The translations under genes and the position numbers were made by a program. Below are positions 1 to 64,000 of a stretch of 64,000 nucleotides of DNA, in pieces; within the stretch, counting starts at the first letter, position 1; every line of letters starts with the position of its first letter. Below the pieces are notes generated by a model. The model ran no database searches, was not told where the DNA came from, and saw nothing but the letters and a program-made list of their open reading frames with translations. The stretch is taken from contig DUMA01000032.1 of the NCBI GenBank assembly GCA_012840135.1, forward strand, positions 1-64,000. Direction: 5' to 3'. The stretch is from Thermoanaerobacterales bacterium (lineage in GTDB: Bacteria > Bacillota > Thermosediminibacteria > Thermosediminibacterales > Tepidanaerobacteraceae).

Positions 1-157
1 CAAAAATTATGGTCCAAACCTGCTGAAAAATAGCAGGGTATTGGAAAATAAATGAATAAAGATTAGGTTATCAAGGTCCAATGAAAAAAGGATAAGATTT
101 AAAATCGCGTTTTTCAATGGTAACTAAGTAAGCAAAAAAGCATCTAGAGCATATGGA

Positions 158-859
158 TTATTCAATTCTCTTTAAAGTTATCAAAGTTTTTTCGACATCA
201 TCAATATGTGCAGACATTACTTTTTCAGCTTCAGCAACATCTTGATGTTTAATTGCTTCAAATATTTGTTTATGATATTTAAGAGAGTTTTGCATTATTA
301 TGGGAGATTTAACAACAGCCTTTTGTGCTTCCAACAGAAGGTGACGAACGGCAGTAAAAAGTTCAAAAAGAATCTCGTTTTGCGCTGCTTCCGCTACAGC
401 TTCATGAAAAGCTATATCAGCAGCCACAAACTTATGTTCATCATTAGTCATCATATCATCCATTTCCTTTAAGGCATTTCGCATGCGTTCGATATCTTCT
501 TCCGTGGCCCGTTCAGCAGCTAAGGCAGCTATTTTAACTTCAAGTAATTTACGTACCTCAAAAAGTTCTTTAAAGCTTATACGTTGTAGTATAAGTTTTT
601 GAGTAAGAGGATCTGTAAAAAGAGAAGAAATATCACTATTTACGAATGTTCCTTCCCTTTTTCTTGTAAGAATTCCCAAAGCAACAAGGGCTTTTAAAGC
701 TTCTCGGATGGTAGGTCTGCCTACCGAAAACCTTTCGGCAAGTTCTCTTTCTGCGGGTAATTTCTCTCCCCGTTTTACTTCCCCATCAACAATCATTGTC
801 TTAATCTGTTCAACAACTTCATCTGCTAAAGTTGTTCTTTTTATAGGTATAATTTTCAC
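158..859 (-). CDS. GntR/FadR-family transcriptional regulator (FCD domain)
   Basis: A 233-residue one-component DNA-binding regulator. Residues about 8-70 form the GntR winged helix (RELAERFSVGRPTIREAL is the recognition region). Residues about 95-225 are an all-helical FCD ligand-binding domain, which in this family usually binds a small carboxylic acid through a metal site. The start is GTG at 859, placed 6 nt after a GGGAGGT ribosome site. It is divergent from the aminotransferase at 1246. Two 19-bp TGGT-type palindromes lie upstream (892-910 and 959-977), so autoregulation is likely. The ligand and target genes cannot be read from the sequence. Confidence 0.9.
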   Translation of the reverse strand: MKIIPIKRTTLADEVVEQIKTMIVDGEVKRGEKLPAERELAERFSVGRPTIREALKALVALGILTRKREGTFVNSDISSLFTDPLTQKLILQRISFKELFEVRKLLEVKIAALAAERATEEDIERMRNALKEMDDMMTNDEHKFVAADIAFHEAVAEAAQNEILFELFTAVRHLLLEAQKAVVKSPIIMQNSLKYHKQIFEAIKHQDVAEAEKVMSAHIDDVEKTLITLKRIE

Positions 860-891
860 GTAAGACCTCCCAAAAAGTTTATTTTGACAGT

Positions 892-910
892 TGGTATTAT
901 TGTAAGACCA
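892..910. promoter_or_regulatory. Candidate GntR/FadR operator, copy 1
   Basis: The sequence TGGTATTATTGTAAGACCA fits the imperfect palindrome TGGT-N-TTA-N3-TAA-N-ACCA. FadR/LldR-type regulators commonly bind TGGT...ACCA palindromes. It lies about 30 bp upstream of the regulator's start codon, where binding would block its own transcription. The site is seen in the sequence; binding is inferred. Confidence 0.55.
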
Positions 911-928
911 TCATTTCGTATAAAAGTG

Positions 929-954
929 TAATAACCTGTATAAGACTGTTATTA
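929..954. repeat. Inverted repeat between the two operator copies
   Basis: TAATAAC and GTTATTA arms of 7 bp are separated by 12 bp (CTGTATAAGACT). It may be a third, weaker regulator site or a separate operator. No function is assigned. Confidence 0.35.
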
Positions 955-958
955 ATAA

Positions 959-977
959 TGGTATTATTATAATATCA
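959..977. promoter_or_regulatory. Candidate GntR/FadR operator, copy 2
   Basis: TGGTATTATTATAATATCA shares its first ten bases with the site at 892 and keeps the TGGT-N-TTA-N3-TAA half-site structure; the last half-site is ATCA instead of ACCA. It starts 67 bp from copy 1. Two matching sites in one divergent region argue for a real operator pair. Confidence 0.5.
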
Positions 978-1072
978 TGCAAATATTTATAAAATTTTTG
1001 GTTTGCTGTTCTATTGGTTAACTGGTCATACCTCTTAGTTATATATTTCGACATAAAAGTAATTTTTCCTTC

Positions 1073-1110
1073 TTTTTTATAAAAATTTTTTATAAAAATT
1101 TTTTATAAAA
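1073..1110. repeat. Three tandem copies of a 13-bp AT repeat
   Basis: TTTTTTATAAAAA is repeated at 1073-1085, 1086-1098 and 1099-1110 (the last copy is one base short). Each unit is itself nearly palindromic and forms A/T tracts that would bend DNA. It lies about 40 bp upstream of the aminotransferase promoter. Confidence 0.8.
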
Positions 1111-1150
1111 CTATGATTTACCACTCTAATACATTTTGGGAAAATTATTC

Positions 1151-1179
1151 TTGTGTAATTATGAATTTTGACTTATAAT
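1151..1179 (+). promoter_or_regulatory. Predicted promoter of the aminotransferase gene
   Basis: A consensus -10 TATAAT at 1174-1179 is preceded at 17 bp by a weak -35 TTGTGT at 1151-1156. The start codon follows about 67 nt downstream. Confidence 0.5.
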
Positions 1180-1245
1180 GTATTAAAATATGAGTCCATG
1201 TTTTTCTAAAAACCTGCATACAATCTTTTAGAGGGGCTGATATAG

Positions 1246-2367
1246 ATGAACATAAAGACCTTCGGAGTGGAAAGATGGATGAACGCCTATGAGCATGGAG
1301 CCTTCTACAACCTGGCCGAAACCGATGCCAAGGCTTTCACCCTGGACGAACTTCTGTCCCTGGGAAAGAAATTCGAAGTGCTGGATGAACTCCTTAGGGT
1401 CAAGATCAGTTACAATCCCACCACCGGTAGTCAATCCTTGAGAGAGGTAATCTCCGGCTTTTACGGCGATACCGGGCCCGAGAACATTCTCATCACCACC
1501 GGAGCCATTGAAGCGGATTTTCTTGTCACCAACTCTCTTGTGGAGGCCGGCGATACGGTCATAGTCCAGTTTCCGGCATACCAGGCGCTGTATTCCACCG
1601 CCGAGGCAAGAGGTGCCCGCATCAAATACTGGCATATGAACATAGAACGGGGATATGAACCGGATATTGAAGAACTAAAAGCTCTCATCGATGACAGGAC
1701 AAAAATGATAGTGCTGAATATTCCCCATAATCCTACCGGAGCGGTCATTTCCGAAGAGCAGCTGAAAACCATTCTTTCATGGGCCCAAGAGCGGGACTTC
1801 TGGGTGCTTTGCGATGAGGTCTATCACGATTTTGCTCTGGAGCCCGGTGTGGTGCCGCCTTATGGGCGCACTTTAAGCAAAAGAGCCATAAGCGTTGGAA
1901 GCATGTCCAAAGCCTATGGACTTTCTGGTCTCCGCCTGGGATGGATTGCAGCCCCCGATGAAATCATAAACCGGTGCTGGTGTTGGAAGGACTATACCTC
2001 CATAAGCAACTCGCCTATCAACGATTTCCTGGCCACCTTCGCTCTGAAAAATATCGACAAGGTAATGGAAAGAAACCTTGGCATCGCCCGGCAGAATCTT
2101 GAAACACTTTTAAAATGGTTCAAAGAACATGAGATTTTCTTTGACTATGTCACGCCTAAAGCTGGAGTGCTCACCTTCCCGCGGGTCAAAAACATCCCCA
2201 TGTCCACCGAAGAATTGTGCAAAAAGCTCTTTGAAAAAGAAGGCCTCTTGATGGTGCCGGGAGAATGCTTCGAGATGCCGGGACACCTGAGGATTGGATT
2301 TGGAAATGATTCCAAGATGTTCAAGACCGGCCTTTCCATATTCTCGTCATTTTTAAACACTCTTTGA
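1246..2367 (+). CDS. PLP-dependent aminotransferase, class I/II fold
   Basis: A 373-residue fold-type I PLP enzyme. Motifs seen are NPTG (162-165), the cofactor-binding Asp190 in LCDEVYHDF, and the Schiff-base Lys222 in SVGSMSKAYGLSG followed by R230 and the LGW stretch typical of aspartate-aminotransferase folds. The length matches the smaller members of the family. The ATG at 1246 follows a GAGGGGCT ribosome site. The amino-acid substrate cannot be assigned. It is followed after 100 bp by aldolase in the same direction, with no clear terminator between them, but no shared pathway is evident. Confidence 0.9.
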   Translation: MNIKTFGVERWMNAYEHGAFYNLAETDAKAFTLDELLSLGKKFEVLDELLRVKISYNPTTGSQSLREVISGFYGDTGPENILITTGAIEADFLVTNSLVEAGDTVIVQFPAYQALYSTAEARGARIKYWHMNIERGYEPDIEELKALIDDRTKMIVLNIPHNPTGAVISEEQLKTILSWAQERDFWVLCDEVYHDFALEPGVVPPYGRTLSKRAISVGSMSKAYGLSGLRLGWIAAPDEIINRCWCWKDYTSISNSPINDFLATFALKNIDKVMERNLGIARQNLETLLKWFKEHEIFFDYVTPKAGVLTFPRVKNIPMSTEELCKKLFEKEGLLMVPGECFEMPGHLRIGFGNDSKMFKTGLSIFSSFLNTL

Positions 2368-2468
2368 TCTTTTACAGCAAGGCTTTTTCCGATTAATTAT
2401 CTTTTATTTTTTGTTTTTTTGTAATATACTTGTTATGGCATCTTAATTTTAAAGAGGGAGGTTTAATT

Positions 2469-3398
2469 ATGCCGCTGGTTACATCAAAGGAAATGTTTCA
2501 AAAGGCCTATGAAGGCGGTTATGCCGTAGGCGCCTTCAATGTTAACAACATGGAAATCATCCAGGGAATCATTGAAGCTGCCAAGGAGGAAAAAGCTCCT
2601 CTTATCCTTCAGGTCTCAGCCGGTGCCAGAAAATACGCCAAACCCGTATATCTTCGCAAGCTGGTAGAGGCTGCCGTTGAGGATTCGGGCTTGCCCATTG
2701 TCCTTCACCTGGACCACGGCGAAAACTTTGAAATCTGCAAGGCCTGCGTGGATGACGGCTTCACGTCAGTCATGATCGACGGTTCCAAATACCCCTTCGA
2801 GGATAACATAGCCATCACTAAAAAAGTCGTGGAATACGCCCATGAAAGAGGAGTGGTGGTGGAAGCGGAGCTCGGAAAACTGGCGGGCATTGAAGACAAC
2901 GTAAAAGTGTCCGAAAGGGAAGCCACCTTCACCGATCCCGACCAGGCCGTGGAATTCGTTGAAAGGACCGGTGTGGACTCTCTGGCAGTGGCCATAGGCA
3001 CCAGCCACGGGGCCTATAAATTCAAGGGTGAGCCGAAACTTGATTTTGATCGCCTGGAAAAAATAACAAAAATGCTTCCCGGATTCCCCCTGGTGCTCCA
3101 CGGTGCTTCTACCGTGCTGCCGGACTTCGTGGAGGCCTGCAATAAATACGGCGGCAATATCCCGGGGGCAAAGGGCGTGCCCGAAGAAATGCTTAAGAAA
3201 GCCGCCAGTATGGGGGTCTGCAAGATAAACATAGATACCGACCTTCGCCTGGCCATGACCGCATCGGTAAGAAAATACCTGGCGGAAAACCCATCGGAAT
3301 TTGACCCCAGAAAATACCTGGGCGCAGGCCGGGATGCCATAAAGGAAATGGTGCGGCACAAGATCAAGAATGTGTTGGGCTGTGATGGTAAAATATAA
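2469..3398 (+). CDS. fba: Class II fructose-bisphosphate aldolase
   Basis: A 309-residue zinc-dependent aldolase that splits fructose-1,6-bisphosphate in glycolysis and makes it in gluconeogenesis. Asp82-His83 in HLDHGE are the catalytic acid and a zinc ligand; His180 (GTSHG) and His211 (LHGAS) complete the zinc site, and the NIDTD segment binds phosphate. The start is ATG 2469 after GAGGGAGG; an upstream in-frame start at 2430 lacks a ribosome site. It is physically separate from the gap-eno operon at 34.7-41.7 kb. GatY/KbaY tagatose aldolases are close relatives, so fructose specificity is likely but not proved. Confidence 0.93.
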   Translation: MPLVTSKEMFQKAYEGGYAVGAFNVNNMEIIQGIIEAAKEEKAPLILQVSAGARKYAKPVYLRKLVEAAVEDSGLPIVLHLDHGENFEICKACVDDGFTSVMIDGSKYPFEDNIAITKKVVEYAHERGVVVEAELGKLAGIEDNVKVSEREATFTDPDQAVEFVERTGVDSLAVAIGTSHGAYKFKGEPKLDFDRLEKITKMLPGFPLVLHGASTVLPDFVEACNKYGGNIPGAKGVPEEMLKKAASMGVCKINIDTDLRLAMTASVRKYLAENPSEFDPRKYLGAGRDAIKEMVRHKIKNVLGCDGKI

Positions 3399-3408
3399 TT
3401 TTTTGAGA

Positions 3409-3445
3409 CAAAAATACTCCGATCGTTTTATCGGAGTGTTTTTGT
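3409..3445 (+). terminator. Rho-independent terminator after fba
   Basis: ACTCCGAT and ATCGGAGT arms (3416-3423 / 3430-3437) are extended by an A-run pairing with the following T-run, giving a long stem with a T-rich 3' side. Confidence 0.85.
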
Positions 3446-3572
3446 TTCCATGATCAGTCGATATTTTTACATAATAGTAATGGGCAATTAGGATATTTTT
3501 GTCCTATTTTTAAAGGAAAAAAGCAAATTGCGTAGAATCTTATTGTTATATTCTAATAATGAAGGTGATCAA

Positions 3573-4928
3573 ATGCTCAATTTGGACTTTTTAATGGTAA
3601 ACCTTCCGGAAGACATTCAAAATCTGGTGATTTACGGCGATTATGAAGGCGCCCGCAGGTTGATCGACCTTAAACTGAAAAAGAATATAGGAGATATGCT
3701 GAGGGACAGGCTGCTTTTTGAAAAAGAAAGGCTGATGCGGCTGGAGGGCGAATACATTTACCCCTTCGATGAAGCTTTAAAACTTGCCTCATCGGCGATA
3801 AAGGATTTTACCCAGGAAGAGCTGGAGCGGTTGAAAGAAGAAGGGTATGCCGATTGGGCCTTTGTGAACGGTAAATTGATGTTTCACAGGAGGTTCCTGG
3901 AAAACATTAAAAAAACCCTGCCGGAAATTAAAGACCGGCTGATGGATTCAGGCGAAGATTCCGATAAAGAATCGGATATCCTGGATGCCACCGTTAAAAA
4001 TATCATTGAACATGGGCAGAAGGCATATCATATACATGTCAAAACCGGCGTGAAGCTTAAAAAGGAAGCCGAAAGGGCAGGAGAAAAAGTTAGGGTTTAT
4101 CTTCCAATTCCTGCCGCCGAAAAAGGCATTAAAAATATCAAGATATTGAACACATCCCATAAGCCCGCCTTCACATCACCTGATTATCATCCTTCAAGGA
4201 CCGTTTATTTTGAAGAAAATCTCAAGAGCGGCGATGTGTTTTTTGTGGAATATTCCTATGAAAATCACGTGAGCTATATCAAGCTTGACTACAACAACGT
4301 TGATGCCGACCAGCCGGTTTTTTACACCGAAGAAATGCCGCCGCACATTTTGTTTACACCATATCTTAAAAACCTGGCGGCAAAGATAGTGGGCTTCGAA
4401 AAAAATCACTTGAAGAAAGCCAGAATGATATATGATTACATAACCTGCCATGTAAAATATTCTTTCGTAAGGTCTTATTCCACACTGCCGAACATCCCCG
4501 AATATGCAGCCTTAAATTTAAAGGGAGACTGCGGCGTCCAGGCCCTGCTCTTCATAACCCTCTGCAGGATTTGCGGCGTCCCTGCAAAATGGCAGTCGGG
4601 CCTTTATGTAAATCCATACCATATCGGCTGTCATGACTGGGCTCAATTTTACGTAAAGCCTTACGGGTGGCTGTACGCAGACCCGTCTTTCGGCGGGGGC
4701 GCCCTCAGAAAAGGAAGTAACAAGCTGTGGGATTTCTATTTCGGAAACATCGACCCCTTCAGAATGCCCGCCAACTCCGAGTTCCAGCAGGAATTTGCGC
4801 CCAAAAAGTCATTTCTGCGATCCGACCCTTACGACAACCAGGTGGGGGAAGTGGAATACGAGAGCGGCAATGTCTACTCAAATGACTTTGAATCGATAAT
4901 GGAGATAATTGACATGCATGAGCTATAG
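3573..4928 (+). CDS. Transglutaminase-like (papain-fold) protein
   Basis: A protein of about 451 residues with a C-terminal transglutaminase core. The likely catalytic triad is Cys320 (KGDCGVQALL), His354 (GCHDWAQFYV) and Asp370 (YADPSFG), the order expected for the family. The N-terminal 250 residues contain helices and a beta region with no recognised domain. No signal peptide is seen, so it is probably cytoplasmic. ATG 3573 is preferred over TTG 3528 because GAAGGTGAT lies just upstream. In bacteria such domains act as peptidases or amide hydrolases as often as crosslinkers; the substrate is unknown. Confidence 0.85.
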   Translation: MLNLDFLMVNLPEDIQNLVIYGDYEGARRLIDLKLKKNIGDMLRDRLLFEKERLMRLEGEYIYPFDEALKLASSAIKDFTQEELERLKEEGYADWAFVNGKLMFHRRFLENIKKTLPEIKDRLMDSGEDSDKESDILDATVKNIIEHGQKAYHIHVKTGVKLKKEAERAGEKVRVYLPIPAAEKGIKNIKILNTSHKPAFTSPDYHPSRTVYFEENLKSGDVFFVEYSYENHVSYIKLDYNNVDADQPVFYTEEMPPHILFTPYLKNLAAKIVGFEKNHLKKARMIYDYITCHVKYSFVRSYSTLPNIPEYAALNLKGDCGVQALLFITLCRICGVPAKWQSGLYVNPYHIGCHDWAQFYVKPYGWLYADPSFGGGALRKGSNKLWDFYFGNIDPFRMPANSEFQQEFAPKKSFLRSDPYDNQVGEVEYESGNVYSNDFESIMEIIDMHEL

Positions 4929-5006
4929 ATATAACGTCAGTTTATTGCTAGCTACTGTATATCGTGGCGTATATAAAGATATATATCACCCCCGGACCTA
5001 ATTATG

Positions 5007-5027
5007 ACCACCCGTTTAGCGGGTGGT
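5007..5027. terminator. Hairpin between convergent genes
   Basis: ACCACCCG and CGGGTGGT form an 8-bp stem with a 5-nt loop, between the stops of the transglutaminase gene and the macrodomain gene. Neither strand has a strong T-run next to it, so it may be a weak bidirectional terminator. Confidence 0.5.
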
Positions 5028-5038
5028 TTGCCCTAATT

Positions 5039-5557
5039 TTATAAATTTAAAGCCTCAGCCAGAGCTTCTTCATATGCTTTCATTGTTGTCTCGTCAAAAC
5101 ATACCATGAGTACCGTTTCTATACCTTCATTTTCCTCTAGGAACTTGCTTATTTCCCGAATCGCAATCCCGGCGGCACGTTTTACCGGAAACCGGTATGC
5201 ACCAGTGCTTATGGATGGAAACGCAATCGTCTTCACCCCGTTTTTTACCGCCAGCTGCAGTGAGTTCCTGTAGCAGGCGGCAAGAAGCTCATCTTCATTG
5301 TCATTGCCGCCGTGCCAGACGGGGCCCACCGTATGTATCACGTATCTTGCGGGAAGCCGGTATCCCTTTGTGATCTTCGCTTCCCCCGTCCTGCAGCCGT
5401 TCAGACGACGGCATTCCTCCAAAAGCTCAGGACCCGCCGCACGGTGTATGGCGCCGTCCACACCGCCGCCCCCTAGCAGCGTATTGTTTGCGGCATTAAC
5501 AATAGCATCCGCCTTAACCTTTGTGATATCTCCTAGAATTATATCGATACGCCCCAT
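5039..5557 (-). CDS. Macrodomain O-acetyl-ADP-ribose deacetylase-like protein
   Basis: A 172-residue single macrodomain that binds ADP-ribose; relatives remove ADP-ribose from proteins or deacetylate O-acetyl-ADP-ribose. The N-terminal [20 protein letters not shown] and [14 protein letters not shown] motifs form the ADP-ribose pocket (the Asn-Asn and Asp are the catalytic-type residues), and the [10 protein letters not shown] loop binds phosphate. The start is ATG 5557 behind AAAGGA; 16 more codons upstream have no ribosome site. It stands alone with no ADP-ribosyltransferase or sirtuin next to it. Confidence 0.9.
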
Positions 5558-5645
5558 AATGATTATCCTTTCTATTATATCTTTTTTAATTATATAATAG
5601 TTCACACTTCATTCTATGTAAAGTGGGGCCTTTTTTAATTTCTTA

Positions 5646-5922
5646 CTATTCTAATTCCATGGCTTTTTTTATTGATTCTTTCAGCTTGGGAAGGTTCTTT
5701 TTAATCGTATTCCATACAAGTAACAAATCAACTCCAAAATATTCATGTATAAGAATATCTCTCATACCTGCCATTTCTTTCCATGGAATATCAGAATACT
5801 TTTCTTTAAATGTTTTCGATATATTTTTTGCCGCTTCGCCTATTATCTCAAGCCTTCTTATTGGTTAACTGATAAAGTTTCTGCAACAGCTTATATTTTT
5901 CTTTATGAGTTAATTTGTCCAT
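5646..5922 (-). pseudogene. hepT-like (HEPN ribonuclease toxin) remnant
   Basis: The minus strand from 5864 to 5646 encodes 72 residues that match the C-terminal two-thirds of the HepT/DUF86 HEPN toxin family: RRLEIIGEAAKNIS followed by the RNase motif RDILIHEYF (R-x4-H-x-Y). The usual first 40 residues are missing; the frame is blocked by TAA at 5865-5867. A short ATG frame (5922 to 5848, beginning MDKLTHKEKY) runs into it in another frame. No mntA antitoxin is present. The locus looks dead, left after a deletion and a frame break. Confidence 0.7.
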
Positions 5923-6002
5923 GTTTTTTTCCAATTTATTTATTATTCGCTATGTTTACAATAAGTTCATGTATTGGAAAAGAATCGACTATGTTTTTCG
6001 AC

Positions 6003-6037
6003 AACAAAAAAACTGGGTCAATTCCTAAAACCCAGTC
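6003..6037 (-). terminator. Terminator of the tRNA transcript
   Basis: ACTGGGT and ACCCAGT arms (6030-6036 / 6012-6018) are followed on the minus strand by seven T (6005-6011), just downstream of tRNA-Glu. Confidence 0.85.
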
Positions 6038-6050
6038 ACTGTAACGTATC

Positions 6051-6126
6051 TGGTAGCCATAGGGGGATTCGAACCCCCGTTACCGCCGTGAGAGGGCGGC
6101 GTCCTGAACCCCTAGACGATATGGCC
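6051..6126 (-). tRNA. tRNA-Glu (anticodon CUC)
   Basis: A 76-nt cloverleaf. The acceptor stem GGCCATA/TATGGCT starts with a G-U pair; the anticodon loop CTCTCAC lies in a CCGCC/GGCGG stem giving anticodon CTC; the T-arm has GGTTCGAATCC; 3' CCA is encoded (6051-6053). It is co-transcribed with the tRNA-Gln 9 nt upstream. CUC reads GAG codons, so a second tRNA-Glu (UUC) must lie elsewhere. Confidence 0.95.
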
Positions 6127-6135
6127 GTATAAAAA

Positions 6136-6209
6136 TGGCTGCGGGACTAGGATTCGAACCTAGACAACATGATCCAGAGTCATGCGTGCTACCGTTACAC
6201 AATCCCGCA
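6136..6209 (-). tRNA. tRNA-Gln (anticodon CUG)
   Basis: A 74-nt cloverleaf. The acceptor stem TGCGGGA/TCCCGCA has the U1-A72 pair typical of tRNA-Gln, the discriminator base is G, the anticodon loop is CTCTGGA (anticodon CTG), the T-arm has GGTTCGAATCC, and CCA is encoded. Confidence 0.95.
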
Positions 6210-6234
6210 ACGCTATTTTGTTTACGCAAAAAAT

Positions 6235-6263
6235 ATATTAACATATTTTTTTTGGGAAGTCAA
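6235..6263 (-). promoter_or_regulatory. Predicted promoter of the tRNA-Gln/tRNA-Glu unit
   Basis: On the minus strand TTGACT (6258-6263) and TAATAT (6235-6240) are 17 bp apart, ending 26 bp before tRNA-Gln. The promoter falls between fmdB and the tRNAs, so the tRNAs need not depend on fmdB readthrough. Confidence 0.65.
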
Positions 6264-6268
6264 GATTT

Positions 6269-6484
6269 TTAGTGGCAGCCGCCGCAGGTGCTGCAGCTGC
6301 CTCCGCTGCAACCTCCGGAGCCCGAGGAAGTTGACCCGCTCCCGCTAATATACATAAATCCGGTAAAGCGCTGGCTGGCTCTTCCGCCGCACTCGGGACA
6401 GCGGACTTTGTCTTTATCTTTGATAGAAACAAACTCGCTGAACTGAAGACCACAACTGTCGCATTTAAAATCAAAGGTCGGCAT
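6269..6484 (-). CDS. FmdB-type zinc-ribbon protein
   Basis: A 71-residue protein. The first 40 residues form a zinc ribbon (CDSCG and CPECGG pairs) typical of the putative regulatory FmdB family. The tail is a Gly/Ser/Cys-rich segment with further CGGC-type cysteines. ATG 6484 follows AGGAAGGGAT; upstream in-frame codons lack support. The biochemical role of the family is not established. It lies between smpB and the tRNAs. Confidence 0.85.
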   Translation of the reverse strand: MPTFDFKCDSCGLQFSEFVSIKDKDKVRCPECGGRASQRFTGFMYISGSGSTSSGSGGCSGGSCSTCGGCH

Positions 6485-6647
6485 ATAAATCCCTTCCTGA
6501 AAATTATTGATATTTATATATAGAATCAATGCTCCAGCAGGTTTTACCCCCTCTGAAGCAATTTTAGTATAGAGAGCTCTCCGCCACCTGTTCCACTCTT
6601 AAAGAAGCGGTGTAGATCAGCTTTTATAAAAAGACGATGGTTACAAT

Positions 6648-7115
6648 CTACCTCATATTGTATTCTTTAAATGCTTTTTCCATCTCGCGCTCGGCATCTT
6701 TCCGTTTTATGTCTTCCCGGCGGTCGTAAAGGGTTTTTCCTTTTGCCACAGCCAGTTCAACCTTCACAAGACCCCGCTCGTTAAGGTAGACCCTCAGCGG
6801 AATCAAAGTTACACCTTTTTCCTTCACAAGGCCGAAGAGGCGGTTTATTTCCCTCCGGTGCATGAGGAGCTTTCTGGTGCGCAAAGGGTCTTTATTGAAG
6901 ATATTGCCCTTTTCGTAAGGGCTGATGTGCATGTTGTAAAGAAGCAGCTCTCCCTTTTCCACCCCGGCGTAGCTATCCTTCAGGTTGCCCTTCCCCGCCC
7001 TCAGAGATTTTACTTCAGTCCCGGAAAGAGCAATACCAGCCTCATATGTTTCCAATATATGATAATCGTGCCGGGCTTTCCTATTTGTCACCAGATCCCT
7101 GGACTTTTTCTCCAC
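6648..7115 (-). CDS. smpB: SsrA-binding protein SmpB
   Basis: A protein of about 155 residues that binds tmRNA and carries it to stalled ribosomes for trans-translation. The OB-fold core shows [17 protein letters not shown] and the conserved NRKARHDY start; the C-terminal basic tail ([15 protein letters not shown]) enters the mRNA channel. The GGAGGT ribosome site touches the ATG at 7121 but sits 6 nt before the GTG at 7115, so GTG is the better start. In many Firmicutes smpB directly follows rnr; here 6.5 kb separates them. No tmRNA gene is seen beside it. Confidence 0.95.
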
Positions 7116-7252
7116 TGCCATACCTCCGCTTATATTGACTGTCAAAAAATCTTTCATTCTTCCGCCATCGCCATTAAAGCAGCATAGGGCTGTTCACCAG
7201 TTGCCGAATATGTGCGATGGTTTTGGGTTCTTGTTTAAAAGATTTCCCATTA

Positions 7253-7281
7253 ATTATATCATAGATTTTATGCCGCCGCAA
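7253..7281 (-). promoter_or_regulatory. Predicted promoter of smpB
   Basis: On the minus strand a -35 TTGCGG (7276-7281) and a consensus -10 TATAAT (7253-7258) are 17 bp apart, about 130 nt before smpB. It explains how smpB is expressed although its usual upstream gene rnr is far away. Confidence 0.65.
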
Positions 7282-7428
7282 AAGATTTACATTTGCTCGC
7301 TCAGGATTTTCCGGTAAACCTCATTTTGTCTAGCTTTGCTGGAAAAAGCCAGCTCAAAAACGTATATAATAAATATATAACCTTAGCGTTGGGAAATTTG
7401 GTTCTGATTTGAGGTGAAATATATATTG

Positions 7429-9843
7429 CTACAATGACCCTATGACCTCAGAGATGCCTCTGGCCTTGATGCGCTTCAATGGGCTTATGACGGAAAGGGC
7501 CGTCACGAGCAGGGTGAGAATCCATATCAAGATGATTTGGGCCAAAGGAAATCTCCAGACGATGCGAAACGATGAAAGCCAATCTGCAATGAGTGCTCTC
7601 TGCAGCATGACTCCCAAAACGCACCCGGCGAGGCATCCGGTCAGGCTGTACGTTGCCGCTTCCGCCAAAACCATTTTATCCATTTGGCCGCCTGACATGC
7701 CGACAGCCCGCATGACCCCCAGATACCTGGTCTTTGACGCGACGCTGGTATTCATGGTGTTGATGATGTTCAGAATACTGATTAAAGCAATGACCATCAC
7801 GAAACCATATATAAAAACTGCCATTGTCAGAAAGGCCTGGTCAAGCTCGGCATTTTTCTGGCGCGCATCATGGAGCGTTATGGAACTGTCCAGCATGCCT
7901 TTTATTTCTTTCACCGTTTGCTCCTGATTTCTCTTTTTAAGCTGTATATCTATTATCTGGTACGGTGATTCTCCGGCCAGCTCCGTGAACAGTTTTTCCG
8001 TTACGATAAATGTTGCAAGGTTCAGCCTGGAATCATTGAAGGGCACCGAACGCAGCCTGCCCATTACGGTCAGTTCTCTGGTCCCGGCAGGGGTTTTAAT
8101 ATAAACCTTATCACCAAGCTGCAGGTTAACGGTATTTATTGTGACACCTTTTCTTACATTGGTCATAACCGCTATGATGCCGTTTCGGGCATTCAGCTTA
8201 TCTTCATCGAGGGTGCCGTCGATCAAGTCCCGTTTTGCCCAGTTCAATTGATTCCTGTCATAGGAGATGAGCCAGGAGTTTTCATGAGGAACAAAAAGGC
8301 CATTATCTTGTATCTTGATTTCTCCCACCTGCTTTTCATATGCCTCGGTCAATCTTGCCGCATCGAAAGCAGCCTCCACATAGGCAAACCTTCTGCCGTA
8401 CGCTTTCTTGACACCATCCATATTCGACAGCTTTTTATACAGATTGTCGCTTATCCCCTGCTCTGACGTCAGGGAAATATCGGGAGTATACGGTTTGGTG
8501 GTCTTCATGCTCGCATGCATAAAATCTACGAACACCTGAAACCCCAAAAACAAAATGATGCTTATGGCAATGGAACAGGACATCAGAAAAAGTGTTTTCT
8601 TTTTCATGACGGCGTTATTTATCCCCATGGCGATCTCCGCACGGAACACTTTGGTCAGAAGGCCGCGTTTTTTTCTTCTGGATATTTTTATGTCGCCGCT
8701 TCCGGTCACCGCATTGATGGGGGAAACCATGGCGGCTTTTCTGGCTGGCAGAAACGAAGCTATAAATACGGTCAGAAATCCCGTGGCAATTCCCGCCCCG
8801 ATTCCTGAGACGCTGATATTAAACAACGGCATTCCGGCAAAAAGGCTGCTGTTATAAAACTTCAATATGGCCGAGCATACAAAAGCAACGATTATGCCCG
8901 AAACTACACCGATAGGAATGGCCCTCAGCGTTATGGCAAGCCCTTCTCTTTGCACAAGTTTTCTGATCTGATCCCGTGACGCGCCGATGCACCTTAAAAG
9001 CCCAAACTGCCTAACCCTTTCCATGACTGAAATATTGAAGGTGTTATATATCATCATGACGCCGGCGATCAGGACTATCAAAAACAGGATGGCTCCTGTC
9101 GTATAAATCCCGACAGCCGCCTTGTGCTTGCTCTGTCCTATGACTGCGAGAAGGCGTTCGTTGCGTTCAATCCTGCCATCGGCTATCTTTAATGTGTCTT
9201 TTATTTCCTTTTCTGCATTTAATATCTTTACCCCGCGTTTAAATAAAATTATGTATGATAATTCTGCCTCGGGCTTCACCATAGCAGTGCCATCAATAGA
9301 CATCAATACTCCCGGAACGGCCTTGGCCTTCATATTGGCCAGGTCATTGTATATTCCGCTGACTTTAAACTCTCTTTCCACATTGTCCGGTGAGGAAATC
9401 CTGACAGTGTCGTTTATTTTCACATTCAGGCGATGGCTTTCAACCGCCCACTGTTCCAGCATTATTTCATTTTCGGCCGACGGGTATTTACCGGCAATCA
9501 CCTTTATATTTAGATTGTCCGCAAGATTTTCGTCAAGGGCGCCCACTGCACATCTTACGCCATTTATGCTTGCCTGCCCGAGTTCTATCCACCTTCCGGC
9601 CTCTTCCACATCTATCCGGCTTGCAATGGCCTGCATTTCTTGAGCGGAGGCGTCTTTAATCAAAAGGTGGTAATTCCCATAATCATGGATCACCTGTATT
9701 TTTTCAAACCGCAGGAACACGTCCAGCATGGAGAAGATACCTGTCACAAGAGCCACGGACAGGGCAACACTGATGATGGCAAGATCGGTCCTCTTTTTAT
9801 GAGCAGCCAGGTATTTGGGGACAAGGACAAGATAATTCCTCAT
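7429..9843 (-). CDS. ABC transporter permease, FtsX/MacB-like
   Basis: An 804-residue membrane protein with an N-terminal membrane helix (about 20-40), a large outside MacB-type periplasmic-core-like domain, a FtsX permease block (about 245-390), a second helix and soluble domain (about 430-660), and a second FtsX block (about 690-800). Both FtsX blocks carry the family sequence FGLLRCIGAS / LGVMRAVGMS. It starts 6 nt after the ATPase stop and pairs with it. Such systems export peptides or lipids or act as mechanotransmitters against antimicrobial peptides. The adjoining two-component system supports a stress-sensing or peptide-resistance role; the substrate is unknown. Confidence 0.88.
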   Translation of the reverse strand: MRNYLVLVPKYLAAHKKRTDLAIISVALSVALVTGIFSMLDVFLRFEKIQVIHDYGNYHLLIKDASAQEMQAIASRIDVEEAGRWIELGQASINGVRCAVGALDENLADNLNIKVIAGKYPSAENEIMLEQWAVESHRLNVKINDTVRISSPDNVEREFKVSGIYNDLANMKAKAVPGVLMSIDGTAMVKPEAELSYIILFKRGVKILNAEKEIKDTLKIADGRIERNERLLAVIGQSKHKAAVGIYTTGAILFLIVLIAGVMMIYNTFNISVMERVRQFGLLRCIGASRDQIRKLVQREGLAITLRAIPIGVVSGIIVAFVCSAILKFYNSSLFAGMPLFNISVSGIGAGIATGFLTVFIASFLPARKAAMVSPINAVTGSGDIKISRRKKRGLLTKVFRAEIAMGINNAVMKKKTLFLMSCSIAISIILFLGFQVFVDFMHASMKTTKPYTPDISLTSEQGISDNLYKKLSNMDGVKKAYGRRFAYVEAAFDAARLTEAYEKQVGEIKIQDNGLFVPHENSWLISYDRNQLNWAKRDLIDGTLDEDKLNARNGIIAVMTNVRKGVTINTVNLQLGDKVYIKTPAGTRELTVMGRLRSVPFNDSRLNLATFIVTEKLFTELAGESPYQIIDIQLKKRNQEQTVKEIKGMLDSSITLHDARQKNAELDQAFLTMAVFIYGFVMVIALISILNIINTMNTSVASKTRYLGVMRAVGMSGGQMDKMVLAEAATYSLTGCLAGCVLGVMLQRALIADWLSSFRIVWRFPLAQIILIWILTLLVTALSVISPLKRIKARGISEVIGSL

Positions 9844-9849
9844 TTTCCC

Positions 9850-10524
9850 TTACCCCCCCAGTTCGGTTACAATACCGTCCTCCACATTGAATATCCTGTC
9901 CGCAAGGGCAGCGAAATTCGGGTTGTGAGTAATCATAATGAGGGTCTGTTTATACTTTTCAACGGACAGCTTCATCAGATTTACTATCTCTCTGCTGTTT
10001 TTGCTGTCAAGGTTTCCTGTGGGCTCATCCGCCAGAATAATCGCCGGTCTGCTTGCCAGCGCCCGACCTATGGCAACCCGCTGCTGCTGCCCTCCCGACA
10101 ACTGGTTGGGAAGGTGGCGTTTCCTGTCCGAAAGGCCCAGCAAATCCAGCAGTTCGTCAATATATTGTCGGTCCGGCTTTTTATAATCCAGCAATAACGG
10201 CAGGATAATGTTTTCCTCGACGTTTAATTCAGGAACCAGGTTGTACGCCTGAAAAACAAAGCCTATGTTGCGCCTACGGAAAACCGACAGTTCCTCTTCT
10301 TTCATTGTAAAAATATCCCGGCCGTCTATGAACACCCTGCCGGATGTAGGAGTGTCCAGTGCGCCGATCAGATTAAGAAGTGTGGTTTTCCCCGAGCCCG
10401 ATGGGCCGACGACTAAAACAAATTCACCTTTTGAGACGGAGAAGGATACATCACGCAGGGCAACCACCCTTGTTTCACCTTCTCCGTATGTTTTTGACAA
10501 GCTTTCGACTCTAAGTATTTCCAT
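9850..10524 (-). CDS. ABC transporter ATP-binding protein, LolD/MacB type
   Basis: A 224-residue ATPase with a Walker A (GPSGSGKTT), Q-loop ([10 protein letters not shown]), signature ([15 protein letters not shown]), Walker B with catalytic Glu ([12 protein letters not shown]) and H-loop (ITHNPN). The GNLD form and length are typical of the LolD/MacB/BceA branch. It is transcribed ahead of the permease and forms the motor of the complex. A separate promoter is visible just upstream (10566-10593). Confidence 0.92.
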
Positions 10525-10565
10525 TCTTCCACCTCAGCTTACTATTTGGATTTTATCCGATAACA

Positions 10566-10593
10566 AGTATAGAATATCACCGAAACCTTACAA
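10566..10593 (-). promoter_or_regulatory. Predicted promoter of the ABC transporter operon
   Basis: On the minus strand TTGTAA (10588-10593) and TATACT (10566-10571) are 16 bp apart, between the kinase stop and the ATPase start. The transporter can therefore be switched on separately from the two-component system, as expected if the response regulator activates it. Confidence 0.5.
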
Positions 10594-10609
10594 TATTATG
10601 AATTGAATC

Positions 10610-11857
10610 TTACTGTTTTGTAAGCCTGGGCAGATGAACGGTGAATGCGGAGCCTTTTTGAAGTTCGCTTTCGACGGATATAAAGCCTCCATGCATCTCA
10701 ATTATTGTTTTTGCCAGGGCAAGGCCTATACCTGCGCCCTGCGTATTTTGTGAAAACCTGCTTCGATAAAATCTTTTAAAGATATGGTTTAGATCATCCG
10801 GATGTATGCCTTCGCCGTTATCCCGCACGGTTATCTTTACCATCAAAGGTGTTTCCTCAATGAGCGCCGAAATATGGCCTCCTGCTGCAGTATGCTCCAC
10901 GGCGTTCTTTATAAGGTTGCTCAGGGCTTCGAGCATCCACTCTCTGTCGCAGGGATAATAAACTTTTCCGCCGGCCTCCAGCTCAAAGGTTTTTCCTTCT
11001 CTTGCGAGCCTGGTTTCAAAGCTTTCAGCCGCCTGCTTAATAATGTCATTTAAAATATGGTTACCTTTATTGAGTTCAATAATTCCCGCATCCAATTTGG
11101 CCATCTTTAAAAGATTGGCTATCAGGGTTTGCATGCGGCAAAGCTCCTTTTCGCTTTTATTTAAAAAGCTTATTATGGCTTCATTTTCGACATTTTCATC
11201 TTTCATAATTTCGTTATACATCATAAGTGCCGATAGAGGAGTCTTTAGTTGATGTGACACATTTTCCAGGATATCCTTCAGGAAGGTCCTGTCATGTTTT
11301 TCTTTTTCGATGTGGGCGTGCAGCGCCGAAGTCATGTTATTTATGGATGCCGCCAGTCTTGACAGGCTTCCTTCTTCCGTATCCTCAAGCCTTGTCTCAA
11401 TTTGTCCCCTCATTATTCTGTTTATATCCTCATTATACCCGTCTATTTTTTTATAATGGGCTGCCAGAAACAGATAAATCGAAAGCAATATTGCGGCACC
11501 CATAAAAAAGGAAAAAATGAAATTTGTTGCCATATTCGACTTATAAAACGCGTTTGCCCTGGATATCAAATGAATTTGCACACTGTTTATATAGCCTGCC
11601 CTTTCAAGCAGCTTTCTGCCTTTGTCAAGATCGGTCCCCGTTTTGGCCGATGTGAAAATGGCCGGAATCTGAGAAGCCATTTCAGGATACTTCTGGCTTA
11701 AGAACCCCGCAAGCTCATAGTCGTGCTGTATCAATTCATTTTTAAAACGGACGGCACTCATATAGCTAATTAGCTGGGCCAGCATGAATCCCAGAAGCAA
11801 AACCGATATTATAAGTATCAAAAAATTTTTTGCGCTTTTATTTATCAGAAGGTCCAT
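10610..11857 (-). CDS. Sensor histidine kinase
   Basis: A membrane kinase of about 415 residues: transmembrane helix 1 (about 10-30), an outside sensor of about 80 residues, helix 2 (about 110-130), a HAMP-like linker, a dimerisation domain with the phospho-accepting His in ENVSHQLKTPL, and an ATPase domain with the N box (NLIKNAVEH), G1 (DNGEGI), F box and G2 (GAGIGLALAK). ATG 11857 follows GAGGTG and overlaps the response-regulator end by 20 nt, so the two are translationally coupled. It phosphorylates the regulator encoded just upstream. Confidence 0.92.
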   Translation of the reverse strand: MDLLINKSAKNFLILIISVLLLGFMLAQLISYMSAVRFKNELIQHDYELAGFLSQKYPEMASQIPAIFTSAKTGTDLDKGRKLLERAGYINSVQIHLISRANAFYKSNMATNFIFSFFMGAAILLSIYLFLAAHYKKIDGYNEDINRIMRGQIETRLEDTEEGSLSRLAASINNMTSALHAHIEKEKHDRTFLKDILENVSHQLKTPLSALMMYNEIMKDENVENEAIISFLNKSEKELCRMQTLIANLLKMAKLDAGIIELNKGNHILNDIIKQAAESFETRLAREGKTFELEAGGKVYYPCDREWMLEALSNLIKNAVEHTAAGGHISALIEETPLMVKITVRDNGEGIHPDDLNHIFKRFYRSRFSQNTQGAGIGLALAKTIIEMHGGFISVESELQKGSAFTVHLPRLTKQ

Positions 11858-12551
11858 GGCAAACACCTCGTACAATGTTCCATTTATATCCCATTCCCCT
11901 GACAGTGGTTAAAAAAGACGGGTGTCTGGGATCATCCTCTATTTTTTCACGCAGCCTGCTGATGTAAACGGCCAGAGTATTGTCATCAACAAAGCTTTCA
12001 CGGCAATCCCACAGCTTTTGCATTATCTGCTCCTTTGACAATATGACTTTCGGATTTTGCATGAAAAGGCAAAGCAGCCTGTATTCGGCGGATGTAAGTT
12101 CCAGGTCGATTCCGTTTTTTATCACCCTTCCTTCCAGGAGCTTCACCGCAATCCCGTTTGCCTTCAATTCCGCAGCCTGCTGATTTGCCGGATCGCAGCG
12201 CCTCAGCACGGCGTTTATCCTGGATATGAGCTCATTCAGTTTGAAGGGCTTTGTGATATAGTCATCGCCACCTATATCCAGGCCCATAACGATATTTACC
12301 TCCTCATCGGAAGCCGTCAGGAAAATGATCGGAATGTCCGATACTTGCCTGACCATTTTGCAGACATCAAAACCGCTGCCGTCTGGAAGCATTAAATCCA
12401 GCAGAATCAAGTTATATTCATTCTGATCAATACAGGCTCTGGCTTCCTTTACTGTCCTTGAAACGGTCACATCAAAGCCATGCTTGGAAAGGGAAAATTT
12501 CAAGCCTTCGATCAGGCTTAAATCATCTTCCACCAACAATATCTTTCTCAT
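11838..12551 (-). CDS. OmpR/PhoB-family response regulator
   Basis: A 237-residue regulator. The receiver domain (1-120) has the acidic pair VEDD, phospho-acceptor Asp in LILLDLMLPDG and Lys in TKPFK. The C-terminal winged helix (about 140-225) carries the family segment LTSAEYRLLCLF and the DNA-recognition region. It probably controls the ABC transporter genes downstream. The start is ATG 12551. Confidence 0.93.
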   Translation of the reverse strand: MRKILLVEDDLSLIEGLKFSLSKHGFDVTVSRTVKEARACIDQNEYNLILLDLMLPDGSGFDVCKMVRQVSDIPIIFLTASDEEVNIVMGLDIGGDDYITKPFKLNELISRINAVLRRCDPANQQAAELKANGIAVKLLEGRVIKNGIDLELTSAEYRLLCLFMQNPKVILSKEQIMQKLWDCRESFVDDNTLAVYISRLREKIEDDPRHPSFLTTVRGMGYKWNIVRGVCHGPSDK

Positions 12552-12607
12552 AGCCGTTCCTCCATGTCTCTCTGCGGGTATAATCTGGAATTATTGGCTG
12601 ATATATG

Positions 12608-12635
12608 TTTACTTTTTTAAATTTTGTGCTATAAT
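12608..12635 (+). promoter_or_regulatory. Promoter of the candidate antitoxin RNA
   Basis: TTTACT (12608-12613) and a perfect TATAAT (12630-12635) are 16 bp apart on the plus strand. No open reading frame follows before the strong terminator at 12692-12735, so the product would be a small RNA. Confidence 0.6.
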
Positions 12636-12641
12636 ATAGTC

Positions 12642-12735
12642 AGAGGTAACCGGACCCGCAAAAGTGCGGTTGCCACATAGGGTAATTAAAGAATAATCAC
12701 CCGCTGGGGCATAGCAGGGTGATTATTTTTTTTCC
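12642..12735 (+). ncRNA. Candidate antisense RNA of a type I toxin locus
   Basis: A predicted transcript of about 94 nt. Its 5' part folds into a hairpin with GGTAACCG pairing to CGGTTGCC around a 14-nt loop. Its 3' end is a strong intrinsic terminator with 11-bp arms and eight T. It overlaps the end of the toxin frame on the other strand, in the convergent arrangement of the txpA/RatA and par (fst) loci. No known riboswitch pattern was recognised. Existence and function are inferred from the promoter, terminator and arrangement. Confidence 0.5.
12692..12735. terminator. Bidirectional terminator shared by toxin and antisense RNA
   Basis: Arms AATAATCACCC and GGGTGATTATT give an 11-bp stem with a 14-nt loop. 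On the plus strand eight T follow (strong); on the minus strand only CTTTAATT follows (weaker). The toxin stop codon (12697-12699) lies inside the stem. Confidence 0.85.
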
Positions 12736-12845
12736 TTTACTTTTGGCCTTAATCAGCACGACAATTAAGGAAATCAGCGATACGGTAAGCATAGAGGATG
12801 CAATCATTAATGATAGAGCCTCGTATACCCATACCGCACCACCTC
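12697..12845 (-). pseudogene. Holin-like/TxpA-BsrG-type small membrane toxin, start codon out of frame
   Basis: A frame of about 45 codons encodes WVYEALSLMIASSM, a hydrophobic helix, then the basic tail KAKSKGKK: the layout of the TxpA/BsrG and putative holin-like toxin families (short, one membrane helix with a 'YEALSLM' start, basic C-terminus). The strong AAGGAGGTG site leads to an ATG at 12832 that is in a different frame and yields an unrelated 27-residue peptide. A one-base shift just after that ATG would restore MWVYEAL. It is either a dead toxin or unusually initiated. Expression would depolarise the cell membrane if active. Confidence 0.6.
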
Positions 12846-12870
12846 CTTCCTTCTGATATAAAGGAGGTGG
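12839..12870 (-). promoter_or_regulatory. Hairpin that hides the toxin ribosome-binding site
   Basis: In the toxin mRNA CCACCTCCTT (12870-12861) pairs perfectly with AAGGAGGTGG (12848-12839), which is the Shine-Dalgarno sequence. Ten contiguous base pairs around a 12-nt loop would shut off translation. Several type I toxin mRNAs are known to bury their ribosome site in this way. Confidence 0.75.
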
Positions 12871-12909
12871 CAACCACACCCTGCTCATCCAGTTACCTGA
12901 AATAATGGT

Positions 12910-12940
12910 ATCATATTCTACATTTTTATTCAATTTGCAA
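12910..12940 (-). promoter_or_regulatory. Possible toxin promoter
   Basis: On the minus strand TTGCAA (12935-12940) and TATGAT (12910-12915) are 19 bp apart. The spacing is long, so this is weak. Transcription would begin about 5 nt before the leader hairpin, mirroring the antisense promoter. Confidence 0.35.
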
Positions 12941-12954
12941 TTTATTTTTTCTTT

Positions 12955-13165
12955 CAAACAAGTAGAGGAAAATAGCCGGCCGGTCACACGACACTCCAGG
13001 CAGGCAAGGCACTCGGCAATGAGCGGCGCTTTTACATCGGTCGCCGCAAGCGGCGTCAACCCGAATTTCTTAAACTTGTCCACCTCCGCACCAGAGATTG
13101 CACAGGGCAAAAAAGAGCGGAAAGCTGGAATAAATACAGAGGCCTTTTGACCAAAGCGGCAGTCA
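12955..13165 (-). pseudogene. Flavin reductase family fragment
   Basis: The minus-strand frame contains SGAEVDKFKKFGLTP, VKAPLIAEC and LECRV, the middle part of the flavin-reductase-like (flavoredoxin) FMN-binding domain. The N-terminal part upstream is shortened and not readable as the usual domain. The C-terminal part runs out into unrelated sequence before the toxin leader. No start with a ribosome site is present. It is a decayed gene, which marks this stretch as an insertion/deletion zone. Confidence 0.6.
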
Positions 13166-13249
13166 TCTTCATCGTAGCCACATGGATCTTAGTAGCCAAG
13201 GTCGAAGCTGTCAGAGTGCCGGTGATGAACTTTTAAGCATTATGATGTA

Positions 13250-13378
13250 ATGTTTTCCCTTTACACCGACGATGGTGAAGAAATAAGAGAAGTATCGGGA
13301 AAGGTAACGCTGGACGGGAAGCTGATTTTTTCCAAAGAAGAGACAGGCAGTCTTCATCTTAAAAAATGCATAGAATAG
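13250..13378 (+). pseudogene. Orphan 3' coding fragment, unknown
   Basis: A 42-codon plus-strand frame encodes a hydrophilic peptide (FSLYTDDGEEIREVSGKVT ... LKKCIE) with normal coding composition, but no ribosome site. It looks like the tail of a lost gene. Not recognised. Confidence 0.3.
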
Positions 13379-13553
13379 AGCAGCAATATTGATCCCAATA
13401 TAAATTATCCACACAGTGTTCATTTTGGTCAACCCCAGATGACCGCCAAAAATACTCCCGATTAAAAATCCGGCAATGCAGGAACAGCAGCACCGGATAG
13501 GGCCTGACATAATTCGGCAAATCAAATAGCGTCAGCCCGGATCTTTTTGTCAT
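13376..13553 (-). pseudogene. Small two-helix membrane protein, frameshifted
   Basis: An ATG frame at 13553 (MTKRSGLTLFDLPNYV) continues sensibly only if the frame changes near 13500, giving GPIRCCCSCIAGFLIGSIFG and then TVWIIYIGINIAALFYAFF, two membrane helices with a cysteine cluster (CCCSC). Each half alone ends in low-quality sequence. The family is not recognised. It lies in the debris tract between rnr and the two-component genes. Confidence 0.35.
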
Positions 13554-13629
13554 TATAAGCGCACTCCTTCACACTTTGAGATAAGGATTTGAGATGTTGT
13601 CAACAACTCCGTCCCTCTGACACTCATAG

Positions 13630-15762
13630 CTACGGCGCTTGAGCCTTTTTGGCTTCTACCAGTTCAAAATCTATCTGCCTCTCGGGCACATTTACTTTCG
13701 ATACTCTGACCCTGACAGCATCTCCAATGCGAAATACCCTGCCTGTGCGCTCGCCCCGCAGAGTAATACTCTTTTCGTCAAAGTGATAGAAGTCATCTTC
13801 AAGGTTGCTCACATGCACCAGACCTTCCACGGTGTTTTCCAACTCCACAAACAGGCCAAAGGAAGTAACTCCGGAAATAACCCCTTCATATGTGTTGCCT
13901 ATGCGCCTGGCCATGTACTCGGCGATTTTCAAATCCGTGCTCTCCCGCTCGGCTTCCTCGGCTATGCGTTCCCGCTCGGAAGAAATCTTTGCCACCCGGG
14001 CTACTACTTTGTTGAGCTTTTCCTGTCTTGCCTCATCCAGCCTACCTTCCAGGTGTTCCCGAATGATCCTGTGTATCATTAGATCGGGATAGCGCCTGAT
14101 GGGGGAGGTAAAATGGGTGTAAAAATGGGCGGCAAGACCGAAGTGGCCCAGGTTTTCTTCGCTGTAGCGTGCCCGTTTGAGAGACCTTAAAAGCACTGTA
14201 TTTACCACGCGTTCTTCGGAACGGCCCTTCACTTTTTCCAGAATATCCTGCAGTGCCTTGGGCTTTATATTTTTTATGTCCTTAATGGTATAGCCCAGGT
14301 TATACAGAAATTCCCTGAGAGAGAACATTTTCTCCTCGTCGGGCACCTCGTGGACTCTGTAGACGAAAGGTGCCTTTAGCCAGTACATGTGCTCGGCTAT
14401 TGCCTCGTTGGCTGCCAGCATAAATTCCTCGATGATGCGATTGGCGATTCGCCTCTCCTCCTTCACTACATCCACCGGGCTGCCGCTTTCATCCAGTATT
14501 ACCTTTGCTTCTTCGATGTTAAAATCTATGCTTCCCCTGGAAAACCGCTTTGCCGTAAGTTTTCTGGCCAATTCCTCCATGAGCCTGAAGTCTTCCACCA
14601 GATATTCATAGCGCTTAATTGCGTCAGCATCATTTTCCTCCAGGATTTTCGTGACTTCGGTATATGTCATCCTTTCGCAGGTCTTTATCACCCCCGGAGT
14701 TATCCGGTAACTCTTTACATCCGCATTTTCGTCAAAGTCTATGATAATGCTCATCGTGAGACGATCGGTCCTGGGGTTCAAGCTGCAGATGCCGTTGGAA
14801 AGCTTGGGCGGAAGCATGGGTATTACTCTGTCCACAAGATAGACGCTGGTGCCCCTCTTCATGGCTTCAATATCCAGGGGGCTTTTTTCCCTGACATAGT
14901 AGCTGACATCGGCTATGTGAACACCCAGCCGGTATCCGTCTTTTGTGCGCTCTATCTCCACCGCATCGTCCAGATCTTTTGCATCCTCTCCGTCTATGGT
15001 CACTATCTTCTTATCCCTGAAATCCTCCCTGCCCTTCAAATCCTCGGGCCTTACTTCATCGGGTATACTTTCCAGCTGGTTCAATACTTTTTTGGGAAAT
15101 TCCAGAGGAAGGTCGTACTTTTTTATGATGGAAAGCACATCTACGCCTTTTTCCCCTTCATACCCCAGAACTTCCACCACTTCACCCTCGGGGTTGCGCC
15201 TTTTTTCAGGCCACCGGGTTATTTTCACAACCACTTTCTGTCCGGATTTTGCACCCATGGTTTGATCCTTTGGAACGAATATGTCATAATAAAACCTTTT
15301 ATCATCGGGTATCACAAATGAAAAATGCCTGTCCCTTTCAATGGTGCCCACCACCTTTTTGCTGGCCCTCTTCAGAATTCTTATCACTTCACCTTCGGTT
15401 TTACCCTCATGTCTTGCGGGCAGCTTGGGACGGACTACGACTTTGTCGCCGTGCAAGGCACCGTTCAAATCCTCACGGCTTATATAGATATCATCTATAT
15501 CCTGATTTTCAGGGATTAAAAAGGCATAACCTTTAGGATGGCCTTCGATCATCCCCACTACCAGGTTCATTTTTTCCGGGATACCGTAGCGGCCCCGGCG
15601 GGTTTTTACTACAAGGCCTTCCTTCTCCATATAATACAATGCTTTAAGTAAAAGGTCTAACTCCCCAGCCTCAATATTCAGTGCCTGTGCCAGTTCACTT
15701 TCCGTCATGGGTTTATATGCTTCCTGTCTCATGAATTCTATGAGCTGTTCTTTAAATGGCAT
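13630..15762 (-). CDS. rnr: Ribonuclease R
   Basis: A 710-residue 3'-5' exoribonuclease that degrades structured RNA and works with SmpB/tmRNA in clearing faulty messages. Order: winged helix (1-70), two cold-shock/OB domains (about 75-225), the RNB catalytic domain with the Asp cluster in TIDGEDAKDLDDAV, and a C-terminal S1 domain (YEGVISGVTSFGLFVELE). ATG 15762 follows AGGAGGCACAGC; the 19-codon longer frame lacks a site. The usual neighbour smpB is 6.5 kb downstream. Confidence 0.96.
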   Translation of the reverse strand: MPFKEQLIEFMRQEAYKPMTESELAQALNIEAGELDLLLKALYYMEKEGLVVKTRRGRYGIPEKMNLVVGMIEGHPKGYAFLIPENQDIDDIYISREDLNGALHGDKVVVRPKLPARHEGKTEGEVIRILKRASKKVVGTIERDRHFSFVIPDDKRFYYDIFVPKDQTMGAKSGQKVVVKITRWPEKRRNPEGEVVEVLGYEGEKGVDVLSIIKKYDLPLEFPKKVLNQLESIPDEVRPEDLKGREDFRDKKIVTIDGEDAKDLDDAVEIERTKDGYRLGVHIADVSYYVREKSPLDIEAMKRGTSVYLVDRVIPMLPPKLSNGICSLNPRTDRLTMSIIIDFDENADVKSYRITPGVIKTCERMTYTEVTKILEENDADAIKRYEYLVEDFRLMEELARKLTAKRFSRGSIDFNIEEAKVILDESGSPVDVVKEERRIANRIIEEFMLAANEAIAEHMYWLKAPFVYRVHEVPDEEKMFSLREFLYNLGYTIKDIKNIKPKALQDILEKVKGRSEERVVNTVLLRSLKRARYSEENLGHFGLAAHFYTHFTSPIRRYPDLMIHRIIREHLEGRLDEARQEKLNKVVARVAKISSERERIAEEAERESTDLKIAEYMARRIGNTYEGVISGVTSFGLFVELENTVEGLVHVSNLEDDFYHFDEKSITLRGERTGRVFRIGDAVRVRVSKVNVPERQIDFELVEAKKAQAP

Positions 15763-15841
15763 GCTGTGCCTCCTGTTTTTATAAATTACTTCCTGACTTA
15801 TTTTATGCTTTTCTGGCATATTTTACAAGCTATGTAAAGGC

Positions 15842-16753
15842 TTATCTGAAAATATTTTTGTCTCTTTCGTGCCGGTTACTATCATAATATCTTACAATGC
15901 CATTGGTTATAGCCTGAGCCGTTCTTTCTTTAAAAACCGGGCTCCGGAGCCAGCCTTCTTCGACAGGGTTTGATATAGTGCAGACTTCAATGGTGACAAA
16001 GGGAATACTAGCCATCGACCCTATGGCGTCGACTACCCCGGTAAGGCTTTCTTCCTTTATCCCCCTGTTTTCCAACTTTAATTTTTTGTAAAGTTCTTCG
16101 AGAATAAGCCCGGCCAGGAGTTCGCCCGGCTTGGAATGATACGATCCACCGGCGCCACAGGCATCTTTATTCCTGACCCAGCGGGTATGAATACTTATCC
16201 ACAGGTCAGCTTCCAGTAAACCTGCAACTTCCAGCCTGTCTTTTAAACCCAGGGAAATGTCTTTTTCTCTTGTCAATACGGCCCGGGCTCCTGTTCCAAT
16301 AATTTTTGACTTGAGAAAACTTGCAATATGCATTACTACATTTTTTTCCAGGAGATTTATATAGCCCCGGCGACCCGTATCGCCTCCTCCGTGGCCCGGG
16401 TCAATTACTATCAATCTATCCTTCATAACTTTTTTTATATATCCCCTGTCAAAACATATCTCAAGCCTATCCGGAATGCCCCGGGTTCTCTTTAATCGGT
16501 ATGAGGCCGGATGCTGCAAAGATACTGAAACCATTGGCTTCTCATCCTGTTGTTCGACTCTTACGGTGTTTATCAGACCATCATAAATGCTTATGGTATC
16601 TTTCGCCATAATAAGTTCCCCGTCCAATATCAGCTCATAGATATTATGTGAAGATTTGCGAACGGTATGTGAAAGCGGTGCCGTGGATTCCATTATCAGT
16701 GTCGAAAAATCGGGGTCGGTTCTCACATATACATTTGTCAGACCGCGTTTCAT
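15842..16753 (-). CDS. N-acetylmuramoyl-L-alanine amidase (Amidase_3) without signal peptide
   Basis: A 303-residue protein. Residues about 1-115 are a beta-rich AMIN-like region and about 125-295 an Amidase_3 zinc hydrolase domain: first zinc His in VIDPGHGGGDTG, Glu in LLEKN, second His in SIHTR, and catalytic Glu in TIEVCTISNP. The usual SIHAN is SIHTR and the usual VE(T/M)GFLSN is VEVCTISNP, so it is a diverged member. The first residues (MKRGLTNVYVRT) show no signal peptide or helix, so export is unclear. ATG 16753 follows AGGAGGG. Confidence 0.85.
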   Translation of the reverse strand: MKRGLTNVYVRTDPDFSTLIMESTAPLSHTVRKSSHNIYELILDGELIMAKDTISIYDGLINTVRVEQQDEKPMVSVSLQHPASYRLKRTRGIPDRLEICFDRGYIKKVMKDRLIVIDPGHGGGDTGRRGYINLLEKNVVMHIASFLKSKIIGTGARAVLTREKDISLGLKDRLEVAGLLEADLWISIHTRWVRNKDACGAGGSYHSKPGELLAGLILEELYKKLKLENRGIKEESLTGVVDAIGSMASIPFVTIEVCTISNPVEEGWLRSPVFKERTAQAITNGIVRYYDSNRHERDKNIFR

Positions 16754-16887
16754 ACGAACCCTCCTGTATTAGTTTCGTATCATAAATATATTATTCATGA
16801 GTTTTCAAAACGGTGTTGAGAAACAACCAATTAATTCTAAAACTCGCAGTGGTTGAATAGAAATGTAAATGGAGGGAAGGGGTAACG

Positions 16888-17532
16888 ATGGTAATGTCAG
16901 CCGCCAAATGGATGCCTGTACCCATCAGGACCCATATCATCACCGAAAAGGATGACATCGTAGAGGTTGTAATAAAATATATTTCTCCTGTGGCCGAATC
17001 CGGAGACATCATAATCATAGCCGAAAGTCCCGTGGCTATTGCCCAGGCAAGAGCGGTCCTATCCAGTTCCATAAAGAGCGGTCTCTTGGCTCGCTTCCTG
17101 TGCAAATTCCCCAACAAGGACGGTAGTCTTGGCACTCCCGAAGCCATGCAGCTGGCCATAAACGAGGTGGGGAAATTCCGCATAATTCTCGGAGCCATAG
17201 CTGCCGCCCTCGGAAAAATGGTGGGCCGTAAAGGTGACTTTTACAGGGTTGCCGGTAGGGATCTGGCCAAGATCGATGACATAGCAGGAACCCTCCCGCC
17301 TTACGATCGCTACATTGTACCAGGCCCTAAAAATCCGAAGGAGATTACGGATAAAATCTTCAAAAAAACAGGTTTAACCACCGTCATTGCCGATATCAAT
17401 GATATGAAATGTGTAGACATACTGGCCATTTCAGGAAAGGTAAAAGAAAGCGAGTTTATTGAAATCCTAAAAAACAATCCTCTTGGAAATGATGACCAGC
17501 AAACGCCCATAGTGGTGTTAAAGCGCGTATAA
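16888..17532 (+). CDS. CofE-like coenzyme F420-0:L-glutamate ligase family protein
   Basis: A 214-residue protein resembling the glutamate ligase fold of CofE: N-terminal VPIRTHIITEKDDI, the central GDIIIIAESPVAIAQ, and the later AISGKVKES region. In methanogens and actinobacteria CofE adds glutamates to F420, but this lineage is not known to make F420 and no other F420 gene is nearby, so the substrate is uncertain. ATG 16888 follows GGAGGGAAGGGG. It is divergent from the Amidase_3 gene and 29 bp ahead of the cwlD-like gene. Confidence 0.75.
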   Translation: MVMSAAKWMPVPIRTHIITEKDDIVEVVIKYISPVAESGDIIIIAESPVAIAQARAVLSSSIKSGLLARFLCKFPNKDGSLGTPEAMQLAINEVGKFRIILGAIAAALGKMVGRKGDFYRVAGRDLAKIDDIAGTLPPYDRYIVPGPKNPKEITDKIFKKTGLTTVIADINDMKCVDILAISGKVKESEFIEILKNNPLGNDDQQTPIVVLKRV

Positions 17533-17561
17533 ATTCATAAGAAAGTCGGGTGGTGTGATTT

Positions 17562-18311
17562 ATGAAAAACCTGTTAAGAAAGCTTTCCATCCTGCAAAAA
17601 AACCGGGGCAAAAAAGTCCTCAATCCCAAATTACCGGCGATAGTTTTTCTTGTAATGCTCCTGGGTTTGACTTATAATATTTTTATTGTCAGAAACATTT
17701 CCGCATGGAAATTATTCATTCCTGGCAGGACCGTAGCCATCGATCCCGGTCACGGGACCATTGACCGCGGTGTAGTCCACCGTGACAGCGGTGTGGCCGA
17801 GAGCCCAATTAATCTTGCAGTTTCTTTGAAACTGAAAGAAATCCTTGACCGGCAAAAATTCAATGTGGTTCTTACCCGGGACCATGAGACCCAGGAACAG
17901 ATGGCAAACCACAAAGAACTCAAGCGCAGAATTGACATGGCTGTTTCAAACAGAGCGGATATATTTGTGAGCATACATGTAAACCAGTATCCCGACCCGT
18001 CCTGCTTTGGAGCTCAGTGTTTCTACAATCCACAAAAACCCGAAAGCAAACTGCTGGCTCTACTGATTCAGGAGGAATTAAAAGCTCTGGAACCAGAAAA
18101 TTTCCGGGAAGCCCTACCCCAGGACTTGTTCATACTGCGGGAATCTCCAATTCCTGCGGTGCTGGTGGAAATGGGGTTTATATCCAATCCTTCGGACCGT
18201 CAGAAACTTCAGGACCCTTCTTACCAGGAAAAGATAGCCAAAGCCATATCGTCAGGTATAAATCGGTACTTTAATAAAGATACTCCCAAACATACTCCTG
18301 AATACAATTAA
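17562..18311 (+). CDS. cwlD: Membrane-anchored N-acetylmuramoyl-L-alanine amidase, CwlD-like
   Basis: A 249-residue protein with a cytoplasmic basic start, one membrane anchor (about 25-45) and an outside Amidase_3 domain: zinc ligands in AIDPGHGTIDRG, the ESPIN Glu, SIHVN, and catalytic Glu in LVEMGFISNPSD. This matches CwlD, which cuts the peptide from muramic acid for muramic-delta-lactam formation in the spore cortex. The assignment over a vegetative amidase is by size and anchor only. It is followed by a strong terminator. Confidence 0.85.
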   Translation: MKNLLRKLSILQKNRGKKVLNPKLPAIVFLVMLLGLTYNIFIVRNISAWKLFIPGRTVAIDPGHGTIDRGVVHRDSGVAESPINLAVSLKLKEILDRQKFNVVLTRDHETQEQMANHKELKRRIDMAVSNRADIFVSIHVNQYPDPSCFGAQCFYNPQKPESKLLALLIQEELKALEPENFREALPQDLFILRESPIPAVLVEMGFISNPSDRQKLQDPSYQEKIAKAISSGINRYFNKDTPKHTPEYN

Positions 18312-18333
18312 AAAAAAGTAACGCATCTTTTCT

Positions 18334-18379
18334 CCCTCTCATATTATATTTTGTAAAATCAGATGAGAGGGGTTTTTTT
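18334..18379 (+). terminator. Terminator that abuts the pdaD start codon
   Basis: CCCTCTCAT (18334-18342) pairs with ATGAGAGGG (18363-18371), followed by seven T that end directly at the pdaD ATG (18380). The 3' arm GAGAGGGG is also the pdaD ribosome-binding site, so folding would block both readthrough and initiation. Confidence 0.75.
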
Positions 18380-18841
18380 ATGCTGCCAATGCCAACAAAA
18401 TACAGGATGGTAGCGGGTAGTTCGGAAGGAGCTACTGAACTCAATGCCTTCGATGGTGCGCTGCTTTCGGCCGGAGCTGGAAACCTTAATCTCCTCCGGG
18501 TTAGCAGTATTTTACCTCCAGGTGCGGTATATGATGAAACTCTGGTTATACCTCCGGGGAATCTGGTACCCGTAGCCTATGGTTCCATCGTGAACAGCAG
18601 GCCCGGGGCCGTCATATCTGCTGCGGTGGCGGTAGGAATCCCGGAAGACGGTGATTACGGCGTCATAATGGAGCTTTCCGGAGAATTTGACAGGTTCACT
18701 GCCGAAAGCAGGATAAGGCAGATGGTGGTGAATGCCTTCAAAATTAGAAACAAGCCTCTGGCCGACGTAAGAATCTGTTCTGCCGAGCACATGGTGGATA
18801 AAATCGGTTGCGCCTTTGCAGGAGTTCTTCTATGGTATTAA
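18380..18841 (+). CDS. pdaD: Pyruvoyl-dependent arginine decarboxylase
   Basis: A 153-residue proenzyme that makes agmatine from arginine, the first step to polyamines. The self-cleavage site is the Ser-Ser in RVSSILPPGA, whose second Ser becomes the pyruvoyl group; PPGAVYDE and PGAVISAAVAVG match the family. It is a compact alternative to PLP-type SpeA. The ATG at 18380 is placed 8 nt after GAGAGGGG, inside a terminator-like hairpin. No other polyamine gene is adjacent. Confidence 0.9.
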   Translation: MLPMPTKYRMVAGSSEGATELNAFDGALLSAGAGNLNLLRVSSILPPGAVYDETLVIPPGNLVPVAYGSIVNSRPGAVISAAVAVGIPEDGDYGVIMELSGEFDRFTAESRIRQMVVNAFKIRNKPLADVRICSAEHMVDKIGCAFAGVLLWY

Positions 18842-18911
18842 AATATGTTATTGACTTGTGAGATCAGTTTTTGTTATATTTTTATTAAATTAATGCACAA
18901 GAGGAATCGTC

Positions 18912-19598
18912 ATGACATCCACTGAAAAAAATCAACTCGCATTCGGCATTAAGCGTGCTATGCCCATAGTGATGGGTTACATTCCCGTGGGATTTGCCCT
19001 GGGGGTGCTGGCATCGGGCAACGGTCTTTCTCCGTTCGAAACCGGAGCCATGTCTATTCTGGTCTATGCCGGTTCGGCTCAATTTATAGCCGTAAATATG
19101 CTGGGAGCGGGCATAAGCCCACTCCCCATTATTATTACCACGCTGCTGGTAAACTTAAGACATATTCTGTTCAGTGCTTCCCTGAGCCCTTATTTCCGGG
19201 AAGTAAACAAAAAGCTTATCCCGCTGATTTCCTTTTACATCACCGATGAAAGTTTTGCTGTAAGCATCACCGATGTTAAAGAAAAAAGTTTAACCCAAAC
19301 TTATTTTCTGGGGCTTTACATAACTTCATATTTGAGCTGGGTGCTGAGCACCATACTGGGCTCGGCTTTTGGAAGCCTCATACCGGATACAAAAGCCCTG
19401 GGTTTTGACTTCGCCCTGCCGGGCATGTTCCTTGCACTTTTATGCATGCAGTTGAAGGATATGAAAACCATCTTAGTAGCCCTGGCGGCCGGTGCGTTGT
19501 CCATGTTTTTCTTTTTCACTGTTCCCGGCAACTGGAACGTGATTCTGGCCACCATCGCTGCAGCGTCACTGGGGGTGTTTCTCGAAAGATGGAATTGA
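18912..19598 (+). CDS. azlC: AzlC-family branched-chain amino acid exporter, large subunit
   Basis: A 228-residue inner-membrane protein with about six membrane helices and the family sequence GYIPVGFALGVLA plus NLRHILFSASLSPYF. With AzlD it exports branched-chain amino acids or analogues. ATG 18912 follows AGAGGAATCGTC. Its 3' end overlaps azlD by 10 nt. Confidence 0.92.
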   Translation: MTSTEKNQLAFGIKRAMPIVMGYIPVGFALGVLASGNGLSPFETGAMSILVYAGSAQFIAVNMLGAGISPLPIIITTLLVNLRHILFSASLSPYFREVNKKLIPLISFYITDESFAVSITDVKEKSLTQTYFLGLYITSYLSWVLSTILGSAFGSLIPDTKALGFDFALPGMFLALLCMQLKDMKTILVALAAGALSMFFFFTVPGNWNVILATIAAASLGVFLERWN

Positions 19599-19915
19599 GT
19601 TATATTATTCTGATCGTCGGCATGGGGATCGTAACATACATCCCCCGCATGCTGCCGGCTACGGTGCTCTCTCAGAAAAAACTGCCGGATATTTTGATAA
19701 GGTTTTTAAACTACATCCCTACAGCCGTACTGTCGGCCCTGCTTTTCCCCAGCGTGCTGGTGACGGGGCACGAAATCAATATAGGGATATCAAATCCCCT
19801 TTTTATAACGTCATTGCTTACATTTCCCATAGCATATAAAACCAAGAATATGTTTTTAACCGTAATCATTGGAATGATAATAATTATAATTTTAAACAAC
19901 CTTGTATATACGTAA
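19589..19915 (+). CDS. azlD: AzlD-family branched-chain amino acid exporter, small subunit
   Basis: A 108-residue membrane protein with three to four helices (GMGIVTYIPRMLPATVLS is the family start). ATG 19589 (MELSYIIL) lies in the end of azlC, so translation is coupled; the 49 codons upstream are the azlC frame read out of phase. No strong terminator follows; a weak hairpin lies at about 19921-19965. Confidence 0.92.
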   Translation: MELSYIILIVGMGIVTYIPRMLPATVLSQKKLPDILIRFLNYIPTAVLSALLFPSVLVTGHEINIGISNPLFITSLLTFPIAYKTKNMFLTVIIGMIIIIILNNLVYT

Positions 19916-19992
19916 GTGTATCCCATCATTCTTATCCGTTATATGCGGGTGATGGCCCCAGGCCAACGGCTTTACAACGGCTTTAGGTGTTG

Positions 19993-21126
19993 TTAGATTA
20001 AAACCCATATGCCGATGGCTGCCAGAATCCCCATAAACCCTCCGAAGTAAAAGGGCGCAGTAGCCCCGAACATGTTCCATAAGGCCCCGGCCAGAATGGA
20101 AGCAGGCAGAAGGCCTATACCCACCAGAGTGGCGTGCAGGCCTATTAATGTCCCCCTCAAGTTTTCCGGCGCTATATCCGTCACAAAAGCCTTTTCCACG
20201 CCTTCGGTGAAGGCTATGTAAAGCCCGTAGACTCCGAATAAAACCCAGATGGCGGTAGACGTCCGGGCCAGGGCAAATCCGAAGTATACCAGGCCGTAAA
20301 CGAGATAGCCCGCCACCAACATTTTCTTCCTGCCGATGCGGTCCGATATCAATCCTGCAGGATAGGAAAATATATCGTATATTACATTATACAAAAGGTA
20401 TAGAAGCAGCACAGTCTTTGCATCAAAACCCACATTCTGGGCTTTTAAAAGCAGGAATTGGTTGGATGAATTTCCAAGGGTAAATATAAACATCAGAATT
20501 AAAAAGGATTTCAAACGTTTATCCAGAGCGTTCCAGTTCAGGGATAATTTTTTGGATGCATTTTTAACCTGAGTAACCTTTTCTTTTACCAGAAAGAGTG
20601 CCGCCACACCCAGCACTGCCGGAATCAGGGAATAAAGGAACACGCTGTAGTAATTGCCGGGGTGTCTGGTCAGAAAATAATAGGCCAGTACAACACCTAT
20701 GGCTGCCCCCAGGGTATCCATGGCCCTGTGCAGTCCGAAAGCCCTGCCCCTGGCATCTGGGGGCGCCGACTCGGCAATGAGCGCATCCCGCGGTGCGGTC
20801 CGCACTCCCTTCCCGAAGCGATCAGCAACCCTGCCCGCCAGCACGAAGGGCCAGGATGTGGCCAGGTACAGCAGCACCTTTCCTATGGTGGAAAAGCCGT
20901 ATCCCATTATGGCGAAGGGTTTCCGCCTTTCCATTTTGTCTGAAAAGTATCCAGAAAAAACCTTCAAAAGGCTGGCCAAGCTTTCAGCTATGCCTTCAAT
21001 CGTGCCCACAATCAGCGGCGTCGCTCCCAGCTTTGTGGTTAAAAATATGGGGAGCAACGGATACACCATCTCGGTGCTGATATCGGTTAAGAGACTGGTT
21101 ATGCCCAGAATGATGATGTTAAACAA
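19993..21126 (-). CDS. Major facilitator superfamily transporter
   Basis: A 377-residue transporter with about eleven to twelve membrane helices. It has the MFS loop signature GRVADRFGKGVRTAPRDA and a later repeat (GLISDRIGRKKM). It begins with TTG at 21126, the base after the ChrB-like gene's TAA, with a GAGGGG site about 11 nt upstream, so the two proteins are made from one mRNA. The substrate is unknown; chromate is handled by ChrA rather than by MFS proteins, so a drug or metabolite is more likely. Confidence 0.85.
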   Translation of the reverse strand: MFNIIILGITSLLTDISTEMVYPLLPIFLTTKLGATPLIVGTIEGIAESLASLLKVFSGYFSDKMERRKPFAIMGYGFSTIGKVLLYLATSWPFVLAGRVADRFGKGVRTAPRDALIAESAPPDARGRAFGLHRAMDTLGAAIGVVLAYYFLTRHPGNYYSVFLYSLIPAVLGVAALFLVKEKVTQVKNASKKLSLNWNALDKRLKSFLILMFIFTLGNSSNQFLLLKAQNVGFDAKTVLLLYLLYNVIYDIFSYPAGLISDRIGRKKMLVAGYLVYGLVYFGFALARTSTAIWVLFGVYGLYIAFTEGVEKAFVTDIAPENLRGTLIGLHATLVGIGLLPASILAGALWNMFGATAPFYFGGFMGILAAIGIWVLI

Positions 21127-21669
21127 TTATATCGTCCCCTCTTTTTTATATATTTTGTCCGCAAACTCCATCAGGAGTTTGCGGCATCCAGCCATCATTT
21201 CCTCGGCTTTTTGCCTCTTCTTTGAGCCGAAAAAATCCCTCTCCCTTATTTTTGAAAACCAGCGCGACAGCTTGTCAATTTCTTCATCGTTTTCTTCCAG
21301 CTCCGCAAAAGTGAAATTCTGTTTTGCGGTCTCTTTTTCTATTTCTGAATAAAAGTCATTGCATTTATCCATCAATTCCTCATATTCCAGATCTCTTTGC
21401 TCGTTGAATTTTGAGATAAGATAATTTTCATCCTCGTCAGAAAGGGCCGTCACTTGAAGCAGTAGAGCCTCTCCCCCCGATTCCTTTATATCTTTTGTCA
21501 GGATGCGGATCTCATCTTCGAGATTGTTTATGCATGGATATATGGCTGCCGATTGCTGAAGATACAACGCACCCAGCTCTTTTAATTTTCTCCATGCCTT
21601 CACCCGCAAAGTCGAAGGCTCCGACGGAACCCTGTATATGATCAGAAACCACTTTAATTTTTCGGACAT
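21127..21669 (-). CDS. ChrB N-terminal-domain protein (putative regulator)
   Basis: A 180-residue protein whose first 85 residues match the ChrB N-terminal domain: WFLIIYRVPSEPSTLRVKAW, the Leu-Gly-Ala-Tyr-Leu turn, and SGGEALLLQVTAL. The rest is a charged helical region. In ChrB the N-domain is linked to regulation of chromate resistance. The promoter here holds a palindrome array (21685-21761), so it may be the repressor of its own operon. It could instead be a non-DNA-binding sensor. Confidence 0.75.
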   Translation of the reverse strand: MSEKLKWFLIIYRVPSEPSTLRVKAWRKLKELGALYLQQSAAIYPCINNLEDEIRILTKDIKESGGEALLLQVTALSDEDENYLISKFNEQRDLEYEELMDKCNDFYSEIEKETAKQNFTFAELEENDEEIDKLSRWFSKIRERDFFGSKKRQKAEEMMAGCRKLLMEFADKIYKKEGTI

Positions 21670-21684
21670 ATGGTTCGCCTCTTT

Positions 21685-21761
21685 GCAACATATGTTTATT
21701 TTTTAATATTGTAACATATGTTTTTGACTAATGCAACATATGTTGCTAAAATATATGTTGC
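21685..21761. repeat. Array of (GC)AACATATGTT(GC) palindromes over a promoter
   Basis: GCAACATATGTT (21685-21696), GTAACATATGTT (21711-21722), the perfect 14-bp palindrome GCAACATATGTTGC (21733-21746) and a fourth version with AATATATGTT ending in GC (21750-21761). Centres are 26, 22 and 15 bp apart. Three copies cover or flank the ChrB-like promoter. This is the pattern of a multi-site repressor operator. Confidence 0.8.
21708..21736 (-). promoter_or_regulatory. Promoter of the ChrB-like/MFS operon, inside the palindrome array
   Basis: TTGCAT (21731-21736) and TACAAT (21708-21713) on the minus strand are 17 bp apart. The -35 shares bases with palindrome 3 and palindrome 2 fills the spacer, so operator occupancy would block RNA polymerase. 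Confidence 0.65.
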
Positions 21762-21775
21762 ATTATATTTTGATA

Positions 21776-21804
21776 TTGACATTAATTCTAATGTATTTTA
21801 CAAT
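21776..21804 (+). promoter_or_regulatory. Promoter of the vapB-vapC pair
   Basis: Consensus -35 TTGACA (21776-21781) and -10 TACAAT (21799-21804) are 17 bp apart, 42 bp before the antitoxin start. It is divergent from the ChrB-like promoter and about 15 bp from the palindrome array, so cross-control is possible. Confidence 0.75.
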
Positions 21805-21845
21805 GTGTGTAAGAATTTATTACTTTAAGTAAGGAGGTTGGAATT

Positions 21846-22127
21846 GTGAATTATAATATTGTAAAGGTAACAAGTAAGGGTCAGATGACTATTCCACATC
21901 TCATTAGAAAAAAGCTGAATATAAAAAAAGATGATTCTTTAATCGTCTATTTACAAAATGACGAAATCAGGATAAAAAAACTGTCAGTAGTAGAACCATT
22001 GGGAGACAATGATCCTATATGGAAATTCGCAGGTACTCTGGCTGATGAGCCGGATGTAGCCGAAAATCACGACAAATATTTAGTAATGGAAGAAAAGAAG
22101 TATTTAGAATATAAAAAGGATGAATAA
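21846..22127 (+). CDS. AbrB/MazE-fold antitoxin (VapB-like)
   Basis: A 93-residue protein. Residues 1-45 form the swapped-hairpin AbrB DNA-binding fold (KVTSKGQMTIPHLIRKKL, then DEIRIKK). The acidic C-terminal tail would embrace the toxin. GTG 21846 follows AAGGAGG at 8 nt. Directly upstream of the PIN gene with overlapping ends, it neutralises the toxin and represses the operon, as is normal in this family. Confidence 0.88.
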   Translation: MNYNIVKVTSKGQMTIPHLIRKKLNIKKDDSLIVYLQNDEIRIKKLSVVEPLGDNDPIWKFAGTLADEPDVAENHDKYLVMEEKKYLEYKKDE

Positions 22128-22128
22128 T

Positions 22129-22524
22129 ATGAGCAGAAAGATATTGGTTGATACCAGTGCCTTATATGAAATCTTCAATAAGACCGGTTATTATCATGAG
22201 TCTGCTATGAATATCTTAAAGAATATGAATAAATATAAAATGATTCCAATATTAACAAACTTTATCGTAGCAGAAATCTATACATTGATTTTAATCCGGG
22301 TCGGAGCCGATAAGGCAAGAGCCTGGATAAAAAATAACATATGGCATATTGAAAGAATAACGGAAGAAGATGAAAAACGTGCGATAAATATTTTATTAAG
22401 CTATACTGATAAAACCTTTTCTTATACTGACGCAACAACTTTTGCATTAATGGAAAGATTAAATATAGATACAGCCTTTACTTTTGATAAACATTTTGTA
22501 CAATACGGATTTAAACAACTTTAA
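22129..22524 (+). CDS. PIN-domain ribonuclease toxin (VapC-like)
   Basis: A 131-residue PIN nuclease. The four acidic catalytic residues are visible: Asp in LVDTSALYE, Glu in VAEIYT, Asp in SYTDATTFA, and Asp in FTFDKHF. VapC-type enzymes cut RNA at the initiator tRNA or the sarcin-ricin loop. Start choice: ATG 22120 is only 1 nt from the AAAGGA site, whereas ATG 22129 is at a normal distance. It overlaps or abuts the antitoxin stop. Confidence 0.9.
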   Translation: MSRKILVDTSALYEIFNKTGYYHESAMNILKNMNKYKMIPILTNFIVAEIYTLILIRVGADKARAWIKNNIWHIERITEEDEKRAINILLSYTDKTFSYTDATTFALMERLNIDTAFTFDKHFVQYGFKQL

Positions 22525-22528
22525 TGAA

Positions 22529-22568
22529 AAAAAAAGAGCTTTTACCTTTAGAGTAGAAGCTCTTTTTA
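22529..22568. terminator. Bidirectional terminator between vapC and hbd
   Basis: AAAGAGCTTTTAC and a GTAGAAGCTCTTT complement form the stem. A T-run follows on the plus strand and nine T follow on the minus strand, so it ends both the toxin-antitoxin mRNA and the acyl-CoA operon. Confidence 0.8.
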
Positions 22569-22571
22569 TCT

Positions 22572-23420
22572 TTAGTACTCGTAAAATCCAACTCCTGTCT
22601 TTTTTCCCAGTCTTCCGGCCATCACCATCTTTTTTAGCAAAGGCGCCGGGCGGTATTTACTGTCCCCGAACTCCTGATAGAGCACTTCCATGATGGCAAG
22701 GCATACATCAAGTCCAATGAGGTCGGCCAGAGCCAGGGGGCCTATGGGATGATTGGCTCCGACCATCATAGCTTTATCTATATCTTCAGCCTTTGCAATG
22801 CCCTCACTGTACATGAATATGGCTTCATTTATCATAGGTATTAACAGCCTGTTTACCACAAATCCCGGAGCTTCTTCCAGCACAACGGGGGTTTTGCCCA
22901 GATCTTCGGCAATATTTTTTACCAGATCCACCGCTTCATTGGATGTCCGTATACCCCTTATGACTTCCACCAGCTTCATCACCGGTGCTGGGTTGAAAAA
23001 GTGCATCCCCACAACTCTTTCAGGGGTCTTCGTAGCGGCGGCTATCCGGGTTATACTCAAGGAAGAAGTATTCGTTGCAAGGATGGTGTGAGGAGGACAT
23101 ATACGATCCAGCTCTGTAAAAAGTTTTACTTTTGTATCCATGTTTTCAAATACCGCTTCCACCACCAGTTGTGAGTTGGATGCGAGGGAAAGATCGGTAC
23201 CGGTCTTTATGTGATTAAGTGTACTTGTATATTCATCCGGAGTAATTTTTTGTTTTTCAATTAATTTATTGAGATTTTTTTCTATATTCTTATACCCCTT
23301 TGTTACCATGTCTTCACTTATATCAAGCAATGTGACTTCATAACCTTTTTGAGCAAAAATCTGGGCTATACCGCTGCCCATAGTGCCTGCTCCGATAACG
23401 GTGATGTTTTTTGTATGCAC
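22572..23420 (-). CDS. hbd: 3-hydroxybutyryl-CoA dehydrogenase
   Basis: A 282-residue NAD(P)-dependent enzyme that interconverts 3-hydroxybutyryl-CoA and acetoacetyl-CoA. The Rossmann [14 protein letters not shown] begins at residue 10, the catalytic His lies in [15 protein letters not shown], and the substrate loop has PGFVVNRLL. The length is typical of the clostridial monofunctional enzyme. It is the last gene of the nine-gene operon, which also has a short-chain reductase, a thiolase and an enoyl-CoA hydratase. Confidence 0.95.
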
Positions 23421-23438
23421 ATTGAGTCTCTCCTTTTT

Positions 23439-24179
23439 TCAGATAATCAGGCCTCCGTCTACTCCCAGCACCTGACCGTTGATATAGGAAGCTTCATCCG
23501 ATGCTAAAAAGAGGTATGCTCTGGCCACATCTTCTGGGGATCCCAATCTGCCAAGAGGAGTCTTTGATTTCATAAGGTCCAAGACCTTTTCAGGTACTTT
23601 TGCGGTCATGTCGGTTATGATGAATCCCGGAGCAACTGCATTTACCCTCACTCCCCTTTTACCAAGCTCTCTCGCCCAGCTTTTTGTCATCCCTATGACT
23701 CCAGCCTTTGCAGCGGCATAATTGGTTTGGCCTATGTTGCCGTATATTCCCACCACCGATGAGGCTGATAGAATGACTCCATAGCCCTGTTCTATCATGA
23801 TGGGAGCTACGGCCTGAGTACAATTGAATACTCCTTTTAGGTTTACATTTATTACTTTGTCCCATTGCTCTTCAGTCATATTTGTCAAAAATGCATCAGC
23901 GGTGATACCTGCATTATTTACCAGGATATCTATTTTGCCGTATTTCGCCTTTGTTTCATTTACCATATTTTGTACATTGCTTCTATCGGTGACGTCCACT
24001 TTAAAAAAAGATGCTTCGCTGTTCTGAGCTTTTAATACTTCCAGGGTTTTTTTACCGATATTTTCATCAAAGTCACAGATGATTACTTTTGCTCCTTCTT
24101 TAGAAAAGAGAAAGGCCGTTTCCTTTCCTATGCCTTTTGCTCCTCCGGTAATAATTGCTACTTTATCCTTTAATCTCAT
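23439..24179 (-). CDS. Short-chain 3-oxoacyl-(ACP/CoA) reductase, FabG/PhaB-like
   Basis: A 246-residue SDR enzyme. Motifs: cofactor GGAKGIGKETA, NNAG, catalytic Ser (SASSVVG), Tyr-x3-Lys in YAAAKAG, and C-terminal VDGGLII. It reduces 3-oxoacyl groups to (R)-3-hydroxyacyl groups. ATG 24179 follows GGAGGAATCAAC. With hbd of opposite stereochemistry in the same operon, the cluster has two ways to make a 3-hydroxyacyl-CoA. ACP versus CoA preference cannot be told from sequence. Confidence 0.9.
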   Translation of the reverse strand: MRLKDKVAIITGGAKGIGKETAFLFSKEGAKVIICDFDENIGKKTLEVLKAQNSEASFFKVDVTDRSNVQNMVNETKAKYGKIDILVNNAGITADAFLTNMTEEQWDKVINVNLKGVFNCTQAVAPIMIEQGYGVILSASSVVGIYGNIGQTNYAAAKAGVIGMTKSWARELGKRGVRVNAVAPGFIITDMTAKVPEKVLDLMKSKTPLGRLGSPEDVARAYLFLASDEASYINGQVLGVDGGLII

Positions 24180-24195
24180 GTTGATTCCTCCAATT

Positions 24196-25380
24196 TTAAA
24201 AGACATTTTCCACCACTGCCGCTACACCCATACCCCCACCCACACACAATGTAGCAAGACCGAAGCGGGCATTCCTCTTCTTCATTTCGTAAAGCAGTGT
24301 CACGAGGATTCTGGCCCCGCTGGCCCCTATGGGGTGACCAAGGGCTATAGCTCCTCCGTTAACATTTACCTTTTTCATATCTAAACCAAGCTCTTTTACC
24401 ACTGCGAGGGATTGGGCAGCAAAAGCTTCATTAACTTCCATGAGATCAATGTCCTCCAATGCAAGGTCTGCTTTTTTGAGAACTTTTTTTATTGCTTCCA
24501 CCGGGCCTATGCCCATGATGGAGGGTTCTACTCCAATACAAGCTGTAGAAAGTATTTTTGCCATGGGTTTTATTCCGAGTTCTTCCGCTTTCTCTTCCGA
24601 CGAAATGACCAGGGCAGCTGCTCCATCGTTTATCCCTGATGCATTTCCTGCAGTCACGGTACCTTCTTTTTTAAAGGCAGGTTTCAGTTTACTCAATGCT
24701 TCCATAGTGGTCCCGAATCTTGGATGTTCATCCTGAGAAAATATTACAGGGTCTCCCTTTTTCTGAGGTACGTTCACACATACTATTTCTTCTTTGAATT
24801 TCCCCTGTTTTATTGCCTGTTCAGCTTTAATCTGGCTTTTTAATGCAAATTCATCCTGTTCCTGTCTCGTAATGCCGTATTTTTCCGACAGGTTTTCCGC
24901 CGTAACCCCCATGAGATACCCGTAGAAAGCGTCACTCAACCCGTCCCTTATCATAACATCAATTATGGTGCTGTCACCCATCCTCTGGCCCCAGCGGACA
25001 TTCGGTATTATATAGGGTGCCTGGGACATGTTTTCCATGCCTCCTGCGACGATTATCTCCGCTTCTCCCGTTTTGATAAGGTTTTGAGCTAGGGATACGG
25101 CCCGAAGGCCCGAGCCGCACACCATATTTACCGTCATGGCCGGTACTTCCACTGGTATCCCCGCTTTTACGGCTGCCTGCCGAGCTGGATTCTGGCCCTG
25201 ACCCGTCTGCAGTACATTTCCCATTATGACTTCATCTACCATGGCAGGCTCTATTTTTGCTCTTTTTATGGATTCCACCAGCACCGTCCTGCCGAGTTCT
25301 ATGGCGGAAATGTCTTTTAAGCTTCCGCCGAAGGTGCCTATGGCTGTTCTGACGGCGCTGAGGATAACTGGTGTGGTCAT
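24196..25380 (-). CDS. Acetyl-CoA acetyltransferase (thiolase)
   Basis: A 394-residue thiolase with all three catalytic signatures: nucleophile Cys in [11 protein letters not shown], His in [11 protein letters not shown], and Cys in CVGGGMGVA. It condenses or cleaves acetoacetyl-CoA. It starts 16 nt after the enoyl-CoA hydratase stop. Whether it runs in the degradative or synthetic direction depends on the operon's substrate. Confidence 0.94.
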
Positions 25381-25396
25381 GGTTATCCCTCCTTAG

Positions 25397-26176
25397 CTAT
25401 TTTTGAAGAAACTTTTCCATACGGTTTTTTGCGTCAGATATGGAAAAAGCCATAGAAAACAGGTCATTTTCCAGTTCGTAAAATGCAGGATCGATCCGGC
25501 CGATAGCATTTAAAGCTCTTTTGGCAAGTTTTACTGCCTCGCAGCTATTCTTGCAAATTTCTCTGATGAACTCATTCGTTTTATTCTGCAGGTCTTTAGC
25601 CTCTATAACTTGATTTACCAGACCTATTTTTACTGCTTCTTCCGCTGTTATCATTTTGGCTGAAAATATCAATTCTTTGGCCTTCCCAAACCCAACACGG
25701 CGGATAAGTCTTGCAATTCCCCCAAAACCGGGAATAATTCCAAGGCTAACCTCAGGAAGTCCAAATCTGGATTCCCTTGATGCAATTATCAAATCACAGG
25801 CTAAAGCCAATTCACATCCGCCCCCCAAGGCATATCCATTAACAACCGCTATTACCGGAAACGGTAAATGCTCTATTTTATCGAAGATGAATTTTCCTTT
25901 TTGGCCGAATTGTAAAGCTTCTTTCGCATTAAAATCCTTCATTAAAGCGATATCTGCACCGGCTACAAAAGCTTTATCTCCTGCGCCGGTGATTTCCAGC
26001 ACTCTTAAATCCTCGGGGAGCAATGACAAAATATGTTCAAGTTCTTCCAGCGCTTCAAGATTTAAAGAGTTTAAGGCTTCCGGTCGGTTTATTACTATGT
26101 TGCCGATGATGCCGTTACTGCTGAAATTTATATATTTTAAATCCTTTGTCATCATAAAACATCGCCGCTGAGTCAT
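25397..26176 (-). CDS. Enoyl-CoA hydratase/isomerase (crotonase fold)
   Basis: A protein of about 259 residues. Oxyanion-hole residues are in the stretches AFVAGADI and GYALGGGCELAL; the catalytic Glu pair falls in the GCELAL and LPEVSLGI segments. It hydrates crotonyl-type CoA esters. The start ATG 26176 follows GGGGAGAAAG and sits 2 nt after the KAS III stop; a long upstream extension overlaps that gene and is not real. Confidence 0.9.
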   Translation of the reverse strand: MTQRRCFMMTKDLKYINFSSNGIIGNIVINRPEALNSLNLEALEELEHILSLLPEDLRVLEITGAGDKAFVAGADIALMKDFNAKEALQFGQKGKFIFDKIEHLPFPVIAVVNGYALGGGCELALACDLIIASRESRFGLPEVSLGIIPGFGGIARLIRRVGFGKAKELIFSAKMITAEEAVKIGLVNQVIEAKDLQNKTNEFIREICKNSCEAVKLAKRALNAIGRIDPAFYELENDLFSMAFSISDAKNRMEKFLQK

Positions 26177-26178
26177 TT

Positions 26179-27195
26179 TCAACTTTCTCCCCATTTCAAT
26201 GCGGTAGCACCCCATGTGTAACCTGTTCCGGCTCCTACCATTACTACCAGATCCCCATTCTTTAACAGATTCCTGTTTTGAGCTTCTTTCAAAATGATTA
26301 TGGCATCGGCCGACTGAACATGGCCGTAGTTTTCGAGATAAAAAGAATTTTCCTCTTTCAACCCAAGGTATTTCAACAAGGCTGAATGAATGGATTTTTT
26401 CATGTGAATGGGAGCTAGAAAATTTACATCTTGAATTGTATAGCCGCTTTTTTCCACACATGTCTTAATAACTTTTATGAAATTGGTTTCGGAAACCTTG
26501 TCAAGCCTTTCCTTCATACCTTTTGGATCGGGCACATCCAGTCTATGAAGCTTTTTATCTATGGTTTTATAGCTCGGGGGAAATTTTGATCCTCCCCCTA
26601 TCACCATAACATCTTCACTAAAAGAACCATCAGTAATAATGCATGTTTCCAGAACCCGGTTTTTTTTATAGTTCTTTTTCAGCAAAACAGCTGCGGCACC
26701 ATCGCCAAAATTGAACATAAAGCGTGATCTCTCATTAGTATAATCCACTAAATCCAATTCTTTGGAAGCTGTTACCAGCAATACATTATTTATATCCTTT
26801 TCTCTCAGCATCATGTCTTTAGCAATTTTTAATGAGAGAATACCGCTCGCACATAAAGCCATCACTTCAAAGGCAAAGGCTTTTTTTGCACCAATCTCGT
26901 GCTGAATCTTAGCAGCCAGAGACCATACATAATAATCCTTATACTCGCTGCCACAATAGATTACCATATCAATTTCCGCAGGATCAAAATCTTCAAGAGC
27001 CTGCTTTGCAGCAGCAATAGCCATATCTGAAGGATGTTCATCAGGTCCCGCCTTATGTTTCTGCATTATCCCAAATTTTTCTTCTATCACTTCCACGGGT
27101 ATACCGCTTTTTTCGGCAATATACCGGCTTGTATGAACTCCTTGGGGAACGTATATTCCAATTCCTGCAATTCCGATGTTTTCACTGTTGTTCAA
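26179..27195 (-). CDS. 3-oxoacyl-ACP synthase III (KAS III/FabH-like) family protein
   Basis: A protein of about 338 residues with the KAS III catalytic triad: Cys in FEVMALCASGIL, His in APIHMKKS, and Asn/His in ENYGHVQSAD. Upstream IGIAGIGIYVPQGVHTS is the family start. The best start is TTG 27195, 6 nt after GAGGTG; the GTG at 27204 lies inside the ribosome site. No acyl carrier gene accompanies it, so it probably uses CoA esters and extends or condenses an acyl unit within the operon. Confidence 0.85.
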   Translation of the reverse strand: MNNSENIGIAGIGIYVPQGVHTSRYIAEKSGIPVEVIEEKFGIMQKHKAGPDEHPSDMAIAAAKQALEDFDPAEIDMVIYCGSEYKDYYVWSLAAKIQHEIGAKKAFAFEVMALCASGILSLKIAKDMMLREKDINNVLLVTASKELDLVDYTNERSRFMFNFGDGAAAVLLKKNYKKNRVLETCIITDGSFSEDVMVIGGGSKFPPSYKTIDKKLHRLDVPDPKGMKERLDKVSETNFIKVIKTCVEKSGYTIQDVNFLAPIHMKKSIHSALLKYLGLKEENSFYLENYGHVQSADAIIILKEAQNRNLLKNGDLVVMVGAGTGYTWGATALKWGES

Positions 27196-27249
27196 CCATA
27201 TCACCTCATGATATATTTTAAATTAAGGCTGGGGCCTTAAGAGCCTCTT

Positions 27250-28827
27250 TTAATCATGCGCTCCACCGTACATCTTTTTTACCTCAGATTTTACTATCTT
27301 ACCTGCAGAGCTTTTAGGAAGATCTTCTACGAATGTAACATATTTGGGAATTTTATAACGGGCCAGCTTGCCGTTAAAGAAATCTATAACCTGTTTCTTA
27401 TTCAATGTAAAGCCCGGTTTCACCGAAATGATTATTTTACCTACCTCTCCCCATTTTTCGTCAGGCACACCAATGACACAACATTCTTTAACTTCAGGCA
27501 TCTGGTAAAGGACTTTTTCTATTTCCGTGGGATACACATTCTCCCCACCGCTTATATACATATCTTTTTTTCTATCGACAATATAATAAAAACCATCTTC
27601 ATCTTTTTTTGCCAGATCGCCAGTATAAACCCATCCTTCCTTCAATGTTTTTTGTGTCTCTTCAGGTTTATTCCAATAACCGGAAAATATCTGCGGGCCG
27701 CTGAATATGAGTTCCCCGATTTCGTTCGGACCCACGTCATTCCCATTTTCATCTACTATCCTTGCCTCTGTAAAAATAAAAGGTTTCCCCACCGATTCTG
27801 CTTTATTGCGAATTTCATCAAAATTCATAAACTCTGCGGGAATAGAGAGGTTTGTGGGACCTCCTTCGGTAAGCCCATACCCCAAAATAAATCTAATACC
27901 TTTCTTCCAGAACTCCTCCATGAGCTCTACAGGAGTGGGGGCCGCACCTGCCATCATCCATCTTACAGAAGAAAAATCAGTATTATTGAATTCCGGCAGC
28001 TGGGCAATCATCCTGAATATGGTGGCCGCACCAAACACCAGAGTGGTCCTCTCTTTTTCAATGAGTTCCAAAGTCAGTTTGGGATCGAAAGAACGGTTGA
28101 TTATTATCCTCCCGCCGGCATAGAGTATGGGAAGCGTTAAAAGGTTCCATCCGCCAGTATGAAAAAGGGGCAGTAAGATATGAGCCACATCATTTTGATT
28201 TATATTCCATGTTATAATCTCACTGACTGCGTTTGCAATCATGGCACCATGGGATATCATTGCACCTTTGGGGAGACCGGTGGTACCGCCGGTGTGCAGT
28301 ATGAGGTGTATATCCTCAGTTCTCAAATCCCGGCATCGAAAAGGGCTGTTATCAGTATAGTTCATAATAACTTCATAGTTTAAATCAGAAGTATTTTTAT
28401 TCATTTCCGTTATAGCAACATAATTTTTTATTGGAATATACGGTTTAATACCATCTACCAGATCGTTGAATAAATCCTCATAAATAAGCACCCTAGGCGT
28501 CTCATCATTTATCAATTGTTTTAATTCCACGGGGGACAATCTGATATTGTAAGGCACGTATATGGCTCCGAGCTTGCCGGTGGCAAAATAAGCATCGAGC
28601 ATTTCTATACGGTTCCTGGAAATGAAGGCCACACGATCCCCTTTTTTGATACCCATCTCTTTAGCAAGATAATTAGCAAGTTTATTTGCCCGTTCTTCCA
28701 GGTCACTATAAGTGAAGCGCCGTTTATAATCACAATCATAGACCGCTTCCCTATTTGGCGAATACTCTGCACGCTTTGAACAGATATTTCCCACCCACAT
28801 CCAGTTGTTTGAAAATTGTCCAAACAT
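27250..28827 (-). CDS. Acyl-CoA synthetase (AMP-forming)
   Basis: A 525-residue adenylate-forming ligase. Motifs: P-loop HTGGTTGLPKGAM, GYGLTEGGP, YTGDLAKKDEDGFYYIVDR, and the C-terminal catalytic Lys in KSSAGKIVKSEV. It activates a carboxylic acid to its CoA ester at the cost of ATP to AMP. The chain length or ring specificity is unknown. ATG 28827 follows GGGGAGGT. It is the entry step for the operon's substrate. Confidence 0.92.
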   Translation of the reverse strand: MFGQFSNNWMWVGNICSKRAEYSPNREAVYDCDYKRRFTYSDLEERANKLANYLAKEMGIKKGDRVAFISRNRIEMLDAYFATGKLGAIYVPYNIRLSPVELKQLINDETPRVLIYEDLFNDLVDGIKPYIPIKNYVAITEMNKNTSDLNYEVIMNYTDNSPFRCRDLRTEDIHLILHTGGTTGLPKGAMISHGAMIANAVSEIITWNINQNDVAHILLPLFHTGGWNLLTLPILYAGGRIIINRSFDPKLTLELIEKERTTLVFGAATIFRMIAQLPEFNNTDFSSVRWMMAGAAPTPVELMEEFWKKGIRFILGYGLTEGGPTNLSIPAEFMNFDEIRNKAESVGKPFIFTEARIVDENGNDVGPNEIGELIFSGPQIFSGYWNKPEETQKTLKEGWVYTGDLAKKDEDGFYYIVDRKKDMYISGGENVYPTEIEKVLYQMPEVKECCVIGVPDEKWGEVGKIIISVKPGFTLNKKQVIDFFNGKLARYKIPKYVTFVEDLPKSSAGKIVKSEVKKMYGGAHD

Positions 28828-28830
28828 CTA

Positions 28831-29457
28831 TTATACCTCCCCACAATTTTTTAGCCTTTTTAACACAAAGGCCATGTTTTGGGCGAGATGTTCAATTATA
28901 CCGATGCCTTCAGTATCAGCCTCTGCATCCACCTTACCGCCCGATCCAGCTACTCCTACATTCCAGTAATGGGAACCTATCACTATGAAATCATTTCCCG
29001 TAAACCATAACAAAAGCTCTGCGAAGGCAAAATTCTGACCTGCTCGTCTTGCTACAGTGATGGGTGCACCCACTTTGCCCGAAAAGGCATTGCCCTTCCA
29101 CTCATAATTTCCGTATACCCCTTTCATTTCGTTGACTATCCATCGCCCAAGGAAACCCGCGCGGTCCAGGAGGGTCTTGATATATGCCGTGGGTGCCGAA
29201 TGATATACAGGTGATCCAACCAGAATCCCATCGGCCTCCAGCATTTTGTTAAAGATGTCCTGGAAATCATCCTTTATACTGCATTCCTTTGCCTTTACGC
29301 AATGATAGCAGCCGGTGCAGGGATGAATGACCTTATCTCTCAACGTAATTAATTCAGTATCGATTCCATGTTTTTGCAATTCTTTCAGAGCTAGATTTAC
29401 AAAAAATTCCGTATTGCTTCTTTCCCTCGGACTTCCGCAAATCCCAATAACTTTCAT
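28831..29457 (-). CDS. Flavodoxin-fold NADPH-dependent FMN reductase / iron-sulfur flavoprotein-like
   Basis: A 208-residue protein. The FMN phosphate loop is GICGSPRERSNTE, and a compact Cys motif (CTGCYHCVKAKEC) resembles the iron-sulfur flavoprotein group, which binds a 4Fe-4S cluster. GSPVYHSAPTA contacts the flavin. It starts after AGGGAGGC and ends 3 nt before the ligase gene. Its role in the operon is likely an electron-transfer step for the carbon-chain reduction; not proved. Confidence 0.85.
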   Translation of the reverse strand: MKVIGICGSPRERSNTEFFVNLALKELQKHGIDTELITLRDKVIHPCTGCYHCVKAKECSIKDDFQDIFNKMLEADGILVGSPVYHSAPTAYIKTLLDRAGFLGRWIVNEMKGVYGNYEWKGNAFSGKVGAPITVARRAGQNFAFAELLLWFTGNDFIVIGSHYWNVGVAGSGGKVDAEADTEGIGIIEHLAQNMAFVLKRLKNCGEV

Positions 29458-29522
29458 TTTTTAAAGCCTCCCTCAATGCTTTTATTAGCTTTTCTGTGGC
29501 TTAAAGCAGGAATAAATCCGAC

Positions 29523-29554
29523 AGGTTCGGTGGGAATCGAAGCCCACCGAACCT
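29523..29554 (-). terminator. Perfect 12-bp intercistronic hairpin
   Basis: AGGTTCGGTGGG and CCCACCGAACCT arms surround an 8-nt loop. No T-run follows, so it is probably a partial terminator or a mRNA-processing barrier between the symporter gene and the enzymes, lowering or stabilising one side. Confidence 0.55.
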
Positions 29555-29575
29555 AAAGTCTCATGATATTTAAAT

Positions 29576-31048
29576 TTAAATTTCTTTTACGGAACCCGGA
29601 AGTGCTTCTCTCTTCTGATAGGGAGTAATCAGAGATATGACTATAATTACCGCTATGGAAACCAGAAAAGCGATGGCACCTGTATCCAGCTTTGGGACAT
29701 ATACTTTTTGAACTTTAAGAACGTACAGGAGGAGAGCCGTAAGAGAACCAGTGACCATACTTGCAATGGCACCATATTTATTTGCTCTCCTCCACCGTAC
29801 TCCCGCTACAATAGCCGGTCCCAAGCCTGCTGCGAAGAATCCAAATGCTGCATTGCCCAGCCATGCGACAAGATCTGGTGGCTTTATAGCAAATAAAACC
29901 GTGATAATACACATGATTATCGTAGATATTCTTGAATAAAGAACTCCCTGGTTTTCAGTTAAATTTATATTAAAACCTTTTTGTAGCAAATCTCGGGTGA
30001 GAGTGGAAGCTGATACAATGATAAAAGCTGATACTGTCGACATGATAGCTGCCACAGCAGCCGCAAGGACAAGGCCACCGGCGCCGGCAGGCATAAATTT
30101 GACCAGGAATTGCGACACAGCCATGTCGGGATTTTTCAGAGGCTCAACCATGCCTTTTAATTCTGCTGCCTTATAAATCATTCCTGTCATCAAAAACAGC
30201 GTAATGAAAACATATGCCACAGCACTGATGGCAGGCGTCCATCTTAATTGGTCTATTTTCTTTATGGTAAAAAACCTTGTAGTGAAGTGTGGTTGACCGA
30301 TGGTCCCAATGGCATATAAAAGGAAGAAAGATATATATGTCCAGATATTCAGGCCAAACTTGCTCGAAAACGGGAGTAATACTTCGGGTCTAAACGATGC
30401 CAATGTTTTATTCATTTCAGTAAATCCACCAACCGCTCCAAACCCATAAACAAGGGCAATAACGGCACCCGCCATCATTACAAGCATCTGAAATGATGAA
30501 ACCCACATATTACCCAATTGACCACCCATTACTACATAAAAACCTACTACCACTACTCCTACGATCAAGCCCGTTAAGTATGGAGAATTTAATAAAGTCT
30601 GAAACATCACTCCCATTGCAACCCATTGGGACACCATGAATCCGAAGATGCCCAAAATTATTATTATTGAAGATATCCAACGAATAGTTTTTGTTTCATA
30701 TAAAAGTTCATACAGGTCGGGCACAGTCAATAAATCATATTTTTCACTTAAGTATCTCATAGGCTTGGCCAGTAAGCCAAAAACGATAACATAGGCAAGT
30801 ACCGCATTTACTGGTAACCCCAGCATAGGTTGATATCCGAAGAGATAACTCAAGCCTGGCAAGCCCACAAAAAAGAAACCACTGGCAATGGTAGCGCATG
30901 CAGAAAAAGCTACCATGAATGGACCCACTTGTCGCCCTGCTACATAAAAATCTGCCATACTCTTTTGAAAACGTGCTGAATAAATTCCGATACCAATAGT
31001 TATTAAAAAATATATGACAAATAACGCTATTACTATAGGATCCACCAC
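29576..31048 (-). CDS. Sodium:solute symporter (SSF family)
   Basis: A 490-residue membrane protein with about 13 helices and the LeuT fold. The N-terminal segment FYVAGRQVGPFMVAFSACAT is the SSF start, and the C-terminal region ends LVSIAVIIVISLITPYQ. It takes up a Na+-coupled organic solute, probably the operon's carboxylic acid. GTG 31048 follows AAAGGATGATGA. A 41-aa peptide gene overlaps its start by 16 nt. Confidence 0.9.
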   Translation of the reverse strand: MVDPIVIALFVIYFLITIGIGIYSARFQKSMADFYVAGRQVGPFMVAFSACATIASGFFFVGLPGLSYLFGYQPMLGLPVNAVLAYVIVFGLLAKPMRYLSEKYDLLTVPDLYELLYETKTIRWISSIIIILGIFGFMVSQWVAMGVMFQTLLNSPYLTGLIVGVVVVGFYVVMGGQLGNMWVSSFQMLVMMAGAVIALVYGFGAVGGFTEMNKTLASFRPEVLLPFSSKFGLNIWTYISFFLLYAIGTIGQPHFTTRFFTIKKIDQLRWTPAISAVAYVFITLFLMTGMIYKAAELKGMVEPLKNPDMAVSQFLVKFMPAGAGGLVLAAAVAAIMSTVSAFIIVSASTLTRDLLQKGFNINLTENQGVLYSRISTIIMCIITVLFAIKPPDLVAWLGNAAFGFFAAGLGPAIVAGVRWRRANKYGAIASMVTGSLTALLLYVLKVQKVYVPKLDTGAIAFLVSIAVIIVISLITPYQKREALPGSVKEI

Positions 31049-31158
31049 TCATCATCCTTTCCTTTTTTAAAAGTAATCCCATAAAGGAAGTTAAGAAATA
31101 CCCAAAAAGGCCAGACGAGGAACATAAGTATAACTGTCACTGTCGGTAAACCAAACAT
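31033..31158 (-). CDS. 41-aa single-helix membrane peptide, symporter partner
   Basis: Translated from ATG 31158 after an AGGAGGG site: MFGLPTVTVILM, then an aromatic helix with WPFWVFLNFLYG, then a charged KKGKDDE tail. It is one membrane span and overlaps the symporter start by 16 nt, so translation is coupled. Several SSF and related transporters have a small co-encoded membrane peptide; no named family is recognised here. Confidence 0.75.
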   Translation of the reverse strand: MFGLPTVTVILMFLVWPFWVFLNFLYGITFKKGKDDEWWIL

Positions 31159-31247
31159 AATTTCCCTCCTTTTTATTTTTTAGGTTTTTAGCATTTTAAT
31201 TAATCTTTCCTCATTTACCTCCTTTATAACTTTTTAGAATATAATAT

Positions 31248-31263
31248 ATGAATCATGTTTCAT
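31248..31263. promoter_or_regulatory. Candidate TetR operator
   Basis: ATGAATCATGTTTCAT matches its own reverse complement at 14 of 16 positions. It lies just downstream of the operon's -10 box on the minus strand, in the region divergent to the TetR gene, which is where such repressors bind. Confidence 0.55.
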
Positions 31264-31267
31264 GTTT

Positions 31268-31297
31268 ATTATAATATAAAACATTATTTTCTGTCAA
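31268..31297 (-). promoter_or_regulatory. Promoter of the acyl-CoA operon
   Basis: A perfect TTGACA (31292-31297) and TATAAT (31268-31273) are 18 bp apart on the minus strand. It drives the nine genes from the 41-aa peptide to hbd. Confidence 0.75.
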
Positions 31298-31457
31298 TTG
31301 GTTATTTTCTTTTGTTTTTTTTATCTATTTTATTTTACATAATTTTTCCTTTGTTATATGCCGGTTTTTACATAATAGTTTATTTAATCAAAACCTTTAT
31401 TTTTTAGCTCTCCTGTCGTATAATAATTTTACTAGAATAACTTATGAGGTGATTCAT

Positions 31458-32051
31458 TTGTCATACTACAATGAACCGAAAACAGAGAGGGGTCAGGAGA
31501 CTCTTAATAGCTTACTAAAAGCTGCGGAAGAAATTTTTGGTGAAAAAGGTTATTACAATACATCTATTATTGATATAACTCAAAGGGCCGGTGTTGCCCA
31601 AGGAACCTTTTATATCTATTTCCCAAACAAAAAGGCAATATTTCAAGCCCTTATTCTGGATTTGAGCCATACTCTAAGAAAGGAAATAGCTATTTCCATA
31701 AAAAATGCAAAAAATCGAATGGAAGCGGAAAGGACCGGATTTAGAACTTTTTTTTCTTTTATAAACCGGCACAGTGACCTTTATAAAATAGTATGGGAAG
31801 CCCAATTTGTCGATCCGGACCTATTTAGAGCATACTATCAAAAAATCGCCAAAGGTTACTCTGATGGTCTTGCCAATGCCATAAAAAAAGGGGAAATAAA
31901 GGATTTGGATACAGAAATGCTAGCTTATAGTTTGATTGGAATAGCCAATTTTGTAGGCCTTCGCTGGATTATATGGGAAAAGACGCAGGTTCCTGAAAAG
32001 GCATTTGATGATATGATGGCTTTCATTACAAGTGGAATGAAAAAGCATTAA
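31458..32051 (+). CDS. TetR/AcrR-family transcriptional regulator
   Basis: A 197-residue regulator. The N-terminal helix-turn-helix has LLKAAEEIFGEKGYYNTSI and ITQRAGVAQGTFYIYFPNK, the standard TetR pattern; the rest is the helical ligand domain. TTG 31458 is favoured because GAGGTG lies 6 nt upstream; the GTG at 31449 is inside the ribosome site. It is divergent from the acyl-CoA operon, so an acyl-CoA or acid is a likely inducer, as in FadR-type TetR proteins. Confidence 0.9.
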   Translation: MSYYNEPKTERGQETLNSLLKAAEEIFGEKGYYNTSIIDITQRAGVAQGTFYIYFPNKKAIFQALILDLSHTLRKEIAISIKNAKNRMEAERTGFRTFFSFINRHSDLYKIVWEAQFVDPDLFRAYYQKIAKGYSDGLANAIKKGEIKDLDTEMLAYSLIGIANFVGLRWIIWEKTQVPEKAFDDMMAFITSGMKKH

Positions 32052-32077
32052 AAGTATAAATAATCCGGGATGTAAAA

Positions 32078-32104
32078 GAGCTTCCGTTTTTTAAACGGAA
32101 GCTC
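32078..32104. terminator. Bidirectional terminator between the TetR gene and hppA
   Basis: GAGCTTCCGTTT and AAACGGAAGCTC form a 12-bp stem with a 3-nt loop, with T-rich stretches on both sides. Confidence 0.8.
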
Positions 32105-32113
32105 CTGTTGTTT

Positions 32114-34120
32114 TTATCTCATAAACAGCGGTGCAAAGACCAGCGCCACGATGGACATCAGTTTTATCAATATATTGAGGGATGGGCCCGAAGTATCTTT
32201 GAATGGATCTCCTACGGTGTCTCCTACTACAGCGGCCGCATGAGTGGGTGTGCCCTTGCCTCCGTAGTTCCCCGATTCGATGTACTTCTTGGCATTATCC
32301 CAGGCGCCGCCGGAGTTTGCCATCTGAATGGCTATCATTACGCCGGTCACCAGTGCTCCTGCCAGCAGGCCGCCCAAGGCTTCCCTGCCGAATATAAGCC
32401 CTACCGCCAGAGGTGCCGCCACAGCCATGAGTCCCGGTATTATCATTTCTTTCAGTGCGGCGGCGGTACTGATATCAACGCACTTTGCATAGTCGGGTCT
32501 GGCTTTGCCTTCCATGAGGCCGGGAATGGTCTTGAATTGCCGTCTTACCTCTTCTATCATCTGGAAGGCCGCCTTGCCTACGGCTTCCATGGTCATAGCC
32601 GAAAAGAGGTACGGCAGCATGCCGCCGATCAAGAGGCCCATGATGACATCGGCCCTCAGCAGGTTTATACCCTCTTTCAAACCTACTGCCGTGGTATATG
32701 CAGAAAACAGGGCCAGGGCCGTCAAGGCTGCAGAACCTATTGCAAATCCCTTGCCTATAGCCGCCGTAGTATTGCCCACAGAGTCAAGCTTATCGGTAAT
32801 CTTTCTGACTGACGGGTCAAGTTCTGACATTTCGGCTATGCCTCCGGCATTGTCTGCTATTGGACCGTAGGCGTCCACCGCTACCGTCATCCCGGTGGTG
32901 GAAAGCATACCTATGGCTGCCAGGGCAATACCGTAAAGGCCTGCAAATTTATACGCTATGATTATGGCAAAAGCTATAAACAATACGGGCCATGCGGTAC
33001 TCTTCATGCCCACCGCCAATCCAGATATTATATTCGTGGCGGGACCTGTCTGGGAAGATTTAGCTATGCCCTGGACTGGAGGGTTATCGGAGGATGTATA
33101 ATACTCGGTTATCATACCTATAATAATGCCTACTACAATTCCCGAAGCCGTAGCGTAGAAAACTCCCAGCTCTCCCAGGATAAACCTGCTTAAAAAGAAG
33201 GATGCCAGTATTATCAGTACGCCACTGGCAAAAGTTCCATTCATCAGAGCTTTCTGGGGACTTGCGCCTTCGCCGGTTCTGACAAATAGGGTACCTATGA
33301 TGGAACTTAAGATCCCGGCTGCAGCAATTACCATGGGAAATATTATGCCCTTTATGCCGTAAGGCTGGCCGGTGGCGGTACTTACTGCCACGGCTCCTAT
33401 GGCCATGCCGGATACGATGGACCCCACATAGGATTCGAAAAGATCTGCTCCCATGCCGGCCACATCGCCCACATTGTCACCCACGTTGTCCGCTATAACT
33501 GCAGGGTTTCTGGGGTCATCTTCGGGAATTCCTGCCTCCACCTTGCCCACCAGATCGGCTCCTACATCGGCGGCTTTGGTGTATATGCCGCCTCCCACCC
33601 TGGCAAAAAGGGCAATGGAGCTGGCTCCTAAAGCAAATCCGTTTATAACGTCAAAACTCTTTATGTCGGCCGGGTTGCCGAATATAAAGTAAAGTATCCC
33701 AAGGCCCAAAAGGCCCAGGCCTACTACAGACATACCCATTACCGCTCCCCCGGAAAAAGCTATGGCCAAAGCTTTATTCTGGCCTTCCTGGGCGGCGTTG
33801 GCTGTGCGGACATTGGCTCTGGTGGCAACATTCATACCTATGAAGCCTGCCGACACCGAGGCTATAGTCCCGGTTATGTAGCTTACTGCAGTTTGCCAGT
33901 TTATAAATATGCTTATCACAGCAAACATAACAATAACAAAAACTGCCAGGGTCCTGTATTCCCTGAAAAGAAATGCCATGGCTCCCTCATGGATAGCATC
34001 GGAAATTTCCCTCATGCGTTCATCTCCTGCAGGGCTTTTTACCACTCGCATAGCCAGCATGTATGCAAAAGCAAGTGCTACTATGCCCATGACGGGGGCT
34101 GATACGATCAAGTTTGCCAT
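32114..34120 (-). CDS. hppA: Membrane-bound ion-pumping pyrophosphatase
   Basis: A 668-residue integral membrane protein of about 15-16 helices that uses pyrophosphate to pump ions. The PPi/Mg site has [12 protein letters not shown] and [15 protein letters not shown]. Ala follows GNTTA ([10 protein letters not shown]), the residue found in K+-dependent enzymes. The helix-6 sequence [11 protein letters not shown] carries Glu three after Asp (position 6.53) and Gly at 6.57, the pattern of Na+-pumping rather than plant-type H+ enzymes. I infer a K+-stimulated Na+-PPase. It is preceded by secG and has its own ATG after GGAGGAC. Confidence 0.95.
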
Positions 34121-34188
34121 CGTTGTCCTCCTCCATATCCTGTCTATAAGTCTTTACTACCAAGTACATAAATAAGCATTTAAGCATT

Positions 34189-34213
34189 GAAAAAAAGCCG
34201 CTCCGGCGGCATT
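34189..34213 (-). terminator. Terminator after secG
   Basis: GCCGC and GCGGC arms (34197-34210) with eight T on the minus strand at 34189-34196, between secG and hppA. Confidence 0.75.
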
Positions 34214-34216
34214 TGA

Positions 34217-34444
34217 CTACTTTAAAAATACCATCATTATGATTGACATTGCCAGAAATCCCACAGCCAGGAACTCGGTATAGCGGGCAAGTTTTTCATC
34301 TATGCCCTTCTTTTTACCAAAGAAAACTTCAGCTCCTCCGGCAATGCTACCTGAAAGTCCGGCACTTTTGCCCGATTGTAGCAAAACTGTTGCAATTAGA
34401 CCAAGGCAAATCAAAACATATACAACAGTTAAAAAAATCTCCAT
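34217..34444 (-). CDS. secG: Protein translocase subunit SecG
   Basis: A 75-residue protein with two membrane helices and the family core VLLQSGKSAGLSGSIAGGAEVFFGKKKG. It is part of the SecYEG channel. In Firmicutes secG commonly follows the gap-eno operon, often with rnr and smpB next; here hppA follows instead. Confidence 0.92.
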   Translation of the reverse strand: MEIFLTVVYVLICLGLIATVLLQSGKSAGLSGSIAGGAEVFFGKKKGIDEKLARYTEFLAVGFLAMSIIMMVFLK

Positions 34445-34714
34445 CGATACACCTCCTAAAATGTTACAAATGTTATTTTACCACAAAGCAGTTAAAAACT
34501 CAATATAGATTGTAAATAATAATGACAATTTTTTCAGCATTTTAACATGAATGATATAAACTATTTATCGTTTTACAGGCATCTGTGAAATCCTATTTAT
34601 AGTATTATGATATACTATTTTCGCATTCTTTTCTGTCTACTGCCTTTTTGCTTATTTTTTGCACTTCTTCCCATTCTATCCTTACATATTGAGTTACTCA
34701 TAAACTCGGAAAAA

Positions 34715-34739
34715 GCGGCCGGAATTTCCGGCCGCTTGA
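34715..34739 (-). terminator. Terminator after eno
   Basis: AAGCGGCCGG and CCGGCCGCTT form a GC-rich 10-bp stem followed on the minus strand by a T-run, closing the gap-cggR-pgk-tpiA-gpmI-eno operon. Confidence 0.85.
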
Positions 34740-34752
34740 AAGATTTTAGCTC

Positions 34753-36060
<1,308 letters not shown>

Positions 36061-36081
36061 TCAATCTAATTTATATTTAAA

Positions 36082-37629
36082 TCAGGATTCTATGAGTGAT
36101 TCTCCGGTCATTTCTTCCGGCTTTTTTATGTTTAAAAGCTCCAGCATGGTGGGTGCCACATCGGCCAGCTTGCCCGGGTGCAGCCTGTAGTGCCTGTCTC
36201 CCACCAGTATAAATGGCACGGGATTGCTGGTATGGGCGGTGTGGGGTTCACCGGTGACATAATCCACCATCTGCTCCGCATTGCCGTGGTCAGCGGTAAT
36301 AATCACCGTGCCCCCCTTTTCCCGGATGGCTTCCACCACCATTCCAATACACCTGTCTACGGCTTCCACCGCTTCCACCGCCGCCTCAAAAACGCCTGTA
36401 TGGCCTACCATATCTGAATTGGCATAGTTCAATATGATCACATCATATATATCCTCCCGGATTTTTTCTATAACCCTGTCGGTAACCTCATAGGCGCTCA
36501 TTTCCGGCTTCATGTCATAAGTGGCCACCTTAGGCGATGGAATCAGGATGCGGTCCTCTCCCGGATACGACTTTTCCACGCCTCCGTTGAAAAAGAAAGT
36601 GACGTGGGCGTATTTTTCCGTTTCGGCAATGCGAAGCTGCTTCATCCCAACCCTGGATATCACCTCAGCAAATATGTTGTCAAGGGATTGAGGTTTATAG
36701 GCTATATGTGCATTTGTTACCTTTACATCGTACTGGGTCATGGAGACGAAAAACACAGGGAAGAACCCTTTTTTACGCTCAAATCCCTGAAAATCCTCGT
36801 TGCAGAAGGCATAGGTAAGTTGCCGTGCTCTATCGGGCCTGAAATTAAAGAAAATGATCGAATCTTTTTCTTCCACGGTGCCCCGGGGTTTTCCATTTTC
36901 ATCAACTATTACCGTTGGCACCACGAATTCATCGGTCTCTTCCCGGGCATAGCTCTTTTCGAGGGCTTCAAGAGCATTGTCCGCTTGTATTCCCTCGCCG
37001 AAAACAATGGCATTGTATGCTTTTTCGGTCCTGTCCCATCTTTTGTCCCTATCCATGGCATAATACCTGCCCGCTATGGTGGCGATCTTGCCGACGCCGA
37101 GCTCGGCAATTACTTTTTCAAGCTCTTTTATATATATTCCCGCATTAGCCGGGGGCACATCCCTTCCATCGAGGAATGCATGAACGTACACCTTTTTTAA
37201 TCCTTCCTGTTTTGCCATTTTCAGTAGGGCCAGGAGATGGTCTATATGGCTGTGTACGCCTCCATCGGATAAGAGCCCCATCAGATGCAGGGCACCGTCA
37301 TTTTTTTTGACATTTTCCATGGCATCCAGCAGGACCCGGTTTTTAAAGAAACCTCCCTTTTTTATATCCTCGCTGATTCTGGTAAATTCCTGATAAACAA
37401 TGCGGCCCGCTCCCAGATTCAAATGACCAACTTCGGAGTTGCCCATCTGCCCTTCGGGAAGTCCCACGGAAAGGCCGCTGGTTTCCAGGATAGTGTTGGT
37501 ATAATATCTCATGAGTTTATCAAAATTGGGGGTTTGAGCTTTCAGTATGGCATTTCCCTGGACTCGCTCATTGATTCCCCAACCATCCAGTATCATCAAC
37601 ATCAATGGCTTTTTTGGCACAGTATTCAA
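36082..37629 (-). CDS. gpmI: 2,3-bisphosphoglycerate-independent phosphoglycerate mutase
   Basis: A 515-residue Mn-dependent mutase interconverting 3- and 2-phosphoglycerate. The alkaline-phosphatase-like metal site is seen in [12 protein letters not shown], catalytic Ser in [11 protein letters not shown], the metal-binding ADHGNAEQM and [12 protein letters not shown]. In Gram-positives its Mn dependence makes it pH-sensitive. It follows tpiA by 3 nt. Confidence 0.97.
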
Positions 37630-37632
37630 CTC

Positions 37633-38391
37633 CTAATTTCGGTTAAATGCTGCTATTGAATAAAATCCATCGGGTTTCAGGCTGGCCCCTCCTACCAGGG
37701 CTCCATCTATATCGGGCTGCGCCATGAGTTCCTTTATATTTTCGGGTTTAACGCTGCCGCCATAGAGGATCCTTACCTTATCCGACACCTCTATATTAAA
37801 AAGTTCCGCAATCTTTTTCCTTATGGCTCCGATAACCTCCTGGGCATCATGACTGGAAGCAGTTTTGCCCGTGCCGATGGCCCATATGGGTTCATAGGCG
37901 AAAACTATCTTCTGAACATCAGCATCGGCAATGCCTTCCAGGGCTTTTTCCACCTGCCCCAGGACCCAGGACATCGTAATCCCCTGCTCTCTTTGCTCAA
38001 GGGTTTCTCCCACGCAGACGATGGGAGTCAATCCGTATTTTAAGGCAGTCTTCACCTTCTTATTCACTGTTTCGTCGGTTTCGGCAAAATACTGCCGTCT
38101 CTCCGAATGTCCTATGATCACGTAATCGCAGGGAATCTCTGCCAGCATTGTAACTGAAACTTCTCCGGTGAAGGCCCCCTTTTCTTCCCAGTGCATGTTC
38201 TGGGCTCCCAGCTTCACCGACGTGCCTTTCAATTTTTCTGCGGCAGTCCACAGGTCGGTGAAAGGCGGGCATATCACCACCTCTGCTTCCAGCCCTTTTG
38301 CCTTCGGCAAAAAAGCTTCCAGAAACTCCAGGGTTTCCTTTTTATTATTGTACATCTTCCAGTTGCCAGCTATCAAAGGCATTCTGTCCAA
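37633..38391 (-). CDS. tpiA: Triosephosphate isomerase
   Basis: A 252-residue TIM barrel. The catalytic residues are Lys in AGNWKMYNN, His in IIGHSERR and Glu in [12 protein letters not shown]; the phosphate loop is [13 protein letters not shown] 38391 follows GGGGGTGAT, while the internal ATG at 38382 has no site; TTG is preferred. Operon member between pgk and gpmI. Confidence 0.97.
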
Positions 38392-38418
38392 AATATCACC
38401 CCCGGATAAATTTATTGA

Positions 38419-39603
38419 TTATTTATCATTTAGTACCGCCACTCCGGGCAGTTCCTTGCCTTCCAGAAACTCCAGCGAAGCTCCGCCCCCTGTAGAAATA
38501 TGGGTCATGGCATCGGCAAAGCCCAGTTGCTCCACCGCTGCTGCCGAGTCTCCGCCGCCGATGATAGTCACGGCGCCGGATTCTGCCATAGCCCTGGCCA
38601 CCGCCAGAGTACCTTGCGCAAACTCGCGGATTTCAAAAACTCCCATGGGGCCGTTCCATACCACGGTCTTTGCATCCTTTATAACTTTTGCGAATTTTTC
38701 CCGGGTCTTCTGACCGATGTCGACTCCCATTAATTCCGCGGGGATTTCGCTCACGGGAACTGTATGGTAAGGTACACCCTCCTTTAATTCCGTCGTAACC
38801 ACCACATCGTCGGGAAGGAGCAGATTGACTCCCCTATCTCTGGCCTGTTTCAAAAGATCAGCTGCCAGCTCAATCTTGTCCTGCTCCAGCAGAGATTTAC
38901 CTATCTCATATCCCATGCTCTTCAGGAAAGTATACGCCATACCTCCGCCGATGAGCAGGGAATCCACTTTGGTCAGGAGATTCTGTATTACACCTATTTT
39001 ATCTCCAACCTTGGCACCGCCAAGAATCGCCACAAAGGGCCTTTCGGGGTTTTCCAGAGCCTTGCCCATCACCTCAATCTCTTTTTTCATCAAATATCCC
39101 GCTCCGGCCGGCAGGAACTCCGCTACTCCCGCAGTGGATGCGTGAGCCCTGTGGGCCGTACCGAAGGCATCATTTATATAAATATCGGCAAGGTCGGCAA
39201 GTTTTCTGGCAAAATCCCTGTCATTCTTTTCTTCTTCCGCATAGAACCTAACATTCTCCAGCAACACTATATCTCCCGGCTTCATGGCAGCCACTGCCTT
39301 TTGGGCTGGCTCTCCAATACAATCCTGTGCCATGACCACATCTTTTCCCATAAGTTCCGAAAGCCTTTTTGCTACAGGCCCAAGGCTGTACTTCATATTC
39401 ACTTTCCCCTTGGGTCTGCCCAGATGGGAAGCCAGTATGACCCTAGCCCCATGTTTCGAGAGATACTCTATGGTGGGGATTGCGGCCTTTATCCTTGTAT
39501 CATCGGTAATATTTCCCTGCTCATCCATGGGAACATTGAAATCCACTCTGACCAGAACCCTTTTGCCATTTACATCAAAATCTTCAAGAGTTTTTTTATT
39601 CAT
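38419..39603 (-). CDS. pgk: Phosphoglycerate kinase
   Basis: A 394-residue two-domain enzyme making ATP from 1,3-bisphosphoglycerate. The N-domain has [15 protein letters not shown] and the basic-patch residues ASHLGRPKG; the C-domain has the nucleotide GGAKVGDKI and [13 protein letters not shown]. Its start overlaps the cggR end by 8 nt, so translation is coupled. Confidence 0.97.
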
Positions 39604-40636
39604 TTACTGTCCCTCCTTCTATTTCAAGAAGCCTTCTTGCTGCCCCTTCATCAGTTATCAAAACAGTAGGACGGTGATATTTCAAAAAAGCCTGTATGGC
39701 GGGAGCCTTGCTGGCACCGCCGGCAATGGCTATCACTGTCCTGATATTCGTCATATCTTTAATGGAAAGGCCAACACTCGTAGTAGTGTGAACTATGAGG
39801 CCTTCCCTGTTGAAATAAAATCCAAAGGCCTCGGCCACGGCGCCTTTTTTCAGTATCTGGTCAATTTCTTCTTCCGACAGGCCCCTTCGCCGGGCCATCT
39901 CCTCGGCACCGCCGATACCGTGGAGCAGTATGCTGGCCTGGCGGATGGTGGCAATGACCTCCTTGATGCCAGGCTCGCCTACTACCGATTCCATAGCTTC
40001 CGCTCCCAGGTTGTCCGGAATATATAGGAGCCTGTACTGCGCTCCCAGTTTTTGCGCCAGCTCTGCAGCTATGGTGTTGGACTGCAATTCCACTCTCTCG
40101 CCCAGGCCTCCCCTGCCCGGAACCACGATAACTTCTTCAAAGCCCGATACAGGGGCCATGCTTCTGGGCACCTGGGCCATGGTGGTCCCGCCCGTAACCG
40201 CCACGATATCCCCGTTTTTAAGAAATGATATAAGGCTTCGGGCCGCTTCCCTGCCCAACTGCTTTTTTATGGTCTCGTCCCGGTCCGAATCTCCCGGCAC
40301 GATTATTACGCGCCGGCACTGAAATTTTTCCTCTATCCGCTGGGCAACTGGGTTCAGCCCTTTCAGATAAAACAACAAATCTTCCAGCCTGTTTATTACA
40401 TCTTCCCCTTCATTGGAAACTCTCATACCCTTTTGATCGATCTCTACCAAGCCCAGTTCTTCCAGTTTCTTTATCTCGCTTCTGAGGGGCCTTTCAGACC
40501 AGGAAATTATTCCTGCCAGAGCTCTCCTGCCGACGGGCTGGTTGAAATAGATGTTTTGCAGTATGGTATAGCGGTTTTCCACCTCTTGTACAATTTCGGG
40601 AACGATCTTTTTGAGCAACTCCGCTACCTGTTCCAT
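39596..40636 (-). CDS. cggR: CggR-like central glycolytic genes regulator (SorC/DeoR family)
   Basis: A 346-residue repressor: winged helix (residues about 5-80, [17 protein letters not shown]) and a SorC sugar-phosphate-binding domain (about 90-340, [14 protein letters not shown] is the phosphate-binding turn). In Bacillus CggR binds upstream of gapA and is released by fructose-1,6-bisphosphate. Here cggR lies after gap, not before it. ATG 40636 follows AAGGAGATTGTGC. Two half-sites of the CggR pattern lie upstream of gap (41824-41849). Confidence 0.9.
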
Positions 40637-40654
40637 GCACAATCTCCTTAGTTT

Positions 40655-40680
40655 AAAATAGCCCAAAGATGGGCTATTTT
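40655..40680 (-). promoter_or_regulatory. Hairpin in the gap-cggR intergenic region
   Basis: AAAATAGCCCA and TGGGCTATTTT form a perfect 11-bp stem with an AAGA loop, directly before the cggR ribosome site. It is likely a processing or stability element that lets gap be made in excess over the repressor. Confidence 0.6.
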
Positions 40681-40683
40681 AAC

Positions 40684-41712
<1,029 letters not shown>

Positions 41713-41724
41713 TTATGTATTTTG

Positions 41725-41767
41725 TTCTGCTGAAAAACTCAGCAGAATATCCTAATTTAAGAATTAG
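41725..41767 (-). promoter_or_regulatory. gap mRNA leader hairpins
   Basis: Two hairpins in the untranslated leader: TTCTGCTGA/TCAGCAGAA (9 bp, 41725-41747) and CTAATT/AATTAG (6 bp, 41752-41767). They start near the predicted mRNA 5' end and could protect the message from 5' decay, as leader stem-loops do for gapA in Bacillus. Confidence 0.55.
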
Positions 41768-41769
41768 TT

Positions 41770-41778
41770 ATTATAGCA
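41770..41778 (-). promoter_or_regulatory. Extended -10 promoter of gap
   Basis: TGCTATAAT on the minus strand (41770-41778) is a consensus -10 with the TG of an extended -10 element. No good -35 is present, as expected for such promoters. A second possible start overlaps the CggR half-sites (TTGGAC, 16 bp, TAATAA). Confidence 0.5.
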
Positions 41779-41823
41779 AATTTTATACTGCAAGTTTATT
41801 CTCTCTCATGCGGGTTATTTTAA

Positions 41824-41849
41824 GTCCCATGTTATTATTTAATGTCCCA
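41824..41849. promoter_or_regulatory. CggR-like operator half-sites
   Basis: Two TGGGAC sequences on the minus strand (41844-41849 and 41824-41829) start exactly 20 bp apart. The Bacillus CggR operator is a direct repeat CGGGAC-N6-TGTC-N4 with the same 20-bp period. The TGTC parts are degenerate here. Confidence 0.6.
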
Positions 41850-41856
41850 TAGAGTC

Positions 41857-41882
41857 CAAAAAATCGGGGTTATATTAACCCC
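41857..41882 (-). terminator. Terminator after rpoN
   Basis: On the minus strand GGGGTTA and TAACCCC with a 3-nt loop are followed by GATTTTTT, immediately upstream of the CggR half-sites. Confidence 0.8.
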
Positions 41883-41944
41883 CTATTTCCATTATTATAT
41901 ATTTCTACATCAATTGGCAAATTCCTTCTTATTGATCATAATTT

Positions 41945-43336
41945 TTAATATCTTTTCCTCTTAGCCGATGACGGGATGCCCGTCTCCTCCCTGTACTTTG
42001 CCACGGTCCTTCGGGATATTATGATACCTTTTTTCTTTAAATCATCGGCTATTTTCTGATCACTCAGAGGATTATATGGGTCCTCGTTTCCGACCATTTC
42101 CTTTATCATCTTTTTTATGCTTTCGGAGGAAGTGGAGGAACCATTTGTATTATCAAGACCGTTTTTAAAGAAGAACTTGAGTTCAAAAACTCCTCTGGGG
42201 GTTTGAACGTACTTGCCGCTTATGGCTCTGGAGACCGTGGACTCATGAATTCCCACCCTGTCTGCTATCTGCCTCATGGTAAGTGGTTTGAGATATGTGA
42301 TGCCATAATCCAGAAAATCTCTCTGGACTTCCACTATGGTGCTTATTACCTTGTTCAAGGTTATGCGGCGCTGCTCGATGCTTTTGATGAGCCACAGGGC
42401 TGAATCCAGTCTCTGGGATAAAAACTTAGATATGCTGGATTCCCGGTTCTCAGAATTAAGCAGGGAACGGTAATAGGAATTAATGGACAGTCTCGGAGAT
42501 ATGCTGTCATTCATAATCACTACATAATCATTGCCCACCTTTTCAATGATGGCATCGGGAGTCACATACTGGATGTCATTTGCGGAAGAGAAATTCCTTC
42601 CAGGCTTGGGATCCAGCGTCAATATCACGTCTTTTAACCTCTGAACTTCGGATAGGGATATATTGAGTGCCTCGGCTATCCTGCTGTAACGGGCTTCTGC
42701 CAGGTCTTTCAGATGGTTGGTTATTAATTCCTTTATTTTGGGCATATTTATATTTCTCTGTTCAACCTGAATCAAAAGGCATTCAATAAGGTTGCGCGCA
42801 CCGATTCCGCTGGGTTCAAAGGTCTGAATAAGCTTCAACACCTTTTCCACTTCTTGTTCTGGTACTTTTAAAAGCTTTGAAGCTTCGGCGGTGCTTATGG
42901 TCAGATAACCCCTTTTATCGATATTGCCTATAAGAAACTCGCCTATTTTGAACTCCGTCCTGGATATGGAACACAGATGAAGCTGCATCATGAGATGTTC
43001 CTGCAAAGAGGGTGTCGATGATACGTAATTTTCAAATCCCAATTCCTCTTCCCTTTTCTCCAGAGGAAATCTCAAAAAATCCAGGTCAGAACAATCCTGA
43101 AAATATTCTTCCCAATCAATAGTGTCCGAATCTTTTTGATTTAACTTATCAATGATATCATCATTTCTTGGAATATCCTCATTTAAATCCAGCAGGGGAT
43201 TTTCCAGAAGTTCTTGTTCGATATATTCATCCAGTTCCATGGCGGACAACTGTAAAATTGTGATGGCCTGCCTCAACTCCGGCGTCATGACTAGTTTTTG
43301 TGTCTGTGAAAGGGAAAGGCCGTAACCCATCTGCAT
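41945..43336 (-). CDS. rpoN: RNA polymerase sigma-54 factor
   Basis: A 463-residue alternative sigma factor needing enhancer-binding ATPases. Region I is the Gln/Leu-rich LSLSQTQKLVMTPELRQAI; the helix-turn-helix is in ADRVGIHESTVSRAISG; the invariant RpoN box is RRTVAKYREE near the C-terminus. ATG 43336 follows GGGGGG at 7 nt. No enhancer-binding activator is encoded in the window. The order rpoN-gap region is common in Firmicutes. Confidence 0.95.
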   Translation of the reverse strand: MQMGYGLSLSQTQKLVMTPELRQAITILQLSAMELDEYIEQELLENPLLDLNEDIPRNDDIIDKLNQKDSDTIDWEEYFQDCSDLDFLRFPLEKREEELGFENYVSSTPSLQEHLMMQLHLCSISRTEFKIGEFLIGNIDKRGYLTISTAEASKLLKVPEQEVEKVLKLIQTFEPSGIGARNLIECLLIQVEQRNINMPKIKELITNHLKDLAEARYSRIAEALNISLSEVQRLKDVILTLDPKPGRNFSSANDIQYVTPDAIIEKVGNDYVVIMNDSISPRLSINSYYRSLLNSENRESSISKFLSQRLDSALWLIKSIEQRRITLNKVISTIVEVQRDFLDYGITYLKPLTMRQIADRVGIHESTVSRAISGKYVQTPRGVFELKFFFKNGLDNTNGSSTSSESIKKMIKEMVGNEDPYNPLSDQKIADDLKKKGIIISRRTVAKYREETGIPSSAKRKRY

Positions 43337-43544
43337 TTTTAAACCCCCCAAAGGCCCACAAGTGTTTAAATCTATTATCTTTAATATAATATATTCTATA
43401 AAACATCAATTTTTCCTCTTTTTTTTCAACAAAACCGGCAAATTATGCTCGCATCAAGCATAATCTGTTATATTATACTTGTTTCAGCAATATTATATCA
43501 TAAAACAGCCATCGGTGGAAGATTGTTGCTGCTTGAAAGATTGT

Positions 43545-43573
43545 AAAAAGCAGGGCCTTTCTGGACCCTGCCT
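43545..43573 (-). terminator. Terminator after the glycine-rich stress-type gene
   Basis: GCAGGG and CCCTGC arms (43550-43555 / 43566-43571) followed by five T on the minus strand. Confidence 0.75.
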
Positions 43574-43578
43574 GATGT

Positions 43579-44088
43579 TTAATGTGTCTCTACATCCTTT
43601 GCGCCATTTTTCCTCATTATGGTGGCGGCATTGCCCACTTTTTGTTCATGGGCCCTAACCGCTGCCAGTATCTTGCCCTTTTTAACTTCACCTTCATAGT
43701 ACCGGCCTCTTTCCTCGGGGATTCCCCAATCGATCAGACCTCCCGCAACTCCGCCGGTGGCGGCCCCAGAGATCAAACCAGCTATGGGACCTGCCGCGAT
43801 GATCGGTCCCATGCCCGGCACAGCTAAAGCGCCGGCTCCAAGAGCAAGTCCCGCAAGACCCCCCAGAACTCCTCCCGTAGTGGTGCCGTCAGCTACGGTG
43901 CCCATGCCCAAAGTTTCATCATCTTCGTCGCCTCCACCATTTGCGTTGGGTTTTCCGCTGTTTCCATCGCCGCCATTCTTTGCCACAATAGATATTTCAT
44001 TGGTATCAAAGCCTGAATTTCTCATCTGCGATACTGCCTTTTCAGCCTGTTCCTTGCTGTCGAATACCCCTATAACAGTCTTTACCAT
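43579..44088 (-). CDS. General stress protein 17M-like, glycine-rich
   Basis: A 169-residue protein. The N-terminal 40 residues (VIGVFDSKEQAEKAVSQM) resemble the YflT/general-stress-protein-17M domain. A disordered Gly/Asn/Asp segment follows, then a glycine/alanine-rich hydrophobic hairpin (about 80-125, GGVLGGLAGLALGAGALAV) of glycine-zipper type, and a C-terminal repeat of the first fold (KILAAVRAHEQKVGNAATIM). ATG 44088 is at a normal distance from GGAGGA. Role unknown; it may insert in or associate with membranes. Confidence 0.75.
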   Translation of the reverse strand: MVKTVIGVFDSKEQAEKAVSQMRNSGFDTNEISIVAKNGGDGNSGKPNANGGGDEDDETLGMGTVADGTTTGGVLGGLAGLALGAGALAVPGMGPIIAAGPIAGLISGAATGGVAGGLIDWGIPEERGRYYEGEVKKGKILAAVRAHEQKVGNAATIMRKNGAKDVETH

Positions 44089-44149
44089 TCGAAACATTCC
44101 TCCTCATTTAAAGTTAAGGTACACACCTCTCTTATGGGGGCAGATGTCA

Positions 44150-44205
44150 GGGGACGCACCTCCTTTTCCAGAGCATGAAACTGGGGGAGGCGGAGGAATG
44201 TCCCC
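44150..44205. repeat. REP-like inverted repeat
   Basis: GGGGACGCACCTCC (44150-44163) and GGAGGAATGTCCCC (44192-44205) pair at 11 of 14 positions around a 28-nt spacer. GGGGAC...GTCCCC repeats of this kind are common between genes in Firmicutes and are often linked with Y1/RAYT transposases. The rest of this 295-bp gap holds no gene. Confidence 0.5.
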
Positions 44206-44383
44206 AATTAAGTTGTGGTAATCGGAGGAGTGCCCTTAATACAGTTTTAAACAGTCTTATTTTAACCTTTTTTTATTCCGGTATGCGTGTGGCTGAAAGC
44301 AGATAAAACTTACTCCGATGAATTTATATTTTAGATTAAGGATATATTAAAAAAGAAAAAATTAAACGCAAGGAGGAAATAAA

Positions 44384-44971
44384 GTGGCTGAAAAGAACGA
44401 CATAACTCAAAAGAGCAAGCAGGATAAGACCATGAGTGAGATCAGCGAAAGGCTCGGGACGGAAACCGTAAATCAAATCCAGGATATAGTAAACCAGCAG
44501 CGTCAGCAGAATACTATCCAGTATCAGAATGCTCAGCACAAGCAATTCTCAACCAGTGTGGAATCTCTCGTAAACTCCGCCCGCGAACAACAGATGGCAT
44601 CGGAACAGCAGATTCAAAGCACCTTGAATCAGGCTTCTACCAGCCTCATGGATGCCAGAAGGCTGGAAAATCTTTTCAACAGTGCCCAGCAGCTCCAGCA
44701 GGCGGCTCAACTCGGCATTTCAAACCTTCAGATGAATGCAAAACAGTACAAACAGACCATTAATCAGATGGAAAAAGACTGCCATGAACAGCAGGTCGCC
44801 ATGGATATGCAGGTGATCCAGTCCATGCAGCAGGCTGTCTCGGCTCTAGCCCAGGCTCAAAACGCCATCCTGCAAAGCCAGACCATAAATAAGATGTTCG
44901 ATTCTATAACAAAATGCGAGGATAGCCTTACACAAATAGAACAAATGGGGCAACCCACCGCTACCATGTAA
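44384..44971 (+). CDS. Gln-rich coiled-coil protein of unknown function
   Basis: A 195-residue hydrophilic protein, unusually rich in Gln (more than 30 residues), predicted to be one long helix with coiled-coil pattern (about 25-190) and no signal or membrane part. It starts with GTG 44384 after AAGGAGGAAAT. Two Cys lie at about 132 and 180. It is convergent with the calcium-repeat/SPOCS gene. The length and composition suggest a coat-like or scaffold protein, but no family is recognised. Confidence 0.7.
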   Translation: MAEKNDITQKSKQDKTMSEISERLGTETVNQIQDIVNQQRQQNTIQYQNAQHKQFSTSVESLVNSAREQQMASEQQIQSTLNQASTSLMDARRLENLFNSAQQLQQAAQLGISNLQMNAKQYKQTINQMEKDCHEQQVAMDMQVIQSMQQAVSALAQAQNAILQSQTINKMFDSITKCEDSLTQIEQMGQPTATM

Positions 44972-45041
44972 AAATGCCGGACTGTCCAAGCTGCCCTTTT
45001 AAAATAATCTCTGCAAAATAATAATAATCGGACATGCAAAA

Positions 45042-45065
45042 ATGCCTCGGCTTTACGTCCGAGGC
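45042..45065. terminator. Bidirectional terminator
   Basis: TGCCTCGG and CCGAGGCA arms of 8 bp with an 8-nt loop, with five T on the minus side and a T-rich plus side, between the convergent Gln-rich and calcium-repeat genes. Confidence 0.75.
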
Positions 45066-45080
45066 AATCGCTTTTATTTT

Positions 45081-46604
45081 TCAATCATCATGTTCATAAT
45101 ACTTATCGTGGTACTTGTCATGATATTTGTCATGACACGGGTCGTGCCACTCATCGTGATTCTTGTGGTGATAGCCGTCGTCATCCCAGCATGGAGATGC
45201 AAGTTTTACCAGCATCTCGAACAGGATTGTAACCTTTATTCTTCTGGGGCTTACCAGATCCACATTGATATGTTCCACTTTAAAGAAAACCAGGGCTTCC
45301 ATCCCCGGATCGGCACCATGCAGGTGAACAAATTGCAGGAACGGAAATGTCGCTTCAAAGAAATGCACCGGCTGAGAGGGAAGTGCCGCCACATAAAGTA
45401 TTTTTGCATTCACTTGTCCATCCACGACGACTTTATCGCAGAGCACCTTTACTTCATCTACAGTAAAAGTCGCCCTGGCTTCCACCCCTCTTTCGGCATC
45501 GGGCTTGCCGGCAGGAATTTCCACGGTGTCCTGCACTATTGCCTGTATCCTGCCCACCCATAATTTTCCGCGCTTTGCATCCCGGCGGGCTTGCATCACA
45601 TATATATAGCCGTATACCGTGCCCAGGCATATTTCTCCCAGACCTCTTTGGTTCAATTCACCGGCTTCGACGCATATGACACCATTGGGCACCGTTTGTT
45701 TCCACTCCAGGATAATGCTTTTAGCCTTCCATCCGTAAATATATACGGTGTTCAGGCACACGATCACCAGTTCCTTTTGTCCATCTCCATCCACATCGAA
45801 TACAGCCACATCCTTGGGATCCTGGTCTAGAGCAGGGCATCCCCACATGATATCATAGGTTCCGCCTTTTGAGCGCAGGACCTTTACCGTGCGATCTATG
45901 CAGTCAAAGATTATCTCATCCCTTCCATCGCCATCGAAATCATCCACTACCACAAAATCTTTATCGGCATCGGGAATACTGCCGCTCCATTTTTCCACTC
46001 TTTTTCCATCTTTAAAACAAAGCACATAGATAATACCGCCTCCGTGGCCACGGCACTTTAAAACAACCTCCACCGCCCCGTCGCCATCGGTATCACCGGC
46101 GTCCACGCAATGCACATTATACCTCAAAACTTCCGACCTTAAAAACACCAGCTTGCCGTCAAAGCGGAATAAATATATTTTCGTTTTTCCCCTCACTGCC
46201 GCCACAATTTCCGATTTGCCGTCCCCATCAATGTCGGCAATGGTTATCGATACAACCTCTCCATCCACAGCCGTGTTTTCCGCTATTCTTATCAGTTCCC
46301 GGCCCCTCATCCTGTAAATACAAATGCTTCCGTAGCTTCCTACTATTATTTCATCTCTGCCGTCCCCATCGATATCGCAAGCTTTTATGCAGCGGACATC
46401 TTCCTTCCCCATATTGATTCTTGCCAGCTGGCGGTAAGTATTATTTTCAAACCTGAATACATAAAGGTTCGAATTGCCCGAAGTGGCTGCGGTGGTCCCG
46501 GCTATGATATTTATCCTGCCATCGCCGTTTACATCTCCGAGAGCTATCCTGATCTCCTGCCCCAGGTCCTTGCTGGCCCACTCAAGCTGATAAGCTTGCC
46601 GCAT
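45081..46604 (-). CDS. FG-GAP/VCBS calcium-repeat protein with SPOCS domain and His-Asp-rich tail
   Basis: A 507-residue protein. Residues about 15-330 carry at least six DxDGDGxxE calcium loops (DVNGDGR, DIDGDGRDEI, DIDGDGKSEI, DTDGDGAVEV, DFDGDGRDEI, DVDGDGQKEL), i.e. a beta-propeller of FG-GAP type. Residues about 355-470 match a SPOCS/DUF3794 domain (DKVVVDGQVNAKILYVA ... FFKVEHINVDLVS), which occurs in spore-morphogenesis proteins. The last 40 residues are rich in His, Asp, Lys and Tyr with HDKY repeats, likely metal-binding. No signal peptide is seen. A spore-surface role is inferred. Confidence 0.85.
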   Translation of the reverse strand: MRQAYQLEWASKDLGQEIRIALGDVNGDGRINIIAGTTAATSGNSNLYVFRFENNTYRQLARINMGKEDVRCIKACDIDGDGRDEIIVGSYGSICIYRMRGRELIRIAENTAVDGEVVSITIADIDGDGKSEIVAAVRGKTKIYLFRFDGKLVFLRSEVLRYNVHCVDAGDTDGDGAVEVVLKCRGHGGGIIYVLCFKDGKRVEKWSGSIPDADKDFVVVDDFDGDGRDEIIFDCIDRTVKVLRSKGGTYDIMWGCPALDQDPKDVAVFDVDGDGQKELVIVCLNTVYIYGWKAKSIILEWKQTVPNGVICVEAGELNQRGLGEICLGTVYGYIYVMQARRDAKRGKLWVGRIQAIVQDTVEIPAGKPDAERGVEARATFTVDEVKVLCDKVVVDGQVNAKILYVAALPSQPVHFFEATFPFLQFVHLHGADPGMEALVFFKVEHINVDLVSPRRIKVTILFEMLVKLASPCWDDDGYHHKNHDEWHDPCHDKYHDKYHDKYYEHDD

Positions 46605-46743
46605 CCTATCCCCTCCTTCTCGAAACCATTAATCTCCTTAATATAATATTCCCGGCGAGGGGATATGGTTCATAGCGAAGGCCCGAGATCAAAGGCCAGC
46701 GGCATGGCTGCCGAAAAGAGCAGATTTTTTCACTGTCGTCATA

Positions 46744-47757
46744 TTAAACAAGTGAATGCTGCACCATGTATTCCGCTATCTGCACCGCATTGTAAGCCGC
46801 TCCCTTTCTTAAATTGTCGGCCACGATCCACAGGTTCAGGCCACAATCGATTGAAAAATCTTCCCGAATCCTGCCAACATAGACATCATTTTCCCCTGAA
46901 ACAGCTGCTGGGAGCGGATAAATCCTGTTTTTGGGATCATCCACCACTTTCACTCCGGGAGCCTTGGATAAAATGCTGCGGGCTCCATCGGCAGTTAGCT
47001 TTTCGACCGTTTCGATATTTACCGCTTCGGAATGGCAGTTAAAAACTGGAACCCGCACAGTGGTAGCCGTCACCGCTATGCTTTCATCACCCATAATTTT
47101 CTTTGTCTCTCTCACCATTTTCCATTCTTCCATACTGTAGCCCGTATCATCAAATACATCTATGTGGGGCAATACGTTAAAAGCAATGGGATACGGATAA
47201 ACCCTGGGTTCAGGCATATCGCCGTTTAAGATCTTTCCCGATTGGAGTTTCAATTCCTCTATGGCATCCACACCTGTCCCCGACACGGCCTGGTATGTAG
47301 ATACCACCACTCTTTTTATCCTGGCCTTTTCATGAATCGGCTTTAAAACCACCACCATCTGGATGGTGGAACAATTGGGATTGGCAATAAGTCCTTTGTG
47401 CCGGTGAATATCCCCGGGATTCACCTCCGGAACCACCAGAGGTACATCAGGATCCATTCTGAAGGCACTGCTGTTGTCGATGACCACGGCTCCCCTCTTT
47501 ACAGCTTCGGGCGCCAGCTCTTTGCTCACTTCATTGCCGGCGGAGAATAGAGCTATATCTATTCCATCAAAAGCCGAAGGTACGGCTTCCTCCACCTTTA
47601 TTTTCTCACCCCTGAATTCCACCGAATGGCCGTTAGACCTGGCAGAAGCCAGAGGTAAAATTCTTTTCACAGGAAAATTGCGCTCCTGCAAAATCTTGAT
47701 CATGGTCTGACCTACCGCTCCGGTAGCTCCCACTACTGCCACATTGTAACTTTTCAT
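46744..47757 (-). CDS. asd: Aspartate-semialdehyde dehydrogenase
   Basis: A 337-residue NADPH enzyme that reduces aspartyl phosphate on the path to lysine, threonine, methionine and spore dipicolinate. The cofactor loop is VVGATGAVGQTM, the catalytic Cys129 is in ANPNCSTIQ, and a typical GTGVDAIEEL follows. ATG 47757 is 6 nt behind GGGGTG; the in-frame GTG at 47766 overlaps that site. It has its own leader and is separated from lysC by a terminator. Confidence 0.95.
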   Translation of the reverse strand: MKSYNVAVVGATGAVGQTMIKILQERNFPVKRILPLASARSNGHSVEFRGEKIKVEEAVPSAFDGIDIALFSAGNEVSKELAPEAVKRGAVVIDNSSAFRMDPDVPLVVPEVNPGDIHRHKGLIANPNCSTIQMVVVLKPIHEKARIKRVVVSTYQAVSGTGVDAIEELKLQSGKILNGDMPEPRVYPYPIAFNVLPHIDVFDDTGYSMEEWKMVRETKKIMGDESIAVTATTVRVPVFNCHSEAVNIETVEKLTADGARSILSKAPGVKVVDDPKNRIYPLPAAVSGENDVYVGRIREDFSIDCGLNLWIVADNLRKGAAYNAVQIAEYMVQHSLV

Positions 47758-47834
47758 TTCAGACACCCCTTGTCAAATATAAAATGCGAGAATTTGATGA
47801 GCAGCCTCACTCATCATTATATGAAAAATATATT

Positions 47835-47856
47835 ATTATATTGCATACCCTCCTGT
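47835..47856 (-). promoter_or_regulatory. Possible promoter of asd
   Basis: TTGACA followed 16 bp later by AATAAT on the minus strand, about 70-80 bp upstream of asd. The rest of the 47.76-48.02 kb gap is AT-rich and shows nothing else clear. Confidence 0.4.
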
Positions 47857-48024
47857 CAATAGAAAAAAACATTTTAATCAAAATTTAACACTTTAAAATA
47901 CAAAAGCACCAGAATGTCTACGTATTGTGGATATTTGTTCTTTTATTAAAGACAATTGAGATATTATATTCGACGCAATATGTTAAAATCCTTTTTTCTG
48001 AATTTATTTGCTATTTTTAAATAT

Positions 48025-48064
48025 AAAAAAAGGGCTGTTCCATAATTGAGGAACATGCCCCTTT
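48025..48064 (-). terminator. Terminator of the aromatic/lysC operon
   Basis: GGGGCATGTTCC and GGAACAGCCC arms around an 8-nt loop are followed by seven T on the minus strand, after lysC. Confidence 0.85.
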
Positions 48065-48111
48065 TCTATTTTATTTTTAGCTTTTCAGGGCTGTTGATAA
48101 TTGAACCAAAA

Positions 48112-49134
48112 TCATCCTGCTTCTCTTGCTTCTTCCCGGAAAAATCCGTTGAAAATTACTCTAACTGCCGATTCAGCATAACCCTTTGGTATCGTCGCAT
48201 AAAAACAGTCCGATAGGGTCCTGCACGTTCCGATGGGAATATTGCTTCCATTCAGCAGTGATTTAATCTTTCGGCTTATAGCATGGGCGTTTACCGCAGC
48301 GTCGCATTCATTGTACACCACCGTAACTTCAGAATATCCTTCCAGTACGTTCTCCTGCAGTGATATGCCAGATATTGGGAATTCGTTTCCCATCTGCCCC
48401 ACCAGCGTGCCTTCACCATCATCGAAGGTAGACTTTATTCTGAAAGGCATGTTGAAATTCATAGCCGCCTTTACAGCCCTGGGATGGATGACCTTCGCAC
48501 CGCTCTCTGCCATGACAAGCATTTCCTTGAAGGAGATCCGCGAAAGAAAGGGCGCCTCCGGTATGATGCGCGGGTCGGTCACGGCCACACCGGGCACATC
48601 GGTATATATATCCACCACATCGGCCTTGAGATAGCCCCCAAGCATCACTGCAGTAGTATCACTACCTCCGCGCCCCAGAGTGGTTATCTCGCCTTTTTCG
48701 GTCTGGCCCTGGAACCCGGCCACCACTACCACCTTGCCCTCTTTCAATTTTTCCATTATGGGTTCGGGATCGATGTTAATTATGTCAGCGCAGCCGAAAT
48801 CCCGCGTCGTCAGTATACCAGCCTGAAAGCCCGTCATGGCCTCGGCAGGGAATCCGGCGGACTCGATATATGCAGCCATGACTGCCGAAGAAATGATTTC
48901 TCCGCACGCCATGATAAGATCCTTTTTCTTGGGACATACCGAACCGCCCTGGGATTCCAGGAGCTGTATGAGGGTGTCCGTAGCATAAGGGTCGCCCTTG
49001 CGCCCCATGGCCGATACCACCACTACCACATCAAAACCCTCTTCTTTGGCCTTCATTATATGCTTCAATGCCGCCTTGCGGCTCTCCGGTGATTTTACCG
49101 ACGTGCCGCCAAATTTCTGAACGATAATCGCCAT
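48112..49134 (-). CDS. lysC: Aspartokinase with a short regulatory end
   Basis: A 340-residue enzyme that phosphorylates aspartate. The kinase core is complete: VQKFGGTSVKS, GRGGSDTTAVML, the substrate loop IYTDVPGV and SGAKVIHPRA. About 75 residues remain after the core, where typical aspartokinases have two ACT domains in about 140 residues, so only one ACT-like unit is present. Feedback control may be altered or absent. It is the last gene of the pheA-aroF-tyrA-aroA-lysC unit. Confidence 0.92.
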   Translation of the reverse strand: MAIIVQKFGGTSVKSPESRKAALKHIMKAKEEGFDVVVVVSAMGRKGDPYATDTLIQLLESQGGSVCPKKKDLIMACGEIISSAVMAAYIESAGFPAEAMTGFQAGILTTRDFGCADIINIDPEPIMEKLKEGKVVVVAGFQGQTEKGEITTLGRGGSDTTAVMLGGYLKADVVDIYTDVPGVAVTDPRIIPEAPFLSRISFKEMLVMAESGAKVIHPRAVKAAMNFNMPFRIKSTFDDGEGTLVGQMGNEFPISGISLQENVLEGYSEVTVVYNECDAAVNAHAISRKIKSLLNGSNIPIGTCRTLSDCFYATIPKGYAESAVRVIFNGFFREEAREAG

Positions 49135-49164
49135 AAATCCGCCTCCTGAAGGAATTCTTATTTT

Positions 49165-50520
49165 TTAATATACGGTAATAAGTTTTAGGGTCTTAAAAAA
49201 ATCCGGGTAAGATATATTCACGCAATCCATATTTTCAATTTCAGTTTTTCCTTCCGCTCCAAGCGCAGCTACGGCAAGGGCCATGGCTATGCGATGGTCG
49301 CCGTAACTTTTCACCCTGCCGCCTTTCAAATTTCCCCTACCTTCGATCACCATGCCATCCTCTGTCTCCGTTATGTTCGCCCTGAGTGCAGAAAGTCCGT
49401 CCACCATGGCGGCTATTCTGTTGCTTTCTTTTACTTTCAGTTCCCCGGCATCTTTTATAACAGTAACACCTTCGGCAAAGGCTGCTGCAACGGCAAGGAC
49501 GGGAATTTCGTCTATGATGCGGGGAATTATGGGACCTTCTACAGTAATACCTTTGAGGCGGCTGCTCCTTACCCTTATGTCCGCTATTGGCTCACCGTTT
49601 GTTACGGATTCATTTAAAATATCAATGTCCGCTCCCATGTGCCTTAGGGCGTCTATAATCCCCGTTCGCGTGGGATTTGTCCCCACATTTTTTATCACAA
49701 TTTCCGAATCGGGCAGGATGCAGGCTCCCACCATAAAAAATGCCGCCGAAGATATATCACCGGGTACCGTTATTTTCTGAGCATACAGTTCCGGAACAGG
49801 ATTCAACCTGACAGTATTTTTTTCCCGGGAAATATCCACCCCGAAGGCTTTCATCATGATCTCCGTATGGTCCCGGGATCTTTCCGGCTCTTCAATGGTA
49901 GTCTGGCCTTCGGCATATAGCCCCGCCAAAAGTAAACAGGACTTTACCTGGGCGCTGGCCACCGGCAACCTGTAATTTATGGCAAAAAGCCTGCCACCTC
50001 TTATCTTCAAAGGTGCTTTATTGCCTCCTTCGGCCCCTTCAATGCTTGCACCCATGAGTCTCAGCGGCTCCGTAATCCGCTTCATGGGCCTGCGCCTGAT
50101 GGATTCATCCCCGCTGATTTCCGTATCAAAATCCTGCCCCGCCAGGATGCCGGAAAGAAGCCTTATAGTAGTGCCGGAATTGCCGACGTACAGAGGGCAG
50201 TCGGGTTTTTTCAGGCCGTGTAGCCCCCTGCCGAACACCTCCACCTTTATTCTTTCGGGGCAAAAGGCGGAAACTGCTGACCCCTCAACCATCTTCTTGT
50301 CGTTACGGCTTATTTTTTCATGCGAAATCCGTATATCTATCCCCATTTTTCTGAAGCAATCCACGGTGGCAAGGCAGTCTTCGGCCATCAGAAAACCATC
50401 GATTTCAGTGACGCCCCGTGCAATGGCTCCGAGCATGATGGCGCGATGGGAAATGGACTTGTCGCCGGGCACCGCAATCTGGCCTCTCAGGCTGCGGCAG
50501 CCTTCAATGGTAATGTTCAC
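49165..50520 (-). CDS. aroA: 3-phosphoshikimate 1-carboxyvinyltransferase (EPSP synthase)
   Basis: A 451-residue enzyme that joins shikimate-3-phosphate with phosphoenolpyruvate. The N-terminal GDKSISHRAIMLGAIA, LYVGNSGTTIRLL and C-terminal SYGDHRIAMALAVAALG motifs match the family. It lies 31 nt after tyrA in the operon. The form resembles the class II enzymes of Gram-positives; glyphosate sensitivity cannot be judged by eye. Confidence 0.96.
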   Translation of the reverse strand: MNITIEGCRSLRGQIAVPGDKSISHRAIMLGAIARGVTEIDGFLMAEDCLATVDCFRKMGIDIRISHEKISRNDKKMVEGSAVSAFCPERIKVEVFGRGLHGLKKPDCPLYVGNSGTTIRLLSGILAGQDFDTEISGDESIRRRPMKRITEPLRLMGASIEGAEGGNKAPLKIRGGRLFAINYRLPVASAQVKSCLLLAGLYAEGQTTIEEPERSRDHTEIMMKAFGVDISREKNTVRLNPVPELYAQKITVPGDISSAAFFMVGACILPDSEIVIKNVGTNPTRTGIIDALRHMGADIDILNESVTNGEPIADIRVRSSRLKGITVEGPIIPRIIDEIPVLAVAAAFAEGVTVIKDAGELKVKESNRIAAMVDGLSALRANITETEDGMVIEGRGNLKGGRVKSYGDHRIAMALAVAALGAEGKTEIENMDCVNISYPDFFKTLKLITVY

Positions 50521-50551
50521 GGTTTCACCTCCGAAATTTTAACAACCAAAA

Positions 50552-51418
50552 TTAATCTTTATATGCTTTTGCATTTTGAAACCTTTCTTTGATTGCAATC
50601 TCATCGGATGTTTTTATGGCCGATTCCAGGATGGAGAGTTGTTCCTTAAAAGCTGATATAAGTGGCAGGATTTCGTCTTTATTGGAAATCAGGATGTCCT
50701 TCCACATGACAGCATTGGAGCCCGCTATTCGGGTAGTATCCCGCCATCCGCCCCCTGCCTGGCCCAGGATGTCTCCTTCGGGGTGAACCTGCGCCACAGC
50801 ATTCACCAGGGTCGTTGATATGATTTGCGGAAGGTGGCTCACGGCGGCTACAACTCTATCATGCTCCTCGGGGGACATGATGATAGGCTTTGCACCAAGG
50901 TCCCTCACCAGCTTAACCATGGTCCATAGAGTTTCGGCATCGGTGGCGGGTGTGGGAGTAAGTATATAGGGAGCTCCGTAAAACATGTCTTCCCTGGCCC
51001 ACCTAAATCCGGAGCGCTCCGAGCCTGCCATGGGGTGCCCACCGATAAAATACACGCCATCGGGTAAAACCGATTCCACATCCCGGACCACCGCTTTTTT
51101 TACACTGCCTGTGTCGGTGATGATGGCACCCTTTGGAATAAAATTTGCCATAGCCCTTACGATCGGAAAAATGGTATTTACTGGAACACAAAGAAATATG
51201 ATTCCGGTATCGGAGAATATATCCGGGATGGCCGTATTGCCGGCCATCCCCTGCTTATTAAAATAATGGGCTTCAATCCCCTCGCCTTTAGCCATTGAAA
51301 TTGCCTGTTCGTCGGAATCAATGCCTATCACTTTCATTCCCTTTTTTTTCAATGCCTTTGCTATGGAACCTCCTATTAAACCGAGCCCGATTACTGCAGC
51401 CGAACCTTTAATCACCAT
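50552..51418 (-). CDS. tyrA: Prephenate dehydrogenase
   Basis: A 288-residue NAD(P)-dependent enzyme making 4-hydroxyphenylpyruvate. The Rossmann [13 protein letters not shown] is at the start, the catalytic His in [10 protein letters not shown], and [12 protein letters not shown] near the end. It lacks the C-terminal ACT domain of many relatives, so tyrosine inhibition may be weak. It overlaps aroF by 11 nt. Confidence 0.95.
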
Positions 51419-52433
51419 CCCTGAAGTACCTCCCGCTGATGGACGCCGTCTGTTTTAACTCCCTGCTTAAGATAGCAAGGTTCTCCGGATTTAAAGATTG
51501 TGGTCCATCGGACAGGGCTTCCTTTGGATTTGGATGTACTTCTATCATAAGGCCATCGGCTCCTACCGCCACGGCCCCCCGCGCCAGCGGCATAACCCAC
51601 CGCCAGTTCCCGGCGGCATGGCTTGGATCGACTATGACCGGAAGATGGCTCAGATGCTTTACTATAGGTACTGAGCTGAGATCCAGCGTATTTCTGGTCA
51701 TGTTTTCAAAAGTCCTGATTCCCCGCTCGCATAAAATAACATTGAAATTTCCCTCGTTCATGATGTATTCAGCAGCATTGAGCCACTCCTCTATGGTAGC
51801 AGAAAGCCCCCTCTTGAGCATAACCGGTTTATCGAGCCTGCCCACGGCTTTTAAAAGTGGAAAGTTCTGCATATTTCTTGCCCCAATTTGCAGAATATCG
51901 GCATATTCTGCCACCACATCCACCGTATCGGTACCCACCACCTCTGTTATTACAGGCAATCCGGTTTTTTCCCTGGCTTCTGCCAGTATCTCGAGTCCCT
52001 TTTCTCCCAAGCCCTGAAAAGAGTAGGGGGAAGTCCTGGGTTTGAAAGCACCGCCGCGGAGTATCCTGGCCCCGGCCTTTTTTACAATTTCCGCCGTCTC
52101 CAGAAGCTGTTCCCGGCTCTCCACGGCGCATGGGCCTGCCATCAGGATTACTTCATTGCCTCCTATCTCCACATCCTTTACCTTTATCACCGAAGGTTCG
52201 GGATGAAATGTTCGGCTGGCCAGCTTATACGGTTCCATGATGGGCACTGTCTTTTCTACGCCATCCATGAGCTCAATGGGTTTGTCCGCCAGCTTCCGAC
52301 GGTCACCGATGATGCCGATGATAGTTACATCTTCGCCCTTTGATATGTGAACCCCAAGTCCTGCACTTTTTATCACCTCGCACACTTTTTCGATATTCTC
52401 TGGGGTTGCAGTTTTTTCCATTACGATTATCAT
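51408..52433 (-). CDS. aroF: DAHP synthase, type I beta with ferredoxin-like regulatory domain
   Basis: A 341-residue enzyme for the first step of the shikimate pathway. Residues about 1-70 form the ferredoxin-like feedback domain; the catalytic barrel follows ([28 protein letters not shown], and the metal ligand Cys in [10 protein letters not shown]). ATG 52433 is 8 nt after GGGAGG. The layout is the Thermotoga/Bacillus type regulated by Tyr or by prephenate-type effectors. Confidence 0.95.
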
Positions 52434-52498
52434 TGACAATTCCTCCCAACCATGCTACAAATTTTTTATTATTACAAAAAAAACTCCTTGCTACCATC

Positions 52499-53482
52499 CT
52501 ACACAGCTGATTTTTCTCCCCCCGAAGGGGGATAATCTTTTCTCACCGGCTTACAAGCGAACGCTTGAAGTATTTCTTCTTTCTCCTGAAGGCAAGCTGA
52601 ATTCTCACCTGTACTCCGGATATTTGATGTGGAATTTTCATCAAAAATCGGATAAGATCCTAGCAGCTTAATAAAACCCGTATATTGTTTCAGTTCTTCC
52701 AGAGCTTCATTTAATACCCCATCTTCCCTGTGTCCCTCCACTTCGACGAAGAAAACATACTCGCCAAGGATTCTTTTGGACGGCCTTGATTCGATTTTGG
52801 TAAGATTTAAGTTCCTTTTGGCAAACACCCTGAGGCTGTTAAACAGGCTGCCGGGCCTGTTTTCAGTAGAAAACACCACAGCCGTCTTGTCTCGACCGGT
52901 CCTGGCGCCGTCTTTCGATGAAAGTATATAGAATCTTGTCATATTGTTTTTATGTTCCTGTATATCTTCCGCCAGGACTTTCAAGCCGTAAATTCCGGCA
53001 AGGCGCCGGCTCCCTATGGCTGAAATGTTTCCGCCCCGTTCAGCCACAATCCTTGCAGCTTCGGCGGTACTGAGGGTCTCTTTTACTTTAGCATGCGGTA
53101 AATTGCCGTATATGAACTTTCGACTCTGGTAAAGAGCCTGCGGATGCGAATAGATTTCCTCCACATCTTTCAGAAGAACCTTTTCTTTTGTCAGCAGGTT
53201 CTGCCTGATAGGCAGTATCAATTCACCTTTAACCTTCACATCCACTTCATGTATCAGTAAATCTATGGTCAGGTTGACCGAGCCCTCCAGCGAGTTTTCA
53301 AAGGGCACCACAGCCTCATCCAACTCTCTCTCGCCTATAGAGTATATGAGCTTCTGTATGGAACAGCACTCTATCTTTGTATATTTATTTATTGTATCAT
53401 GTTTTTGTCTTTCAATCCACATTTCCATGGCTTCTTCCGTAAAAGTTCCTTTTGGGCCAAGATAGCCTATTTTTATGGACAT
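52499..53482 (-). CDS. pheA: Prephenate dehydratase with C-terminal extension
   Basis: A 327-residue enzyme that makes phenylpyruvate. The catalytic domain (about 1-180) shows IGYLGPKGTFTEEA, the Thr site TRFYILSS, and the ACT domain (about 195-275) has the Phe-binding GSLFNSL and ESRPSKR. About 45 residues follow the ACT domain with no known motif; typical enzymes end near residue 280. ATG 53482 follows GGAGGGATGCC. It is the first gene after the T-box. Confidence 0.94.
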   Translation of the reverse strand: MSIKIGYLGPKGTFTEEAMEMWIERQKHDTINKYTKIECCSIQKLIYSIGERELDEAVVPFENSLEGSVNLTIDLLIHEVDVKVKGELILPIRQNLLTKEKVLLKDVEEIYSHPQALYQSRKFIYGNLPHAKVKETLSTAEAARIVAERGGNISAIGSRRLAGIYGLKVLAEDIQEHKNNMTRFYILSSKDGARTGRDKTAVVFSTENRPGSLFNSLRVFAKRNLNLTKIESRPSKRILGEYVFFVEVEGHREDGVLNEALEELKQYTGFIKLLGSYPIFDENSTSNIRSTGENSACLQEKEEILQAFACKPVRKDYPPSGGEKSAV

Positions 53483-53604
53483 GGCATCCCTCCTGTCAAT
53501 CCGGTTTCCGAGCTTTCACCACGTTTTTCTGGCGCCCTTTTAAATGTGATGAACAAGCTCCCCTTCAGCAAATTGCAGACCGGCCTGAATCGCAATATTA
53601 TATA

Positions 53605-53934
53605 TAAAAAAACCCCTCGCCCCCTGCAAAGGGGCGAGAGGTTGTGCTTTCCCGCGGTACCACCCAAATTAGCCTATGAAAAAACAGGCTCACTCATCAA
53701 GGGTACGAGACATTAAATGTCTTTATACCCCCTTCCTTTTCACGGTGGAAGTTTCCGGTCACGCCTAATAGCTTCGGGCAAATACCCGCGCATTCAGGTG
53801 ACAGCTCCAGGGGGAACTTCAAAGGATTCCTTCATACCGGCTTTCACCTTCCCGGCTCGCTTTAAATCCGATAATCCATCTACTTTCCCCTGTCATGGCT
53901 ATTGACTGTTTTCAAATGCTTTTATTTTTTATTA
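53605..53934 (-). ncRNA. T-box leader, phenylalanine specifier
   Basis: On the minus strand a long Stem I is followed by the T-box sequence GGGTGGTACCGCGG (53652-53665) and a terminator with a strong GC stem (53613-53641) and T-run (53605-53612). The specifier position reads GAAG-UUC-C (UUC at 53814-53816), aligned with the tyrS pattern GAAC-UAC-C, so it reads uncharged tRNA-Phe. It controls pheA-aroF-tyrA-aroA-lysC. Confidence 0.92.
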
Positions 53935-53940
53935 ATATGA

Positions 53941-53970
53941 ATTATAAGTCATGGATAAACCGTTTGTCAA
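53941..53970 (-). promoter_or_regulatory. Promoter of the T-box aromatic operon
   Basis: Consensus TTGACA (53965-53970) and TATAAT (53941-53946), 18 bp apart, just before the T-box leader. Confidence 0.75.
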
Positions 53971-54030
53971 TAGGGAAAATCATTTGAAATTCACCATAAG
54001 CTTTGCACGTTATTGAAGCCCGAATGGACC

Positions 54031-54531
54031 TCATCGATATTCCCTGGCCAGCTCCGCATAATCTATAGCACGCTTTTTTGCCATTTCTATGTATTCCTTC
54101 GAAAGTTCTTTTACCACTTTTGCCGGAACTCCCACTGCCAGCGTATAAGGGGGAATTTCCTTCCCCTCGGTTACCAGAGCTCCCGCTCCGACAAGGGCAC
54201 CCTCCCCTATCACCGCTCCGTCCAGGATGATGGCTCCCATGCCGATAAAAGCATTGTCTTTCACGGTACAGCCATGGACGATGGCTCCGTGGCCAATGGT
54301 GACATTATTCCCTATGATGGCAGGATTTCCTTTTGCCACATGGACTATGGTGCCGTCCTGAACATTGGTATATGAGCCTATCTCTATCCTGTCCACATCT
54401 CCCCTCAGCACCGCATGATGCCATATGCTGGAATTTTCCCCTATGGTCACATCACCTATGACATCGGCAGAAGGGGCTATAAAAACCGTCTCGTGAATTT
54501 TTGGATTTTTATCCTTGAAATTAGTTATCAT
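54031..54531 (-). CDS. Gamma-carbonic anhydrase-like left-handed beta-helix protein
   Basis: A 166-residue hexapeptide-repeat protein. The repeats (IGDVTIGENSSIW ... VQDGTIVHVAKG ... IGHGAIVHGCTV) hold three His that would bind Zn or Fe at a subunit interface (VHVAK, GHGAIVHG). ATG 54531 follows GGAGGT. Relatives include bacterial YrdA/PaaY-type proteins, of which some hydrate CO2 and some have unknown roles, so carbonic anhydrase activity is not certain. Confidence 0.85.
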   Translation of the reverse strand: MITNFKDKNPKIHETVFIAPSADVIGDVTIGENSSIWHHAVLRGDVDRIEIGSYTNVQDGTIVHVAKGNPAIIGNNVTIGHGAIVHGCTVKDNAFIGMGAIILDGAVIGEGALVGAGALVTEGKEIPPYTLAVGVPAKVVKELSKEYIEMAKKRAIDYAELAREYR

Positions 54532-54724
54532 ATTGCTACCTCCCATCTTTCCCTTAAATAGCCCACTCTTGGTGCTGCCTTGACACCATCATATCAAACA
54601 GCTCAATCTAAGGAGGTTTTTAATCCATGCCTCAGCCATTTCTCCACTGCGTATTCATTCAGGCATATCTATAAGGTAATTCCTTACGTTCCCGAAGTAG
54701 TAATTGTAACTGTAAAATTCAAAT

Positions 54725-54826
54725 TTACCAGGCTTTCTCCGACAGGAATATCTTTTCCCTATCTTTTACTACCGAAATAACAAAATATGATGCACCAGGT
54801 TCTAGATATCTTCTTAGCTGAGTCAA
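54725..54826 (-). pseudogene. Remnant of a REP-associated tyrosine (Y1) transposase
   Basis: The frame TQLRRYLEPGASYFVISVVK followed by DREKIFLSEKA closely fits the N-terminal 33 residues of TnpA_REP/RAYT proteins; it ends at TAA (54725-54727), and no recognisable remainder follows. A TTG start is preceded by a GGGGG run. It is a fragment of a mobile-element enzyme. The rest of the 54.53-54.96 kb gap shows nothing clear. Confidence 0.5.
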
Positions 54827-54956
54827 TGCAAAACCCCCTATGATATAATAGCCATATTATACCATAAAATGCCAATTGTTGTAACATTAAGGGTGGGCTA
54901 CTATGTTATTTTTTCGGTAAATCCAAAAAAGTCGATGGATTACAATGCCCCCGTAC

Positions 54957-55667
54957 CTATTCCAAAAGTGTCAACGGCACATAATACTTGGAATACCTGT
55001 TCCCCTGATTGTCTGCAAAGGGACCGTCTTTATCTCTGACCATTACGGTCGCCCTTTTATTGATATTATAAAGGATACCCTGCAACCTTTTCCCATTGAA
55101 TGTGAATGAAACGGTATCTCCTATTTTCAGGCTAAACTTCTGCTTTGCTATTTGTTTATATGTCGGCAATTTATGATAGCTCTCCGTGTGGCCGAATAAA
55201 CTGTTTGCTATTGCCCTGAACCTGGCTCCGCTGCAGTTGGACTCTTTAAAATGAATAAATTCAATCACATGGCAAAGCTCGTGTTCAAACACAAGTTGAA
55301 GCGCTTCAAGGCTGCTTTTAGTCTTAATACCGCAGACTGTATTGCACCCTTTAATCGAACCGTATTGAAAAAAGAAATCCACGCCTATTTTGATTTCAAT
55401 GACGAGATCCTCCGGCTTTATTTTATCTATGGTTTTTGGACAAAGCGTCAAACCCGCACTCTTTGTCATTCGTCTGGAAAGAGAGAACTTTATCTTCCCT
55501 TTGAAGTTGCGTTTAAACCAGTTTTCAAAAAAGATCTGGTCATACAGCTCAAACATCAGCTCAAGATCGGCGGTTGATATAGTGTCGATCGTCCCATCCT
55601 TAATATTGGCCGATTTCGACATCAAAAGTTTTGAAATCTCTGAACGTTTGCTAATAATCTCATCCAT
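54957..55667 (-). CDS. SprT-like zinc metalloprotease-fold protein
   Basis: A protein of about 236 residues. The core is the SprT-like segment (TADLELMFELYDQIFF, LSRRMTKSAG), and the zinc site is HELCHVIEF (HExxH). A C-terminal half (about 160-236) has a small beta domain (IGDTVSFTFNGKRLQGILYN). ATG 55667 avoids overlap with the broken PHP gene; an ATG at 55694 is also possible. In eukaryotes SprT/Spartan digests DNA-protein crosslinks; bacterial function is unclear. Confidence 0.75.
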   Translation of the reverse strand: MDEIISKRSEISKLLMSKSANIKDGTIDTISTADLELMFELYDQIFFENWFKRNFKGKIKFSLSRRMTKSAGLTLCPKTIDKIKPEDLVIEIKIGVDFFFQYGSIKGCNTVCGIKTKSSLEALQLVFEHELCHVIEFIHFKESNCSGARFRAIANSLFGHTESYHKLPTYKQIAKQKFSLKIGDTVSFTFNGKRLQGILYNINKRATVMVRDKDGPFADNQGNRYSKYYVPLTLLE

Positions 55668-55671
55668 TTTT

Positions 55672-56014
55672 TTATCTCTTCCAATAGATTCCATCCATCA
55701 ATTCCCTGTTTCTTTTCAGCATTGTCTGCAGGCCTTAGTGTTCAGGATTTATCCCGAGGCCCAGGATATGGATAATTTCGGCCGTTATAAGAAGTGCTGA
55801 CCTCTACTCAGGTAATAAATTTAAGGCCGTTCTCTCTGGCTATTGAAGCCACTTCGGCAAGATTTTCCGTAGTATCGTGGTCTGTTACGGCAAACAGTTC
55901 TATACCTGCTGCCAGCAGGTTCTTCACCAGGTCTTCAGGCCCCCAGGTGCTGTCGGACGCTATCGTATGAATGTGTAAATCCACTTTTACCGGAGTCAGA
56001 CTTGAATTTTTCAC
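55672..56014 (-). pseudogene. PHP-domain phosphoesterase, 5' part with nonsense and frameshift
   Basis: Translation from ATG 56014 gives KVDLHIHTIASDSTWGPEDL and VTDHDTTENL, the metal-binding His/Asp start of a PHP phosphoesterase, then stops at TGA where the family has Gly (FIT*VEVSTSYNGR). One base shift later the frame reads HILGLGINPEH and then, after another stop, LQTMLKRNRELMD. The normal gene is about 280 residues; the last 60% is gone, with the SprT-like gene following at once. Confidence 0.75.
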
Positions 56015-56175
56015 TTGTTCTCCTCCCCAAAGCTTTGAAATATTTCCCTGATGAATCTACCTTTACCCGCACTCGGCCTTATCTTTGAGATATTTTATCC
56101 GCGCTTTCCTGCCATTTTTTCATTAGTGTAATCATACCATCGGCAAGGAGATATTTCAAGACTGACCCCGTTAAT

Positions 56176-56270
56176 TCACTTTGTCCTGACTATTATTTGC
56201 CTGCTCTTATACAGCGTCTTTCCTGACGCATCAAATCCATATACCTTATATACATATGTTTTATCCGATT
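56176..56270 (-). pseudogene. C-terminal fragment, fibronectin-III-like
   Basis: A minus-strand frame ending at TGA (56176-56178) encodes TYVYKVYGFDASGKTLYKS followed by RQIIVRTK, the last strands of a fibronectin-type-III-like module. The body of the gene is absent. The region 56.02-56.17 kb shows nothing clear. Confidence 0.4.
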
Positions 56271-56504
56271 TTAAGTAGTGAGCTTTTCCATTCTGTAATT
56301 GCAGCGATTGCAATACATATAAACTTTAAAATTATCTTCGGACTTCTCCACCTCTTCTTTACATTTGGAGGATATTATTTCCCTATCACAATTAGGACAT
56401 ATTCTCTTACTAAGTTTTTCATAAATCATCCTAAGATCTGTATAGATGTCAGTGACTGTGCCAACAGATGAGATGAAATACTTTTTAAATTTTTTCTTTA
56501 GCAC
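56271..56504 (-). CDS. Small zinc-ribbon protein, possibly a fragment
   Basis: A 77-codon AT-rich frame with two Cys pairs (CPNCDRE and YCNRCNYR), the pattern of a zinc ribbon. The GTG at 56504 has no good ribosome site; a start at the internal ATG (MIYEKLSKRIC) is possible. It may be the tail of a lost gene. Function unknown. Confidence 0.4.
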   Translation of the reverse strand: MLKKKFKKYFISSVGTVTDIYTDLRMIYEKLSKRICPNCDREIISSKCKEEVEKSEDNFKVYMYCNRCNYRMEKLTT

Positions 56505-56573
56505 AAATTTTTGTTTAAGATTTAATGGAAAATCGGAGAGTTTTTACACTGGAATCATATAATTATATGCGGT

Positions 56574-58397
56574 TTACGCGCCCCTCGCCCTTGCCCTTGC
56601 TCTTTCCTGCCTAGAAAGAATGGTTTTGCGCATTCGGATGTTTTTCGGCGTCACTTCCACCAGTTCATCATCGTCTATGAACTCAAGACATTTTTCCAGG
56701 GTCATCTCCCTGGGCGGAGTGAGTCTCAAAGCTTCGTCGGCAGTGGAAGAGCGTAGGTTTGTCACATGTTTTTTCTTGCAGACATTTATGTCCAAATCAC
56801 CGGGGCGGGAATTTTCACCCACTATCATGCCTTCATACACTCTGACTCCGGGACCTATGAAGAGGGTACCTCTATCCTGGGCGTTATAAAGTCCGTAAGT
56901 GTTGGACTCGCCGCTTTCAAAAGCCACCAGAGAGCCTCGGCTACGGGTTGGTATTTCGCCTTTAAAGGGGGTATAGCCTGCAAAAATTGAGTTCAATATG
57001 CCCTCACCTTTAGTATCTGTCATGAACTCCGAACGATAACCCAGTAGTCCTCTGGTGGGGATTTCAAACTCCATCCGCAGAGAACCGTTCCCCATGTTCT
57101 CCATGTTTGTGAGCTGTCCACGGCGGGCACCCATTTTTTCCATTACGATGCCCATATACTCTTCGGGTATATCTATGACCACCGACTCCATCGGTTCCAT
57201 CTTTTTCCCGTTTATTTCCTTTACGATAACTGTGGGTCTGGATACCTGAAACTCATATCCTTCTCTTCTCATGGTCTCTATCAGCACCGAAAGGTGCAGT
57301 TCTCCGCGGCCGGAAACCTTGAAGCTGTCAGGGCTGTCCGTTTCCTCCACGCGAAGGCTCACATTGCTCTTGGCTTCCCTGAACAGCCTTTCTCTTAAAT
57401 GCCTTGATGTCACAAACTGCCCTTCCTGGCCTGCGAAGGGGCTGTTGTTGACGCTGAATATCATGGAAAGGGTCGGCTCATCTATATTAACATATGGCAC
57501 CGGCTCGGGATTTTCCGCATCGGCTATAGTTTCACCTATATCTATATCCTGGATGCCCGTAACTGCTACAATATCGCCTATGGTAGCTTCTCTGGCTTCC
57601 TCCCTTTTCAAGCCCATGAATTCATAAAGATTGCTCACTTTTGTCCTGGAAATACTGCCGTCTTTTTTGCAGATGGCATATTCCTTCCCCGAAACAATTG
57701 TGCCTCGGAACACTCTTCCTATGGCAATCCTGCCCACGTAATCATCGTAATCCAAAGTAGTGATAAGCACCTGCATTGGCGCCTCCGGGTCTCCCGCTGG
57801 AGCCGGTATGTGGTTGACTATGGTGTCGAATAGGGGCTTTAAATTATCCGAGGGCTCGTCCATAGAATATTTGGCAATGCCGTCTTTGGCCGACGCATAA
57901 ACCACCGGAAAATCTATCTGGGAGTCGCTGGCCCCCAGTTCTATGAACAGTTCCAGCACCTCGTCTTCCACCTGTTTTACGCGGGCGTCGGGCCGGTCGA
58001 TTTTATTTATGACCACTATGGCCGGCAGTTCTAAAGCCAGTGCCTTTTTCAGCACAAACCGCGTCTGGGGCATGGGGCCTTCAAAAGCATCCACCAGCAA
58101 AAGCACCCCATCCACCATCTTCAATACCCGCTCTACCTCTCCGCCGAAATCGGCGTGGCCCGGAGTATCCACGATGTTTATCTTTATACCGTTATAGGTG
58201 ACGGCGGTGTTTTTGGCCAGGATGGTTATACCCCGCTCCCTTTCCAGTGCATTGGAATCCAGCACCCGTTCTTCAATCTTTTGATTCTGGCGGAAAATGC
58301 CGCTCTGTTTCAGCATTCCATCTACTAGAGTGGTTTTGCCGTGGTCCACATGGGCTATTATGGCTATATTTCTGATGTCATTTCTCTTCATAAACAT
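56574..58397 (-). CDS. typA: Ribosome-associated translational GTPase TypA/BipA
   Basis: A 607-residue elongation-factor-like GTPase. G1 is [10 protein letters not shown]2 RERGITI, G3 [12 protein letters not shown]4 [10 protein letters not shown]5 SAKDG, followed by a beta-barrel domain, EF-G-like domains, and the BipA-specific C-terminal domain. It helps ribosome assembly and growth at low temperature or stress. ATG 58397 follows AGGAGAGATATAA. Confidence 0.96.
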
Positions 58398-58415
58398 TTA
58401 TATCTCTCCTAAAAA

Positions 58416-59306
58416 TCAAACATAAAAATACATTTTCCCATCGATGATATCCATGTGTATGGATTCTTTTTCAAGCAGGTAAGTTAAAAAAGCGCTCACT
58501 GATGTTAGAGTTATAAAATACTGGGGCACGTTCATGGATATATTATATCTTTTTATCAAAAGCTCCGCCAGGTCTTCCCTGGTCAAGGGCTGCGCCAGCA
58601 ATTGAAGTATAATGTCGATATTTTCATTCAGGTTATCGATGTTTTTCCGAATGAGAGCTTTTGGATCTTCAATTAATTCCTCGCTGTGAGAGATTATATA
58701 ATAGTCGTAGTCCGTCGTCAGCAAGTATTCTAGGGTCTTGAACTGTTCTTTAATATCAAAAAGAAACGGCAGGGGGTATTTGGAAAGTTTTTCCTCGCTG
58801 AAAAAGGCATCACCGCAAAACAGCACGTTGTCTTCCGTCACAATGCCTATTTGTGCCGGGGTGTGTCCGCACAGGGGTACCACTTCAAACTTTTTATCTC
58901 CCAGTTCTACAATTCCCTCGGAAAGCTCAATGTTCACGAAAGTTTCTTTTCCCTTTACCACCCGTGCAGAAAGCCCGGGCATAGGACTTGCTCCATAAAA
59001 AACAATGCCCTCCAGGGAGTTGTTTTCCATGAAAAGTCTCTCCACTTTGGATGTTGCAATGAGAGTCCCCGTATGATTCTCCCGGATGAAATTATCCGCT
59101 CCAAAATGGTCAGGATGTGCATGAGTGTTTACGATATATTTGACCTTCAACTTTTCCGAATCAAGGGCCTCCAGCACCCGCTTTCCGGCGGTATTGTCTA
59201 TGCCGGAATCCACCAGCATACAAAAACCGCTTTTGTATCTGTAAACTCCTATATTTGTTGCACCGGGAATATAGTAAGTATGCCCTCTGAGTTTTATCAG
59301 TTCCAT
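58416..59306 (-). CDS. Metallo-beta-lactamase-fold hydrolase
   Basis: A 296-residue protein. The metal-binding motif is THAHPDHFGAD, a further His in VPLCGHTPAQIG, and Asp in LFCGDAFFSE; a final His in SHSEEL. The C-terminal 90 residues form a small winged-helix-like unit. Relatives are glyoxalase II, lactonases and others, so the substrate cannot be fixed. ATG 59306 follows CGGAGGAATATTTT. Confidence 0.88.
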   Translation of the reverse strand: MELIKLRGHTYYIPGATNIGVYRYKSGFCMLVDSGIDNTAGKRVLEALDSEKLKVKYIVNTHAHPDHFGADNFIRENHTGTLIATSKVERLFMENNSLEGIVFYGASPMPGLSARVVKGKETFVNIELSEGIVELGDKKFEVVPLCGHTPAQIGIVTEDNVLFCGDAFFSEEKLSKYPLPFLFDIKEQFKTLEYLLTTDYDYYIISHSEELIEDPKALIRKNIDNLNENIDIILQLLAQPLTREDLAELLIKRYNISMNVPQYFITLTSVSAFLTYLLEKESIHMDIIDGKMYFYV

Positions 59307-59511
59307 AAAATATTCCTCCGAAAGTTTTTGCATGATCCCATATAAATTTACTCATATATTATACAAAAAATGTACAAAAAAAATCAAGAAATGCCTTTTC
59401 CCTCTTGAATACCTGCTACTTATACTTATATTTTAAAGTGCTCTTAACTAAAAATGGGATTTGGCTGCGTCTAAAAACAGATGCTTTTTTAAAAACCTAT
59501 ATAAAGAAAAG

Positions 59512-59542
59512 GTCACTACCCTATCTTTTTCAGGGCAGTGAC
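59512..59542 (-). terminator. Terminator after the P-ATPase transcript
   Basis: GTCACTGCCCT and a matching AGGGTAGTGAC arm of 11 bp (one mismatch) are followed by CCTTTTCTTT on the minus strand. Confidence 0.7.
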
Positions 59543-59589
59543 TATTGTCAGCCTTGCATAATCTTTTATGACTTCTTTATGACTCCGTC

Positions 59590-59706
59590 TTATGCCTTCC
59601 CTGTGTCACAGGCCACTTTGCCTCCCCTGGACCTGATGCCTTTGGAAGCATTCACAATGACATCGGCCAGGACTCCTGTTACATAGCCTTCCATAGCTTC
59701 TTTCAT
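59590..59706 (-). CDS. Possible 38-aa peptide
   Basis: From ATG 59706 a frame MKEAMEGYVTGVLADVIVNA continues to TAA at 59590. It lies 3 nt after the upstream gene's stop and before the terminator at 59512-59542. No clear ribosome site is seen, so translation is uncertain and no family is recognised. Otherwise 59.34-59.71 kb holds only the terminator. Confidence 0.3.
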   Translation of the reverse strand: MKEAMEGYVTGVLADVIVNASKGIRSRGGKVACDTGKA

Positions 59707-59709
59707 AGA

Positions 59710-60006
59710 TCATGTCGCTACTTCTTCATATTTCTTTTTCCAGTAATCGCATTTGGTCCTCATTTCTTTTACGAGCTTTATATCCTCTTCAGTATGAAAA
59801 CCTTCTTCCACCCGGCTTTCCGCAGCTTTCACTCCTTCTTCAAATGTGTCGAGGGCTTTTTTGAACAATGCTTTCGCAAAGATAGTCCTTTCCTTCTCAT
59901 GGGGCCACTGGGATTTTTGAGAATCCCTTATAAAAGCCTTTAGAAGGTCGAAAAACTTTTCTCCTTCGGTATACAGATTGATGCTAAATTCAAGACCTCC
60001 GAACAT
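59710..60006 (-). CDS. Hypothetical 98-aa helical protein
   Basis: A soluble, charged, all-helical protein (FGGLEFSINLYTEGEKFFDL, then SRVEEGFHTEEDIKLVKEM). ATG 60006 follows GGGGGG at 7 nt; a longer frame upstream lacks support. It lies downstream of the P-type ATPase on the same strand. No known family or catalytic motif is recognised. Confidence 0.6.
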   Translation of the reverse strand: MFGGLEFSINLYTEGEKFFDLLKAFIRDSQKSQWPHEKERTIFAKALFKKALDTFEEGVKAAESRVEEGFHTEEDIKLVKEMRTKCDYWKKKYEEVAT

Positions 60007-60093
60007 TTTTATAACCCCCCGGCATGTGATATATTTAAGAATTCCACAAAAGATTGAAAATTCCTGCCTGAGCATTCAAAAATGGAAGCCAGT

Positions 60094-62730
60094 TTATACA
60101 ATCGCACTGAGGCCTGCCAGGGCTATTATGAGCATCCAGAGGTTTCTGTCCGGGGGTATTGTATGGAAGACAGGCTGGAAAAACGGTATATATATTACCA
60201 TAAGCAGCATTCCTGCGGAAAGCAGAGCCGCCAGAGTCAGATATATATTTGAAAAGGGATTTTGCTCCCATATTCCCCGCCTTTCGGTCCTGCACTCGAA
60301 CACAAAAACAAGCTGTGCCAGCACCAGAGTGCTGAAAGCCGCTGTCCTCGACAGGGCAAGATCGCCCTTGCTGTATAATCCTGCCAGAATGAAAGCCGCC
60401 AATGTGGCAAGGCTTATCAGTATTCCCCTGTATATTATTCTTTTTGCAAGACCGCCGGAAAATACATTTTCATCCTTGATTCTGGGCTTTCGATTCATCA
60501 CATCCCTTTCGGGAGGGTCCACTCCCAGGGCCATGGCCGGAAGCCCGTCGGTCACCAGATTCATCCAAAGGATCTGTATGGGGAGCAGGGGCAGGGGTAA
60601 ACCTATTGCCGATGTCCAGATCATCGTTAGAACCTCGCCTATGTTGCAGGACAGTAGATAGCGGATGAATTTCCTAATATTATCATATATGATCCTGCCC
60701 TCCTCCACCGCCGCCACTATGCTGGCGAAATTGTCATCCATCAGAATCATGGAGGATGCCTCTTTTGTCACATCGGTCCCGCTTATGCCCATAGATACCC
60801 CGATATCGGCTTCCTTGACTGCCGGAGCATCATTTACTCCGTCACCGGTCATGGCCACAACATGCCCTTTCTTTTTTAATGCTTTTACTATTTTGAGTTT
60901 ATGTCTGGGGGTCACGCGGGCATAGACTGCCACATCATCCACACATTTTAAAAATTCCGACTCGCTCATGTTGTCCAGTTCCTGGCCGGTAAGGATTTTG
61001 CTGTCTTTCGATATCATCTTAAGTTCTCTGGCTACGGCCCAGGCTGTAGCCTTATGGTCGCCGGTTATCATCACCGGACGGATACCGGCGGAAAAACATT
61101 TCTGTACAGCCTCTATGGCTTCTGGCCTGGGTGGATCTATCATTCCCATGAGCCCTAAAAAAGTAAGATCGTGTTCCGGTTCTTTTTCATCCATATCCTG
61201 TATGCTTAATTTTTTGTATGCAAAGGCTATTACCCTCAGGGCTTCTCTTCCCATGTCTTCATTGATGGCAAGAATTTCATCCTCATCTTTTTTAAGCATG
61301 GGCTTTATTTGTCCATCTTTTTCTATTGTGGTGCACAGAGATAGAACAATATCCGGCGCACCCTTTGTAAAAAGAAAAATCTCGCCCCGCCGGTTTTTAA
61401 CCACCACCGACATCCTTTTTCTGTTGGAGTCGAAAGGGATTTCCCTGATTCTTTTATAGACACTGTCTACGTTTTCTTTTTGCACTCCGCCCTTTAAAGC
61501 AGCAAAAAGTATAGCCACTTCCGTGGGGTCACCGTAAGGCGTTATCTCCCTCGTCTTTAAAAAATCGCCGAACAGTCCGCCCTTCTGTCGGCCGATCGCC
61601 GCATTGTTGCAGGAGGCTCCAATTTCCAGTAGACGTCGGAGTTCACCGTCAGGTTTTTTAAAAAGCCGTCCTTCGGAAGAAATGAAATTACCTTCCGGGT
61701 TGTAGCCCGTACCTGTGACCATCAATGTCTTGCCGTTTACATGGATTTTCCTTACACTCATCCTGTTTTCCGTCAATGTACCTGTTTTATCGCTGCAGAT
61801 GACCGTCGCGCACCCCAGAGTCTCCACCGCCGGAAGCTTTCTTATAACGGCGTTTTTTTTCATCATCCTCTGGACTCCCAGGGTCAATACCACCGTGACA
61901 ATGGCAGGAAGTCCTTCGGGGATGGCAGCCACGGCAAGGCTGACCCCGAAAAGGAACATGTCATAGGCCCTTTCCCCCCGGATAATTCCCAGGATAGATA
62001 CCAGGGCGCATATGAAAAGGCTGACGGTCACCAGCTGCTTTCCCAGTACATCCAGACGCCGCTGCAGCGGTGTCTCTTCATCTTCTATATTGCCCATCAT
62101 GCCTGCAATCTTGCCCATCTCGGTGTCCATGCCCGTTTCGGTCACCAGCATCCTACCGCGGCCCGAGACTACAAGGGTGCCCATAAATGCGAGGTTCTTT
62201 CTGTGTATCTTCATCTCAGCTTCTTCCCCTGGCTTTATGGTCTTTTCCACCGGCACTGATTCCCCGGTCAATATGGATTCATCCACAGAAAGCCCCTCGG
62301 CCTCAATGAGTTCTCCATCGGCAGGCACCCGGGCCCCGCTTTCCAGAAGTACTATATCCCCCGGAACGACATCCTTAGCCGGAACAACCTTGATTTCCCC
62401 ATCCCTCAAAACCTTCGCCACAGGTGCTGCCAGTTCCCTCAAGGCTTGAAGGGATTTTTCGGTCCTGTATTCCTGAATGAAACCCAGGAAGCCATTAACG
62501 AGGATGATGGCGGTGATAGCTATGGCATCAGCCACCTCTCCCAAATATGCGGATATAGCCATGGCGCCTAAGAGGACAAGGGTTATGAAATCCGTAAACT
62601 GAGTAATGAAAATTGAAAAGGCTGATATCTTTTTTACTTCCTGTATCTGGTTTTCTCCAAAAAGCTTTTTCTTTAAGGGTACTTCGCGGCTGGACAATCC
62701 TTTATGAAGGTCTGTGTCAAAGTATTCCAT
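60094..62730 (-). CDS. Cation-transporting P-type ATPase, calcium (PMCA/SERCA) type
   Basis: An 878-residue P-type pump with ten membrane helices. Phosphorylation motif DKTGTLTEN, hinge TGDGVNDAP, nucleotide site KGAPD, A-domain TGES, and PEGL in helix 4 (AAIPEGLPA), a signature of type II Ca2+ pumps. It probably exports Ca2+ and perhaps Mn2+. ATG 62730 follows GGAGGGG. Calcium pumps are frequent in sporulating bacteria; no direct link is shown. Confidence 0.93.
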   Translation of the reverse strand: MEYFDTDLHKGLSSREVPLKKKLFGENQIQEVKKISAFSIFITQFTDFITLVLLGAMAISAYLGEVADAIAITAIILVNGFLGFIQEYRTEKSLQALRELAAPVAKVLRDGEIKVVPAKDVVPGDIVLLESGARVPADGELIEAEGLSVDESILTGESVPVEKTIKPGEEAEMKIHRKNLAFMGTLVVSGRGRMLVTETGMDTEMGKIAGMMGNIEDEETPLQRRLDVLGKQLVTVSLFICALVSILGIIRGERAYDMFLFGVSLAVAAIPEGLPAIVTVVLTLGVQRMMKKNAVIRKLPAVETLGCATVICSDKTGTLTENRMSVRKIHVNGKTLMVTGTGYNPEGNFISSEGRLFKKPDGELRRLLEIGASCNNAAIGRQKGGLFGDFLKTREITPYGDPTEVAILFAALKGGVQKENVDSVYKRIREIPFDSNRKRMSVVVKNRRGEIFLFTKGAPDIVLSLCTTIEKDGQIKPMLKKDEDEILAINEDMGREALRVIAFAYKKLSIQDMDEKEPEHDLTFLGLMGMIDPPRPEAIEAVQKCFSAGIRPVMITGDHKATAWAVARELKMISKDSKILTGQELDNMSESEFLKCVDDVAVYARVTPRHKLKIVKALKKKGHVVAMTGDGVNDAPAVKEADIGVSMGISGTDVTKEASSMILMDDNFASIVAAVEEGRIIYDNIRKFIRYLLSCNIGEVLTMIWTSAIGLPLPLLPIQILWMNLVTDGLPAMALGVDPPERDVMNRKPRIKDENVFSGGLAKRIIYRGILISLATLAAFILAGLYSKGDLALSRTAAFSTLVLAQLVFVFECRTERRGIWEQNPFSNIYLTLAALLSAGMLLMVIYIPFFQPVFHTIPPDRNLWMLIIALAGLSAIV

Positions 62731-62984
62731 AAAAAATCCCCTCCGCCCGGTTTGTATTACATTTAATTACTTATGCCCGGTTTCTGGGGATTATGTCTAA
62801 AACATCAGTTTCAATTATGAAATCATTCGTATCACAGGGCTTCTATAGGGTCCTTGTAAGCTACCCGCTTGGGTTGTATTTTTATAATTATTTTGGTCTT
62901 ATATATTCAAAAAAGTTTATATGTAATATAATATATCTAACATCCTGGGGTATATATCAAACTTGTTCAATTGGAGGGTCTGCC

Positions 62985-63626
62985 GTGAATCTTTCATCAA
63001 TTTTTATTACCGCCTTTCTTGTGGGATTATCCGGAGCCATGATGCCAGGACCTCTAGTCACCATAGCCCTCAATGAGTCGCTAAAAAGTGGCCTTGGAGC
63101 CAATCTACTGGTGTCATCAGGCCACGCCCTCATGGAAGCCCTTCTGGTACTGGTGCTGGCTTTAGGCCTGGGAAGTATGCTTAACCAGCCTTTTATTATG
63201 GGATTTATTGGCATCATAGGCTCCCTTTTTCTTTTCAAAATGGCCTTTGATATGGTCCGGGATGTACACCTGGGTAAAATAAGCCTTGATATGAAAGCAT
63301 CCCCCGGTTCATCCCGCAACTTCGGCCCTGGCCTTTCGGGAATTTTTGCCACCATCTCCAACCCTTACTGGTTTCTGTGGTGGGTGACCATCGGGTCAAA
63401 TTATGTGGCTCTCTCATTAAAAAATGGCATGGCCGGAATTTTATCTTTTTATTTCGGCCATATCCTCTCAGATTTCTCCTGGCTTTTCATAGTCGGCACA
63501 ATGGTAGTTACCGGAAAAAAATTCATAAGCGATACGGTATACCGTAGTCTGATATTAATAATGGGCGTCTTTTTGGGGATATTGTCAATGTATTTCCTGT
63601 ACTCAGGGATAAAATTCCTGTCCTGA
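62985..63626 (+). CDS. LysE-family amino acid exporter
   Basis: A 213-residue membrane protein with six helices (FITAFLVGLSGAMMPGPLVT is the family start with the PGP motif). It exports amino acids or homoserine-type compounds. GTG 62985 follows GGAGGGTCTGCC; the longer frame upstream lacks a ribosome site. Its stop is 2 bp from the folD stop on the other strand. Confidence 0.88.
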   Translation: MNLSSIFITAFLVGLSGAMMPGPLVTIALNESLKSGLGANLLVSSGHALMEALLVLVLALGLGSMLNQPFIMGFIGIIGSLFLFKMAFDMVRDVHLGKISLDMKASPGSSRNFGPGLSGIFATISNPYWFLWWVTIGSNYVALSLKNGMAGILSFYFGHILSDFSWLFIVGTMVVTGKKFISDTVYRSLILIMGVFLGILSMYFLYSGIKFLS

Positions 63627-63628
63627 CT

Positions 63629-64000
63629 TTACTTCCGGCAGGCTTCCACCAGTTGTTTTAAAAGCACCATGGTGGTGACGGCACCGACTCCCCCTGGAAC
63701 GGGTGTTATGGCAGAGGCCAGTTTCTCCACTTCTTCATACAGGACGTCTCCTACCATCCTGCCATCTTTGAAGTTTATGCCCACGTCTATTACTACAGTT
63801 CCGGGGCTAACCATATCCTTTGTCACCATTTCGGCTTTTCCTGCGGCGGCTATCAAGATATCCGCCCGCTTTGCCTCTTTTGCAAGATCTCTGGTCCTGG
63901 TATGGCATATGGTGACTGTGGCATTTTGTTTTAGAAGCATCATTGAAAGCGGCCTTCCTACCACCATGCTCCTGCCGATGATGACCGCCCGCTTTCCTTC
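63629..64000 (-). CDS. folD: Methylene-tetrahydrofolate dehydrogenase/cyclohydrolase, 3' part (cut by window edge)
   Basis: The last 123 residues of bifunctional FolD. The NADP-binding GRSMVVGRPLSMMLL, the later TITPVPGGVGAVTT-like PGGVGAVTTMVLL signature and the ATVTICHTRT segment are present. The 5' part lies beyond 64000. It interconverts C1-folates, important in acetogenic anaerobes and for purine synthesis. Confidence 0.93.
   Translation of the reverse strand, partial: EGKRAVIIGRSMVVGRPLSMMLLKQNATVTICHTRTRDLAKEAKRADILIAAAGKAEMVTKDMVSPGTVVIDVGINFKDGRMVGDVLYEEVEKLASAITPVPGGVGAVTTMVLLKQLVEACRK

Follow-up and report, generated by a model that had tools for sequence, protein, structure and literature searches.

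The window, a stretch of DNA of 64,000 nucleotides, carries on its minus strand (45081-46604) a gene whose product joins a SPOCS domain to an FG-GAP beta-propeller and to a tail rich in histidine and aspartate, which raises the question of what such a protein does. The initial annotation proposed that this protein and its convergent Gln-rich neighbour were both structural parts of the spore surface or of a metal-storage layer. The evidence gathered here argues for a spore-coat building block and not for a metal store, since the gene is missing from a close relative that no longer forms spores, to judge by its lost sporulation genes (G012).

The open reading frame starts with ATG and encodes 507 aa. 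Pfam matched FG-GAP_3 (E=2.7e-28) and FG-GAP (E=3.2e-13) in this protein above the curated cut-offs, with 98.8 bits vs a cut-off of 26.9 for the FG-GAP family match, and the several repeats and the seven-bladed fold agree with membership of this family. A single copy of the SipL/SPOCS domain (PF12673) was matched at residues 370-451 (E=7.9e-20; 71.3 bits vs a gathering cut-off of 23.6). The AlphaFold model, whose input alignment comprised 23 sequences, presented a mean pLDDT of 88.4 over the whole protein and mostly over 90 in the propeller. In this model, residues 4-340 (45585-46595, minus strand) form 28 strands arranged in seven four-stranded blades, and residues 349-469 (45198-45560, minus strand), which enclose the Pfam core, form six long strands, so that the SPOCS domain noticed initially is real by both the Pfam match and the predicted fold. 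The Foldseek matches of the propeller included BBS2/BBS7 of the BBSome, ITFG2 of KICSTOR and integrin alpha, with E values down to 3e-15. The best of them, BBS2/BBS7 and ITFG2, are likewise seven-bladed intracellular platforms that scaffold complexes; however, they are eukaryotic and lack SPOCS, and this fold similarity is not evidence of shared function. A PDB sequence search with the window protein retrieved only weak matches, to FG-GAP proteins and integrins. As the initial annotation had stated, there is no signal peptide, nor a membrane segment or hydrophobic N-terminus, the maximum 19-aa Kyte-Doolittle mean within the first 60 aa being 0.56.

The combination of domains had been considered rare, and it is indeed uncommon, as a profile search aligned both domains end to end in 15 of the 399 genomes of the phylum, but it is not unique to the window genome. 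Full-length orthologs were found in every genome of the same family (Tepidanaerobacteraceae) except G012, the copy of G005 being cut by a contig edge. Beyond the family, in the same order or class, full-length orthologs were found in G014 and G023 and more distant ones in G024 and G025, the latter partial and at a contig edge. The named relatives, which locate the window within Tepidanaerobacteraceae, include Tepidanaerobacteraceae bacterium A05DMB13 (79%) and Tepidanaerobacter sp. EBM-38 (63%). The best conserved part of the ortholog alignment corresponded to the SPOCS domain and its preceding linker, and the open frame and collinear architecture were kept in many genera, at identities as low as 38%, as well as in distant families. 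This conservation already refutes the view of the fusion as a chance juxtaposition or an annotation artefact, which retains virtually no probability. A C-terminal LysM-type region followed SPOCS in all seven distant members among the 15, scoring above the Pfam cut-off in four of the six that were scanned and just below it in the other two, and no LysM was found in the window protein by Pfam or in the near orthologs by alignment. Because of these regions, FG-GAP-SPOCS-LysM is, judged by sequence, the other form of the propeller-SPOCS family. The near and far propeller forms also grouped in a tree of SPOCS domains, with modest support (92/71) and at a meeting of long branches.

In Clostridioides difficile, SipL is composed of three DUF3794 domains and a LysM that binds SpoIVA (PMC6436350), and the SPOCS domain of Bacillus subtilis SpoVID contacts CotE and SafA (PMC10867305). 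Like SipL (CD3567), the window protein has SPOCS and no signal peptide, and in the distant members of its family SPOCS is immediately followed by a C-terminal LysM. Unlike SipL, it has one SPOCS domain instead of three and an N-terminal FG-GAP propeller, and the C-terminal LysM is lacking in the window clade. The window genome encodes a separate, ordinary SipL of three SPOCS domains and LysM on another contig (L110:4884-6521). The likeness to SpoVID, also a coat morphogenetic protein bearing SPOCS, is one of domain content, SpoVID having a LysM too; in contrast to the window protein, it has no propeller and its SPOCS is N-terminal. It was also observed that the SipL of the window genome (contig C28) lies in a cluster of multi-SPOCS proteins of 635, 697 and 551 aa (L110:6581-8488, 11682-13775 and 14479-16134), all of them propeller-free.

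Regarding the gene neighbourhood, the reported convergence with a Gln-rich protein was confirmed: the corresponding gene (44384-44971, plus strand; 195 aa, 40 of them Q, without Pfam family) faces the propeller gene and is kept beside it, and is divergent from a gene encoding a YflT-domain protein (43579-44097, minus strand; 172 aa; Pfam YflT, 2.3e-7). Upstream and co-directional lies asd (46744-47766, minus strand; Pfam Semialdhyde_dh), a possible source of read-through. In most loci the order rpoN, YflT-like gene, converging Gln-rich gene, propeller gene, asd and aspartokinase is conserved, and asd adjoins the propeller gene in most orthologous loci. In relatives, two asd copies (~57% alike) flank the aspartokinase gene, and the window seems to keep one of them (46744-47766; cf. 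L111:10428-11441).

The genome G012, which belongs to the same genus as two carriers and is 99% complete in 9 contigs, lacked SpoIVA, SpoIIID, SpoVAC/AEB and every SPOCS domain. In this genome, rpoN was found directly beside asd, exactly the three intervening genes (propeller, Gln-rich and YflT-like) being gone, and asd was kept despite the missing sporulation genes. The propeller gene is thereby restricted to genomes with sporulation genes through the co-absence in G012, which represents one loss event; the same architecture was looked for in non-sporulators and not found. All three genes are kept in G010, and the three-gene block is a candidate sporulation module that is testable in Tepidanaerobacter. 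T. acetatoxydans Re1 has been described as spore forming (PMC3587937). At the level of the phylum, SpoIVA was found in 14 of the 15 propeller-SPOCS carriers vs 336 of 399 genomes overall (84%), an association that is neither discriminating nor significant; since so many genomes have SpoIVA, this test adds little. The only carriers without a SpoIVA match were the incomplete genomes G009 (68%) and G144 (80%). In Thermosediminibacteraceae, the Gln-rich and YflT-like genes persist and deoC occupies the position of the propeller gene. Because members of this family that have sporulation genes mostly lack the propeller gene, its distribution indicates that it is accessory to sporulation and not essential. 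Near the Gln-rich gene of Thermosediminibacteraceae lacking the propeller gene, a small protein without Pfam family was noticed (L154:7368-7763), whose N-terminus is rich in H, D, K, Y and C (DYKDCPDYHDHKHYHDHKHEHY); no homolog was found in the searched stretches of the window's own genome and of the sister genome.

A promoter of the sigma-E or sigma-K type had been envisaged for the propeller gene. A sigma-K-like promoter was found at 46642-46670 (minus strand), formed by AACC (46667-46670), a spacer of 16 nt and AATATTATA (46642-46650), which carries 9 of the 10 sigma-K consensus letters (shuffle P 0.025). Sigma-K was the best match in the window and in three close relatives (9/10, P 0.025-0.06), but not throughout, as the AC of the -35 is absent from the Tepidanaerobacter-type orthologs, which keep the -10 half (GAATA.TATA-type). 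This half is conserved in most orthologs, and the GAATAnTATA-type element was invariant in 11 aligned upstream regions. In the control scan, the upstream regions of SpoIVA and SipL matched sigma-E (12/14 letters, P ~0.005-0.035), except for one SpoIVA, in agreement with the sigma-E dependence of both genes in C. difficile (PMC3789822). The SipL control regions also matched sigma-K, and the scan does not cleanly separate both mother-cell sigmas, so that the promoter of the propeller gene is sigma-K-like but not proven. Promoters for sigma-E, sigma-F, sigma-G, sigma-A and sigma-H were also considered for the propeller gene and gave no consistent match; for sigma-F/G, nothing beyond chance was found upstream of it. 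The Gln-rich and YflT-like genes presented sigma-F-like upstream motifs in several relatives, which are weak in the window.

The same upstream region holds a possible second level of control. The Shine-Dalgarno (SD) arm GAGGGGATA (46607-46615, minus strand) can pair with TATCCCCTC (46657-46665, minus strand), an anti-SD arm located in the promoter spacer, upstream of the putative start site. A pyrimidine arm complementary to the SD arm immediately precedes the start element in most orthologs, and the two arms co-vary and stay complementary, as in the window (TATCCCCTC/GAGGGGATA), in L012 (TATCTCCCTCCT/GGGAGGGAGATG) and in L121 (15 bp). The evidence for this pairing is good but not conclusive, since the shuffle P of single loci lies anywhere between 0 of 300 and 0.39 and the compared sequences are related to each other. 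The anti-SD arm would be present only in read-through RNA, as a transcript starting after the -10 would lack the 5′ arm; read-through RNA from asd would thus remain untranslated, with its ribosome-binding site paired, and the sporulation transcript would be translated. We infer such an RNA lock from the arrangement of the arms in the DNA. When 62 SD-bearing ORFs of the window genome were compared for such complementarity, the propeller gene came third, with yabG and spoIVA among the first five. In 1.2 Mb of a sister genome, an anti-SD arm was found inside a sigma-K-like spacer at 12 genes vs 5.8 expected from random placement (maximum 12 in 200 placements), an enrichment that is only suggestive. 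A hairpin lock against read-through has been proposed for B. subtilis sigG, in which an arm restricted to the read-through RNA pairs with the ribosome-binding site and the gene's own transcript lacks the arm (PMC5942855). The propeller gene differs from sigG in being a putative coat gene placed after asd, with the arm in the promoter spacer, and its lock is a prediction only.

The propeller-SPOCS protein is best read as a late mother-cell scaffold or adaptor of the spore envelope, of a SipL-related design without the LysM anchor, and this reading is considered probable. The SPOCS domain otherwise occurs in coat morphogenetic proteins, which argues for a spore-surface role, as do the LysM with which distant orthologs end, as SipL does, the absence of the propeller and Gln-rich genes where SpoIVA, SpoIIID, SpoVA and all SPOCS were lost, the sigma-K-like promoter of the window clade, and the absence of a signal peptide. 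We infer from these features the time and cell of its expression, its location, its layer and its partners. Expression would take place at a late stage of sporulation, in the mother cell. Its SPOCS domain would act as a docking module onto other coat proteins, and the seven-bladed propeller would offer a rigid platform for further partners, as do the FG-GAP-like propellers found inside the cell in BBSome and KICSTOR. Since the window clade has no LysM anchor, the protein would depend for its recruitment on proteins that had reached the spore earlier, presumably joining a layer formed by SpoIVA and the genome's own SipL. The same feature speaks against the coat reading, as a protein without LysM would have no direct SpoIVA anchor. 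As to the proposal that the propeller and Gln-rich proteins are both parts of the spore surface, this neighbour is conserved and co-lost in G012, but the Gln-rich promoter looks sigma-F-like; because it is of the forespore type and not of the mother-cell type, the two proteins may not lie in one layer.

Of the original alternatives, the spore surface thus remains as the best reading and the metal-storage layer was not borne out. Storage or buffering of Ca2+ or Zn2+ in the spore could be suggested by the calcium-type loops and by the tail of the window protein. Six such loops were found (46518-46535, 46359-46376, 46218-46235, 46077-46094, 45924-45941 and 45780-45797, minus strand), starting at residues 24, 77, 124, 171, 222 and 270; they are not all DxDGDG as first described, five being of this type and one DxNGDG (DVNGDG), and a seventh position (residue 316, ELNQRG; 45642-45659, minus strand) is degenerate, the blades numbering seven, not six. 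The disordered tail (residues 473-507; 45084-45188, minus strand) contains HDKY three times, with 8 H, 10 D, 5 Y and 4 K in 35 aa. However, FG-GAP loops are structural sites that bind about one ion per blade. Although D/N at positions 1, 3 and 5 of loops 2-6 was kept in 12 of 12 near orthologs, only 2-6 of the 6 far members keep it, distant members having partly lost the loops. The tail, present in the window protein as claimed, proved to be lineage-restricted: just four of the aligned proteins have it, and most orthologs, one of them 86% identical, lack it. Metal storage was rejected as very improbable on these grounds, a non-conserved tail and variable loops, and the calcium sites would rather be structural, stabilising the rigid platform.

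The joint loss of the three-gene block in G012 could also be explained if the protein acted in the forespore with the Gln-rich and YflT-like proteins, as a sigma-F/G module and not as a coat protein, and the sigma-F-like motifs of both neighbours in several relatives are in line with this. For the propeller gene itself, however, sigma-F/G matches do not exceed chance, those SPOCS proteins that have been characterised function on the side of the mother cell, and the neighbours persist without the propeller gene in Thermosediminibacteraceae, which makes this explanation unlikely. Still less likely is a general cytoplasmic scaffold unrelated to sporulation and transcribed with asd, a possibility raised by the fact that asd immediately precedes the propeller gene in the same orientation in most loci; the propeller gene is absent where sporulation genes are absent and asd is kept, it has its own conserved start element, the SD-complementary arm would silence read-through, and SPOCS is known from sporulation proteins. 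The coat-scaffold reading therefore remains the preferred one.

The domains of this protein are known singly, but their combination, the relatives that bear LysM and the module deleted as a whole seem not to have been described in the searched literature, where no paper connects FG-GAP with the spore coat and those in which it occurs alongside endospores appeared irrelevant. Little is understood of how SPOCS works in the assembly of clostridial coats, and a protein that keeps one SPOCS, sometimes LysM, and has swapped the remainder for a propeller offers a natural domain-swap experiment on SipL. In a bolder and rather doubtful extension, FG-GAP-SPOCS(-LysM) proteins might form a second class of clostridial coat hubs, in which a calcium-stabilised propeller replaces the repeated SPOCS, the LysM members being anchored on SpoIVA and the LysM-less ones adding a later layer, and several late sporulation genes of the order (the propeller gene, yabG and others) might carry an anti-SD arm in the spacer, which would confine translation to transcripts started at the sporulation promoter. 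If real, the spacer-embedded arm would be a simple and general way of silencing read-through RNA until the sporulation promoter fires.

Arms of this kind were also observed at other genes. In the window, the gene for a pyruvoyl-dependent arginine decarboxylase (18380-18841, plus strand), beside an amidase_3 gene, has upstream of it, at 18319-18372, the sequence AACG-N16-CATATTATA, a nearly perfect promoter of the sigma-K type; in its spacer, TCCCTCTCAT shows complementarity to ATGAGAGGGG of the Shine-Dalgarno region. On contig C28 of the same genome, yabG (L167:7154-8017) presents CACA-N16-CATATTATG, and the CCCCCCT arm within this spacer is complementary to AGGGGGG, the SD sequence; the layout is the same as that of the propeller gene. 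The strongest SD-complementary arm of the set, a perfect 11-bp one (TCTCCCCCTTT/AAAGGGGGAGA) around an AT-rich element, belongs to a serine-protease-like gene (L167:10008-11012; L110:2009-3013). A sigG-like gene (G001:C1:1390944-1391717) also carries a perfect 11-bp arm over the SD (AAACCTCCCCC/GGGGGAGGTTT), and the read-through lock of B. subtilis sigG seems to be kept in the order to which the window belongs.
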